From Candidatus Saccharimonadota bacterium (lineage in GTDB: Bacteria > Patescibacteriota > Saccharimonadia > Saccharimonadales > UBA4665), in NCBI GenBank assembly GCA_014377525.1, contig JACMPL010000022.1, positions 1 to 42,661 of the forward strand: a DNA stretch of 42,661 nucleotides, in the 5' to 3' direction. The position numbers and the translations under genes were made by a program. Below, one piece after another: positions 1-42,661 of the stretch. The notes beneath the pieces were generated by a model. The model made no database searches. It was not told the DNA's origin and saw nothing but the letters and a program-made list of their open reading frames with translations. Numbering within the stretch: position 1 is the first letter of the stretch; each line of letters opens with the position of its first letter.

Positions 1-1
1 A

Positions 2-73
2 GCTTTTACCGTAGCAGACCTCGATGCCGCACTACTGGACTACGCTGGTCGCAAACGCCGATTCGGCGCTTAG
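2..73 (+). CDS. C-terminal end of an unidentified protein (partial)
   Basis: A reading frame is open from the window edge and ends at TAG 71-73, giving 23 residues that end in DYAGRKRRFGA. Mur ligases of the MurC/Mpl type have a similar string (LxxFxGVKRRFE), but there it lies in the middle of the protein, so the likeness may be chance. The gene starts outside the window and no function can be assigned. Confidence 0.45.
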   Translation, partial: AFTVADLDAALLDYAGRKRRFGA

Positions 74-107
74 CGGTCTATAATTTCTGATTACTCACTT
101 ACTGGCG

Positions 108-113
108 TACTAT
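108..113 (+). promoter_or_regulatory. -10 hexamer TACTAT, 6 nt before ATG 120
   Basis: TACTAT ends 6 nt before the start codon, so transcription is expected to begin at or next to the A of ATG. No Shine-Dalgarno sequence lies in front of this gene. Confidence 0.5.
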
Positions 114-119
114 ACACCT

Positions 120-494
120 ATGAGCGAGGAATTTGAGCCAAGCATTCTAGTAATCCCGCCGCAGAGTAACCGTGATTGTTGGACATCCGAAGGCACCAGA
201 GTCATGAGTAGCTACGCTGATCTTGAACAAATTGAGAGTCGGGTAAAACCAGCTTTTTATGTACTACGCCGCTATGCCGCATTACTAAGCGTTGCGCCAC
301 TTGTCCACGACGATTGTTTTCCTTTTGTAAAACTGAAAGTTGGCTATATCCACCCCGGTATTGTACCTGATATAAACGCGGCAATCGCAGAAGTACTTGA
401 GCTCGATATAGTATCGCTGCAGGTTAACTACGCGCTTAATTACGATCGACATCTTCCTGACTATTCACCATTCCAAGCAAACATACCTGGATAA
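120..494 (+). CDS. Hypothetical protein, 124 aa
   Basis: Soluble, mildly acidic 124-residue protein without signal peptide, membrane segment or recognisable motif. It has two cysteines (in NRDCW and HDDCF) that do not form a metal-binding pair. The start at 120 is supported by a -10 element just upstream. It precedes gdhA by 62 bp, a stretch that carries a separate GAAAGTGAG ribosome-binding site, so the two may be transcribed separately. I do not recognise the family. Confidence 0.65.
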   Translation: MSEEFEPSILVIPPQSNRDCWTSEGTRVMSSYADLEQIESRVKPAFYVLRRYAALLSVAPLVHDDCFPFVKLKVGYIHPGIVPDINAAIAEVLELDIVSLQVNYALNYDRHLPDYSPFQANIPG

Positions 495-556
495 ACAGCA
501 CTACCAAATCACAGACGTTAGTATTACTATAAAGTAACTAATGAAAGTGAGTTTAT

Positions 557-1930
557 ATGAGTGATGGACAGACATACGTAGCTGATTTTCTAACTAATTT
601 TCGGCGTAAGCATGAGGCAGAGCCAGAGTTTATTCAAAGTGTCGAAGAGCTAGTAAATTCGCTAGGGCAACTACTCGATGCCCGGCCAGACCTCCGCTCA
701 GCTGGTGTGCTTGAGCGTATAACGGAACCGGAACGCAGTATTCAGTTCCGGGTTACTTGGGTTGCCGACGATGGCAGCGTACACGTCAATCGTGGTTACC
801 GTGTTCAATTTTCGAGCGTACTTGGACCTTACAAAGGTGGTTTGCGGTTCCACCCAAGCGTGAACCTCAGTATCTTGCAGTTCTTGGGATTTGAGCAGAT
901 CTTTAAGAACAGCCTAACCGGTTTGTGGCTGGGCGGCGGAAAGGGTGGATCAGATTTTGATCCAAAGGATAAATCGGACGCCGAAATAATGCGTTTCTGC
1001 CAAGCATTCATTACCGAACTTGCTAACTACATTGGCCCGGACACCGACATTCCAGCTGGAGACATCGGAGTTGGTTCACGCGAGATCGGCTATTTATTCG
1101 GCTGGTACAAAAAGCTGGCAAATGAGTTCCATGGATCCTTAACCGGCAAGGGCACCGACTGGGGTGGCAGTAATTTACGACCAGAAGCGACCGGCTATGG
1201 CCTACTTTATTTCGTCGATGCCATGTTACGCCACCGCGGAGATAGTATGACCGGTAAAAGCGTCGTGATTTCCGGATCTGGAAATGTCGCGCAGTATGCT
1301 GCCCAAAAAGCGATTGAATTTGGAGCGAAAGTTCTGACAATGAGCGACTCGAACGGCTATATCATTGATAACGCCGGTATCGATACCGCTAAGCTTGCTA
1401 CCATACTGCGCATCAAAAACAACGATAGGGGACGGATCAAACAATATCTCGATTTCTATCCGGATGCCGAATACTACGAGGGGAGCCGTCCATGGAAGGT
1501 TGCTGCTGATATCTACCTACCTTGCGCCACGCAGAATGAAATCGAGATCGCTGATGCGCAGGCAATGGTCGCTAATAAGCCGTTACTTGTGGCCGAAGGC
1601 GCGAACATGCCGACTACTCCGGAAGCGGTAACAGCGCTACAGGCCGCGGGTATTCTATTTGCTCCCGCCAAGGCTAGCAATGCAGGCGGTGTTGCCGTAT
1701 CGGGACTTGAAATGGCTCAAAATAGCATGCGTACGGCTTGGACGTTAGAAGTCGTTGACGACCGGCTCAAAGAGATTATGCAGAATATTCATGATAAATG
1801 TGCGAAACACGGAGCAAGTAATTCAAAATATTCCAGCAATACCGGTAGCGATATCGACTATGTCAGCGGAGCTAATATCTCTGGATTTTTGCGAGTTGCC
1901 GATGCCATGCTCAGTCAAGGAATTTTTTAG
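557..1930 (+). CDS. gdhA: NADP-type glutamate dehydrogenase
   Basis: Interconverts 2-oxoglutarate plus ammonia and L-glutamate with NAD(P)H; cytosolic. The 457 residues match the hexameric bacterial enzyme (about 445-450). Visible landmarks: the substrate-binding stretch GPYKGGLRFHP, the glycine-rich GGGKGGSDFDPKDKSD, the catalytic-Asp region PAGDIGVGSREIGYLFG, the switch to the Rossmann domain (RPEATGYGLLYF), the dinucleotide loop SGSGNVAQYAA and the C-terminal NAGGVAVSGLEMAQN. GAAAGTGAG about 6 nt upstream of ATG 557 acts as ribosome-binding site, so this gene, unlike many here, has a leader. Cofactor preference is inferred from the family. It could make glutamate for protein synthesis or balance NADPH made by zwf/gnd. 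Confidence 0.95.
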   Translation: MSDGQTYVADFLTNFRRKHEAEPEFIQSVEELVNSLGQLLDARPDLRSAGVLERITEPERSIQFRVTWVADDGSVHVNRGYRVQFSSVLGPYKGGLRFHPSVNLSILQFLGFEQIFKNSLTGLWLGGGKGGSDFDPKDKSDAEIMRFCQAFITELANYIGPDTDIPAGDIGVGSREIGYLFGWYKKLANEFHGSLTGKGTDWGGSNLRPEATGYGLLYFVDAMLRHRGDSMTGKSVVISGSGNVAQYAAQKAIEFGAKVLTMSDSNGYIIDNAGIDTAKLATILRIKNNDRGRIKQYLDFYPDAEYYEGSRPWKVAADIYLPCATQNEIEIADAQAMVANKPLLVAEGANMPTTPEAVTALQAAGILFAPAKASNAGGVAVSGLEMAQNSMRTAWTLEVVDDRLKEIMQNIHDKCAKHGASNSKYSSNTGSDIDYVSGANISGFLRVADAMLSQGIF

Positions 1931-1962
1931 GTATACTATACACATACTAACTTTGGAGAAGT

Positions 1963-4059
1963 ATGGCCAAAATTAATGACATTGATTTTACATCCGTTTT
2001 TAATGGTTCACCCTTTCAAACTATTGTTTGGGCAGCCGATGATCCTACGTTCACTATTCTTGCCCAAAATGATCGTCACGCCGCCACGACATTAAATGGC
2101 GCACCGAAGAAAATCGGTAGTCCTCTTATGGAAGCCTACCCTGATACTTCCGAGCAATACCTTAAGACTGGTGTCAGCACTCTGGTCGAGTCAATCCGGA
2201 CGACCATAAAAACTAAAAAAATGGATACCATGCCGATTATTCGTTACGACATCAAAGATGGTAACGGCGTGTTTATCGAACGGTACTGGCAGGCTTCGCA
2301 TTACCCGCTGTTTGATGCCCACAATAACGTGTATGCAGTATTCCAAGTAACCGAAGACATCACTAAGTCGATGAAGACCGATAAAGAGCTTGATCGGGTT
2401 AACATCCAACTAGAAAATGCGCTCAACTTGGCACGGATTGGAACCTGGCAGTGGCATATTCCGACTGGACATGTCACAGCCGACAAAACCGTTGCTAAAA
2501 TGTTCGGTATCTCACCGAAAGTTGCTGCAGCCGGATTACCGGTGGATACATTTATCGCTTCTATTCATCCTAGCGATCGTCCAGAAGCTCTCCGTGCAAT
2601 TGACAGAACAGTCAAGAATCATGAGCCCTATAATCATGAATATCGTACGGTAAGCACTAACGGTTCGGTTCGCTGGACAAATGCTCGGGGGCAAGTCGAA
2701 CTCGATAGCGCCGGTAACGCGCTCAATTTCCCCGGTGTGATCATCGATATAACCGAAACTAAGCAAGCTGCTCTCATTGCAGCCTTTCTTGCTAAAGCCA
2801 GCGCCCAATTAGCAAGTTCACTCGATTACGTCCAAAACGTCAAAATTCTTGGAGACATTGCGGTACCAGAAATCGTCGATTGGATTGCCATAAAACGGCT
2901 TGATGAGGGCGGTCAGCTCAAGCAACTCGTCGTCAAACATTGTGACGATACCAAGACTGCCTGGGCCGAAAGAAACGGTTCAGTCAATGGGCCGATCGCT
3001 GACCGGGCCATCAGAACTAGACAACAACAATTTTACCCCGACCTAGCACATGCTCCAGCCAGCGTCAAAAAAGAAATCAGCCACGAACTCGATTTACGGT
3101 CATTATGCATTTCCCCAATCATGGTAAATGGCCAAGCTGTTGGCACACTTTCTATTGGGCTAAGCGGCGATGAACGACTATTTACAGATGCCGATTCATA
3201 CTTGGGTAGCGAGTTAGCTGCCCGCGTCTCGCTGGCTATTGCCAATGCTACATTATACGATTTAGCAACTGATGAACTCGGCAAACGAGAAGTTCTGCAA
3301 GCTGAACTCAAACAGGCTAATGAGCGGTTAGAGAAGCGCGTATTAGAACGCACTGCGGAACTCAATAGTACGAATCTTAATCTACAGCGTAGTAACCAAG
3401 AATTGCAGGATTTTGCCTACGTAGCTTCGCATGATCTGCAGGAACCTCTCCGTAAAATTCAGGCTTTTGGCAACTTACTACAAGATGAATATGCCAGTGA
3501 ATTAGGCGAGGGAAGTGATTACCTAAACCGCATGCGCAGCGCTGCCGCCAGAATGAGTATTTTGATAGAAGATTTATTATCCTTTTCACGAGTGACAACC
3601 GACGCCAAACCATTCACTTCCGTTAACCTCAATGAGGTACTAAGTGAGGTATTGGAAGATTTAGAAAACCGGATCGATACGACTGGTGGCAGTGTTGAGA
3701 GTGAGGATCTACCAACGATTAACGCTGATCACACACAGATCCGGCAGTTACTTCAAAACCTAGTCGGTAACGCCCTCAAATTCCACAAAGTCGATACGCC
3801 TCCGATTGTCAAAGTGGCCTGCCAAGTACTGCCCAATACTATTGAGCTAACCGTAACCGACAACGGTGTTGGCTTTGACGAAAAATATCTAGACCGTATT
3901 TTTGCTGTCTTTCAGAGGTTGCACGGCCGCGATGTTTACGAAGGCACTGGCATTGGACTGGCTGTTTGTCGTAAAATTGTAGAGCGTCACGGCGGCAGTA
4001 TTACTGCAACTAGTCAACTCGATAACGGTGCTTCGTTCATTGTCTCACTAGCCAAATAA
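1963..4059 (+). CDS. PAS-PAS-GAF sensor histidine kinase
   Basis: Soluble 698-residue sensor kinase with no membrane segment. Domain order: an N-terminal PAS-like region (about 10-135), a PAS/PAC (about 145-268, with WQWHIPTGHVTADK and GVIIDITETKQAA), a GAF (about 270-425), a coiled-coil linker, a dimerisation/phosphoacceptor domain with SHDLQEPLRK (His about 490), and a HATPase domain with NLVGNALKFHK, DNGVGFDEKY and GTGIGLAVC. The HDLQEPLR type of phosphoacceptor is typical of kinases paired with Rcp1-like receivers, and one follows 26 bp downstream. The GAF lacks an obvious phytochrome chromophore Cys, so light sensing is not supported and the ligand is unknown. TTGGAG lies just upstream of ATG 1963. 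Confidence 0.9.
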   Translation: MAKINDIDFTSVFNGSPFQTIVWAADDPTFTILAQNDRHAATTLNGAPKKIGSPLMEAYPDTSEQYLKTGVSTLVESIRTTIKTKKMDTMPIIRYDIKDGNGVFIERYWQASHYPLFDAHNNVYAVFQVTEDITKSMKTDKELDRVNIQLENALNLARIGTWQWHIPTGHVTADKTVAKMFGISPKVAAAGLPVDTFIASIHPSDRPEALRAIDRTVKNHEPYNHEYRTVSTNGSVRWTNARGQVELDSAGNALNFPGVIIDITETKQAALIAAFLAKASAQLASSLDYVQNVKILGDIAVPEIVDWIAIKRLDEGGQLKQLVVKHCDDTKTAWAERNGSVNGPIADRAIRTRQQQFYPDLAHAPASVKKEISHELDLRSLCISPIMVNGQAVGTLSIGLSGDERLFTDADSYLGSELAARVSLAIANATLYDLATDELGKREVLQAELKQANERLEKRVLERTAELNSTNLNLQRSNQELQDFAYVASHDLQEPLRKIQAFGNLLQDEYASELGEGSDYLNRMRSAAARMSILIEDLLSFSRVTTDAKPFTSVNLNEVLSEVLEDLENRIDTTGGSVESEDLPTINADHTQIRQLLQNLVGNALKFHKVDTPPIVKVACQVLPNTIELTVTDNGVGFDEKYLDRIFAVFQRLHGRDVYEGTGIGLAVCRKIVERHGGSITATSQLDNGASFIVSLAK

Positions 4060-4085
4060 CTAATAGAATACTACGAAGGAAACCA

Positions 4086-4550
4086 ATGCAAGATAACAAA
4101 ACTGAAATAATCATACTCATGGCCGACGATGACGACGACGATTTTTTGTTGACTTCAAAGGCACTGAATCAAAGTAAACTATTAATCACACTACACCGCG
4201 TTAAGGACGGCGAAGAATTACTCACCTATCTTAGGCATGAGGCACCATACGAAGATCAGTCAGCTTATCAGCGACCGGGCGTCATACTACTCGATCTCAA
4301 TATGCCACGAAAAGATGGCCGCGAGGCGCTCAAGGAAATCAAATCAGACCCGATGCTTACTGACATACCGGTCGTTGTATTTACGACCTCCAAAGCCGAG
4401 GCAGACGTTTACCGGACGTACCAGCTGGGTGTCAATTCGTTTATCACCAAACCGGTAACTTTCGAGAGTCTTATCGATGTCATGAAAACACTTGGTAATT
4501 ACTGGTTCAACATCGTAACACTACCGTCTAATCACGACAAGACTCAATGA
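4086..4550 (+). CDS. Rcp1-like single-domain response regulator
   Basis: 154-residue stand-alone receiver. The acidic pocket is MADDDDDDF, the phosphoacceptor Asp is about residue 70 in LLDLNMPRKDGRE, the Thr switch is VVFTTSK and the conserved Lys is in FITKPVTF. The insertion around EAPYEDQSAYQRPG and the ending LGNYWFNIVTLP are characteristic of the Rcp1 family that takes phosphate from HDLQEPLR kinases. There is no output domain, so it probably relays phosphate, perhaps to the downstream hybrid kinase. AAGGAAACC precedes ATG 4086, and its TGA overlaps the next start (ATGA). Confidence 0.93.
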   Translation: MQDNKTEIIILMADDDDDDFLLTSKALNQSKLLITLHRVKDGEELLTYLRHEAPYEDQSAYQRPGVILLDLNMPRKDGREALKEIKSDPMLTDIPVVVFTTSKAEADVYRTYQLGVNSFITKPVTFESLIDVMKTLGNYWFNIVTLPSNHDKTQ

Positions 4551-5659
4551 TACATAAACCGTTATCACTATTGCTTGTCGATGACGACGAGGACGATTAC
4601 TTAATCCTCAAGGGCTTATTGGCGAAAATCACAAATCCAAAAATTAAACTCGATTGGATTGCAGATCCGAACCAGGCTTTGAGCGTTATCGGACAGGGTA
4701 CCCACGATATCTATTTAATAGATTATCGACTAGGGCCTATGAGCGGGCTCGATTTATTAGCTAACTTCGACCTGCCTGTCCGTGAACAACCGTTTATCAT
4801 ACTGACTGGTGCAGGTGACAGCCGTTTAGAAGAGCGCGCAATGTTAATTGGCGCCGCTGATTATCTCGTCAAAGGTAGTTTTGGTGTCGATTTGTTGTCG
4901 CGCGTGCTGCGTTACAGTCTGCAACGAAAACGCATGGAAATTCAACGTTTGCAACATCTGCAAGAAATTAATAAATCCAAGGATGAATTTATTAGTCTAG
5001 CTTCCCACCAGCTTCGGACGCCGGCCACGGCCGTCAAACAGTATATTGGTATGCTTCTAGAGGGCTACGCTGGGCCGCTCGCCGAACAGCAGCAGTCGTA
5101 CCTGCAGAGTGCCTATAGTAGCAATGAACGCCAGCTTAAAATTGTCGATGATATACTGCGTGTAGCTCAAATTGACCTTAAAAAACTGCGAATGCGACCG
5201 GAAAGCTGCGACATAACAGTATGGCTACGCGAGCTTACCGAAGACATAGAATCAATTATGGTCGATCGAAAACAGAAGTTAGTATACACTGCGCCCAAGC
5301 TGCCAATTGTTGCCAATATCGATAAATTGTACCTCGGTATGGCTTTAACGAATTTACTCGATAATGCCAGCAAATATTCTAACCACGAAACAGCTATTAC
5401 CGTTAGTATTGAATCCGATACTAACGGTCTCTTGCAAATAAGCATCCAAGATCAAGGCGTCGGCATCGCAGCCGATGATTTCGACAAATTATTCGTCAAA
5501 TTTTCGCGAATACCAAACCCCGTATCGGTACTCGTCGGTGGCACCGGACTCGGGCTGTACTGGAGTAATGAGATCATCCACCTGCATCAGGGTAAGATCG
5601 AGGTAAGCTCCGAATTGAACGCGGGTACAACTTTTACGGTCAGCCTGCCGCAGAGCTGA
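4547..5659 (+). CDS. Hybrid protein: receiver domain fused to a histidine kinase
   Basis: 370 residues: an N-terminal receiver (about 1-125; acidic pocket VDDDEDD, phosphoacceptor Asp about 59 in LIDYRLGPMSG, Lys in DYLVKGS), a short linker, HisKA with ASHQLRTPATAVKQYI (His about 154), and HATPase_c with NLLDNASKYS, DQGVGIAADDF and GGTGLGLYWS. Placing the receiver before the kinase suggests that its activity is controlled by phosphorylation from another kinase, making it an intermediate in a relay. It is translationally coupled to the preceding receiver through ATGA. There is no membrane segment and no DNA-binding output in the operon. Confidence 0.92.
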   Translation: MIHKPLSLLLVDDDEDDYLILKGLLAKITNPKIKLDWIADPNQALSVIGQGTHDIYLIDYRLGPMSGLDLLANFDLPVREQPFIILTGAGDSRLEERAMLIGAADYLVKGSFGVDLLSRVLRYSLQRKRMEIQRLQHLQEINKSKDEFISLASHQLRTPATAVKQYIGMLLEGYAGPLAEQQQSYLQSAYSSNERQLKIVDDILRVAQIDLKKLRMRPESCDITVWLRELTEDIESIMVDRKQKLVYTAPKLPIVANIDKLYLGMALTNLLDNASKYSNHETAITVSIESDTNGLLQISIQDQGVGIAADDFDKLFVKFSRIPNPVSVLVGGTGLGLYWSNEIIHLHQGKIEVSSELNAGTTFTVSLPQS

Positions 5660-5685
5660 TTATTGCAAAGTACTGCGTAATTATC

Positions 5686-5691
5686 TATAAC
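5686..5691 (+). promoter_or_regulatory. -10 hexamer TATAAC, 6 nt before ATG 5698
   Basis: TATAAC ends 6 nt before the start of the interrupted Nudix gene, so the gene keeps a plausible promoter despite its internal stop. Confidence 0.4.
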
Positions 5692-5697
5692 TATAGT

Positions 5698-6165
5698 ATG
5701 GAAGCCGAGAGTGATCAGCAGCAACCAAGAATATCAGTTCGGGGTATCGTCATGTATGGGGGCAAGCTATTATGCGTTCGCCAGAAACAATACAGCGATC
5801 CCAGTAGCCCGCCCAACGATTTCTGGAACACACCTGGCGGTGGGCTGGAGCCCGGTGAGTCGTTACAAGCTGGCTTGGCACGTGAGATGATGGAGGAAAC
5901 CGGTGTCGCTGCTGACATCGGCAACTTACTCTATACCCAGCAATTTCGCCACAACTAGCGCGAGTATCTCGATTTTTTCTTTCATGTCACTAACGGCAAA
6001 GATTTTGTCTTCATCGACCTCGACAAAACTAGCCATGGTGCCACCGAAATCTCTGATATAGGATTCATCGATGTGACCGAGCTACCAGTTATGCCGGCCT
6101 TCCTGGTGACAACGATTCCTGAATTTGATGCCGATGCTCCAACAAAATTATTCTCGTATCTGTAA
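5698..6165 (+). pseudogene. Nudix hydrolase interrupted by an in-frame TAG
   Basis: Nudix hydrolases cleave nucleoside diphosphates linked to another moiety. The first 86 codons hold an intact Nudix box (GGGLEPGESL followed by AREMMEETGV, fitting GX5EX7REUXEEXGU). An amber codon at 5956-5958 then interrupts the frame, and the same frame runs on for 69 sensible codons (REYLDFFFHVTNGKDF onward) to TAA 6163-6165. The total of about 155 residues is normal for the family, so one substitution such as CAG to TAG explains the break. The truncated product would lack the last strands and helix. Alternatives are a base-call error or readthrough. Confidence 0.85.
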
Positions 6166-6173
6166 AGATTCGC

Positions 6174-6179
6174 TACACT
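6174..6179 (+). promoter_or_regulatory. -10 hexamer TACACT, 7 nt before ATG 6187
   Basis: TACACT ends 7 nt before ATG 6187 but only 1 nt before ATG 6181, favouring 6187 as the start of the next gene. Confidence 0.35.
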
Positions 6180-6186
6180 AATGCTT

Positions 6187-7158
6187 ATGGTTTCAACTAC
6201 TGCTATTTTGCTCGCTGTCGTGGCTGTGACTTTTGCTGTCGGCGTCAACAAGCATTACCGGAAGCGCGTAACCGCACCGATGCTGGCCGCAACACCAGTG
6301 CTACTCAGTTATTACACGGATGGTATGAATATCATGGCGGCCCAACAGGGGAAAATTGCTAACATGCACTATTCGGCTTATTTGACTGTTGCTGACAATA
6401 AGGCTATTCAGCATGACGCGGGTAGCCAATCACTCATTTATCGGGTTGAACTACCATTTTCTACCAAATCGCATATTGTCGGCATACCGAAACGTACTGG
6501 CGCAGTTCAGCTCAACCCAGCTGCAGAGGGTAGTATTATGCAGCGCGTACAGCTAGAAGGTGATTACTAGGACTATTTTACGCTCTATTCCGAACAAGGA
6601 AGCGGGGCAGACACCCAGTATGTACTCAATCCGAAAGCTATGATCTTTACTATCGATTTCTGTCAGTCGCAGAGCTGGGAAATCGTCGGCAATGAACTCT
6701 ATTTTATTCAAACATCAAGCACTGTTGACGGGCATGACACTACAAGCATGGAGCAGGACGTAGCCATGTTTGTCTCTAATATTCGCCCCGCTCTCGAGGC
6801 GCCAAACACCGCAGTAGATAATCCCAATAACGTGCCTTACGCTCAGGACCGACGTACCGACCTCGTCTGCCCGATTTGCAAAATGGCGCTCACTAATGCC
6901 GACCACTACTTTGCTTGCCCTAGTGAACATGGATTTTTAGTTAATGGCCAAGCGCTTATTGCTATCAAACGCAAAACATTGGAATTACCGATCGTACCAG
7001 CGGGCAGCAGCGTAGCTCACAAATCACTTACTTGTCCCTCATGCGGAACCGCTATGGTCCTAGTCGATTTTGATGGCTCGCAGACAGTTATCGATACTTG
7101 CCCGAATTGTCCATACCGATGGTTGGACGGTAGTGACGTTGCAGCAATTGCTCGCTAA
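6187..7158 (+). pseudogene. Membrane-anchored zinc-ribbon (zf-TFIIB-like) protein interrupted by an in-frame TAG
   Basis: The N-terminus is a single hydrophobic segment (STTAILLAVVAVTFAVGV) followed by a basic stop (NKHYRKR) and a soluble domain. The frame stops at TAG 6568-6570 after LEGDY and then continues without a break (DYFTLYSEQGSGADTQYVL onward) for 195 more codons. The second half has a first Cys pair (CPICKMAL), CPSEHG, and a C-terminal zf-TFIIB-like ribbon (CPSCGTAMVLVDFDG, then CPNCPYRWLDG). The two halves form one coherent protein of about 323 residues, so I treat this as one gene with a nonsense codon. The function is unknown. An internal restart at ATG 6640 could yield the zinc-ribbon half alone. 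Confidence 0.8.
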
Positions 7159-7216
7159 GTTAGTGATACGATTACACGGTAAATTGCTCATGCTTGCAAC
7201 TAGCCATGGTAAGACT

Positions 7217-7222
7217 GATACT
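7217..7222 (+). promoter_or_regulatory. -10 hexamer GATACT, 8 nt before ATG 7231
   Basis: GATACT, a weaker match to the consensus, ends 8 nt before the GNAT start. Confidence 0.3.
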
Positions 7223-7230
7223 GAATCAAT

Positions 7231-7944
7231 ATGAGCCCTGAAATTACAACAATTGATATTCAAAAGCTAACCTTGATGTCTGATAGTGCAGCTATGATTG
7301 TCAATCCAATTGGGCGAGCTGCGTGGTCGTCTCAATTGAGCCAACGGCCAATCGCTGATATTGATCAGGTGTATGGCAGTCCCGAAGTTGGTACTGTCAT
7401 GTATGATGAGCTAACTAATTTGCAAAAGGCCTATTTAGCGCCCCTGGCGATGCGTCGATGGGGCACTGGCGTCGTGATAGCGGCCTATGCGCCGGAGTTA
7501 ACGTCGCGGCCATTTAACGAGCGATTTGTCGGTTACGCGTTGATGCGTCCCTATCTGCCCGGCAACGCGCTGTCTCGGTTTGGTCGCAGCTATTTTCGGC
7601 GTGGCGACCCTACTGCATTTTTACAGGACATTGCCGTGCTCCCAAGTTATCAACACCGGGGAATTGCTTCGGCGCTTGTTGCTGCTCAATCTAAAGAATT
7701 ACGACATCTATCACGTACTACTACCGAGTGTTTGGTAGGAAACGAACAAAGCTATGGGTTTTTACGTAGTCTCGGCTACACCGTCGTACAAGGCAGCCTG
7801 CGCTCAAAACAGCATTTTGGTGCAGACACCAAACCGGCTTTAGCTTGGACGCTACAGGCTGAGCTATACCAAGTCGAACGGTCGGCATCCGAACATGCCA
7901 ACCGAAAAGCTTCCAATTTTACTACCAATAAATACGTCGATTAA
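7231..7944 (+). CDS. GNAT-family N-acetyltransferase
   Basis: 237-residue cytosolic protein with the acetyl-CoA binding core of the GNAT fold: the strand FLQDIAVLPSYQHRGIASAL carries the Q/RxxGxG/A pyrophosphate loop (QHRGIA), followed by the helix VAAQSKELRHL and the late-strand signature NEQSYGFLRSLGYTVVQ. GNATs transfer an acetyl group from acetyl-CoA to an amine; the substrate cannot be read from the sequence. It is shorter than MshD, which has two GNAT repeats, so I would not assign it to thiol synthesis although thiol-type genes lie 7 kb away. ATG 7276 is a possible shorter start. Confidence 0.82.
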   Translation: MSPEITTIDIQKLTLMSDSAAMIVNPIGRAAWSSQLSQRPIADIDQVYGSPEVGTVMYDELTNLQKAYLAPLAMRRWGTGVVIAAYAPELTSRPFNERFVGYALMRPYLPGNALSRFGRSYFRRGDPTAFLQDIAVLPSYQHRGIASALVAAQSKELRHLSRTTTECLVGNEQSYGFLRSLGYTVVQGSLRSKQHFGADTKPALAWTLQAELYQVERSASEHANRKASNFTTNKYVD

Positions 7945-7982
7945 TGGACTGATTCGGCCAGTGTAGCGCTTAGCAAGTAGGG

Positions 7983-7988
7983 TACAAT
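7983..7988 (+). promoter_or_regulatory. -10 hexamer TACAAT, 6 nt before ATG 7995
   Basis: TACAAT ends 6 nt before the start; no Shine-Dalgarno sequence is present between them. Confidence 0.5.
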
Positions 7989-7994
7989 ACAGTC

Positions 7995-8771
7995 ATGCCT
8001 TCACTACTGCAGCGTCTCGAATCCCTCAAGCCATTTACCGAACGCGAAGCTTGGAATTTATACCGCGCGGCGGCGCTAGCCGAAGCATTCGGATGGACCG
8101 TTTTAATTATCGGTATCGTGTGGCGAGGGACTAATTTGCCCGGTCACAAAATTGCCGTGCCAATTGCTGGAAATATTCACGGCAGTATATTTTTGATTTA
8201 TTTTGCAGTCCTGATAGCTACCTACAGTAGCTTGGGCTGGTCGCGCCTAAAGTTAATAATCGCAGCGATGGTCGGTGTTCCGCCCTACGGCACGCTAGTA
8301 TTCGAGCAGATCATCGTCCGAATACGTAGCCGAACTATCGGTAACGCCCACTACTTGGTCGAAGCACGAGCCATCATCGAACATAATGGCAAAATTTTAG
8401 CCGTAAAGTCCGCGAGCAGCGTTGATTGGCAGCTGCTAGGCGGTGCAGTATCGTCGACCTCACCGGAACTGGCGCTGACAGCGTTCGTTCGTGCCGCAAC
8501 CGGCATCATTCCTGTTCTTGGACCAGCCCGCTTTATTCACCAATCTGGAACAGGTAACCGTCAAAAGCTAATCTTTTTTTTTACGGTACGAAATGCTGTA
8601 GATTTTAACCAGAGCACCGTAACGAAACAGATGAAACGGGACGCGTTAATCGATCAGATCAAATTTTTAGATACAGACCAATTAGATACAATATCGCCGC
8701 AGGCCATACGTGCCCAGCTCCGACAAATGCAATCATCAGATAAACAAATACCCGTCAAATTTATTGTCTGA
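7995..8771 (+). CDS. DUF3817-like membrane domain fused to a degenerate Nudix domain
   Basis: 258 residues. The first 110 resemble DUF3817 integral membrane proteins: the RAAALAEAFGWTVLIIGIVW helix, then VPIAGNIHGSIFLIYFAVLI and a third hydrophobic segment near 88-107. Residues about 115-250 have the layout of a Nudix domain (VEARAIIEHNGKILAV, then WQLLGGAVSS). The box, however, reads GAVSSTSPELALTAFVRAATGI, in which the REUXEE metal-binding glutamates are gone, so hydrolase activity is unlikely. A ligand-sensing or scaffold role at the membrane is my inference. The C-terminal domain assignment rests on pattern only and should be tested by profile search. Confidence 0.65.
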   Translation: MPSLLQRLESLKPFTEREAWNLYRAAALAEAFGWTVLIIGIVWRGTNLPGHKIAVPIAGNIHGSIFLIYFAVLIATYSSLGWSRLKLIIAAMVGVPPYGTLVFEQIIVRIRSRTIGNAHYLVEARAIIEHNGKILAVKSASSVDWQLLGGAVSSTSPELALTAFVRAATGIIPVLGPARFIHQSGTGNRQKLIFFFTVRNAVDFNQSTVTKQMKRDALIDQIKFLDTDQLDTISPQAIRAQLRQMQSSDKQIPVKFIV

Positions 8772-8827
8772 AGCTTATGCTGTATGACAGCAGCGTGGTA
8801 TAGTAACGTTAACGAATTGACAGGATT

Positions 8828-9337
8828 ATGCTTCAAAAAAAAATGCAAGATGATGTGATGGGCAACGTGCAGCAATGGATTGAGCTATTGACAGCTGGTG
8901 ACTGTGAGCCAGAGGAACGACTTGATTCTATTACGAGAGATGCGGCGGCGATCTTTAGGGTACCAATCGCTATGATTAATTTAGTCGATAAAAATACTAT
9001 CAGGTTCAAATCTAGTGTTGGCCTCAAACAGGGCGCGAGTATCAATCGTTGTGGAGCATTCTGCTCAATTGGCGTGCGCCAAGAAAACTGCTTTAGTATT
9101 GTCGATGCCGTGAATCACGCCGACTACAAAGATTATTCACTTGTCACAGGTCCCCTAAAAATCCGTTCATACATTGGTAAGTCTGTGCATGCTCCCGATG
9201 GCACGAGAATTGGCACACTTTGCTTATTTGACACTAAACCACGTAAATATACCCGTGTAGAAGTGCATGCGCTGTGCGATCTCGCCGAAATGGTTGATTA
9301 TGAAATTCGCGAAATCCTTGGTAACAAATCGTTTTAA
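8828..9337 (+). CDS. GAF domain protein
   Basis: 169-residue soluble protein that is almost entirely one GAF domain (about 25-160), with family features such as ITRDAAAIFRVPIAMINLVD, the NRCGAFCSIGV stretch and IGTLCLFDTKPR. Free-standing GAF proteins of this type bind small ligands or take part in redox sensing or methionine-sulfoxide reduction. The cysteines here (Cys in INRCGAFCSI and later in RQENCF) are worth noting, but the fRMsr active-site pattern is not clearly matched. There is no output domain. An alternative start is ATG 8843. A TATAGT near 8798-8803 is the likely promoter, leaving a short leader. Confidence 0.8.
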   Translation: MLQKKMQDDVMGNVQQWIELLTAGDCEPEERLDSITRDAAAIFRVPIAMINLVDKNTIRFKSSVGLKQGASINRCGAFCSIGVRQENCFSIVDAVNHADYKDYSLVTGPLKIRSYIGKSVHAPDGTRIGTLCLFDTKPRKYTRVEVHALCDLAEMVDYEIREILGNKSF

Positions 9338-9397
9338 AAGGTTTAGTCGTCAGCTGTAAGAAACTTATCAATTTTAGCTAGCCCCCATCCGTTATAC

Positions 9398-9403
9398 TAT
9401 AAT
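9398..9403 (+). promoter_or_regulatory. -10 hexamer TATAAT, 7 nt before GTG 9411
   Basis: A perfect TATAAT overlaps a second TATACT at 9393-9398. It ends 7 nt before GTG 9411, which supports a leaderless GTG start for the exported protein. Confidence 0.5.
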
Positions 9404-9410
9404 CGTATTA

Positions 9411-9878
9411 GTGATTATTTACGGGAAAATACCTAGGGAGGTTATTTTGAAATTATTCGTGGGCGTGGCTTTGGTTGGAATTATTAACTTGTCGGGCGTC
9501 GTCGCTATGGGGGCGGCGTCGGCTGACACGCTCAGTGTACAAGGCGACGTTATCAAGGTGCAGGCGGCAGTGGCCGCTCAAACATACGTTATCGTTGATA
9601 ACACAGGCAAGATCATACAAATCGATAGTAATAATAATCTTGATATCAATCCGGTGGTATATAGCAATAAAGTTCAAGCCGGTAACGAGCGTCCGTTAAC
9701 GGCCGCTGTTGCTCGGCAGTACCGGATCCTCGTGCCGCTTGGCAAAAATCATATCGGTACCTTGTATAAGCAGTCACCCTACAAACTGATGCCGCATGAG
9801 AAATCCGAGGCTCCGATGCTGCAATTTATGCACTTAGTTGGAACTGTATCGCCGCTAAATAATATGTTCGTGCTGTAG
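9411..9878 (+). CDS. Exported hypothetical protein (signal peptide)
   Basis: The N-terminus is a classic export signal: hydrophobic core LFVGVALVGIINLSGVVAMG with a cleavage site after ASA (before DTLSV). The mature part of about 115 residues is beta-rich, with VIVDNTGKIIQIDSNNN and YRILVPLGKNHIGTLYK, and has no recognised motif. Two starts are possible in the same frame: GTG 9411, placed 7 nt after TATAAT, and TTG 9447, placed 6 nt after a strong GGGAGG (9435-9440). Both give a working signal peptide. It ends 3 bp before the following oxidoreductase, so the two are probably co-transcribed. Confidence 0.7.
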   Translation: MIIYGKIPREVILKLFVGVALVGIINLSGVVAMGAASADTLSVQGDVIKVQAAVAAQTYVIVDNTGKIIQIDSNNNLDINPVVYSNKVQAGNERPLTAAVARQYRILVPLGKNHIGTLYKQSPYKLMPHEKSEAPMLQFMHLVGTVSPLNNMFVL

Positions 9879-9881
9879 CAC

Positions 9882-10550
9882 ATGAGTTCTAATACTGCGA
9901 AGGAGGCTATCCTCGTCATCGGTGCCAGTGGCCGCATCGGAGAGTTAATCGTGCGTAGCGCCATAGACGCTGGATACCGTGTGGTAGCTTTAGTCCGCGA
10001 CGCGTCTAGAATAACCCCTTTGAAGAACCTTGAGATTACCGTGGGTGATCCTATGGATCCGGCAGTAATCTTGCAATCAGTCCATGGTGTCCAAGCCGTG
10101 GTTGTCGCACTAGCCAGCGGCCGTAGTAGCGACGCACCTTGGGCAAAATCAGTTGGCCCAAAAAATTTATTAGAACTTACTACTAAGCATTTACTGGCGG
10201 CTGGCGCTAGCCGCATTGTGGTAGTATCGGCGGCCGGTGTAGGCGATTCGCGAGCCAAAGCCCCCAGGATTATCAATTTTTTGGCGCAGCATACCGATCT
10301 ATCCATCGGTTTTAACGACCACGACCGCGCCGATCAGCTTCTAGTTGCTAGCAATTGTAATTATACGATCATCCGCCCAACTGGCCTGACGAACAAGGTA
10401 AGTTTAAATTCTACACTTATATGCACCGTAGCTGATACGGTCAAGCCACAAGCCTGGATTAGCCGCAACCAAGTTGCTCGGTTCGCACTAGATGCGCTGA
10501 ACACTACAAAATATGATCGTAGGACTGTGATAATTTCAGACCAAAACTAA
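9882..10550 (+). CDS. NAD(P)-binding oxidoreductase, atypical SDR/NmrA-like
   Basis: 222 residues with an N-terminal Rossmann motif VIGASGRIGELIV (GxxGxxG), a second strand VVALVRD with the dinucleotide-recognising Arg typical of NADPH users, the central VVVVSAAGVGDS and the late NYTIIRPTGLTN, a hallmark of atypical SDRs of the NmrA/BVR-B type. It lacks a classical YxxxK pair. Such proteins act as flavin/quinone reductases or redox sensors; the proximity to FMN_bind and ApbE makes a flavin link attractive but unproven. It begins 4 nt after the previous stop, suggesting coupling. A GCGAAGGAGG within the first codons is inside the gene, so it does not define this start. Confidence 0.82.
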   Translation: MSSNTAKEAILVIGASGRIGELIVRSAIDAGYRVVALVRDASRITPLKNLEITVGDPMDPAVILQSVHGVQAVVVALASGRSSDAPWAKSVGPKNLLELTTKHLLAAGASRIVVVSAAGVGDSRAKAPRIINFLAQHTDLSIGFNDHDRADQLLVASNCNYTIIRPTGLTNKVSLNSTLICTVADTVKPQAWISRNQVARFALDALNTTKYDRRTVIISDQN

Positions 10551-10623
10551 AGCTATTCTGAAGATACTACAAATGCATGGTAAGTAAAATTTGATTTTAG
10601 TACTTACATTACTTAAGTACTGA

Positions 10624-10629
10624 TATACT
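10624..10629 (+). promoter_or_regulatory. Extended -10 TGaTATACT, 6 nt before ATG 10636
   Basis: TATACT preceded by TGA (extended -10) ends 6 nt before the FMN_bind start. Confidence 0.55.
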
Positions 10630-10635
10630 GTAATA

Positions 10636-11085
10636 ATGGAAAAGAAAACCTTTTTAAGCGGTGTCGCAGCCTTCGGCGTTGTCGGGCTAGCCATTACCGG
10701 TTTCGTTGTTGCTAGCAACAGTAAATCCGGCAGCTCCAGCAGTGTAGCTAGCAGTACGGCTCAGACCAAAATTGCGGCTGTGCCAACATCGTTTAAGGAC
10801 GGCAACTACACGGCAACCGGTCAATATAACTCGCCGGACGGTGTTGAAAAAATCGATGTCACGATAGTTGTCGCAAATAATATGATCACGGACACGACCG
10901 CTAAGCCGCAGCCGGCATCATATACCTCGATGCGCTACCAAGGCTGGTTCCTCGATGCTTACAAAACTATGGTTGTCGGCAAAAAATTATCTAGTATTAA
11001 ACTCGGTAACGTATCTGGTTCATCATTGACACCAATAGGCTACGACGATGCCATCACTCAGATCCAGCAACAAGCAAAAGCCTAG
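10636..11085 (+). CDS. Membrane-anchored FMN-binding domain protein (flavinylated carrier)
   Basis: 149 residues: an N-terminal anchor or signal (FLSGVAAFGVVGLAITGFVV), a Ser-rich linker, then an FMN_bind domain from about 50 (FKDGNYTATGQYNSPDGVEK) to the end. In this family FMN is attached by a phosphoester to the last Ser/Thr of an SGAT-like motif. Here the C-terminal VSGSSLTPIGYDDAI supplies SGSSLT, so the Thr is the probable acceptor. The protein should hold its flavin outside the membrane and act in extracytosolic electron transfer. ApbE, the enzyme that attaches the flavin, overlaps its 3' end by 38 bp in another frame, strong evidence that they work together. Confidence 0.88.
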   Translation: MEKKTFLSGVAAFGVVGLAITGFVVASNSKSGSSSSVASSTAQTKIAAVPTSFKDGNYTATGQYNSPDGVEKIDVTIVVANNMITDTTAKPQPASYTSMRYQGWFLDAYKTMVVGKKLSSIKLGNVSGSSLTPIGYDDAITQIQQQAKA

Positions 11086-11977
11086 CATAACGCTTTCATT
11101 CGAAGCGATTGGTACCGTTTGGCGAATAAACTACATCGGTGAGGAATCACATGCTAACAACATAGCGAGCTTAATAAGTGCTCGTATAGTTATATTTGAT
11201 AAAAACTATTCGCGGTTCCGAACTGACTCTCTAATTACGCAGTTTAGCCGACAGCAGCGACCGATGACTCCAATTTTTACAACGATGCCAGCCGACTTTG
11301 ACGTTATGATACGATTTTATCGCCAACTATACGACGTATCTGACGGTCTCGTGACTCCACTGATTGGCACGGCACTTGATGACGCCGGATATGACACCGC
11401 CTACAGCTTTCAGCCACGAACCATACGAGCGACGCCGGCTTGGGATAATGCCATGACATATCACCGCGGTAGCTTGACTATCAAACAACCCATCCTGCTC
11501 GATTTCGGTGCCGCCGGTAAGGGCTACTTGGTCGATATCCTAGCGGACTTACTTACACAACAAAGTATTACGACGTTTACGATTGATGCTGGTGGCGACA
11601 TCCGGCATCAATCGGCAACCCCTAACTATATTGGCCTCGAAGATCCATCAGACGTAACGAAAGTCATTGGACTGGCCGAACTCAAGAACGCCAGTATATG
11701 CGGGTCAGCTGGCAATCGTCGAGCCTGGAAAGGTTACAACCACATCTTAAATCCTGACACTAAATTATCGCCGGTCAACATCAGCGCCGTATGGGTAATC
11801 GCAGAGACGACCATGATTGCTGACGGTTTAGCTACCGCGTTATCTTTTGTAGAGCCATGTCGATTAGCCGACTTTAGGTTTGAATATCTACTGATTCGAT
11901 CTGACGGTAGCCGCCAATCATCGCCCAATTTTCCGGTTCGTTTTTTTGACACGCCCATGGTTTATGAGCTTAAGTAA
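11048..11977 (+). CDS. apbE: FAD:protein FMN transferase ApbE
   Basis: Transfers FMN from FAD to a Ser/Thr of FMN_bind proteins using Mg2+. In 309 residues it shows the ApbE landmarks: FEAIGTVWRINYIG near the N-terminus, LDFGAAGKGYLVDILADLL (the DxGGxxKGxxxD region), TIDAGGDIRH, a variant of the GxxRR segment (CGSAGNRRAWKGYNHILNP) and ETTMIADGLATALSF with the metal-binding Asp. ATG 11048 lies inside the preceding FMN_bind gene, so the two are co-expressed. No signal peptide or lipobox is visible, whereas many ApbE proteins are exported. Flavin attachment may therefore happen in the cytosol, or export may use another route. Confidence 0.9.
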   Translation: MPSLRSSNKQKPSITLSFEAIGTVWRINYIGEESHANNIASLISARIVIFDKNYSRFRTDSLITQFSRQQRPMTPIFTTMPADFDVMIRFYRQLYDVSDGLVTPLIGTALDDAGYDTAYSFQPRTIRATPAWDNAMTYHRGSLTIKQPILLDFGAAGKGYLVDILADLLTQQSITTFTIDAGGDIRHQSATPNYIGLEDPSDVTKVIGLAELKNASICGSAGNRRAWKGYNHILNPDTKLSPVNISAVWVIAETTMIADGLATALSFVEPCRLADFRFEYLLIRSDGSRQSSPNFPVRFFDTPMVYELK

Positions 11978-12064
11978 TATAACTACGTAAGATTTTTAAT
12001 CGTAGTTGCGAGTATGTATCGCTATAGTAGGTATTAGTAATATCTACTATAGTAAGGAGATCGC

Positions 12065-12835
12065 ATGTCCACACAACAAGAAAAAGCCACACTATTTACC
12101 AGCCTCCACATTCCGGGCAATCCCGTAATCATATATAACGGTTGGGACGCTGGCAGTATTAAAGTAATTGCCAGTAGCGGCGCCAAGGTGGTCGGTACAG
12201 GAGGCCATGGCGTCGCCGAATCACTTGGCTATGAAGATGGTGAGAATATGCCGATCGACGCTTTGATGGAGAACACCCGAAGGATCGTTGCGACCACCGA
12301 TTTGCCGGTAACTATCGATATCGATGGTGGTTACGGCGAAAGCCCGATGGAAGTCAGCGCGACTGTTACCAAGGCGATTGAAGCCGGTGCCGTTGGCATT
12401 AATTTCGAAGATCAGAATGTCGGTGGCGAGGGTGTCCATGAAACCGTCGTACAAGCCGCTCGCATTATGGCTGCCCGTAAAACTGCAGACGATGCTCAGG
12501 TGCCCCTATTCATTAATTCCCGCACTGATATTTTCCGCCTTGCCTCAGACCCGAGTGAACATGCTGGATTGCTCGCCGAAGCCGTTGAGCGAGCTACCGC
12601 TTACAGATAAGCTGGCGCAAGCGGCTTTTTTGCGCCAGGACTTACCGATCTTGATCTTATTAGACAACTATGCGAAGCCTCACCATTACCAGTTAACATA
12701 CTAAAAATTCCGGGATCGCCGACGCACAACGAACTAGCCGCAGCCGGCGTCGCCCGCATTAGTTACGGTCCATTTCCATGGCTCGCAATGCTTGCATGGC
12801 TTAAAGTGCAGGCCAGCGAAGCGTACAACAGCTAA
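12065..12835 (+). pseudogene. Isocitrate lyase/PEP mutase-family protein interrupted by an in-frame TAA
   Basis: The first 181 codons encode an ICL/PEPM-type TIM barrel: NPVIIYNGWDAGSIKVIAS, the Mg-binding VTIDIDGGYGE, GAVGINFEDQN and FINSRTDIF. TAA 12608-12610 follows ATAYR, and the frame then continues with the exact family sequence (AGASGFFAPGLTDLDLIRQL, then SYGPFPWLAMLAWL) to TAA 12833-12835. The total of about 256 codons is normal. GAA or AAA to TAA would explain it. A 9-bp inverted repeat (12612-12620 with 12630-12638) begins 1 nt after the stop. AAGGAGAT lies 4 nt before ATG 12065. Uninterrupted homologues act on C-C or C-P bonds of 2-oxo acids. Confidence 0.88.
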
Positions 12836-12849
12836 GTGCAGCGCTAATA

Positions 12850-12919
12850 ATTCGAAAGTAGCTCGTACAATCCCAGGTTTCCCATCCGGGATCTAAAAGC
12901 TAACCATTAGATGATCGCA
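12850..12919 (-). tRNA. tRNA-like remnant (tRNA-Gly-like 5' half), probably not functional
   Basis: Read on the minus strand from 12918, GCGATCATCTAATGGTTAG looks like the acceptor and D-arm of a glycine tRNA. Past the D-arm a CCC triplet sits near the anticodon position, but the flanking stem does not pair; the sequence instead forms a different hairpin (ATCCCGG with CCTGGGAT). No 3' acceptor strand GATCGC follows where it should. I read it as a decayed or truncated tRNA. It could also be a chance likeness. Confidence 0.35.
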
Positions 12920-12974
12920 CAGACAAAAATAAGTAGTAAACTAGCGGCGCTTTAGTGCACTACAGTGCGAATTG

Positions 12975-14633
12975 TTACTGTCCGATTGGAATTGTCTCGC
13001 CGCCGAGTTTGCTAGCAAAGAAGCTGTCGTGTGAAATATAAATAACTGCGCCGTTATAATCCTTGAGAGCGTTTTCGAGCTCTTCAATACTAGGTAGATC
13101 TAGGTGGTTAGTCGGTTCGTCCAATATTAAGATTTCCGGGTCACCAGCTAGCATACGAATCAGCTGGAAACGAGCTTTCTGGCCACCGCTGAGACGCTCG
13201 ATCGGCGTGTCGCCATCGGTTACCGGGTTGAACAGATAGTCGCCCAGTAGCTGCTTAACGCGTTGTTCACTAACCGGTAAGTCTTTATCGACGAACACCT
13301 GTTCGATCGCTTGGCCAAGCGTCATCGGAATATATTTGGCAGCAATTTCCTGCTCGTATAAACCCAACCGAATATCGCGGTCAACCATCAGATGGCCGGA
13401 GAAACGTTGTGACGGTGCTTGGATGTCGTTGACTTTAGCCATGATAGCTTGGACCAGGGTCGTTTTACCGGCACCGTTGCGGCCATGCAAACGTAATCGT
13501 TCACCTTCAGCCAGGGAGAAATTGATATCTCCGAATAGCGGCTTATCGTCGTAACCGAGACTGAGCTTTTCGGCCTTAACGAGCATTCGTGATGTCTTGG
13601 AGTCGCTACTACGAGTCGTGAGCTTAATATTAACTGCCTTATATTTTTCGTAAGCCGCAGTCATTTTTTCGTTGAGATCGCCAGCTGAATCCTGATCAAT
13701 CCAGAATGATGGCTGCTCGGCAGTACTTAACCGAGCCAACTCTTTGGAAGCTTTTTGTTCCTGAGATTTAAAGCGTTTGATCGTGCCCGGGTCACGGGCT
13801 TTTTCCTTCATACGACGGAACCGAATAACATCTTCACGGAGGTTGCTAATCCGGCGTTGGACGAGATCGTATTCGTTGACCTGTGAAGTGATTTGATTTT
13901 TATTGATCCGTAAATATGCTCCATAATTGCCCTTGAACGGGAAGGCGCGGCCATCGCGAATTTCGATGATTCGGTCGACCTCTTGCAGAACGTCACGGTC
14001 ATGGGTGATGACCAGTACAGCTTCGCCTGCGGCCTTAAGCCAACGCACGAACGCTTGTTTGGCGACGTAGTCCATGTGGTTTGTTGGCTCATCGATAAGA
14101 GCAATATCGCCCCGGCTGCGCTGTACTTTGATAAGCTCGATCATACGCTTTTGTCCACCACTTAATTCACCAACGGTACCATGTAGTTTTTTAGGGTCAA
14201 GTTGGTAACTTTCAAAGGCTTGAGAAATTTCATCTTCGATCTCAAAGTAACCGAGGTGATTGAACCGCTCGAGCGCTTCGGAATACACTTCGATTTTACG
14301 AGTATTACTGCCCATAAGCTCGGGATAAGTGTCCATAATGTGCGCTAACTTAGCGTACTCAGGTAAGTCCCCTTGGATATACTCCAACACTGTTTTGTGT
14401 TCATGACCGTGGTGCTCTTGGCGGGAAAATATAACGACACTACCACGCTTAAGGTTAATTTCGCCTTGAAAATCACTATCGTCGCCAGTAACCATGCCAA
14501 ACAGTGTTGATTTACCGGTTCCATTGCGACCAATTAGACCGACTTTTTCGCCTTCTTGAATGTCGAAGTTGAGATCGGTGTAGAGGATTTTATCACCAAA
14601 AGATTTTTCGGTTAGTTTTACAGAAAGGATCAT
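12975..14633 (-). CDS. ABC-F family ATPase (ribosome-associated)
   Basis: 552 residues with two ABC domains and no membrane segment, the ABC-F architecture. NBD1: Walker A GRNGTGKST, signature LSGGQKR, Walker B IALIDEPTNHMD. A charged linker (about 245-300, with RRMKEKARDPGTIKRFKSQE) corresponds to the interdomain P-site tRNA interaction motif. NBD2: Walker A GRNGAGKTT, signature LSGGQKAR, Walker B ILILDEPTNHLD. ABC-F proteins bind the ribosomal E site to rescue or tune translation, and some protect against antibiotics; which applies here cannot be told. There is no EttA-like long arm. A -10 element 8 nt upstream implies a near-leaderless mRNA. Confidence 0.93.
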   Translation of the reverse strand: MILSVKLTEKSFGDKILYTDLNFDIQEGEKVGLIGRNGTGKSTLFGMVTGDDSDFQGEINLKRGSVVIFSRQEHHGHEHKTVLEYIQGDLPEYAKLAHIMDTYPELMGSNTRKIEVYSEALERFNHLGYFEIEDEISQAFESYQLDPKKLHGTVGELSGGQKRMIELIKVQRSRGDIALIDEPTNHMDYVAKQAFVRWLKAAGEAVLVITHDRDVLQEVDRIIEIRDGRAFPFKGNYGAYLRINKNQITSQVNEYDLVQRRISNLREDVIRFRRMKEKARDPGTIKRFKSQEQKASKELARLSTAEQPSFWIDQDSAGDLNEKMTAAYEKYKAVNIKLTTRSSDSKTSRMLVKAEKLSLGYDDKPLFGDINFSLAEGERLRLHGRNGAGKTTLVQAIMAKVNDIQAPSQRFSGHLMVDRDIRLGLYEQEIAAKYIPMTLGQAIEQVFVDKDLPVSEQRVKQLLGDYLFNPVTDGDTPIERLSGGQKARFQLIRMLAGDPEILILDEPTNHLDLPSIEELENALKDYNGAVIYISHDSFFASKLGGETIPIGQ

Positions 14634-14641
14634 AGCTTCCT

Positions 14642-14647
14642 ATTATA
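14642..14647 (-). promoter_or_regulatory. -10 hexamer TATAAT, 8 nt before ATG 14633
   Basis: A perfect consensus hexamer on the minus strand, separated from the ABC-F start by 8 nt (14634-14641). Confidence 0.6.
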
Positions 14648-14704
14648 ACAGAGGTCGCTAATATGGACGTATTGAAATAACGATTTCGTAATAGTGCTGC
14701 TAAA

Positions 14705-15862
14705 TTAGGCGATTAGCCCAAGCAGGCGCATAGCTTGGCTGAACACATCGCAGTCCCTAATCGGTCCGTCATTATGTGCCGCAAATTCTTCAAGAGCATG
14801 GATTATACGGTGCGTATCGAGGTCATCATCGAGAGCGATCTGCAGCTCATTGAGCAAGCTTTGTGCACTAACGGGGGAACATATCGAGCCAGCAATCTGC
14901 AGGCGGGTCCACAGTTCATCAGCGTGATCTAAAAATTCTGGCTGCCATTCGCCGCCAGTGCGGTAGTGGTAGCGCATCAGCGCCAAACGAATAACGGCTG
15001 GTTCGTACGTCGTTAGCAAATCTTTAGCAAACACTAAGTTACCAAGCGATTTACTCATTTTTTCACCAGCATACAGCAACGGCGCGATGTGCATCCAGTG
15101 ACGAGCCATTTGAGCCTGGCCTAAACCGATGCTTTGAGCAATCTCACACTCGTGATGCGGGAAAATTAAGTCGTCGCCACCACCATGCAAGTCAAATGGT
15201 GTGCCAAGATTAGCTTCGGCCATAACAGTACACTCTATATGCCAGCCCGGACGACCGCGACCAATGACACTATCCCAGGCGGCCGGGTCGTTTAAATCGC
15301 TGATACCACGCCATAGAAGAAAGTCGAGCGGCGAGCGTTTGCCGAGACGCATTGGGTCGCCGCCTCGGACAGCCATGAAATTATGTAAGAGTCGGTCAGA
15401 GAATCCGCTAAATGATCCAAAACTAGCAAGCTTTGTCGTGTCGAAGTAAATATCCTCGTCTAATTTATAGCCGTAGTTGTTGTCCACGAGTGTTTTGACA
15501 GCTGCAGCCATCTCGCCGATATATTCGCTGGCTTTTGGCTCGGCGTAGGCCGGTCGCAAATTAAGTTGCCGCAGAACTTTTTGAAATAATTCTGTCTCTT
15601 GAGCGGCAAGATCACGGTAGTCTACGCCAAGCTCAGCCGCTTTTTTATAAATTGGCTCGTCAACGTCAGTAATGTTACGAACTAGCCTGACTTCAAGACC
15701 GGTATCTTCCAGCCGGCGTTGCAATAAATCATATGTCATAAAAGTCAGGATATGGCCGAGATGCGCTGAATCGTATGGAGTGATTCCACAAGTGTAGATG
15801 CTAGCCACTCCGGTTGGAGTGAAATCGATATATTGCTTCTGAGCTGTGTCAAATAATCTCAC
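14705..15862 (-). CDS. MshC-like cysteine ligase (cysteinyl-tRNA synthetase superfamily)
   Basis: 385-residue class I synthetase-fold enzyme that activates cysteine with ATP. The zinc ligands are in place (Cys25 in YTCGITPYD, Cys in GWHIECTVM, His/Glu in FPHHECE), as is KMSKS (GEKMSKSLGN). Several features match MshC, which joins cysteine to GlcN-inositol in mycothiol synthesis, better than CysS: CGITPYDSAHLGH instead of CGPTVYDYAHIGN, the insertion RGGDPMRLGKRSPLDFLLWR, GNLVFAKDLL, and an end straight after the DDDLDT helix with no anticodon-binding tail (CysS is about 460). EIAQS after the zinc site is more CysS-like. The GTG start at 15862 lies 8 nt after TATAAT. If no other CysS exists in the genome, it could charge tRNA-Cys. 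Confidence 0.82.
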   Translation of the reverse strand: MRLFDTAQKQYIDFTPTGVASIYTCGITPYDSAHLGHILTFMTYDLLQRRLEDTGLEVRLVRNITDVDEPIYKKAAELGVDYRDLAAQETELFQKVLRQLNLRPAYAEPKASEYIGEMAAAVKTLVDNNYGYKLDEDIYFDTTKLASFGSFSGFSDRLLHNFMAVRGGDPMRLGKRSPLDFLLWRGISDLNDPAAWDSVIGRGRPGWHIECTVMAEANLGTPFDLHGGGDDLIFPHHECEIAQSIGLGQAQMARHWMHIAPLLYAGEKMSKSLGNLVFAKDLLTTYEPAVIRLALMRYHYRTGGEWQPEFLDHADELWTRLQIAGSICSPVSAQSLLNELQIALDDDLDTHRIIHALEEFAAHNDGPIRDCDVFSQAMRLLGLIA

Positions 15863-15870
15863 AGTAGAAA

Positions 15871-15876
15871 ATTATA
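15871..15876 (-). promoter_or_regulatory. -10 hexamer TATAAT, 8 nt before GTG 15862
   Basis: A consensus hexamer on the minus strand; the 8-nt spacing fixes GTG 15862 as the start of the ligase. Confidence 0.6.
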
Positions 15877-15959
15877 CGCTACTTAGTACGTAAAGTCTGA
15901 AATATTTCAAGCAGCAACGTTTAGCAGGCATAGATTGCAAAAATGGTCTTAGGGAGTGC

Positions 15960-15965
15960 TAGAAT
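15960..15965 (+). promoter_or_regulatory. Extended -10 TGcTAGAAT, 6 nt before ATG 15972
   Basis: TAGAAT preceded by TGC ends 6 nt before the PIG-L start, divergent from the ligase promoter 84 bp away. Confidence 0.55.
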
Positions 15966-15971
15966 GTTAGT

Positions 15972-16706
15972 ATGAACACATCTGGTAAAATATCATTTAA
16001 TCCTATAACTCCCAAAATTGTGCTGGGCGTAGCAGCGCATCCTGATGACCTCGATTTTGGTGCTTCGGGGGCGATGGCGGCCTTTGCAAAAGACGGCGCT
16101 AGCGTGCATTACCTCATTCTAACCGACGGTAGCAAAGGCTCAGCCGATACCACTATGACCCCTGAAAAATTAACTGAAATGCGGCGGCAGGAGCAGCGTG
16201 ACGCAGTGGCTCATTTTGGCGGTGCCGGAGTTGAGTTTCTTGACTATCCTGACGGGCAGTTAGAGGTAACGATGGAGCTCAAACAGGACATTATAAAGGC
16301 TATCCGGACGCTTAAGCCTGATGTCGTGGTTACGATGGATCCAACCATGGTGTACTCGTCACTGCGCGGGATAATCAATCATCCCGACCACCGGGCGGCC
16401 GGGCAGGCGACGCTGGACGCCGTCTACCCACTGGCCCGCGATCATATGTCGTTTCCAGAATTATTCGAACAGGGTCACGAACCACATAAAGTTAAAACCG
16501 TACTGCTAATCAATTTTGAGCATAACAATTTCGCCGTCAACATAACGGACACCATCGATTTTAAAATGAAAGCGTTGGAAGCTCACGTTAGCCAAATGCC
16601 CGAGCTCGAAAAAACGCAAGCTTGGATGCGCGATCTTGCTAGCAAGGCCGGCGCTAAAAACGGTTATACCTACGGCGAAGCTTTTATGCGAATCGACATT
16701 GATTAG
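15972..16706 (+). CDS. PIG-L/LmbE (MshB/BshB-like) N-deacetylase
   Basis: 244-residue zinc-dependent deacetylase fold. The family motif AAHPDDLDFG (HPDD, zinc His and catalytic Asp) is at residues about 22-31, the third zinc His is in NHPDHRAAGQ, and LILTDGSKGS follows the first strand-helix unit. Members remove acetyl groups from GlcNAc conjugates, including MshB (mycothiol) and BshB (bacillithiol), as well as other sugar amides. The substrate cannot be read directly, but the divergent neighbour is an MshC-like ligase, which would use the GlcN-type product of such a deacetylase. The pairing is why I favour a thiol role. No signal peptide. Confidence 0.88.
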   Translation: MNTSGKISFNPITPKIVLGVAAHPDDLDFGASGAMAAFAKDGASVHYLILTDGSKGSADTTMTPEKLTEMRRQEQRDAVAHFGGAGVEFLDYPDGQLEVTMELKQDIIKAIRTLKPDVVVTMDPTMVYSSLRGIINHPDHRAAGQATLDAVYPLARDHMSFPELFEQGHEPHKVKTVLLINFEHNNFAVNITDTIDFKMKALEAHVSQMPELEKTQAWMRDLASKAGAKNGYTYGEAFMRIDID

Positions 16707-16974
16707 ATTGATTTTGGTATACCCGCCTGCTAAAGGTGGTCGCCACATGCGACGCTGTGCGTAGCAATAATCAAACGTTGCTGGCGCATTTATTGTGATA
16801 AATACAATATGTCCATTGCTAATTTACAATAGTATGCGATAATAATGAGGCTAGATAAGCTGCTACGTAATTCCACAAGAATTTTCTAGATAATTAATAA
16901 GATATGTTCGTGTACAAGAGGAGCAGCTAAGCCGATTAGGCCTACCTCGGAACAAAGAAAGAGGTACGTACTAA
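16707..16974 (+). promoter_or_regulatory. Intergenic region with promoter and leader of the RRM gene
   Basis: 268 bp without a gene. A hairpin (TGCGTAGCAA at 16758-16767 with TTGCTGGCGCA at 16778-16788) may end the PIG-L transcript. An extended -10, TGCGATAAT (hexamer 16838-16843), would start a leader of about 125 nt before the RRM start. It carries an AAAGAGG ribosome-binding site near 16959-16965. The long leader contrasts with the leaderless genes around it and recalls cold-shock and RNA-binding protein mRNAs that regulate their own translation. Confidence 0.4.
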
Positions 16975-17283
16975 ATGGCAAGTAAATTATTTGTTGGCTC
17001 ATTAGCCTACACCGCTACCGACGACGACCTGGCGCAGTTTTTTGCTGCAGCCGGAACCGTTGTTTCAGCAAAGGTCATCATTGACCGTGACACCAACCGC
17101 TCAAAAGGCTTTGGTTTTGTTGAAATGAGTAGTGACGACGAAGCTAAGGCTGCAGTCGACCAGCTTAACGGTAAAGACCTTGCTGGCCGCGCAGTAGCAG
17201 TCAGCGAAGCTCGCCCACAAGCACCACGCGAAAACCGTTCATTCGGCGGCGGTGGTGGAAATGGTGGCGGCAACCGTTACTAG
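16975..17283 (+). CDS. RRM-domain RNA-binding protein with Gly-rich tail
   Basis: 102 residues: one RRM (about 3-80) with RNP2 KLFVGSLAY and RNP1 SKGFGFVEM, followed by a short Arg/Gly-rich tail (SFGGGGGNGGG). This is the small bacterial/cyanobacterial Rbp type, single-stranded RNA binders often induced by cold. AAAGAGG lies upstream of ATG 16975, and a strong terminator follows 55 bp downstream, so it is a single-gene unit. The codons are rich in frequently used triplets, consistent with high expression. Confidence 0.93.
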   Translation: MASKLFVGSLAYTATDDDLAQFFAAAGTVVSAKVIIDRDTNRSKGFGFVEMSSDDEAKAAVDQLNGKDLAGRAVAVSEARPQAPRENRSFGGGGGNGGGNRY

Positions 17284-17338
17284 ACTATTACAACGTTAGT
17301 TGTTTTACGTTAGTATCGGTAGTTGTCCTCAGCTACAC

Positions 17339-17370
17339 AAATCTCCCTGGAAACAGGGAGATTTTTTTAT
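17339..17370 (+). terminator. Rho-independent terminator after the RRM gene
   Basis: AAATCTCCCTG and CAGGGAGATTT form an 11-bp stem closed by a GAAA tetraloop, and the T-run continues through 17368. It is the clearest intrinsic terminator in the window. Confidence 0.9.
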
Positions 17371-17463
17371 TTATAGAAAATCTAACAGCTGCCAGCGTTG
17401 CATAACCGTTATTGTAAATACGTAACCACAAAATAATACTCTTTAAGTAACGAAAAGGTATAC

Positions 17464-17469
17464 TAGAAT
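17464..17469 (+). promoter_or_regulatory. -10 hexamer TAGAAT, 6 nt before ATG 17476
   Basis: TAGAAT ends 6 nt before the pgl start and overlaps an alternative TATACT at 17459-17464. It heads the pgl-gnd-zwf operon. Confidence 0.5.
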
Positions 17470-17475
17470 TATCAC

Positions 17476-18147
17476 ATGCAGTTTATCAATACCGACGACC
17501 GCGCTTACGGCGCTTCAGCCTTACGAACTCGATTAACAACTGAACTCGACGCTAAACGTCGAGTTCTTTGGCTGGTGTCAGGCGGATCGAACATCGAAAT
17601 CAGTGTGGCCGTCATGAATGAATTAACTAACGAGCAGAGTAAACTACTGAGCGTGCTGCTAACCGACGAGCGTCATGGCGTCGTAAATCATTCTGATTCG
17701 AATGGCGCGCAGTTACTGGCAGCTGGCTTCGACCATAAATTGGCAACCCTAATTCCGGTGCTGGTCGGTGACCGCGACTTAGAAACGACACGTCGTAGTT
17801 ACGACCACGACGCGATCGCGAGTTTCGCGGCAGCCGAAATAGTCATCGGCCAGTTTGGTATCGGTGCCGATGGCCACATTGCCGGCATACTTCCAGAATC
17901 AAGTGCAGTGCATAGTCCGGAGTTCGTTGCCGCCTATAAGACCGAGCAGTACGACCGTCTAACGCTAACGTCTCATGCAATCAAACGGTTATCAGTAGCC
18001 TACGTATTCGCGTATGGCACCGATAAATTCGTGGCTCTGGAGCGCCTATTAAACGAAACGATTCCGTACGCCGAACAGCCTTCACAGATTTTGAAAGAAT
18101 TACCGGAAGTCTATATATTTAACGATCAGATAGGAGAATCACTATGA
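17476..18147 (+). CDS. pgl: 6-phosphogluconolactonase (DevB/Pgl type)
   Basis: Hydrolyses 6-phosphogluconolactone in the oxidative pentose-phosphate pathway. 223 residues of the glucosamine-6-phosphate isomerase/6-phosphogluconolactonase fold: phosphate loop WLVSGGSNIEI, the LLTDERHGVVNHSDSNGAQL stretch (DER motif) and IGQFGIGADGHIAGILPES (GxGxDGHxA). Context decides between the two activities: it is followed by gnd, with ATGA overlap, and zwf. Confidence 0.9.
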   Translation: MQFINTDDRAYGASALRTRLTTELDAKRRVLWLVSGGSNIEISVAVMNELTNEQSKLLSVLLTDERHGVVNHSDSNGAQLLAAGFDHKLATLIPVLVGDRDLETTRRSYDHDAIASFAAAEIVIGQFGIGADGHIAGILPESSAVHSPEFVAAYKTEQYDRLTLTSHAIKRLSVAYVFAYGTDKFVALERLLNETIPYAEQPSQILKELPEVYIFNDQIGESL

Positions 18148-19052
18148 AAATAGCAGTACAAGGTCTCGGCCGCATGGGAATGCAAATCGTCCGTAAATTA
18201 GCAGAAAGTGATGATCACATTGCTATCGCCCATAATCGCAGTAAGGACAAAATTGATACCGCCGTTGGCTTCGGAGCAATCAGCGCCTACGAGAAATCAG
18301 ACGTCCTAGCTGCTTTTGGCGAAGACCGGGTTGTTCTATGGCTAATGCTACCGGCTGACATCGTCGACGACGAAGTCGATGAGTGGCTATCAATGGTACC
18401 GAAAGACAGTATTCTGATCGACGGTGGTAACTCCGATTACCGGTTAACTAAAAAACTTGCGGCTAAAGTCGAAGCGGCTGGCTGTCTGCTCGTCGACGTC
18501 GGTACGAGTGGTGGCGTCTGGGGCTACGACAACGGATTTTCAATGATGTCTGGCGCAAACGATCCGGCTGCCTTTGACGCCGTTGAACCTACGCTCAAAA
18601 CGTTAGCTGCACCAGAAGGGGCTTACCATTATTTTGGACCAGCCGGGTCGGGCCATTTTGTCAAAATGACGCACAACGCTATCGAGTATGGCATCATGGA
18701 AAGTCTAGCCGAAGGCTACCGCGTGCTGAAGGAAGGTCCTTATACCGGTCTCGATCTCGGAGCAGCCGGGGAAGTCTGGCAACATCACAGTGTCGTAACC
18801 TCATGGCTCAACGAGCTATCACGTGACGCACTCAAAGAGAACCCCGAACTTGAGGGTATCGACGGCTTTGTGGCCGAAAGCGGCGAAGCCCGCTGGACAC
18901 TCGAAACCGCTAACGAACTAGGCATTCCAATGCAGAGTATTCAAGCCGCATTCGACGTGCGCCTTGCATCGCAAAAAGGGGAGACAAACTTCGCAACCAA
19001 GCTACTAGCTGCTATGCGCAACAAATTTGGCGGTCATGAGCTGAACAAGTAA
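18144..19052 (+). CDS. gnd: 6-phosphogluconate dehydrogenase, decarboxylating (short GndA type)
   Basis: Oxidises 6-phosphogluconate to ribulose 5-phosphate and CO2. 302 residues, the short bacterial form (the long form is about 470). N-terminal Rossmann motif VQGLGRMGMQIVRKLAE, substrate loop DGGNSDYR, DVGTSGGVWG (SGG substrate-binding motif) and GSGHFVKMTHNAIEYGIM with the catalytic Lys and the HNxxEY signature. AGGAG precedes ATG 18144, which overlaps the pgl stop; its TAA overlaps the zwf start (TAATG). The short form commonly uses NAD+; the region after the Rossmann motif (AHNRSKDK) has an Arg that would also allow NADP+. Confidence 0.92.
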   Translation: MKIAVQGLGRMGMQIVRKLAESDDHIAIAHNRSKDKIDTAVGFGAISAYEKSDVLAAFGEDRVVLWLMLPADIVDDEVDEWLSMVPKDSILIDGGNSDYRLTKKLAAKVEAAGCLLVDVGTSGGVWGYDNGFSMMSGANDPAAFDAVEPTLKTLAAPEGAYHYFGPAGSGHFVKMTHNAIEYGIMESLAEGYRVLKEGPYTGLDLGAAGEVWQHHSVVTSWLNELSRDALKENPELEGIDGFVAESGEARWTLETANELGIPMQSIQAAFDVRLASQKGETNFATKLLAAMRNKFGGHELNK

Positions 19053-20413
19053 TGGACGACCAGCAAAAATCACCCGTTATCGTTATTTTTGGCATTACTG
19101 GCGACCTGAGCAAGCGCAAACTGTTACCGGCGCTCTACCACTTACTCAAAGAAGATCTACTTCCGCATGATACTAAAATAATTGGTACATCACGGCATGA
19201 TATCGTAATTGACGACCTGCTCGGCAGTGTCGAGCTTTGCGTTTTAGAAAAAGATAATGTCTGTGACCCCGGTGGTATCGCTAGACTTCGGGCGGCGCTC
19301 CAAGCTTTTAAGCTTGACCCGATCGAGGATAGTGACTACGAAGCGCTCAAGCATCATTTGGACGAATTGAGTGCCGAAAATAATCACGGCGATAGAATCT
19401 TTTACATGTCTCTGCCGCCATCTGCCTACGCGCCAATTATTGAGCGGCTATCTCAGCACGGTATGAATGACGGGCGCAGTCGGATCTTACTCGAAAAACC
19501 GTTTGGCTACAACGAAACATCGGCGGCCGAGCTAATCGAACTCGTCAACCATCATTACAAAGAAGACCAAATTTACCGGATTGACCATTATCTTGCCAAA
19601 GAAACTGCCCAAAATTTGTTAACCTTCCGCATGCACAATCCAATTTTTACCGCCCTCTGGGCCCGTGACCACATCGACAGCGTTCACATCGAAGCCGCCG
19701 AAGAACTCGGCATCGAAAACCGAGCCAATTTTTATGACAAAACTGGCGCGCTCCGTGACCTCATTCAAAGCCATCTCATGCAGCTTCTAGCATTAACCCT
19801 GATGGATATACCAACTCGCTTGAACAGTCATGAAATCCACTTGAGCAAGCAGTACTTCCTCGAGCAGCTCATGCCCGCTAGCCCGCACAAAGCGTACCGA
19901 GCTCAGTACAACGGCTATAAAGCAGCCGTGAGTAATGAGCTGTCCCGCACGGAAACGTATGCCAAAATTCATTTGGAACACGGCGCTGAGCGCTGGCAGG
20001 GTGTTGATATTATTCTTGAGACCGGCAAGGCGCTGCCAGAGAAACATACGCGCATAACCGTTCAGTTCAAAGGTCACCATGGCCAGCCCCATAATAAATT
20101 AGTTTTTCAAGTTCAGCCAGACGAAGGAATCAGCCTCGACCTATTCGTGAAACAACCGGGGCTCGAAAATAAAATGGAAAAAACACTACTCGACCTTACT
20201 TACGACACCGCTTTTGAAGCTGGCAAACATATTGACGCCTACGAACGGGTCTTGGTTGACGCTGTCAGGGCCGATCAGGCATTGTTCGCAAGCGCTAACG
20301 AGGTTATGGCGACGTGGCGTGTGCTCCAACCGATCATCGATGCATGGGACACGAACGGTGACGGGCTGATGAGCTACGAAGTTGGTAGCTACCCGTTATT
20401 TGACGAGAGTTAG
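19052..20413 (+). CDS. zwf: Glucose-6-phosphate dehydrogenase
   Basis: Oxidises glucose 6-phosphate to the lactone with NAD(P)+. 453 residues, slightly short for the family (about 480-510). Landmarks: GITGDLSKRKLLPALYHL (dinucleotide loop), EKPFGYNETSA, the catalytic RIDHYLAKETAQNLL (usually RIDHYLGKE, so Gly to Ala here), and GALRDLIQSHLMQLLAL. The C-terminal DGLMSYEVGSYP is the usual end. It is last in the pgl-gnd-zwf operon and its stop overlaps by 4 bp the end of a convergent broken gene. Confidence 0.95.
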   Translation: MDDQQKSPVIVIFGITGDLSKRKLLPALYHLLKEDLLPHDTKIIGTSRHDIVIDDLLGSVELCVLEKDNVCDPGGIARLRAALQAFKLDPIEDSDYEALKHHLDELSAENNHGDRIFYMSLPPSAYAPIIERLSQHGMNDGRSRILLEKPFGYNETSAAELIELVNHHYKEDQIYRIDHYLAKETAQNLLTFRMHNPIFTALWARDHIDSVHIEAAEELGIENRANFYDKTGALRDLIQSHLMQLLALTLMDIPTRLNSHEIHLSKQYFLEQLMPASPHKAYRAQYNGYKAAVSNELSRTETYAKIHLEHGAERWQGVDIILETGKALPEKHTRITVQFKGHHGQPHNKLVFQVQPDEGISLDLFVKQPGLENKMEKTLLDLTYDTAFEAGKHIDAYERVLVDAVRADQALFASANEVMATWRVLQPIIDAWDTNGDGLMSYEVGSYPLFDES

Positions 20414-20961
20414 CTAACCACGCCGGCGTTCGGGAGATTGGCTCTGAATTTTTTCTGCATTTTGAGTGTCTCATGGATGGTAAATGCGCCTATCAGAGTA
20501 GTCGGATCCGGAGGATAGAGTTCCGGCAACGTGGCGATACCGATCGTCGCGGGTACTTTTACTAAGCTGCTGGCTCGGCCATTCTTGAGCATCAACCAGA
20601 CGAAATTATCGGTATTAAGTGGTTTGTCGAGCACAGCCTCGCCCGTAACCAGGATGTTACCAATCTGCAACGACCTTGGCATCGTAATCGGTCTAGCATT
20701 TTCGAGTTGTAGCGGCGTACGGATATTAGCGGATATAGCTTCACCGTCAGCAAGCATAATACTCATGCAGGCTTGACCAAGTTTCGGGTAGCAAGTGACA
20801 ACCTTAGTAAATCACTCCGGTGTGTCAGTAGCTAATAGGTCGCCGGGACGAAGCGTCAATGGCTGGGCGAAGCCAGCTTCGTCATCACGATAGCAGTGAA
20901 CACCGTCGTTTTGGTGCACTAAAAAACCTGCAAGCCCATAGGATTCTCCGCTATAATACAT
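20410..20961 (-). pseudogene. Hypothetical gene interrupted by an in-frame TGA
   Basis: Starting at ATG 20961, which sits 6 nt behind TATACT, the frame reads MYYSGESYGLAGFLVHQNDG to a TGA at 20814-20812 (after ATDTPE), then continues with FTKVVTCYPKLGQA and a coherent 118-residue region (from MSIMLADGEAIS) to 20410. The full protein would be 183 codons. Without the TGA only about 49 residues or an internal restart at ATG 20766 would be made. GGA or CGA to TGA would explain it. Since TGA ends other genes here, a Gly-UGA code as in Gracilibacteria is not supported. I recognise no family. Confidence 0.65.
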
Positions 20962-20967
20962 AGCCGT

Positions 20968-20973
20968 AGTATA
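20968..20973 (-). promoter_or_regulatory. -10 hexamer TATACT, 6 nt before ATG 20961
   Basis: The minus-strand hexamer fixes the start of the interrupted gene and shows its promoter is retained. Confidence 0.5.
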
Positions 20974-21089
20974 CAATATGGCAAAATTATTTTCTAAATA
21001 ATTTATCAATAGGTAGTAAGTGGGCTTGCCCTGCCATTCTGCTACAATAGTTATATTGGTTTGCGCCAACACTACCAAGTCAATAAGTC

Positions 21090-22256
21090 ATGCTTCTAGA
21101 CATTTTCATCATCGTATTCTCAATCAGCGCGCTCTTCCGTGGTCGCGAAATTGGTTTTGTCCGTCAAGCTCTTTCGACGGTTGGTTTTTTTGGTGGTTTA
21201 TTTATCGGTGCATCGCTTGAGCCGCACACTGTTCAGTTAGTAAATTCCGCAAACGCAAAATCGATTGTTACGCTCCTGACAACGCTAGGCTTTGCCCTAA
21301 TTTTTCTAATTATTGGCGAATACATCGGCATTGCCGTCAAGCATAAAGTAATGCTTAACCGGCTCAATAAACTCGATAACGGTTTTGGTGCCGGCCTAAG
21401 CGTGCTGACATTACTGGTTGCCGTCTGGCTAAGTTCATCGATTATAAACAGCCTACCGTTTCCCGGCGTCAAAGCTGAGATCAGCAAATCTCACGTCGTG
21501 GCCTTTCTAAATGATCGATTACCGTCGGCACCGAACATCATTAGCGATCTCGGTCAACTGATTAACCCGAACGGTTTTCCGCAAGTCTTTATCGGCGGCG
21601 AACCGACCGGTAATGACAGCCGGCCACTACCGGATCTAGGTGATCTCCAGGCGGCCGTTAACAGCACCAAGCAATCAGTCGTCAAACTCGAAGGGCAGGG
21701 CTGTGGTGGCGTCGTCGACGGCTCAGGTTTCGTGATAGCGCCCGGACTGGTTGGCACAAATGCGCACGTCGTGGCCGGTATCAAAAAACCGTACGTGCAG
21801 GATAGCAAAGGCACACACAGTGCGACGCCCATTTGGTTCGATTCCAAACTTGATTTCGCCATTGTCCGAGTTGCCAATCTCGCCGGCGCACCGCTAGCGA
21901 TATCATCCGATCATGTCGCTACCGGTGCGCCGGCAGTCGTGCTTGGATTCCCGGGTGGTGGTGCATTCCGGGCCGATCCGGCGGTTATTCTCGACCAGTT
22001 CCTAGCCAGCGGGCGTGATATTTACGGTAAAGGCAGCACCGTGCGCGCGGTCTACGAAGTTAAAGCCGAGATTATTCCCGGCAATTCTGGCGGGCCATTA
22101 GTCTATAAAGACGGTCAAGTTATCGGCGTCGTATTTGCCGAGTCAACCACGCGTCAAAATGTTGGATACGTCTTAACGGCGCCACAGATCAAACAAGCCA
22201 TTCAATCGGCAATTTCTCGCAATCAAACGACCTCGACTGGCACCTGCGCAGGCTAA
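21090..22256 (+). CDS. MarP-like membrane serine protease (CvpA + trypsin-like domain)
   Basis: 388 residues. The first 120 form a CvpA-type membrane domain with four hydrophobic segments (about 2-20, 30-48, 62-82, 100-118). From about 185 a trypsin-like domain follows outside the membrane, with the triad visible as TNAHVVAG (His226), LDFAIVRV (Asp255) and IPGNSGGPLV (Ser333). Two Cys (QGCGGVVDG and the C-terminal GTCAG) could form a disulfide. This is the layout of MarP, which helps mycobacteria survive acid by processing wall hydrolases. An extended -10 (TGCTACAAT, hexamer 21043-21048) would give a leader of about 35 nt. Its stop overlaps the convergent permease by 4 bp. Confidence 0.92.
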   Translation: MLLDIFIIVFSISALFRGREIGFVRQALSTVGFFGGLFIGASLEPHTVQLVNSANAKSIVTLLTTLGFALIFLIIGEYIGIAVKHKVMLNRLNKLDNGFGAGLSVLTLLVAVWLSSSIINSLPFPGVKAEISKSHVVAFLNDRLPSAPNIISDLGQLINPNGFPQVFIGGEPTGNDSRPLPDLGDLQAAVNSTKQSVVKLEGQGCGGVVDGSGFVIAPGLVGTNAHVVAGIKKPYVQDSKGTHSATPIWFDSKLDFAIVRVANLAGAPLAISSDHVATGAPAVVLGFPGGGAFRADPAVILDQFLASGRDIYGKGSTVRAVYEVKAEIIPGNSGGPLVYKDGQVIGVVFAESTTRQNVGYVLTAPQIKQAIQSAISRNQTTSTGTCAG

Positions 22257-23488
22257 CTGGAGCGTAGGGCGTCAATCGGATCTTTGCGAGCTGCTTTTAC
22301 GGCTGGCAAAGTGCCGAAAACGATGCCGATCACCAGTGATACGATAGTCGCGGTCGCGACAACCTGCCAACTGATAACCGGCCGCAAATTCGTAAATAAT
22401 CTCAGTAATCCATCGATACTATAGGCCAGCGCGATACCGATCGCTCCGCCGCTAACGCTGAGTACACTTGATTCAATAATGAATTGGCTCATAATTTGAC
22501 GATTGGTGGCACCGATTGCTTTACGAATACCGATTTCATGCATCCGCTCCGTTACCGAAACCAGCATGACATTCATGATCCCAATACCACCAACTAGTAG
22601 TGAAATCGCTGCAACGCCCGTAATAAGCGTAGTGAGCAAGTTGAGCACACCACTGCTAACAGCTACATTTTCGTTCGGTTTCAATACCGCAAAATCCTTT
22701 TGACCACCATGATTTTTTAGTAATGCCGCTGAAATATTTTTGGTAGTTTTGTCAACATTAGACGAGGAGCTGGATTTAGCCAGAATCTCATAAATAAAAG
22801 CCGTATTTTTGGTGAGACTTTGAGCGACGTTATAGGGGATAAAAATAGCATTATTAAAATCGGCTTGCTCCGACAGCGGCGTTGCCGGGAAGTTGTTGAA
22901 AATTCCCCGAACCAAGAATTCTTGACCGTTAATCTTAAAGGTACTACCCAGCGGAATATCTTCTTTGAACATATGGGCAGCAGCATTCTTGCCAAGAACT
23001 GCGACGTTAGAGTCGGTTTCGTCTGCGCCAATAAATGCACCGTAAGCCAGTGATTGGTTAAGCAAACTTGGTAGGTCAGCTCCAGTGCCGATGGTCAGGC
23101 CGCCGCTGTACTTGCCAGTATCAGCGACCACGTTTGTCGATACTGCGCTGAGTGGCGATGCCGAGCTGACGCCGCTGAGTTTAGAAATCGTATCTAAGTC
23201 GTCTTTCTGCAATGATCCGGTAACATTCAAACCAGAAAGTAGCGTCAGGTTATTGTTACTATCACTACCGGTTGCCTTAAGTGAACTCGGGCGAACCGTA
23301 ATAAGATCCTGTCCCATTTGGCTGATCTGACCGGTAATCTGTTGCTTAATGCCTTCACCGATACCAACGACCGTAATGACCGAAGTAACACCGATGATGA
23401 CGCCGAGTATCGTCCAGAAGTTTCGCCATTTCGCGCCCCGAACCGAATCTAGTCCGGCTTTGACATGGCCGCTTGTAATCGATCTCAT
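22253..23488 (-). CDS. MacB/FtsX-type ABC transporter permease
   Basis: 411 residues: an N-terminal helix (WRNFWTILGVIIGVTSVITVVGIGEG), a periplasmic-type core domain (about 55-280) and three C-terminal helices, the FtsX-superfamily MacB layout. Family signatures include ERMHEIGIRKAIGATNRQI and the final LPAVKAARKDPIDALRS. Such permeases do not move substrate through a channel but transmit mechanical force to an external partner (lipoprotein, peptide or hydrolase). Its ATG overlaps the ATPase stop by 4 bp. No membrane-fusion protein is next to it. Confidence 0.92.
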   Translation of the reverse strand: MRSITSGHVKAGLDSVRGAKWRNFWTILGVIIGVTSVITVVGIGEGIKQQITGQISQMGQDLITVRPSSLKATGSDSNNNLTLLSGLNVTGSLQKDDLDTISKLSGVSSASPLSAVSTNVVADTGKYSGGLTIGTGADLPSLLNQSLAYGAFIGADETDSNVAVLGKNAAAHMFKEDIPLGSTFKINGQEFLVRGIFNNFPATPLSEQADFNNAIFIPYNVAQSLTKNTAFIYEILAKSSSSSNVDKTTKNISAALLKNHGGQKDFAVLKPNENVAVSSGVLNLLTTLITGVAAISLLVGGIGIMNVMLVSVTERMHEIGIRKAIGATNRQIMSQFIIESSVLSVSGGAIGIALAYSIDGLLRLFTNLRPVISWQVVATATIVSLVIGIVFGTLPAVKAARKDPIDALRSS

Positions 23489-24372
23489 TTCTTAATCCTT
23501 TTGACGCGCGTCGATGTGCCCTTAGGACCAGCCGTCTTGGCGGCCTTTTTACGAGTCGATTTACGAGTCGGAACGGCAGGCTTACCCGGCAAAGCCCTCA
23601 TGAGCGCCGACACGCCAGCTAGATCATCCTCTTCCGTTGTAACGGGCAAACGGTATAATGCCCGTTTTGCGGTAGACGCGACCTGTCCAAGCGCAGTTTT
23701 TTCGTCGTGGATAATCGCTCCGTCGTGCATATAAACCACCCGTGTCGCGTAACGAGTAAGTTCTGGATTATGCGTCACGAATAAAATCGTGTTACCCATT
23801 TTATGCACTTCGCTCAGTAGCTCCATGACCAGCCGCGAGGCGGCGCTATCAAGATTTCCAGTCGGCTCATCGGCAATAATAAGTTTAGGGTCGTTTACGA
23901 GCGCTCGGGCAATGGCCGCGCACTGCGCCTGGCCGCCGCTAAGCTGATTTGGCAGGTAATACTCACGATCTTGAATTCCTACCCGTTCTAGCATATTGCT
24001 AGCCATCTTGAGTCTCTTAGATAGCGATACGCCTTTGTAGGCAAGTGGCAGCGCGACATTTTCTAAAACCGTTAAGCGCGGCAGTAAGTTGAACGACTGA
24101 AAAATAAAACCAATCGTATCACGCCTCACGCGAGCTGCCCGATTTGGGCGAAGCTTGGATACATTTTTGCCATCGAGCTTAAAAACGCCATGACTCGGCC
24201 GATCGAGTAATCCAATAATATTCATAAGCGTGCTTTTGCCAGAACCGCTCGGGCCCATTACCGCTACGAACTCGCCGCGCTCAATCACCAAGTTGGCATC
24301 ATCGAGCGCCAAAGTAGTTGCATCGCCAAAGCCAAAGAGTTTGCTGGTATCGTTAAGTTCTATTAAAGCCAT
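23485..24372 (-). CDS. MacB/LolD-type ABC transporter ATPase with basic C-terminal tail
   Basis: 295 residues. ATPase core: Walker A GPSGSGKST, Q-loop FIFQSFNLLPRLT, signature LSGGQAQ (an unusual QAQ where most have QQQ), Walker B LIIADEPTGNLD, switch His FVTHNPE. After the core (about 225) an extension of about 70 residues ends in a Lys/Arg-rich tail (KSTRKKAAKTAG, then TRVKRIKK) not found in typical MacB/LolD ATPases. It is the first gene of a two-gene operon with the permease. A minus-strand TATAGT ends 4 nt upstream of the start, closer than usual. Confidence 0.92.
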   Translation of the reverse strand: MALIELNDTSKLFGFGDATTLALDDANLVIERGEFVAVMGPSGSGKSTLMNIIGLLDRPSHGVFKLDGKNVSKLRPNRAARVRRDTIGFIFQSFNLLPRLTVLENVALPLAYKGVSLSKRLKMASNMLERVGIQDREYYLPNQLSGGQAQCAAIARALVNDPKLIIADEPTGNLDSAASRLVMELLSEVHKMGNTILFVTHNPELTRYATRVVYMHDGAIIHDEKTALGQVASTAKRALYRLPVTTEEDDLAGVSALMRALPGKPAVPTRKSTRKKAAKTAGPKGTSTRVKRIKK

Positions 24373-24543
24373 ATAGACTATAGTTTAAACCGTTTTTTGC
24401 AATCTTCGCAAGCAACTAACGTAGTAATTTCCACCCCTGGTAAACATAACCATCATCTCTATTGAGAGAAGTGCCAGAAATTTACGACTTATTCTGTATA
24501 ATACGGTTTGAGTCTAATGCCATTATTTGGCACTAGCAACCGA

Positions 24544-24633
24544 GGAGAGGTGTCCGAGTGGTCGAAGGAGCACGCCTGGAAAGTGTGTATAGCGGTGACG
24601 TTATCGTGGGTTCGAATCCCATCCTCTCCGCCA
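24544..24633 (+). tRNA. tRNA-Ser (anticodon GGA)
   Basis: Acceptor strands GGAGAGG and CCTCTCC pair perfectly, discriminator G, encoded CCA at 24631-24633. The anticodon stem CACGC/GTGTG closes the loop CTGGAAA with anticodon GGA. The T-loop is TTCGAAT, and the long variable arm expected of a serine tRNA is present. It reads UCC/UCU codons. Confidence 0.96.
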
Positions 24634-24746
24634 ATTACTAGCTAGTTTTGCTCGGAAAGATATAATTTCAGCCTCCGGCCAAAAAAGCAGCTATCATGCT
24701 TACTTCTTTTGCCCGTATCGAATTAGGGAATGAGTTTGTCTAGTTG

Positions 24747-24752
24747 TATCAT
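24747..24752 (+). promoter_or_regulatory. -10 hexamer TATCAT, 7 nt before ATG 24760
   Basis: TATCAT ends 7 nt before ATG 24760, favouring that start over ATG 24730, which has AGGGA directly against it. Confidence 0.35.
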
Positions 24753-24759
24753 AAGAATT

Positions 24760-26034
24760 ATGAGCCTATTTAACCGAAATTCTCAGCAAACAAATACGCC
24801 CGTTACTCCCCTGAATGTTCTGAGCTCCCAACCGTTAGTCATATGTACCGGCCTATCTGGCAATGAATTATACTGCGTCGCTATGGCCGGCTATACACCT
24901 GGCAACATTTTGGTAGGTAACAGCGTCTATTCTCTAGGTGCTTTGGGTGGTATTGCTTCAAACCTTCACGCTGCGTTTGGCGGAGAAGTACCCCAGTACA
25001 CTAATATGATTTCAGAAGGTCGTCGACTAGGACTTCAACGTTTAGAAACTGAGCTAAGACAAGCCAATGCTATCGGAGCAACTGGTGTTACCAGTGAGGT
25101 TATCTTTCACCCAGGTAATATAGAGTTTTTATCCATCGGTTCAAGCTTATACAGTCGCGACACTACAACTCCGACAGATAATTACATGACGTCTTCGGCA
25201 GATGGTCAAGAACTTTTCTGTCAAATTGACGCTGGCTTTCAACCAATGCGGTTAGCATTCGGTAACGTTGCATATTCAATTGGATTAGCGCGTAATTTAT
25301 TAGGTAGTTTGCGGCAAATGGCTCATGGAGAAGTAACGGAATATAGTAACGCATTCACTGTTACTCGCAATCTAGCACTTCAGCGTATCAGTGATGACGC
25401 TCGCGCTATAAATGCTAATAGCGTAGTTGGTATTCGCACGACGATTGTGCCTGTCGGCGATAATGGTATCCAAGAGATGATGATGCTTGGCACAGCTTCA
25501 TATCACGCTGGGCTTACCATGATTGCCCAGCAAGCAGGTGGCGTAATTACTAGCGATCTTACAGCCGAAGAAATGTGGAATGTTATGCGCATGGGGTGCG
25601 CTCCAATGCAACTTGTACTTGGTACATCTGTCTATTCATTGGGTGTCATTGGAGGCGTTAAGGCGGCTTTGAGAGGCATTGCAAAGGGGGAGGTAACTAC
25701 ATTAACGGAAATGGTGTACGGAGCACGCGAGAAATCGCTCAAGAAGCTCCAAGACCAAGCCGCTAGCATAGGCGCGGATATGGTAGTTGGAATCAAAACG
25801 TACATCTATCAAGTCGGGAGTGAACTTATTGAATTTTTAGCAATTGGTACGGCCGTGAAACGAGTTGACGGGTTAGCGCCACGTTCGGACCAGCTTCCAC
25901 CTCAAGCAATCATTCGTGACAAATCGACGTTTATAGACACTACTAGACAAGCGTTTGGTGCTGAGATTAGCCACCAAGCCAGCGGATTAGGCACCGATAC
26001 GACTACACGTAATACGCAGCACAATTTAAACTAG
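24760..26034 (+). CDS. Three tandem YbjQ (DUF74)-like domains
   Basis: 424 residues holding three diverged copies of one domain of about 110 residues. Each has GNxVYSLG or a close variant (GNSVYSLGALGGI, GNVAYSIGLARNL, GTSVYSLGVIGGV), a GEV-T/Y segment (FGGEVPQYTNM, AHGEVTEYSNA, AKGEVTTLTEM), an R-x-x-A/S-L-x-R/K-L helix, and a final IGA/INA stretch leading to FLSIGSSLY, MLGTASYHA and FLAIGTAVK. Single-domain YbjQ proteins are about 105 residues and form pentamers; they were named heavy-metal-binding but lack an obvious metal site. No signal peptide. The function is unknown. Confidence 0.8.
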   Translation: MSLFNRNSQQTNTPVTPLNVLSSQPLVICTGLSGNELYCVAMAGYTPGNILVGNSVYSLGALGGIASNLHAAFGGEVPQYTNMISEGRRLGLQRLETELRQANAIGATGVTSEVIFHPGNIEFLSIGSSLYSRDTTTPTDNYMTSSADGQELFCQIDAGFQPMRLAFGNVAYSIGLARNLLGSLRQMAHGEVTEYSNAFTVTRNLALQRISDDARAINANSVVGIRTTIVPVGDNGIQEMMMLGTASYHAGLTMIAQQAGGVITSDLTAEEMWNVMRMGCAPMQLVLGTSVYSLGVIGGVKAALRGIAKGEVTTLTEMVYGAREKSLKKLQDQAASIGADMVVGIKTYIYQVGSELIEFLAIGTAVKRVDGLAPRSDQLPPQAIIRDKSTFIDTTRQAFGAEISHQASGLGTDTTTRNTQHNLN

Positions 26035-26172
26035 TTAGTCGGTCATTTACGTGGCAGTGGCTACATAGCCAATCGCGAGTCGATTAAAATCTAAATAATC
26101 GACGCCCTGGTGCGCAGTCGTAACTGCCGTCACTTGCTTGCAGAACAATTAAGTCTGTTATCTACCGAAAAT

Positions 26173-26913
26173 TTAGTGAATTTTGGTACCGACGGCGTTT
26201 CCTTGGGTAACAAGCAAGATATTATCCGCTTTAGTAGCATCAAAAATAATAATTGGCAGATTGTGTTCAAGGGCTAGGCCAAGTGCGGCTGTATCCATGA
26301 CCTTAATTGCATCATCGGTAACAGCATCCTGGAAGGAAATAGTGGAGACCTTAACAGCATCGGCATGCTTGGCGGGATCTTTATCATAGACACCGTCAAC
26401 CTTAGTAGCCTTTAAAACCGCCTGACAATCTAGCTCTAATGCTAGTGAAACTGCAGCCGTGTCCGTCGTGAGGTACGGTCGACCTATGCCGCCGGCAACA
26501 ATAACAACTCGGCCTTTTTTGAGATGATTGTTAGCCAGTCGGTGGACAAATGGCTCAGCAACTTGCTCAGCAAAAATATTTGATAGACAGCGTGTTCGTA
26601 TATCGCAGGATTCAAAAATATCAGTCAAAGCCAGCGCGTTCATCATAGTCGCTAGCATGCCGATGTGGTCAGCGGTAACCCTACGGATTCCATGACCAGC
26701 CAGCTGAGCACCTCGAGCGTAATTACCACCGCCAACCATAATAATAACTTGCGTACCACTATCGACAACTTTTTTCACTTCCTCAGCCATCCAAGCGCAG
26801 AATTCGGCGTCAATCCCGCTATCGAATTGGCCGGACAGCTGTTCGCCGGAAAGTTTTAAAAGTACTCGAGAATAGGGCTGCTGTATGCGTTCGTCGGGGG
26901 TGTTTATTGTCAT
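26173..26913 (-). CDS. pyrH: UMP kinase
   Basis: Phosphorylates UMP to UDP; hexameric amino-acid-kinase-fold enzyme of pyrimidine nucleotide synthesis. 246 residues with the family landmarks VLLKLSGEQLSG, IIMVGGGNYARGAQ, DHIGMLATMMNALAL, FVHRLANNHL (variant of the GTGNPFFTTD region, given by VIVAGGIGRPYLTTDTAA), KATKVDGVYDKDP and the C-terminal DNILLVTQGNAVGT. TAGAAT (26924-26929, minus strand) ends 10 nt before the start. The 138 bp downstream hold only a 33-codon frame without recognisable product. Confidence 0.95.
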   Translation of the reverse strand: MTINTPDERIQQPYSRVLLKLSGEQLSGQFDSGIDAEFCAWMAEEVKKVVDSGTQVIIMVGGGNYARGAQLAGHGIRRVTADHIGMLATMMNALALTDIFESCDIRTRCLSNIFAEQVAEPFVHRLANNHLKKGRVVIVAGGIGRPYLTTDTAAVSLALELDCQAVLKATKVDGVYDKDPAKHADAVKVSTISFQDAVTDDAIKVMDTAALGLALEHNLPIIIFDATKADNILLVTQGNAVGTKIH

Positions 26914-27033
26914 CTAATTGCTTATTCTATAGGACGACACCACATTTGAGCAATTAGTTTTGCGGCTCTTAGCTGGCTAAAGTGAAAGTATTAAATAGTT
27001 ATTAACTTATGCTTGATTAATCAGACACTGGCT

Positions 27034-27039
27034 TATAAC
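27034..27039 (+). promoter_or_regulatory. -10 hexamer TATAAC, 6 nt before ATG 27046
   Basis: TATAAC ends 6 nt before ATG 27046, favouring it over the in-frame TTG 27013 upstream. Confidence 0.4.
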
Positions 27040-27045
27040 TTAGCT

Positions 27046-27537
27046 ATGAGTTCGCACGATAAAACTTCTATCCCTTTAAACATCAATGGCTACCTAACGA
27101 CCAGGCATTTTATGGATGTTCAATCTGCCGTCGATGCTCGATTCGATGCCATGGATGCTCAATTCGATCGAATCAAAGATCGCATCGACCAATTATTTGC
27201 GGCGATTACTATCATCACGAAAACTATGGCCACAAAAGATGATTTGGCGGCAATAGCTGCCGAGCTGCGCTTAGAGCTCGCCGGCAAGCAGGACGTAGCC
27301 GATGCTCTCAAATACCAGATCACACTGATTTTGGATCATGTCGATGAGCAACTTGATGAGCGATTTTTCAATAGTCAGCTTGCGATTGAGTTGAGCTTTG
27401 AGACCATGCGCAGCACCCTGGGATTTTTCATAGAAAACATTGATAACCGGTTTCAATTATTTACTGAAAGCTTGGCACCTACTATTGAGCGGTTCGCAAA
27501 AATTGATACAATGGCGGTAGGGGCGACCGTTTTGTAG
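27046..27537 (+). CDS. Coiled-coil hypothetical protein, 163 aa
   Basis: Mostly helical acidic protein. Residues about 25-65 hold heptad-like repeats (DARFDAMDAQFDRIKDRID), and later helices include LILDHVDEQLDERF. NGYLTTRHFMDVQ near the N-terminus may be a small structured start. Related short proteins with this style occur in Saccharibacteria without known function. No membrane segment, signal or catalytic motif is visible. Confidence 0.6.
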   Translation: MSSHDKTSIPLNINGYLTTRHFMDVQSAVDARFDAMDAQFDRIKDRIDQLFAAITIITKTMATKDDLAAIAAELRLELAGKQDVADALKYQITLILDHVDEQLDERFFNSQLAIELSFETMRSTLGFFIENIDNRFQLFTESLAPTIERFAKIDTMAVGATVL

Positions 27538-27645
27538 ACTGATATGATCATCGTCAAGAAAGCGTTTCGGCAGACCAACCAAGGTCTTCATTTGTTAGCG
27601 GTTCGAATAGCCAAACCTTAATACAGCGGCAGAAAGTAGGCAGAA

Positions 27646-28446
27646 GTGGTTAAAATATATTCCTGGAACGTTAACGGAATAAGAGCAGTTCAAAAAAAAG
27701 ACCTGTGGAATTCGTTTATAGTAGCTGAGAATCCCGACATTATCTGCCTGCAAGAAATCAAAGCTAAGCCAGATCAAGTTAATATCGAACTCGGTGAATA
27801 CCGAGCTGTCTGGAATTCTGCCGAGAAGCCCGGCTACTCCGGCACAGCTATATTGTCCAAAGCCAGCCCACTGCAGGTAGTGACGGGTTTTCCAGAAGAC
27901 ATTCTCAAAGCATACAGCGTCACCGGCGATACCTACGGTGATCCGAACGCCGAAGGCAGAGTTATTGCAGCAGAATTTGAAAAATTTTGGGTCGTCACTG
28001 TGTATACCCCCAACGCTAAAGATGATTTAAGTCGGATTCCGCTCCGTGAAAAGCAGTGGGATCCGGCGTTTTTAGCGTACTGTCAGCAGCTCGAACGTAC
28101 CAAACCAGTCGTATTTTGCGGCGATCTTAACGTTGCTCATACCGAAGATGACTTAGCAAATCCCAAACCAAACCGCGGCAAAAGGGGCTTTACTGATCAA
28201 GAACGCAGCGGTTTTCAGAATTTTGTCGATGCCGGTTTTGTTGACAGCCTGCGTATGTTCAAACAGGGCAATGGCTATTACTCTTGGTGGAGTCATTTTG
28301 CAAAATCACGCGAACGAAATGTTGGCTGGCGCATCGATTACTTCTTAGTCTCTCCAACCATTGCAGAGCATGTTATTGGCGCTGCAATCCATGCCGATGT
28401 ATTCGGCTCCGACCATTGCCCAGTCAGTGTAACGCTTGATTACTAG
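27646..28446 (+). CDS. xth: Exodeoxyribonuclease III (AP endonuclease)
   Basis: Cleaves DNA at abasic sites and degrades 3' ends; base-excision repair. 266 residues with the EEP-fold motifs: IYSWNVNGIRAV (Asn), ICLQEIKAKPDQ (metal-binding Glu), YTPNA, FCGDLNVAHTEDDLANPK (catalytic Asp-Asn pair), WWSHFAKSRERNVGWRIDYFL and the C-terminal SDHCPVSVTL (Asp-His). The length fits the ExoA/Xth family. The start is GTG 27646 with weak AAAGTAGG upstream; no closely spaced -10 is seen. Confidence 0.95.
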   Translation: MVKIYSWNVNGIRAVQKKDLWNSFIVAENPDIICLQEIKAKPDQVNIELGEYRAVWNSAEKPGYSGTAILSKASPLQVVTGFPEDILKAYSVTGDTYGDPNAEGRVIAAEFEKFWVVTVYTPNAKDDLSRIPLREKQWDPAFLAYCQQLERTKPVVFCGDLNVAHTEDDLANPKPNRGKRGFTDQERSGFQNFVDAGFVDSLRMFKQGNGYYSWWSHFAKSRERNVGWRIDYFLVSPTIAEHVIGAAIHADVFGSDHCPVSVTLDY

Positions 28447-28461
28447 GCTAAATTTTTTAGG

Positions 28462-29170
28462 CTAATTAGGACCCAACATATCGGGGTGAACTTTTTTGAA
28501 TTCTTGGTATGCGTTTTGGATACGTCGATACGTTTCTGATGCCAGTCCCTTGGACTGATTGGCGATTCGCGGGCCGTAGCCATCGGTGATCGTTTGGTAC
28601 AGTGCACCAACTTCTTTGAGCTGCATCCGGCGGCAAAGCGGCAACGGCCACCAGTAGTTCGCCGACAGACGGAACTGCACCGACTGGCGCTTGGTTAGCA
28701 ATCGTTAATCCGGCGGCATATTTATCGTCAATAGTGGCATTGGCGAGCAGGGACGCCGCGTGCCGTGTATCGGCGAAACTAATTGGGTTATTGTTTTTGG
28801 CGACTGCCAGGGCAGATAGCTGGTTTGTTATGTCATCGCTATTGCCCTGGTTGAATTTTCCACCGGAGTAGATTGAACCAGTATCAAGCTGACACGTCTC
28901 CGACAAAGCAGGGTTCAGGGTTGAGGTAGGCGTGCAGCTTGTCTGGTTAGGTGTGCGCTGCGAAGTTGACGATTCAACCGGACTCGGCAGCGGCGTCGTT
29001 TCTGTGACGGTACTACTAGCAGCGCCACCGCTCGGCGTTTGTGCGGCGGTACAACTAGTAAGCAATAATCCGGCCATACCCAAGCCTATCAGCCTAATTG
29101 GTAAGCGTGGCGAGATTTCCCGTTGGACAGTTGTTTGAAAAATAAACGTCTCAGGCATTGGATTGCTCAT
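28462..29170 (-). pseudogene. Lipoprotein gene with a frameshift near its 3' end
   Basis: From ATG 29170 the product has a basic N-region, hydrophobic core LIGLGMAGLLLTSC with lipobox LTSC, a Ser/Thr/Pro-rich linker and a helical domain (NQGNSDDITNQLSALAVAKN, then HAASLLANATIDDKYAAGL). Around 28620-28630 the sensible frame changes: VAVAALPPDAAQ continues in the next frame as LKEVGALYQTITDGYGP and ends with ASETYRRIQNAYQEFKKVHP to TAA at 28462. One inserted base or two deleted bases explains it. Upstream of the shift the other frame is basic and low in sense, so one gene is more likely than two. The function is unknown; it is probably a surface lipoprotein. Confidence 0.65.
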
Positions 29171-29177
29171 GAAAATT

Positions 29178-29183
29178 GCTATA
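29178..29183 (-). promoter_or_regulatory. -10 hexamer TATAGC, 7 nt before ATG 29170
   Basis: The minus-strand hexamer supports ATG 29170 as start of the lipoprotein gene, which keeps its promoter despite the frameshift. Confidence 0.4.
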
Positions 29184-29231
29184 CACAGCATCGATAAGAA
29201 CTACTGTCAACATTCTCACACAGCGGCGTGC

Positions 29232-29237
29232 TACTAT
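29232..29237 (+). promoter_or_regulatory. Extended -10 TGcTACTAT, 6 nt before ATG 29244
   Basis: TACTAT with an upstream TGC ends 6 nt before ATG 29244 and is divergent from the lipoprotein promoter. Confidence 0.5.
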
Positions 29238-29243
29238 TTAGCT

Positions 29244-30026
29244 ATGCAACCACAATCTTATTTATTCCGTCAGTCGGCTGCCGAACCATTGTTCCCGGAC
29301 ATGTTGTGGAGTCGGCCAGAAAACAGGCTGTATGCTGGAAAATTAGTGATTATCGGTGGTCATGCCCAGACATTTGCAAAACCAGCCGAAGCCTACGGCC
29401 TAGCCGAAAAAGCCGGGATCGGGGCAGTCCGAATTCTACTTCCAGACGTACTGCGCCGAACGGTTGGAAAAATCTTTCCCGCCGCTGAGTTTTGTCCTAG
29501 CACTCCGAGCGGTAGCTTCTCTCAAACATCGCTCGGTGAATTTTTACCAGCCGCTTTGTGGGCCGAAGGGGTACTTTTGGCCGGTGATTTTGGTCGTAAC
29601 AGCGAAACTGCGATCGTACTCGAAAAATTAGCCGAAAAATATACCGGCCAGTTGACTCTTGTCGGCGATAGTATAGATTATTTTATCGCCGTACCGGCAC
29701 CGCTGTTAAACCGCGGTAATGCGCTCATAGTAGCGACGCCGCAGCAGCTACAAAAGCTGGCACAGGCCGTGCACTTTACGACTGCTTTTACCTCCAATAT
29801 GGATTTTTTACGACTGGTGGAAGCCTTGCATGAATTCAGCAAGAAACATCGCCTACATATTTGCCTGCGCCATCACGATAACATCTGCCTAGCGGTTGAC
29901 GGACAAGTTAGTGTCACAAAAAACCCATTGGACAACGCCGAACTGTGGATTGGCTCACAAGCTGTCACCTGGTGGGTTCAAAATCCTTCTAAAGGGTTTG
30001 AAGGAATCACAACCGCGCTCTTATAA
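29244..30026 (+). CDS. Ribokinase-fold protein, divergent YjeF-C (NAD(P)HX dehydratase)-like
   Basis: 260 residues. The start resembles the C-terminal YjeF domain (YAGKLVIIGGHAQTFAKPAE in place of KGxxGxVLVIGGS), then AYGLAEKAGIGAVRILLP and VLLAGDFGRNSETA follow the ribokinase-like order. The usual catalytic GTGDVLxGIIA near the C-terminus is here NPSKGFEGITTALL, lacking the catalytic Asp. It may thus be a non-catalytic paralogue or a family of its own. The start at 29244 rests on the -10 element just before it; in-frame codons extend upstream to 29163. The assignment is tentative. Confidence 0.45.
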   Translation: MQPQSYLFRQSAAEPLFPDMLWSRPENRLYAGKLVIIGGHAQTFAKPAEAYGLAEKAGIGAVRILLPDVLRRTVGKIFPAAEFCPSTPSGSFSQTSLGEFLPAALWAEGVLLAGDFGRNSETAIVLEKLAEKYTGQLTLVGDSIDYFIAVPAPLLNRGNALIVATPQQLQKLAQAVHFTTAFTSNMDFLRLVEALHEFSKKHRLHICLRHHDNICLAVDGQVSVTKNPLDNAELWIGSQAVTWWVQNPSKGFEGITTALL

Positions 30027-30327
30027 TTAAAATATACGAGCGCTTTTCGATAACATCATTACAGACCGCTCTCATCAGATTAAACAGTTCGGGGCCACAA
30101 GCATGTCCAAGCCGGTTTGGAAGACCGTAAGAGCAAAGTATCCCTGCCTCTAACTCTTGTTGAACTGTGTCGAGTAACTGCTGCAAACTCCCAGCACTTA
30201 ATTGTTCTGGCTCAACTGCAGCGTCAAAGCCAGCAGTATCTTTGCTTTTTGGATTTTGAATATAGGCGACACTAAACATATCAAACTCAATACCTCGAGC
30301 TAAGATATTCCAAGCCCATGCATCCAA
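30007..30327 (-). CDS. Small hypothetical protein, probably 5'-truncated
   Basis: 106 residues from TTG 30327, or a fragment open upstream to a stop near 30343. Sense begins before the TTG (SNSDPRLDAWAWNIL), and no ATG or GTG with ribosome-binding site precedes it, which suggests loss of the 5' end. The sequence ARGIEFDMFSVAYIQNPKS and LEAGILCSYGLPNRLGHACG looks protein-like. It overlaps the end of the gene on the other strand by 20 bp. I do not recognise it. Confidence 0.4.
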   Translation of the reverse strand: MDAWAWNILARGIEFDMFSVAYIQNPKSKDTAGFDAAVEPEQLSAGSLQQLLDTVQQELEAGILCSYGLPNRLGHACGPELFNLMRAVCNDVIEKRSYILIIRARL

Positions 30328-30416
30328 TCGAGGATCACTATTAGATTAATCAATACATTACTTGGAGTGGGGAGGGATCATCCTGCCTTGTACGGCTCCT
30401 CAGTCCGCTGCGCGCG

Positions 30417-30460
30417 ACCAAATAAATAGACCTAGCTACTGCTAGGTCTATTTATTTGGT
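30417..30460. terminator. 20-bp perfect palindrome containing the tRNA-Leu CCA end
   Basis: ACCAAATAAATAGACCTAGC (30417-30436) and GCTAGGTCTATTTATTTGGT (30441-30460) are exact reverse complements around a TACT loop. Read on the minus strand, the stem begins with the discriminator and CCA of tRNA-Leu. The U-rich 3' arm (minus strand, CUAUUUAUUU) makes it a plausible terminator for the tRNA transcript. Confidence 0.65.
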
Positions 30461-30539
30461 GGGCGAGGAGGGACTTGAACCCTCAATCCGAAGAACGCGA
30501 TTTTGAGTCGCGCGCGTATACCAATTCCGCCACTCGCCC
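30457..30539 (-). tRNA. tRNA-Leu (anticodon CAA)
   Basis: Acceptor GGGCGAG pairs with CTCGCCC, discriminator A, encoded CCA. The anticodon stem CGCGA/TCGCG holds the loop CTCAAAA with anticodon CAA (reads UUG). The T-arm is AGGGTTCAAGTCCCT, and a long variable arm is present, as expected for a class II leucine tRNA. Confidence 0.96.
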
Positions 30540-30659
30540 GAGCGTTCCATAAGCGTAAACACTTCTGGTTAGTTTAATTTTGGTTATAAAGGTGCGTTAC
30601 AGGGGTGTATTGTACTATACTTATTGACAGGGAGCTAGATCAGCTTACAAAAAATGCGA

Positions 30660-30665
30660 TAAAGT
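30660..30665 (+). promoter_or_regulatory. -10 hexamer TAAAGT, 7 nt before ATG 30673
   Basis: TAAAGT ends 7 nt before the sortase start; no Shine-Dalgarno sequence is present. Confidence 0.4.
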
Positions 30666-30672
30666 AGTAAAT

Positions 30673-32109
30673 ATGTCAGATACTTCATTTACAAACGACG
30701 ACACGGGCGCTAATGTCCGCGCGCAGACCCAAGTCGACAGCGAAACTGCTGCCAATCTTATTCGTGATAAGGTCGCGCGGATTTACGCCGGAGAACCGTC
30801 AGCCGCTGAAGAAATAGTCGAAGCGGAAGCCGCTGTCGTGCGCAGCAAACATCAACAGTTCATGCATGAACTCAACAATTCTGGCAAAGATTTAGCGACG
30901 ATCCAAACTGAATGGCATAATTATTACACCGGTTTGCCGAGCGATCAAAAACATCAAGTCTGGCAAGAATTCTATGCCAGCGGCAGTATTACATCACAAC
31001 CGGTTCAACAAGCTATCTACCCGGTTGTGCAACCGCAAGTTATGGCCGATGCGGCTACTGCTGCCAACCCGGCGACGCATAATATCCTGCCGCCAGTGCA
31101 GCCAGGCACCGGTCAAATGTATACTGGAACGGCCGATTTTGATCCACAGCTGTTAGCCGAACATAAGAACTTATCGGCTTGGGCTAAACGGCAGAAAGCG
31201 GCCCGCACAACACCCAAGAAACGTGTCACCCGCGATACTCGCAGCGCACGAGAAGTTCAATCGGCAATCCGTGACACCGTTACGGCCGGTGGTAAACTAA
31301 AACTTAAACATCACCTCCAATCACTGGCCTTCGGACTCGGTATGGGCACGTTGGTGGTACTGATATTCTTATTTAGCTTCTTCAACGAGGTCGTTATCGC
31401 ACCGTTCATTCAGCCGAGTCGAGTTGCCGCAGCGACGCCAATTATCGTTGACAGCAGCACAGTCGCACCATCGGCTAACCCCGAAGTCATTATTCCAAAA
31501 ATCAACGTTCAAATTCCCGTAAAATATGGTGCTAATTCGATCAATGAGGAGGATATTCAAACTGATCTCGAAGATGGTGTTGTCCATTATCCAACCACTG
31601 TAAACCCTGGACAACAGGGCAACGCTGCCTATTTTGGCCACTCTAGCAACAATATTTTTAATAAAGGGAAGTACAAATTTGCCTTCGTGCTGTTGCATAC
31701 GCTCGTGCCCGGCGACACTTTTTATTTAACGCATAACAAGATCGTGTACGTCTACAAAGTAATCGATCGAAAAGTGGTTGATCCGTCGGAGATCGGAGTC
31801 CTTGGGCCGGTTGCCGGCCAGCCGGCAACCGCCACACTTATCACCTGCGACCCGCCTGGTACCAGTCTGAAGCGCCTGGTCGTGGTTGGTCAGCAGATCA
31901 GCCCTGATCCGTCCGGAAACGCCGCCGCACCAGTGGCAACACCTGCCAGCGCAGTAAAAAACACTGCGACAACGCTGCCAGGTAACGGCCCGACGCTACT
32001 CAGCCGAGTACTCAGTCAAAGTTTTGGTAAGACGATTTTGATTGTCTTTTTGATACTTGCCGTGGCATTCGTCATCCGCTGGACTAGCAAGGTAAATCGC
32101 AACGGCTAG
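30673..32109 (+). CDS. Sortase with long cytosolic N-terminus and two membrane anchors
   Basis: 478 residues. About 215 residues of hydrophilic, basic N-terminal region, a membrane segment (GLGMGTLVVLIFLFSFF), an extracellular sortase domain (about 265-410) and a second C-terminal membrane segment (ILIVFLILAVAFVI) before a basic tail. The catalytic triad is visible: His323 (YFGHSS), Cys392 (TLITCDPPG) and Arg401 (SLKRLVVVG). Sortases cleave an LPxTG-like signal and join surface proteins to the wall or to each other. No LPxTG protein is evident in the window. The assigned class (E- or D-like) is uncertain. Confidence 0.92.
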   Translation: MSDTSFTNDDTGANVRAQTQVDSETAANLIRDKVARIYAGEPSAAEEIVEAEAAVVRSKHQQFMHELNNSGKDLATIQTEWHNYYTGLPSDQKHQVWQEFYASGSITSQPVQQAIYPVVQPQVMADAATAANPATHNILPPVQPGTGQMYTGTADFDPQLLAEHKNLSAWAKRQKAARTTPKKRVTRDTRSAREVQSAIRDTVTAGGKLKLKHHLQSLAFGLGMGTLVVLIFLFSFFNEVVIAPFIQPSRVAAATPIIVDSSTVAPSANPEVIIPKINVQIPVKYGANSINEEDIQTDLEDGVVHYPTTVNPGQQGNAAYFGHSSNNIFNKGKYKFAFVLLHTLVPGDTFYLTHNKIVYVYKVIDRKVVDPSEIGVLGPVAGQPATATLITCDPPGTSLKRLVVVGQQISPDPSGNAAAPVATPASAVKNTATTLPGNGPTLLSRVLSQSFGKTILIVFLILAVAFVIRWTSKVNRNG

Positions 32110-32112
32110 ACC

Positions 32113-32415
32113 TTACGCGTAATGCTCGTCAGTTTGGAGCACGATATTGGCCATAGGGTGGTCCAAGGCGGCGGCCATAGCTGCTACGCAGTAGCGAGTT
32201 CTGGTTTTTTTAGCTTGGTCATCGGTGACGGTCGACAGCGGGCCTTCGTAAGGCTCGCTGCAAGTAGCCACATACGTGGCCATAATAGCGTCGTGGCTGT
32301 CTTGTACAGCTTTGCGAGGTAGTTGATCGGGACCGATAACGCCATATAATCGACCGTACAACCCTTGCGGGCAATCGGAACAGAAGTTTGGTACACGATT
32401 ACTGGATTCAGACAT
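32113..32415 (-). CDS. Small Cys-containing hypothetical protein, 100 aa
   Basis: 100 residues with a CSDCPQG pair near the N-terminus and two later Cys (ATCSEPYEG, RYCVAAMA), which could bind zinc. The middle is helical (VQDSHDAIMATYVATC), and the end has LQTDEHYA. It is convergent with the sortase gene, 3 bp between stops. A minus-strand TATAAT at 32440-32445 would leave a leader of about 17 nt. I do not recognise the family. Confidence 0.6.
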   Translation of the reverse strand: MSESSNRVPNFCSDCPQGLYGRLYGVIGPDQLPRKAVQDSHDAIMATYVATCSEPYEGPLSTVTDDQAKKTRTRYCVAAMAAALDHPMANIVLQTDEHYA

Positions 32416-32471
32416 ATTTATGGGACCACATACAAATTTATTATAAACTAAATTATATAAAATTACAAATA

Positions 32472-33947
32472 TTATTGATCGGCTGGTGTTAACAAGCTGG
32501 TTTTAAACACACTGTAACCAGCGCCATACTTATTAGGATTCAAGGTGTAAATCGTGCGGTAGTCCGGTGAGTAGAACGGGGTATAGCTGCTGGTATTTGG
32601 CATGAGCGTGTGGCGATTCGTGTAATCATAATCAAACACGTGCATGTTATTGGCACTGGCATATGTTAACCGGTTACCGTCCATCCAGGTCGCATGCGTT
32701 TGCGGCATATCTAACGGCGCAGATGACGTGTAGTTGTAATCTTTTTTATTGAACACGTCGTACACCGAAAATTGCTGACCGTTTTCGGCCATGATGAATT
32801 GCGCATTACTTGAGAAACTAATGTAATTAGGAGCCGTTACTTTCAATACGTTGACGGGCACAGCTAGGCGTTGTGCCGAGGTAATTTGCGCTTCGGGGTC
32901 CTTGTAAATCGATACCCGATTATCGCTGGTCGCACCAACAGCTGCAAAAAAAGTTCCATCGTACTTGGTAATATCCAACAGATAGTTTGTATCACTTGGT
33001 AGGGTACGAACAGCGTACGACTTATTGCCATCGAGAATTCGTACATTTACCTTGCTGGGCGGTGTAGTATCATCGGTGGCATACAGGACAATATCATTGC
33101 CGTAGGTTTTGTATTCGAGAACTTTTTCGATAACAGTTTGCGGAGTAGCATTCTGCAAGGTTGCCGTAGAGAGCAGCTTCGTTGCAGCAGTGTACAGATA
33201 ATATTTATCATATTTTTTGTCTCTAAACGTCAGCTCATCCGCGCTAGCGCCGAGCGAGCGGCTGAGATTAACCGATTCGGCGACATTACTTCGGTTCAGT
33301 AGAATATACTCGAATTTGTCATCGTACACGTGCTTTAGCATAAGGTGCGAATTATCGTCTGACCATTCCATGGGGAGCCAGCTTTCGGCCACGGTGGCTT
33401 TGGTAAGGAGACCATCAGGCAATTTAATAACCGTCGCGTTTTTGGCTGGATTATTAAAATCGAATATATCGAACGTAGTCATCGCACCCGGCTCACCGAT
33501 CGCCAGCCAACGACGGTCCGGGCTTGGACTCGCCATGGTCGGAGGCCCAAAATAGGTTTGCAGAGCGGTCGTTGTCAGTTTGGACGGTATCAGAATCGGG
33601 TAATCAAACCGGGCGACACTACTCGGATCAAGAATAATGACGCGTTTCCAGTCGTCATAGCCAGATTTACTAAGCGCTATTTTATAGGTAGCGGCTGGTG
33701 TAACTAAGCGAGTATTGGTTTTGGTACCGACTAAATTACCGTTAATAGTGATATCAGCGGCGGCCGGCTGGCTCGATAAAAACAATAATCCATTTTGGAT
33801 GACATCACCCTTGCGGTTAATACCAAAGCCATACGATTGGTAGAGCAGCACAACTGAGGTTGCTACAATTGCAACGCTGATAAGGCCATAACCGATATAC
33901 AACATAATAATGTGTTGGCGGCGCTTTTTAGGGTCAAGAAAATCCAT
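32472..33947 (-). CDS. Membrane-anchored PEGA-domain protein with beta-propeller-like region
   Basis: 491 residues. Cytosolic start with MDFLDPKKRRQH, a membrane segment (IGYGLISVAIVATSVVLLY), a PEGA-like domain (about 50-112: LFLSSQPAAADITINGNLVG, then AATYKIALSKSGYDDWKR), and then about 370 residues of repeated short strands with SPDRRWLAIGEPG and WSDDNSHLML motifs, resembling WD40/TolB-like blades. PEGA domains are found on exported surface proteins. Function unknown; probably a surface-displayed structural or binding protein. TATACT on the minus strand ends 11 nt before the start. Confidence 0.82.
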   Translation of the reverse strand: MDFLDPKKRRQHIIMLYIGYGLISVAIVATSVVLLYQSYGFGINRKGDVIQNGLLFLSSQPAAADITINGNLVGTKTNTRLVTPAATYKIALSKSGYDDWKRVIILDPSSVARFDYPILIPSKLTTTALQTYFGPPTMASPSPDRRWLAIGEPGAMTTFDIFDFNNPAKNATVIKLPDGLLTKATVAESWLPMEWSDDNSHLMLKHVYDDKFEYILLNRSNVAESVNLSRSLGASADELTFRDKKYDKYYLYTAATKLLSTATLQNATPQTVIEKVLEYKTYGNDIVLYATDDTTPPSKVNVRILDGNKSYAVRTLPSDTNYLLDITKYDGTFFAAVGATSDNRVSIYKDPEAQITSAQRLAVPVNVLKVTAPNYISFSSNAQFIMAENGQQFSVYDVFNKKDYNYTSSAPLDMPQTHATWMDGNRLTYASANNMHVFDYDYTNRHTLMPNTSSYTPFYSPDYRTIYTLNPNKYGAGYSVFKTSLLTPADQ

Positions 33948-34087
33948 GTCCGCTTAGTAGTATAGGCATGCGGTTGCGCGATTACCACTTATTCTTATCG
34001 AATATAACATAATTTACTTGCAGACAGGGGGCCATACAGGTTAAAATATTGATATATCGCTTACGCTAGCCTCGAGGACGAAATAAG

Positions 34088-35236
34088 GTGACTAAAATCA
34101 ACAATACGATAAAGATAAATGGGCAGCATTACAACGCTAAAACCGGTGAACGATTAACGTCGGCCGGTACATCTGCGGCTATCAAAAGTACTGCTCGTAG
34201 TATCGATGGTATCGTTCACACTGCCGGAATGAAATCGGCGAAGCCGCTGGCAAAATCGCGAATGCCCGAGCGGCCGGCTTTGGTAGCAATCAGTAATAAA
34301 CCAGTTATGGACATGGCTCGTGCACCAGCCAAACACCATCAAGCGCATACTCTTCAAACAGCTAAGACGTTAATGCGTCGCTCGGTCACCAAACCAAATC
34401 CTAGCCTCAAACGCGGTCTTAAGGTACAGCACGACATGACGCTGGCCAAGAAACAAATCGCAACTATCGCCCTAAAATCGTCAATTCAACAGATTGATCC
34501 GACGCGGCTCAGGCATGCTAGTAGCGTCGTTAAACATGCCCTGGTTTCTAAATACGCCAAGAACACGGCTGTGCGACCAAAAGCAGCGCATCCAAATAGC
34601 GTCCAGGCTCACCAACTTGAGGTTGCCAAAGTCCGCAGCTCGGAGCAGAATATTCAAAGAACCCTCGCCAGTAACCAGCTAAAACTCACCATGTTCGAGA
34701 AAGCACTCGCAGAGGCAACCTCGCATCAGCAACCAGCTTACAAACCAGTCAAACATCACACGAAAAATCGATTTTTATCACCGCGTTTACGTAGCCTGGC
34801 GACTGCTAGCCTGGCAGTACTCGTGTTAGGTGGCTTTATCGCGTATCAGAACGCGACGAACGTTACCCTGAAGCTGGCATCCAACAAGGCCGGCTTTAGC
34901 GCTACGCTACCGAATTATCGACCATCTGGCTTTGCAGTCGGTAAATTTACCTACAACACTGGCTCGGTTGCCGTCAACTTTAATAGTAATAGCGATGATC
35001 GCTCGTTCGCGATCACACAAAAAGCTTCAAATTGGGATAGCGAAACCCTCAAGAGCACCTACGTCGCTAGTAATACCGCGGGCAAAGGCTACCAAGAAAT
35101 TCACGAAGCTGGCCGAACTGTATATCTCTACGGTCAAAATAACGCGACCTGGGTAGATAACGGCGTCTGGTATCAAGTGCAGTCAGGCGGTAGCCTGAGC
35201 GACAAGCAGTTACTCGATATTGCCAGCTCGATGTAG
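34088..35236 (+). CDS. Single-pass membrane protein with DUF4367-like extracellular domain
   Basis: 382 residues from GTG 34088. A basic, helical cytosolic part of about 230 residues rich in Ala/Lys/Ser/His, then a membrane segment (LATASLAVLVLGGFIAYQ) and an external domain of about 125 residues: ASNKAGFSATLPNYRPSGFA, DDRSFAITQKASNWDSE and NNATWVDNGVWYQVQSGG. This resembles the DUF4367 domain attached to anti-sigma and regulatory membrane proteins, which suggests a signal-receiving role. The basic cytosolic part may bind nucleic acid; this is inference. Confidence 0.7.
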   Translation: MTKINNTIKINGQHYNAKTGERLTSAGTSAAIKSTARSIDGIVHTAGMKSAKPLAKSRMPERPALVAISNKPVMDMARAPAKHHQAHTLQTAKTLMRRSVTKPNPSLKRGLKVQHDMTLAKKQIATIALKSSIQQIDPTRLRHASSVVKHALVSKYAKNTAVRPKAAHPNSVQAHQLEVAKVRSSEQNIQRTLASNQLKLTMFEKALAEATSHQQPAYKPVKHHTKNRFLSPRLRSLATASLAVLVLGGFIAYQNATNVTLKLASNKAGFSATLPNYRPSGFAVGKFTYNTGSVAVNFNSNSDDRSFAITQKASNWDSETLKSTYVASNTAGKGYQEIHEAGRTVYLYGQNNATWVDNGVWYQVQSGGSLSDKQLLDIASSM

Positions 35237-35303
35237 CGAAATTAATGTAGCGAATTTGATCTGGCAAACCCCAGAACCGGTTTTACTGAAGCGTATACTT
35301 CTA

Positions 35304-35309
35304 TATACT
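35304..35309 (+). promoter_or_regulatory. -10 hexamer TATACT, 7 nt before ATG 35317
   Basis: TATACT ends 7 nt before the gltX start; a second TATACT lies at 35294-35299. Confidence 0.55.
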
Positions 35310-35316
35310 TATTATT

Positions 35317-36747
35317 ATGAAACAAATCCGAACCCGTTTTGCGCCCAGCCCGACTGGTTTTCTCCACGTCGGTGGCATTCGAACCGCACTGTTCGCTTGG
35401 CTGCTGGCTCGCCAAAATAACGGCGCATTTATTTTACGGTTCGAAGACACCGATCAGAAACGCGAAGTCGCTGGCGCCCGCAAACATCTTATGGACAGCT
35501 TGCATCAGCTTGGCCTCGATTACGACGAAGGCCCTGACATCGGTGGACCGTTTGCACCGTATACTCAAAGCCAACGTTTAGCGAACTATAAGATTTGGGC
35601 CGACAAGCTGGTTGCCAGCGGCCGAGCTTACGCCGATCCATACAGTATCGATGAAGTTCAAGCTTACCGCGACGAAGCCCGGGCTAACAAACAGGCCTTC
35701 TTGTACCGCAATCACCGGCCGGAGACACCGCCAATTTGGGATGGCTTGCGGCCGCTGCGCTTCAAATCCGACCCAAAACCATATGCCTGGACCGACGCTG
35801 TCATGGGTGATTTGCAAACAGGGCCAGAAGTAATCGACGATTTTATAGTCATGAAGTCCGACGGTTACCCGACGTACAATTTTGCACATATCATTGACGA
35901 CGCCGAAATGGAAATTACCCACATTATGCGTGGCCAAGAATTTTTGGCCAGCGTACCGAACTATCTTAATATGTACGAGGCGCTTGGTCTTACGCCACCG
36001 ATCATGGCGACAATGCCTCATGTTATGGCCGAAAATGGCAATAAAAAACTCAGTAAGCGTGACGGCGCAAAAGACGTTCTAGACTATATCCGAGACGGCT
36101 TTATGCCGGAAACGCTACGTAATTTTATCGCCTCACTGGGCTGGAACGATGGCACGGAGCAAGAAATCTTTACGACCGAAGAACTTGTCGCAAAATTCAG
36201 CCTCGACCATGTCCAACGAAGCGGCGCTCGTTTTGACGAAAAAAGACTGGAGTGGATGAATGGCACTTGGATCCGTGGATTGCCGCTGGATGAATTAGCT
36301 GTTCGCGTCGCTAAATACTGGCCAGACGAAGCGGCCTCTACCAGCTCAGAATACAAGCTAAGCGTCCTTGGGCTCATACAAGAACGACTCAAGTTTTTTA
36401 ATGAAATCCCTGAATTATCGCGGTTTTTCTTCATCGATTTACCAGTCAATCCTGAACTTATCAGCGGCAATAAGCAATTAAAGAAATTCACAAGCTACGA
36501 GTTACTAGGCTGGCTGCAGACTGCTCGGAACGAAATCGCCGACAGCAATTTCAGCGCCGCAGACTTGACGGATCGGCTTAATCGGCTGCTCGAAACGACC
36601 GGGCAGAAACCCGGTGTCCTGTTTAGCCTTATTCGCATCGCGACAACCCAGTCGCCGGCCAGCCCAGGGCTCGCTGAGACAATGGCATTGCTTGGAAAAG
36701 ACCGTTGTCTAGAACGAATCGATAGTCAAAGTACCCACCTGGCATAG
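35317..36747 (+). CDS. gltX: Glutamyl-tRNA synthetase
   Basis: Charges tRNA-Glu (and tRNA-Gln in organisms using the amidotransferase route). 476 residues, normal length. Class I signatures: RFAPSPTGFLHVGGIRTALF (HIGH-like) and KKLSKRDGAKDVLDY (KMSKS-like). Glutamate-recognition strand AFILRFEDTDQKRE and YNFAHIIDDAEMEITHIMRGQ are present, followed by a helical anticodon-binding C-terminus. Whether it also charges tRNA-Gln depends on genes outside the window. Confidence 0.96.
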   Translation: MKQIRTRFAPSPTGFLHVGGIRTALFAWLLARQNNGAFILRFEDTDQKREVAGARKHLMDSLHQLGLDYDEGPDIGGPFAPYTQSQRLANYKIWADKLVASGRAYADPYSIDEVQAYRDEARANKQAFLYRNHRPETPPIWDGLRPLRFKSDPKPYAWTDAVMGDLQTGPEVIDDFIVMKSDGYPTYNFAHIIDDAEMEITHIMRGQEFLASVPNYLNMYEALGLTPPIMATMPHVMAENGNKKLSKRDGAKDVLDYIRDGFMPETLRNFIASLGWNDGTEQEIFTTEELVAKFSLDHVQRSGARFDEKRLEWMNGTWIRGLPLDELAVRVAKYWPDEAASTSSEYKLSVLGLIQERLKFFNEIPELSRFFFIDLPVNPELISGNKQLKKFTSYELLGWLQTARNEIADSNFSAADLTDRLNRLLETTGQKPGVLFSLIRIATTQSPASPGLAETMALLGKDRCLERIDSQSTHLA

Positions 36748-36781
36748 TGATTAAGCTTTAGACGGCAGGCGCTAAATTTGA

Positions 36782-36787
36782 TACAAT
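36782..36787 (+). promoter_or_regulatory. -10 hexamer TACAAT, 7 nt before ATG 36795
   Basis: TACAAT ends 7 nt before the DUF3048 start. Confidence 0.5.
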
Positions 36788-36794
36788 ATAACGT

Positions 36795-38129
36795 ATGATT
36801 GATGACTTTAGGCCTGCTCCCAAGCGGCGTAAGTCTTTACCGGTCAAGCTGAGTGCACTTGGTGTGCGGCAGCCGGAAATACAAAGACAAACAACCAGTA
36901 CCACCCCCAAAACCGCCCCGCCTGACGAGGTCTCTACTACTGTTGCATCGTTCCGGCCGCCCGAAGAGGTCGCCGCAATCGAAGCTGCACGGACTGGTAC
37001 ACAGTTCAATACCATCTCCGGAGTGTCGAGCGGTATGCCAAAAAAAGGGCTAAAACATCATTTTAGTAAATTAGCCTTGAACTGGCCCCCAAAAAGAAAA
37101 GAAGTGCTCATCGGTCTACTCGTGATCGTACTACTAAGTAGCGGTATTGGTTCTTGGGCGCTGATGCGTGGCCACCCCGAGGTAGTCACAGCCGCTCCGC
37201 ACAAAATCGTCGTTAAACCGGTCGTACCACCAAAGCCAACGACCGTTCCTTCAACCTTAAGCGGCTTACCGGTCGACCAATCAATCAACGCAAAACCAGT
37301 AACTGGTGTGATGATCGAAAATAGCATGGACGCCCGGCCCCAATCTGGGCTCAGCCAAGCCAATGTCGTGTTCGAAGCGATTGCCGAGGGTGGTATTACG
37401 AGGTTCTTAGCACTCTATCAAGATACTGCCCCCAGTGCCGTCGGACCTGTCCGCAGTGCACGGCCATATTACCTGCAATGGGCCCTCGGGTTCGACGCTA
37501 ACTATGCCCATGTCGGCGGTAGCCCACAGGCGATTTCCGAGATCAAATCCAAAGGCATCAAAGATCTTGACCAGTTTTATAATGCCGGCGCATACGACCG
37601 CATCTCCTCCCGCGCCGCGCCACACAACGTCTACACCTCGATCGATCGTCTAGTCGCGCTCGGGGTCGGCAAGGGATACACGGCCAGTAGTTTTACCGGA
37701 TTCGTCCGCAAACCAGAAAGCCCGAGTAAGCAAGTCACCGCCAAAGCAATCGACTTGACACTATCTGGCCCACTTTATAATGTCCACTACGATTACAACC
37801 CGACGACCAATAGTTACCAGCGTAGCGAGGGTGGTGCTGCACACCTAGACGCCACCGGAAGCGTACAAATCAGCCCTAAGGTGGTTGTCGGGTTAGTGAT
37901 GCCCTACGGTATTCAGGTCGACGGTAAGCACTCCGATTACGGCACCATCGGCAGTGGCCAAGCTTATATTTTCCAGGATGGCGTCGTTGTGTCGGCGACT
38001 TGGACCAAAAACAGTGACAAAGAACAATTTGTTTTTACTGATGCGGCTGGCAAACCAGTTGGTCTCAACCCCGGTCAAACCTGGTTAACTGCCGTGGGCA
38101 GCGCCAGTAACGTAACCTCAAGTCCGTAG
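36795..38129 (+). CDS. DUF3048 (YerB-like) membrane-anchored extracellular protein
   Basis: 444 residues: a basic, Pro-rich cytosolic N-terminus of about 100, a membrane segment (VLIGLLVIVLLSSGIGSWAL), a Pro-rich linker, and the DUF3048 domain (from about 158) with characteristic GVMIENSMDARPQSGLSQA, EGGITRFLALYQD, VGPVRSARPYYLQWA and SSRAAPHNVYTSIDRL. YerB-type proteins are surface proteins of unknown reaction found in Firmicutes and Patescibacteria. Its stop is 2 bp before the start of a histidine kinase, so the two form an operon and the DUF3048 domain might supply the external signal. Confidence 0.88.
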   Translation: MIDDFRPAPKRRKSLPVKLSALGVRQPEIQRQTTSTTPKTAPPDEVSTTVASFRPPEEVAAIEAARTGTQFNTISGVSSGMPKKGLKHHFSKLALNWPPKRKEVLIGLLVIVLLSSGIGSWALMRGHPEVVTAAPHKIVVKPVVPPKPTTVPSTLSGLPVDQSINAKPVTGVMIENSMDARPQSGLSQANVVFEAIAEGGITRFLALYQDTAPSAVGPVRSARPYYLQWALGFDANYAHVGGSPQAISEIKSKGIKDLDQFYNAGAYDRISSRAAPHNVYTSIDRLVALGVGKGYTASSFTGFVRKPESPSKQVTAKAIDLTLSGPLYNVHYDYNPTTNSYQRSEGGAAHLDATGSVQISPKVVVGLVMPYGIQVDGKHSDYGTIGSGQAYIFQDGVVVSATWTKNSDKEQFVFTDAAGKPVGLNPGQTWLTAVGSASNVTSSP

Positions 38130-38131
38130 CC

Positions 38132-39673
38132 ATGGATCACGTACAACAAGTCCGCAAGCAAATCGCCAATTACTTGTTCGCAGTCCTGTTGATTGAAAAT
38201 TTTATTGTTATTGGAGCTATGTGGTACGCCCAAAACTACCTGGCCATCAGTCCATTTATTGTTCTCGGGGCCGGGCTGGCAGTGGCTTTGATTAGTAGCC
38301 TATTACTCGCCTCGACTGCGTCAAAACTTACCATGCAACCGCTAAAAGCTATCTGGCAGATCATTCTACATATTGCGCCCGAGGGTAATACGCCGATGGC
38401 ACCACCGGACACCGCCAAACTCAAAATTGGCCGTGAACTCGTTACCAATTTGACTGGTCAGATTTATCAGCTAGCCAGTGTCGCCGAAAGAGTTGCCGCT
38501 TCCACCAAGATCGAGAATGCCGACCTCAGTCATAGCTTTGTCGCTAATAATTTACCGCTGCCCCTGATAGTTATGGATAGCTCGGAAACTATCAAATTTG
38601 CCAACCAAGCAGTAGCCGAGTATATCGGAATTGCCGCTAGCGAGCTGATTGGCAAGAATGTCTACATGGCGCTCGATATGTCGTTTCCAAACGATGACAC
38701 GTTTGACACCTGGCTCAAAGATGCCAAGCAGAACAATGCCACCAGTATTCATAGTTGGGAACGGGTTCGGCTGAATGTGCGCGATAACCATCCAACGCGG
38801 TTATTTGATCTGGCCGGGTATTATAACAAAGATAATAGCGATCAAATGGAGACAATTATGGTGCTGTTTGACCACACCAAGCAGTACAGCCAGGACGATC
38901 AAGCTATCAGTTTTATCGCCCTTAGCGTCCATGAACTTCGAACGCCACTTACGCTACTCCGCGGTTATATCGAAGTCTTCGAAGATGAGCTAGCGGGGAA
39001 AGTCGACCCGCAGCTATTTGATTTTATGCAGAAGATGTCAGCCACCGCGCAACAACTGACTTCTTTCGTAAATAACATCCTTAACGTTGCCAGGATCGAC
39101 GATGATCAGCTCGAATTGCAACTTCACGAAGAGGATTGGTACAGTATTTTGACGAGCGCCGTCGAAAACCTCAGCTTACGTGCTAAAGTCCGCGGCATAA
39201 CGCTCGAAACGACCATCGCGCCCAATCTACCAGCCGTCGGGGTTGACCGGCTAAGTATCCATGAAGTACTCAATAACCTGATCGATAACGCCATAAAATA
39301 CAGTGGCACCAGTCCCATTATCAAAATTGATGCACACACCACGACCGAGGGCCTAGTTGAGACGACAATCGAAGATTTCGGGTTGGGTATCGCTACGAAT
39401 GTCCTGCCGAACCTGTTTACTAAGTTTTACCGTGACCACCGTAACCGAGCCCAAATTGGCGGCACCGGACTGGGTTTGTATCTCGCCAAAACCATGGTTT
39501 CGGCCCATGGTGGTAACCTCTGGGTACGAAGTAAAGAGGACTCTGGTAGCACGTTCGGATTCACCTTATTGCCATACAGCCAGCTATCCGAAGAAGCTAA
39601 GAAAAACGGCGACAATGGTATTGTCCGCGGCGCCCATGGTTGGATCAAAAACCACTCGATGTATCGTCGCTAA
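38132..39673 (+). CDS. Membrane sensor histidine kinase with PAS domain
   Basis: 513 residues: two close membrane helices (NYLFAVLLIENFIVIGAMWYA and FIVLGAGLAVALISSLLLA) with a very short external loop, a PAS domain (about 140-255), HisKA with SVHELRTPLTLLRGYI (His about 267), and HATPase_c with NLIDNAIKYS, EDFGLGIATN and GGTGLGLYLAKTM. The short loop means the signal is probably sensed in or under the membrane or by the PAS domain. It is co-transcribed with the DUF3048 protein. The nearest receiver gene starts at 41054, after the GH6 gene; a pairing is possible but unproven. Confidence 0.92.
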   Translation: MDHVQQVRKQIANYLFAVLLIENFIVIGAMWYAQNYLAISPFIVLGAGLAVALISSLLLASTASKLTMQPLKAIWQIILHIAPEGNTPMAPPDTAKLKIGRELVTNLTGQIYQLASVAERVAASTKIENADLSHSFVANNLPLPLIVMDSSETIKFANQAVAEYIGIAASELIGKNVYMALDMSFPNDDTFDTWLKDAKQNNATSIHSWERVRLNVRDNHPTRLFDLAGYYNKDNSDQMETIMVLFDHTKQYSQDDQAISFIALSVHELRTPLTLLRGYIEVFEDELAGKVDPQLFDFMQKMSATAQQLTSFVNNILNVARIDDDQLELQLHEEDWYSILTSAVENLSLRAKVRGITLETTIAPNLPAVGVDRLSIHEVLNNLIDNAIKYSGTSPIIKIDAHTTTEGLVETTIEDFGLGIATNVLPNLFTKFYRDHRNRAQIGGTGLGLYLAKTMVSAHGGNLWVRSKEDSGSTFGFTLLPYSQLSEEAKKNGDNGIVRGAHGWIKNHSMYRR

Positions 39674-39793
39674 TTGAATTCACCTGCAAAATAAACTGGC
39701 AAAAAACTCAAAAAACTATTGTCAAAAAACACAAACTCAGTATCTGGGCTTAAAACATAAACACGTTGCGTGTATAATGATAGTAGATACATT

Positions 39794-41008
39794 ATGCAAA
39801 TATACAAACATCGTGCTCACAAAACTGGCAAGAAATTCAAAAACTTTTACCCTCTTAGTTTTGTCACACTACTCCTTATATTAGGAGTAGTCGCTGTTCA
39901 TGCCACCCTCGCGGCCAGCGCAGTGCCAACCATTACGTTGGCGCCGATCAGCCAAGCCTCGACAAATTTGGCTAATAGACATAGTAGCGGCACGCTAACG
40001 CCACTTAACGCGGGCGGTAACTCGGTAGCTTCGGCTAATGGGGCCACCGCTGGCGCAGAAGTAGCCGCACCTAAATCATCGGCCGGCGCAGCAGCCGCCA
40101 CGACGTCAGTAATAGCACCCAAAACAGTCGCCCCAGCACCACTGTACAACGCCCTGTACGGCCTAAAATTTTATTACGATACGGCCACCGATAACGCCAT
40201 CGCCGAAAGTAAATCCTGGAGTAGCACTCGGCCGTCTGATGCCGCTCAAATAAACAAAATAGCCGGGACACCAAGAGCAATTTGGCTGGGCGATTGGCTG
40301 CCCGATGTCCAAGCCTCAACCAATGCAATCGTCAGCGCTGCCACCGCCCAAGGCGCTGTCGCAACGCTGGTAGCCTACGATATACCGTCGCGCGATTGTG
40401 GCAATTATTCAGCTGGCGGTGCCAGCTCCCAATCAAGTTATCTTTCCTGGGCCACCGGTATGGCTAACGGCATTTCAGGGCGTAAAACTATTGTCGTTCT
40501 TGAGCCGGATGCGCTTGGCCTAATAACGTGCCTGAGTTCTGCCGACCAAGAGGCCCGCTACAGTATGTTGTCGCAGGCCATCAGCCTTCTGAGTGCCAAG
40601 GGTGCCCTTGTTTACATCGACGCCAGCACTTGGGTGCCGGCCAGCGATATGGCGAACCGCCTCAACCGAGCTGGAGTTTCCAAAGCCCAAGGTTTTTCGC
40701 TGAACGTTTCAGGTTTTCAAAAAACTTCTGATGTCGCCAGCTATGCAAATCAATTGACCGGTCTGGTCGGTGGCAAGCACTACATCATCGACACGAGCCG
40801 AAACGGGCTCGGTAGTAACGGTGACTGGTGTAATCCGTCTGGTCGAGCACTTGGCACAAAGCCACAAGGTTATGCCAGCGGAACGCTCGATGCTGCTCTC
40901 TGGATTAAAAGCCCCGGTGAATCCGACGGAACTTGCAACGGCGGACCAAGCGCCGGCACTTGGTGGCCGGAGTATGCGCTTGGCTTGGCTCAGCGGGCTA
41001 GCTACTAA
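39794..41008 (+). CDS. Secreted GH6 cellulase (endoglucanase/cellobiohydrolase)
   Basis: 404 residues from ATG 39794; an in-frame GTG 39770 lies upstream but overlaps the TATAAT at 39773-39778. Signal peptide (basic HRAHKTGKKFK, core FVTLLLILGVVAVHATLAASA), a Ser/Ala-rich linker of about 90, then the GH6 domain. Landmarks: AIWLGDWLPDVQASTN, LVAYDIPSRDCGNYSAGG, IVVLEPDALGLITC with the general-acid Asp239, YIDASTWVPASDMA, IIDTSRNGLG and WIKSPGESDGTC. Two Cys pairs (RDC with LITC; DWCNPSG with DGTC) suit the conserved disulfides. GH6 enzymes invert beta-1,4-glucan bonds. No carbohydrate-binding module is visible. Confidence 0.93.
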   Translation: MQIYKHRAHKTGKKFKNFYPLSFVTLLLILGVVAVHATLAASAVPTITLAPISQASTNLANRHSSGTLTPLNAGGNSVASANGATAGAEVAAPKSSAGAAAATTSVIAPKTVAPAPLYNALYGLKFYYDTATDNAIAESKSWSSTRPSDAAQINKIAGTPRAIWLGDWLPDVQASTNAIVSAATAQGAVATLVAYDIPSRDCGNYSAGGASSQSSYLSWATGMANGISGRKTIVVLEPDALGLITCLSSADQEARYSMLSQAISLLSAKGALVYIDASTWVPASDMANRLNRAGVSKAQGFSLNVSGFQKTSDVASYANQLTGLVGGKHYIIDTSRNGLGSNGDWCNPSGRALGTKPQGYASGTLDAALWIKSPGESDGTCNGGPSAGTWWPEYALGLAQRASY

Positions 41009-41041
41009 TCAAAATAGCTACGTGTCCACGCTATAGTCTGC

Positions 41042-41047
41042 TAAAAT
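41042..41047 (+). promoter_or_regulatory. Extended -10 TGcTAAAAT, 6 nt before ATG 41054
   Basis: TAAAAT with an upstream TGC ends 6 nt before the receiver start. Confidence 0.5.
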
Positions 41048-41053
41048 AGCGGT

Positions 41054-41467
41054 ATGGAATCCGATCAAACACCAGACCAGACACTCACCCCGCACCCAAC
41101 CCGTAAAATTCTTTGTATCGAGGACGAGCATTTCATTGCTGAACTGTATGATCGTTCGCTGACGAAAGCCGGTTATGACGTCGACGTCATGAGTGACGGC
41201 CTGAAAGCTTTGGCAGCCGCTCAAACCGACACCTACGACATTATTCTACTTGATCTAATGGTGCCGAATATGACCGGTATTGAAATACTCCGGGCTCTGC
41301 GTGATCCAAACCAGACGCCGAGCCTGCGCGCTAAGATCATTATTACGACCAACCTCGAACAGCGCGAGGACGTCCGGACAGATATTGAGGCACAGGCCGA
41401 TGGCTACCTTGTCAAAGCTGAGATGACGCCGCACGAGCTGGCTGACTTCGTCAACACTATCGAATAG
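41054..41467 (+). CDS. Single-domain response regulator (CheY-like)
   Basis: 137 residues forming one receiver: acidic pocket CIEDEHF, phosphoacceptor Asp67 (IILLDLMVPNMTG), Thr switch KIIITTNLEQ and Lys in DGYLVKAEMT. A hydrophilic N-terminal extension of about 16 residues precedes the domain. With no output domain it must act through protein contact or phosphorelay. It is monocistronic by promoter evidence. Confidence 0.93.
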   Translation: MESDQTPDQTLTPHPTRKILCIEDEHFIAELYDRSLTKAGYDVDVMSDGLKALAAAQTDTYDIILLDLMVPNMTGIEILRALRDPNQTPSLRAKIIITTNLEQREDVRTDIEAQADGYLVKAEMTPHELADFVNTIE

Positions 41468-41942
41468 TTACTGCTGCTGCTTGTGGTTTATCGCATCAAT
41501 CAGCTGTTCTACGGCCTTGAGTCGTTGCTCACCGACTTCGAACATGTCTGGAATGTCGGCAGCGTCTTTCTTCCTTGTTCAAACTGGCGGTGCGAACAGC
41601 GGCTCGTGGACAACATCGCGGGACGTTGGCAGTAGACAGGGAAGTGACCTTCAGTGTAGCGAAGTTAAACGCGAGATTGGCATGGGCATAATTTATGAGG
41701 TTGCTGCCACTCATCGGTACCCGGACGGCAACCGAGAAAGATTGACCAGTCGTGTTGCTGCCGCTGGACGGCGTTTCGTACAATTCAGCCGAACTAGTTG
41801 TTGCCGCCGAACTCGACGTGATCACGAACGTACCAACAATGCCCACAAGCATCGCAACGGTAAGCATCCGATAGGTGTCTATTTTATAAAAAGTTTTTTT
41901 GTTACAGACATTTTGTTGAGTACTAAACTCGGTTTGAATCAT
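41468..41942 (-). pseudogene. Scrambled gene: cohesin-like exported N-terminus joined to the tail of another frame
   Basis: From 41942 the minus strand encodes a signal peptide (YRMLTVAMLVGIVGTFVITSSSA) and the start of a cohesin-like domain (SSAELYETPSSGSNTTGQSF, NLAFNFATLKVTSLS), which loses sense after about 105 residues (NVPRCCPRAAVRT). Another minus frame then becomes sensible (SRDVVHEPLFAPPV, a TGA at 41581-41579, then DAADIPDMFEVGEQRLKAVE) and ends at TAA 41470-41468 with a QQQ tail. This looks like a deletion or fusion between two genes, plus an in-frame stop. Neither half is likely to make a working protein. Confidence 0.55.
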
Positions 41943-42009
41943 ACCAATTCTTGACTAAGACTACGACGTCGCATTAGCCGACTGCTATACTTTGAGTTAG
42001 CTCTCTATC

Positions 42010-42661
42010 ATGAAAATCAAAACTTCTAAGAAACTGTCCAATCGGTTACGCCCAATATTTCTGACGGCATTCTTCGATGGCTTTATTTTATGGTACGCCG
42101 CCGAAAAGTTATTTATGAAGAGTATCGGCTTTAGCGATCAGCAGATTGCCTTGAACGCCGTCATTTATGCGGCGATTATCATTGCCGTTAATGTGCCGGC
42201 CGGAATATTGGCTGACCGCTGGAGCCGTAAAGGAGTACTGGCGATTTCCAGCTTGTCACTGATTACTGGGACGCTCATTAGCGGCTCCAGCAATGCCTTT
42301 TGGCCCTACATTTTGGGCACGGCTTTTTGGGGGCTGTATTTTGCCATTCAATCCGGCATTTACGAATCGGTGATCTACGATACGCTGGTCGAGGAGACCG
42401 GCAAGCCGACTGGTTTCGAAAAATATTTGGGGCGGGTGCGGCTGCTGATGAGCGCTGGGCTGGTTGCCGGGTCGTTTGCGAGTTCGCTGGTGGTCTCGTT
42501 GCTTAATTTGCGGGCGACGTATTACCTAACAATACCGTTTACCGTCATCAGCTTGATTGCGCTGCTACGGTTCCGCGAGCCGACTGTGCACCGCCAGGGT
42601 GAGCGCCAGCATATTACGGCGCACGCCTCAGAAATGGTTCGGGTGTTATTCAGTCGGGTAG
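42010..42661 (+). CDS. Major facilitator superfamily transporter (partial, 5' part)
   Basis: 217 codons from ATG 42010, open at the window end, with six hydrophobic segments. The loop between helices 2 and 3 carries the MFS motif A form GILADRWSRKGVLAIS. Helix 1 is FLTAFFDGFILWYAAEKLF, and helix 5 begins at RLLMSAGLVAGSFASSL. The relation is to drug/H+ antiporter-like MFS proteins; the substrate cannot be told. A TATACT (near 41986-41991) is 18 nt upstream of the ATG. Confidence 0.88.
   Translation, partial: MKIKTSKKLSNRLRPIFLTAFFDGFILWYAAEKLFMKSIGFSDQQIALNAVIYAAIIIAVNVPAGILADRWSRKGVLAISSLSLITGTLISGSSNAFWPYILGTAFWGLYFAIQSGIYESVIYDTLVEETGKPTGFEKYLGRVRLLMSAGLVAGSFASSLVVSLLNLRATYYLTIPFTVISLIALLRFREPTVHRQGERQHITAHASEMVRVLFSRV

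What the first reader, a model, noticed from the sequence alone, without database searches (positions are those of the whole stretch)
9411..11977. Extracytosolic flavinylation module without a known electron-transfer partner
An anchored FMN_bind protein with acceptor motif SGSSLT overlaps apbE, with an exported protein and an NADPH-type SDR just upstream. Such modules normally sit with NQR/RNF, ferric or fumarate reductases, or quinone-linked proteins; none is visible here. The ApbE also lacks an export signal. The exported 9411 protein may be a new partner, and the SDR a cytosolic flavin or NADPH source.
Basis: partly seen in the sequence, partly recalled or inferred. Interest (0 to 1): 0.5.

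Follow-up and report, generated by a model that had tools for sequence, protein, structure and literature searches.

The report
Flavin carrier with its electron source elsewhere
A tiny bacterium carries a gene pair for a surface flavin protein and the enzyme that loads the flavin; the usual electron-supplying gene is not next door but sits elsewhere in the same genome, and the loading enzyme, here and in relatives, has no address tag to leave the cell although its target does.

Summary
The carrier–apbE pair (10636–11977) is real. The 9411 protein and the SDR look incidental. The "missing partner" is known: in relatives the pair clusters with a fused NqrB/RnfD–NqrF-like membrane reductase (12 of 20 family carrier hits; 52 of 80 named loci), the published "NQR/RNF-like" class. 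The window's genome encodes that reductase on another contig (C33:186–1691), behind the tail of a second apbE, and a ferric-reductase-like protein on C12. So this is most likely a detached carrier–ApbE pair of a known kind of extracytosolic electron transfer, served in trans.

ApbE lacks an export signal across the group sampled (Patescibacteria, Actinomycetota): 70 of 74 have no hydrophobic leader, and in 63 of 73 loci the enzyme core starts within 60 nt of the carrier's stop. The carriers have leaders (71 of 71 scored), many lipobox-like. Either the carrier is flavinylated in the cytosol before Sec export, or ApbE leaves by an unknown route. My searches found no paper stating this; figures and supplements of the two key papers were not seen.

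The parts
10636..11085 (+). anchored FMN-bind carrier, 149 aa; hydrophobic N-terminal segment about residues 7-26 (by eye), short Ser-rich linker, FMN-bind domain from about residue 54
   Evidence: model m7cc994eb72fc mean pLDDT 82, blocks from residue 51 at 94 or more; 8p2a Z 10.6, NqrC Z 8.4
11014..11031 (+). flavinylation motif SGSSLT, residues 127-132; inferred FMN acceptor Ser130 (11023-11025)
   Evidence: G128, S130, T132 invariant in the 18 family carriers aligned; S130 in 45 of 46; aligned with the T of SGAT in 8p2a
11048..11977 (+). apbE, FAD:protein FMN transferase, 309 aa, no signal peptide; S220, H232, D259 retained
   Evidence: PF02424 121.9 bits; PDB ApbEs down to 6.3e-12; invariants in 17 family ApbEs; start codons
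10599..10621 (.). perfect 7-9-7 inverted repeat AGTACTT..AAGTACT between the SDR and the carrier; possible operator of the carrier-apbE pair
   Evidence: only match in the window with up to 2 mismatches, 0.10 expected, at least one match in 9 of 100 shuffles; in no fetched locus other than copies of this one
9411..9878 (+). small exported protein of unknown function, judged not part of the system
   Evidence: structure prediction failed (pLDDT 37)
9882..10550 (+). atypical SDR (NAD_binding_10/NmrA-like), judged not part of the system

Best explanation
The window holds a detached carrier–ApbE pair related to the NQR/RNF-like extracytosolic electron-transfer class. ApbE takes FMN from FAD and fixes it on Ser130 of an anchored FMN-bind domain that works outside the membrane. 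Electrons from cytosolic NAD(P)H cross the membrane through the NqrB/RnfD–NqrF fusion on contig C33 (or, less likely, the ferric-reductase-like protein on C12), reduce the carrier FMN, and pass to an extracellular acceptor such as Fe(III) or a quinone. Shown by computation: the fold, the conserved motif, ApbE membership and catalytic residues, the reductase elsewhere in the genome, and the canonical cluster in relatives. Inferred: flavinylation itself, pairing in trans, direction of flow, final acceptor.
For: NqrB–F in the carrier's cluster in 12 of 20 family carrier hits (in L041 one gene lies between, in L046 apbE is missing) and in 52 of 80 named loci (in L164 on the other strand). Window ApbE nests among NqrB–F-linked ApbEs; the ferric-reductase-linked ones split off at 100/100 (bootstrap not settled; the fork with L126/L150/L157 is 94/90). 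Own genome: full-length NqrB–F, 42% identical to G087's, preceded by the last 61 aa of a second ApbE. C33 looks genuine: metK occurs once in the genome, on C33, and its four best matches among 13 other genomes are same-genus. No [ST]G[AS][TS] site in the first 300 residues of its NqrB–F, as PMC11334425 (section 9 read) reports for the class. PMC8238504 places the class primarily in Actinobacteria and CPR (Results parts 1 and 2 of 3 read).
Against: C33's NqrB–F groups with G067's and G015b's (100/100), whose carriers read AGASDT and SGASDT, so it may serve a second carrier lost at the contig edge. C33's tetranucleotide make-up is the 4th lowest of 33 own pieces (0.835, median 0.909). A ferric-reductase-like rival exists in the genome. 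22 of 80 named loci also lack NqrB–F within 6 kb, so orphan pairs are not rare. No co-expression or complex evidence.
Confidence: 0.7

Rival explanations
1. Decaying relic: this locus lost its own NqrB-F and the C33 locus does the work; carrier and ApbE persist without function.
For: Only one of the seven ApbEs in its group (88/86) without an adjacent reductase; the usual F-N after the motif is Y136-D137 here; the next gene downstream has an in-frame stop.
Against: Both ORFs intact; motif and ApbE catalytic residues kept; the only full-length ApbE and the only carrier found in a 97% complete genome.
Confidence: 0.18
2. One reading: the 9411 protein is a new extracytosolic partner and the SDR supplies NADPH or flavin.
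For: 9411 homologue also beside the carrier in G088; both genes upstream on the same strand, 9411 and SDR 3 nt apart.
Against: Near the carrier in 2 of 6 genomes with both and in 1 of 80 named loci; SDR beside it in 0 of 80. No Cys, no flavinylation motif in the 9411 protein (inspection). An 85-nt gap with an operator-like repeat separates them from the carrier.
Confidence: 0.04
3. The carrier pairs with the ferric-reductase-like protein on C12 (MsrQ-like class).
For: C12:529-1899 has PF01794 + FAD_binding_8 + NAD_binding_1; in G014, G019 and G020 such proteins adjoin carrier-apbE.
Against: Window ApbE lies outside the clade of the five ApbEs grouped as ferric-reductase type (100/100; three of the five have the reductase confirmed); motif is SGSSLT as in NqrB-F-linked carriers, not GGASLT.
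Confidence: 0.08

Closest known systems
NQR/RNF-like flavinylated systems (Meheust 2021 PMC8238504; Huang 2024 PMC11334425)
   Same: Anchored FMN-bind carrier and ApbE of the kind that sits beside an NqrB/RnfD-NqrF fusion; the fusion is in the genome and lacks the NqrB flavinylation motif
   Different: Here carrier-apbE is detached from the reductase gene, and ApbE carries no signal peptide (whether the papers' figures show this for other members was not seen)
NqrC / RnfG subunits and FMN-bind domains (8p2a SaFMN3 domain 2)
   Same: Fold and position of the acceptor residue
   Different: Ser instead of Thr as acceptor; below Pfam detection; single domain on a short anchor
Cytosolic ApbEs (Klebsiella fumarate reductase, trypanosomatids; review PMC12052999, passages)
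   Same: ApbE without signal peptide
   Different: Their targets stay inside the cell; here the target is anchored outside

Membership tests
NQR/RNF-like flavinylated gene cluster | NqrB/RnfD membrane domain fused to an NAD-binding domain in the same cluster as FMN-bind/ApbE | tested here: not met
   Not beside the window pair; a full fusion lies on C33 behind another apbE. The window pair is therefore called related to this class, not a cluster of it
NQR/RNF-like flavinylated gene cluster | Membrane domain lacks the covalent FMN site of NqrB/RnfD | tested here: met
   No [ST]G[AS][TS] in the first 300 residues of the C33 protein
FMN_bind (PF04205) | Score above the curated cut-off | tested here: not met
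   No hit at E<=0.1; homologue L045 18.3 bits against 22
FMN-bind fold | Fold match to solved FMN-bind domains with aligned acceptor motif | tested here: met
   8p2a Z 10.6, rmsd 2.2, 87 residues; NqrC Z 8.4; motif alignment (E 0.016). A lipoylation-system chain (3r07_C, Z 8.7) ranks second and IscU/SufU chains score Z 7-8; Foldseek gave no E<=0.001
ApbE (PF02424) | Above cut-off, with Ser/His/Asp catalytic residues | tested here: met
   121.9 against 25.6 bits; S220, H232, D259 invariant in 17; their match to the V. cholerae residues named in PMC12052999 is by inspection
ApbE (PF02424) | N-terminal signal or lipobox for export (usual, not universal) | tested here: not met
   no hydrophobic leader in 17 of 17 family ApbEs
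MsrQ-like flavinylated gene cluster | PF01794 protein in the cluster | tested here: not met
   None among the 18 of 46 window ORFs scanned, the eight from 7231 to 12610 included; one at C12:529-1899
Complete NQR or RNF complex | Remaining Nqr/Rnf subunits in the genome | not tested
   No searches left

The most novel reading that the evidence does not exclude
In Patescibacteria and Actinomycetota (and on at least one Agrobacterium plasmid) ApbE works inside the cell: it flavinylates the carrier in the cytosol, probably during or just after translation (overlapping or abutting genes), and Sec then exports an already flavinylated carrier. That reverses the accepted order of export first, flavinylation second.
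Probability: 0.4. Interest if true: 0.65.

Novelty: new variant of a known kind. Interest (0 to 1): 0.38.

Why it matters
The orphan reading is resolved: a known kind of electron source is encoded elsewhere in the genome, so no new partner class is needed. What remains open and testable is where these bacteria attach the flavin. If it happens inside, Sec must pass a protein bearing a covalent FMN and FAD need not be exported; if outside, ApbE must leave without a recognisable signal. Either answer would change how extracytosolic flavinylation is drawn. It also bears on genome mining: a survey that keeps only signal-bearing ApbEs and Pfam-detectable FMN-bind domains can miss such pairs, as the window's would be.

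Tried and rejected
9411 structure: two-row alignment, pLDDT 37, no inference. Tat as a general export route for folded holo-carrier: TatC not found in the own genome and present in 8 of the 18 carrier genomes (my count; 29 of 93 overall), so rejected as general. Cytosolic FAD from RibF: PF06574 over cut-off in 0 of 18 carrier genomes, two with weak hits below it; this speaks against a simple home-made FAD supply. Cytosolic FAD is still implied by the FAD/NAD-type domain of NqrB–F, so FAD is perhaps scavenged or made by another enzyme (inference). DoxX as the partner: no convincing homologue in the own genome (E 0.027). Promoter/terminator scan 9300–12150: 3 promoter-like sites against 4.9 in shuffles, 0 terminators against 2.4. 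Rfam 9000–13200: nothing at E 0.5. The NqrB–F tree held three out-of-frame rows (G075, G040, G057) and is replaced (G075 dropped: no long frame found). The ApbE tree left out eight named loci that are the same records as family genomes and apbE hits of 200 bits or less. Alignment A1 used 18 of the 20 family carrier hits: L053 breaks off before the motif, L055 is a 119-aa fragment with GGASVT. Hydropathy yardstick: five plasmid-borne ApbEs scored 2.36, 2.41, 1.99, 1.39 (twin-arginine-like start) and 0.96 (Shinella, beside nqrF; no leader seen), so the 1.6 limit can miss Tat-type signals and signal-less ApbEs are not confined to this group; the start-codon distances do not depend on that limit. 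Of 27 lipobox-like matches, two (L154, L161) look spurious.

Full report
What is there. The window is a whole contig (C4) of an 890,971-base, 97% complete genome in 40 contigs. On the + strand lie a small exported protein (9411–9878), an SDR (9882–10550), an 85-nt gap with a perfect inverted repeat (10599–10621), the carrier (10636–11085) and apbE (11048–11977). Downstream is a PEP-mutase-type gene with an in-frame stop at 12608–12610; open coding resumes behind it to 12835.

The carrier. No Pfam or NCBIfam FMN-bind model reaches it at E 0.1. An alignment of 46 carriers (A3) gave a model with mean pLDDT 82, and 94 or more from residue 51 on. Its best structural match is SaFMN3 domain 2 (8p2a, Z 10.6); a lipoylation-system chain (3r07_C, Z 8.7) comes second, then CbFMN4 domain 1 and three NqrC chains at Z 8.4; IscU/SufU chains follow at Z 7–8, and Foldseek alone gave no match at E 0.001. 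The motif SGSSLT aligns with SGATYT of 8p2a. As FMN is linked to the T of DGxSGAT (PMC10339131, passages), the acceptor is Ser130. It is conserved in the 18 family carriers aligned and in 45 of 46 of A3; L192 reads SGDLLT. A3 was gathered partly by a pattern holding SGSSLT, so the family carriers, found by whole-protein search, are the fairer count.

The partner. The carrier was found in 18 of 93 family genomes (20 hits). In 12 of the 20 the cluster holds a 483–544-aa protein with 5–10 hydrophobic segments; in L041 one gene lies between, in L046 apbE is missing. All 12 places match the C33 NqrB–F at E 4.1e-90 or better. Two of them, and C33, were scanned with Pfam: NAD_binding_1 in all three; NqrB/RnfD (PF03116) over its cut-off in L045, under it in C33 (19.8 against 27.7), absent at E<=0.1 in L037. 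Three more hits adjoin a ferric-reductase-like protein (L050, L051, L052). By my count, 54 of 93 family genomes hold a near full-length NqrB–F; the call's own tally of 80 includes short matches. In the named collection 93 places encoded a relative and the best 80 were kept: Saccharibacteria, other Patescibacteria, Herbiconiux, Microbacterium, Gordonia, Nakamurella and some unnamed or differently labelled MAGs; at least eight are the same records as family genomes. Of these 80, 52 have carrier, apbE and NqrB–F within 6 kb (in L164 the last on the other strand), 22 carrier and apbE only, 6 a carrier only; some contigs end early. This is the NQR/RNF-like class that PMC8238504 places primarily in Actinobacteria and CPR (Results parts 1 and 2 of 3 read).

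In the own genome. The NqrB–F query finds one full-length match, C33:186–1691, and shorter soluble or ferric-reductase-type matches on C16 and C12. The 185 bases before it encode the last 61 residues of a second ApbE, so C33 begins inside a canonical cluster. The whole-genome search shows one carrier, the window's. metK occurs once in the genome, on C33, cut by the contig end. It is 81–85% identical to metK of five same-genus genomes, which include the four best matches, 81% to G083 and G080, and 79% to G067. In G080 and G015, NqrB–F and metK are also close neighbours (coordinates). These facts favour C33 as genuine; its base composition is a mild caution. The genome also has a ferric-reductase-like protein on C12. 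In the ApbE tree (82 rows) the window lies among NqrB–F-linked ApbEs, far from the five grouped as ferric-reductase type; some inner forks are weak and the bootstrap had not settled. Most simply, the window lineage lost or moved the adjacent reductase. The reductase on C33 groups with those of G067 and G015b (100/100), not with the adjacent type of the same genus (G087, G088), so pairing in trans is inferred.

9411 and SDR. The 9411 homologue occurs in 15 of 93 genomes (last hit marginal at E 0.0098). Six genomes have both it and the carrier; they lie close together in two. The SDR's relatives are distant and unlinked. Both are best left out of the system.

Signal-less ApbE. In 17 of 17 family ApbEs the N-terminal region has no hydrophobic stretch (at most 1.13 on a 17-residue Kyte-Doolittle mean), against at least 2.15 in the family carriers except the fragment L055. 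In the named set 70 of 74 ApbEs stay below 1.6 while all 71 carriers that could be scored reach it, 49 of them 2.0 or more. Of the four ApbEs above, L170 and L172 have the stretch abutting the domain, L186 in a frame overlapping the carrier, and L159 is marginal at 1.61. The gap from the carrier's stop to the ApbE core motif has a median of 33 nt and is 60 nt or less in 63 of 73 loci. Many carriers look like lipoproteins (27 lipobox-like matches, two doubtful). No dedicated signal-peptide predictor was at hand. An Agrobacterium plasmid shows the same pairing: a signal-less ApbE (38.8% identical) next to a small FMN-bind-like protein whose upstream frame reads as a leader (no Pfam support for it). 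The review PMC12052999 (passages) says most ApbEs are secreted and names cytosolic ones whose targets stay inside. Searches with ApbE, flavinylation, signal-peptide, Saccharibacteria, Patescibacteria and DoxX terms listed no paper on this (listings only beyond the papers named). PMC8238504 marks secreted genes in its figures, which I could not see, and no supplements were read.

How it may work. Cytosolic flavinylation followed by Sec export fits the missing signal, the gene overlap and the exported acceptor. Against it: a classical FAD synthetase scores over its cut-off in 0 of 18 carrier genomes, ApbE on an unfolded chain is untested, and non-classical export of ApbE is possible. I give it 0.4.

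Noticed in passing
L130, L131, L132, L136, L139, L143, L144, L147, L149, L152, L158, L163, L190, L193 (other Patescibacteria or unnamed MAGs): Of 21 named loci with carrier-apbE and no NqrB-F, 14 have a small DoxX-like membrane protein beside the pair (5 of the 14 scanned, 4 over the DoxX cut-off). DoxX does not occur in the main text of PMC8238504 or PMC11334425, and the top 10 of 24 papers listed for DoxX/FMN-binding/flavinylat hold no DoxX. Possible new membrane partner of flavinylated carriers.
   Followed up: partly
window 12065-12835 +: PEP-mutase-type gene with an in-frame stop at 12608-12610 and conserved-looking coding behind it: pseudogene or assembly error.
   Followed up: partly
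18 carrier genomes: Bacterial FAD synthetase (PF06574) over cut-off in 0 of 18 genomes that encode such carriers; two weak hits. FAD source unknown, perhaps scavenged.
   Followed up: no
L219 5004-6304: Agrobacterium plasmid with a signal-less ApbE next to a small FMN-bind-like protein, with aldo/keto reductase genes nearby.
   Followed up: partly
L174 6481-7497: A second, 338-aa carrier with a long Pro/Ser/Thr-rich linker and motif GGASLT between the first carrier and apbE.
   Followed up: no
G004:C7, G070:C2: 9411-type secreted protein close to tatC in two genomes.
   Followed up: no
window 12868-12924 -: Short tRNA-like stretch noted by eye; neither ARAGORN nor Rfam calls it.
   Followed up: partly
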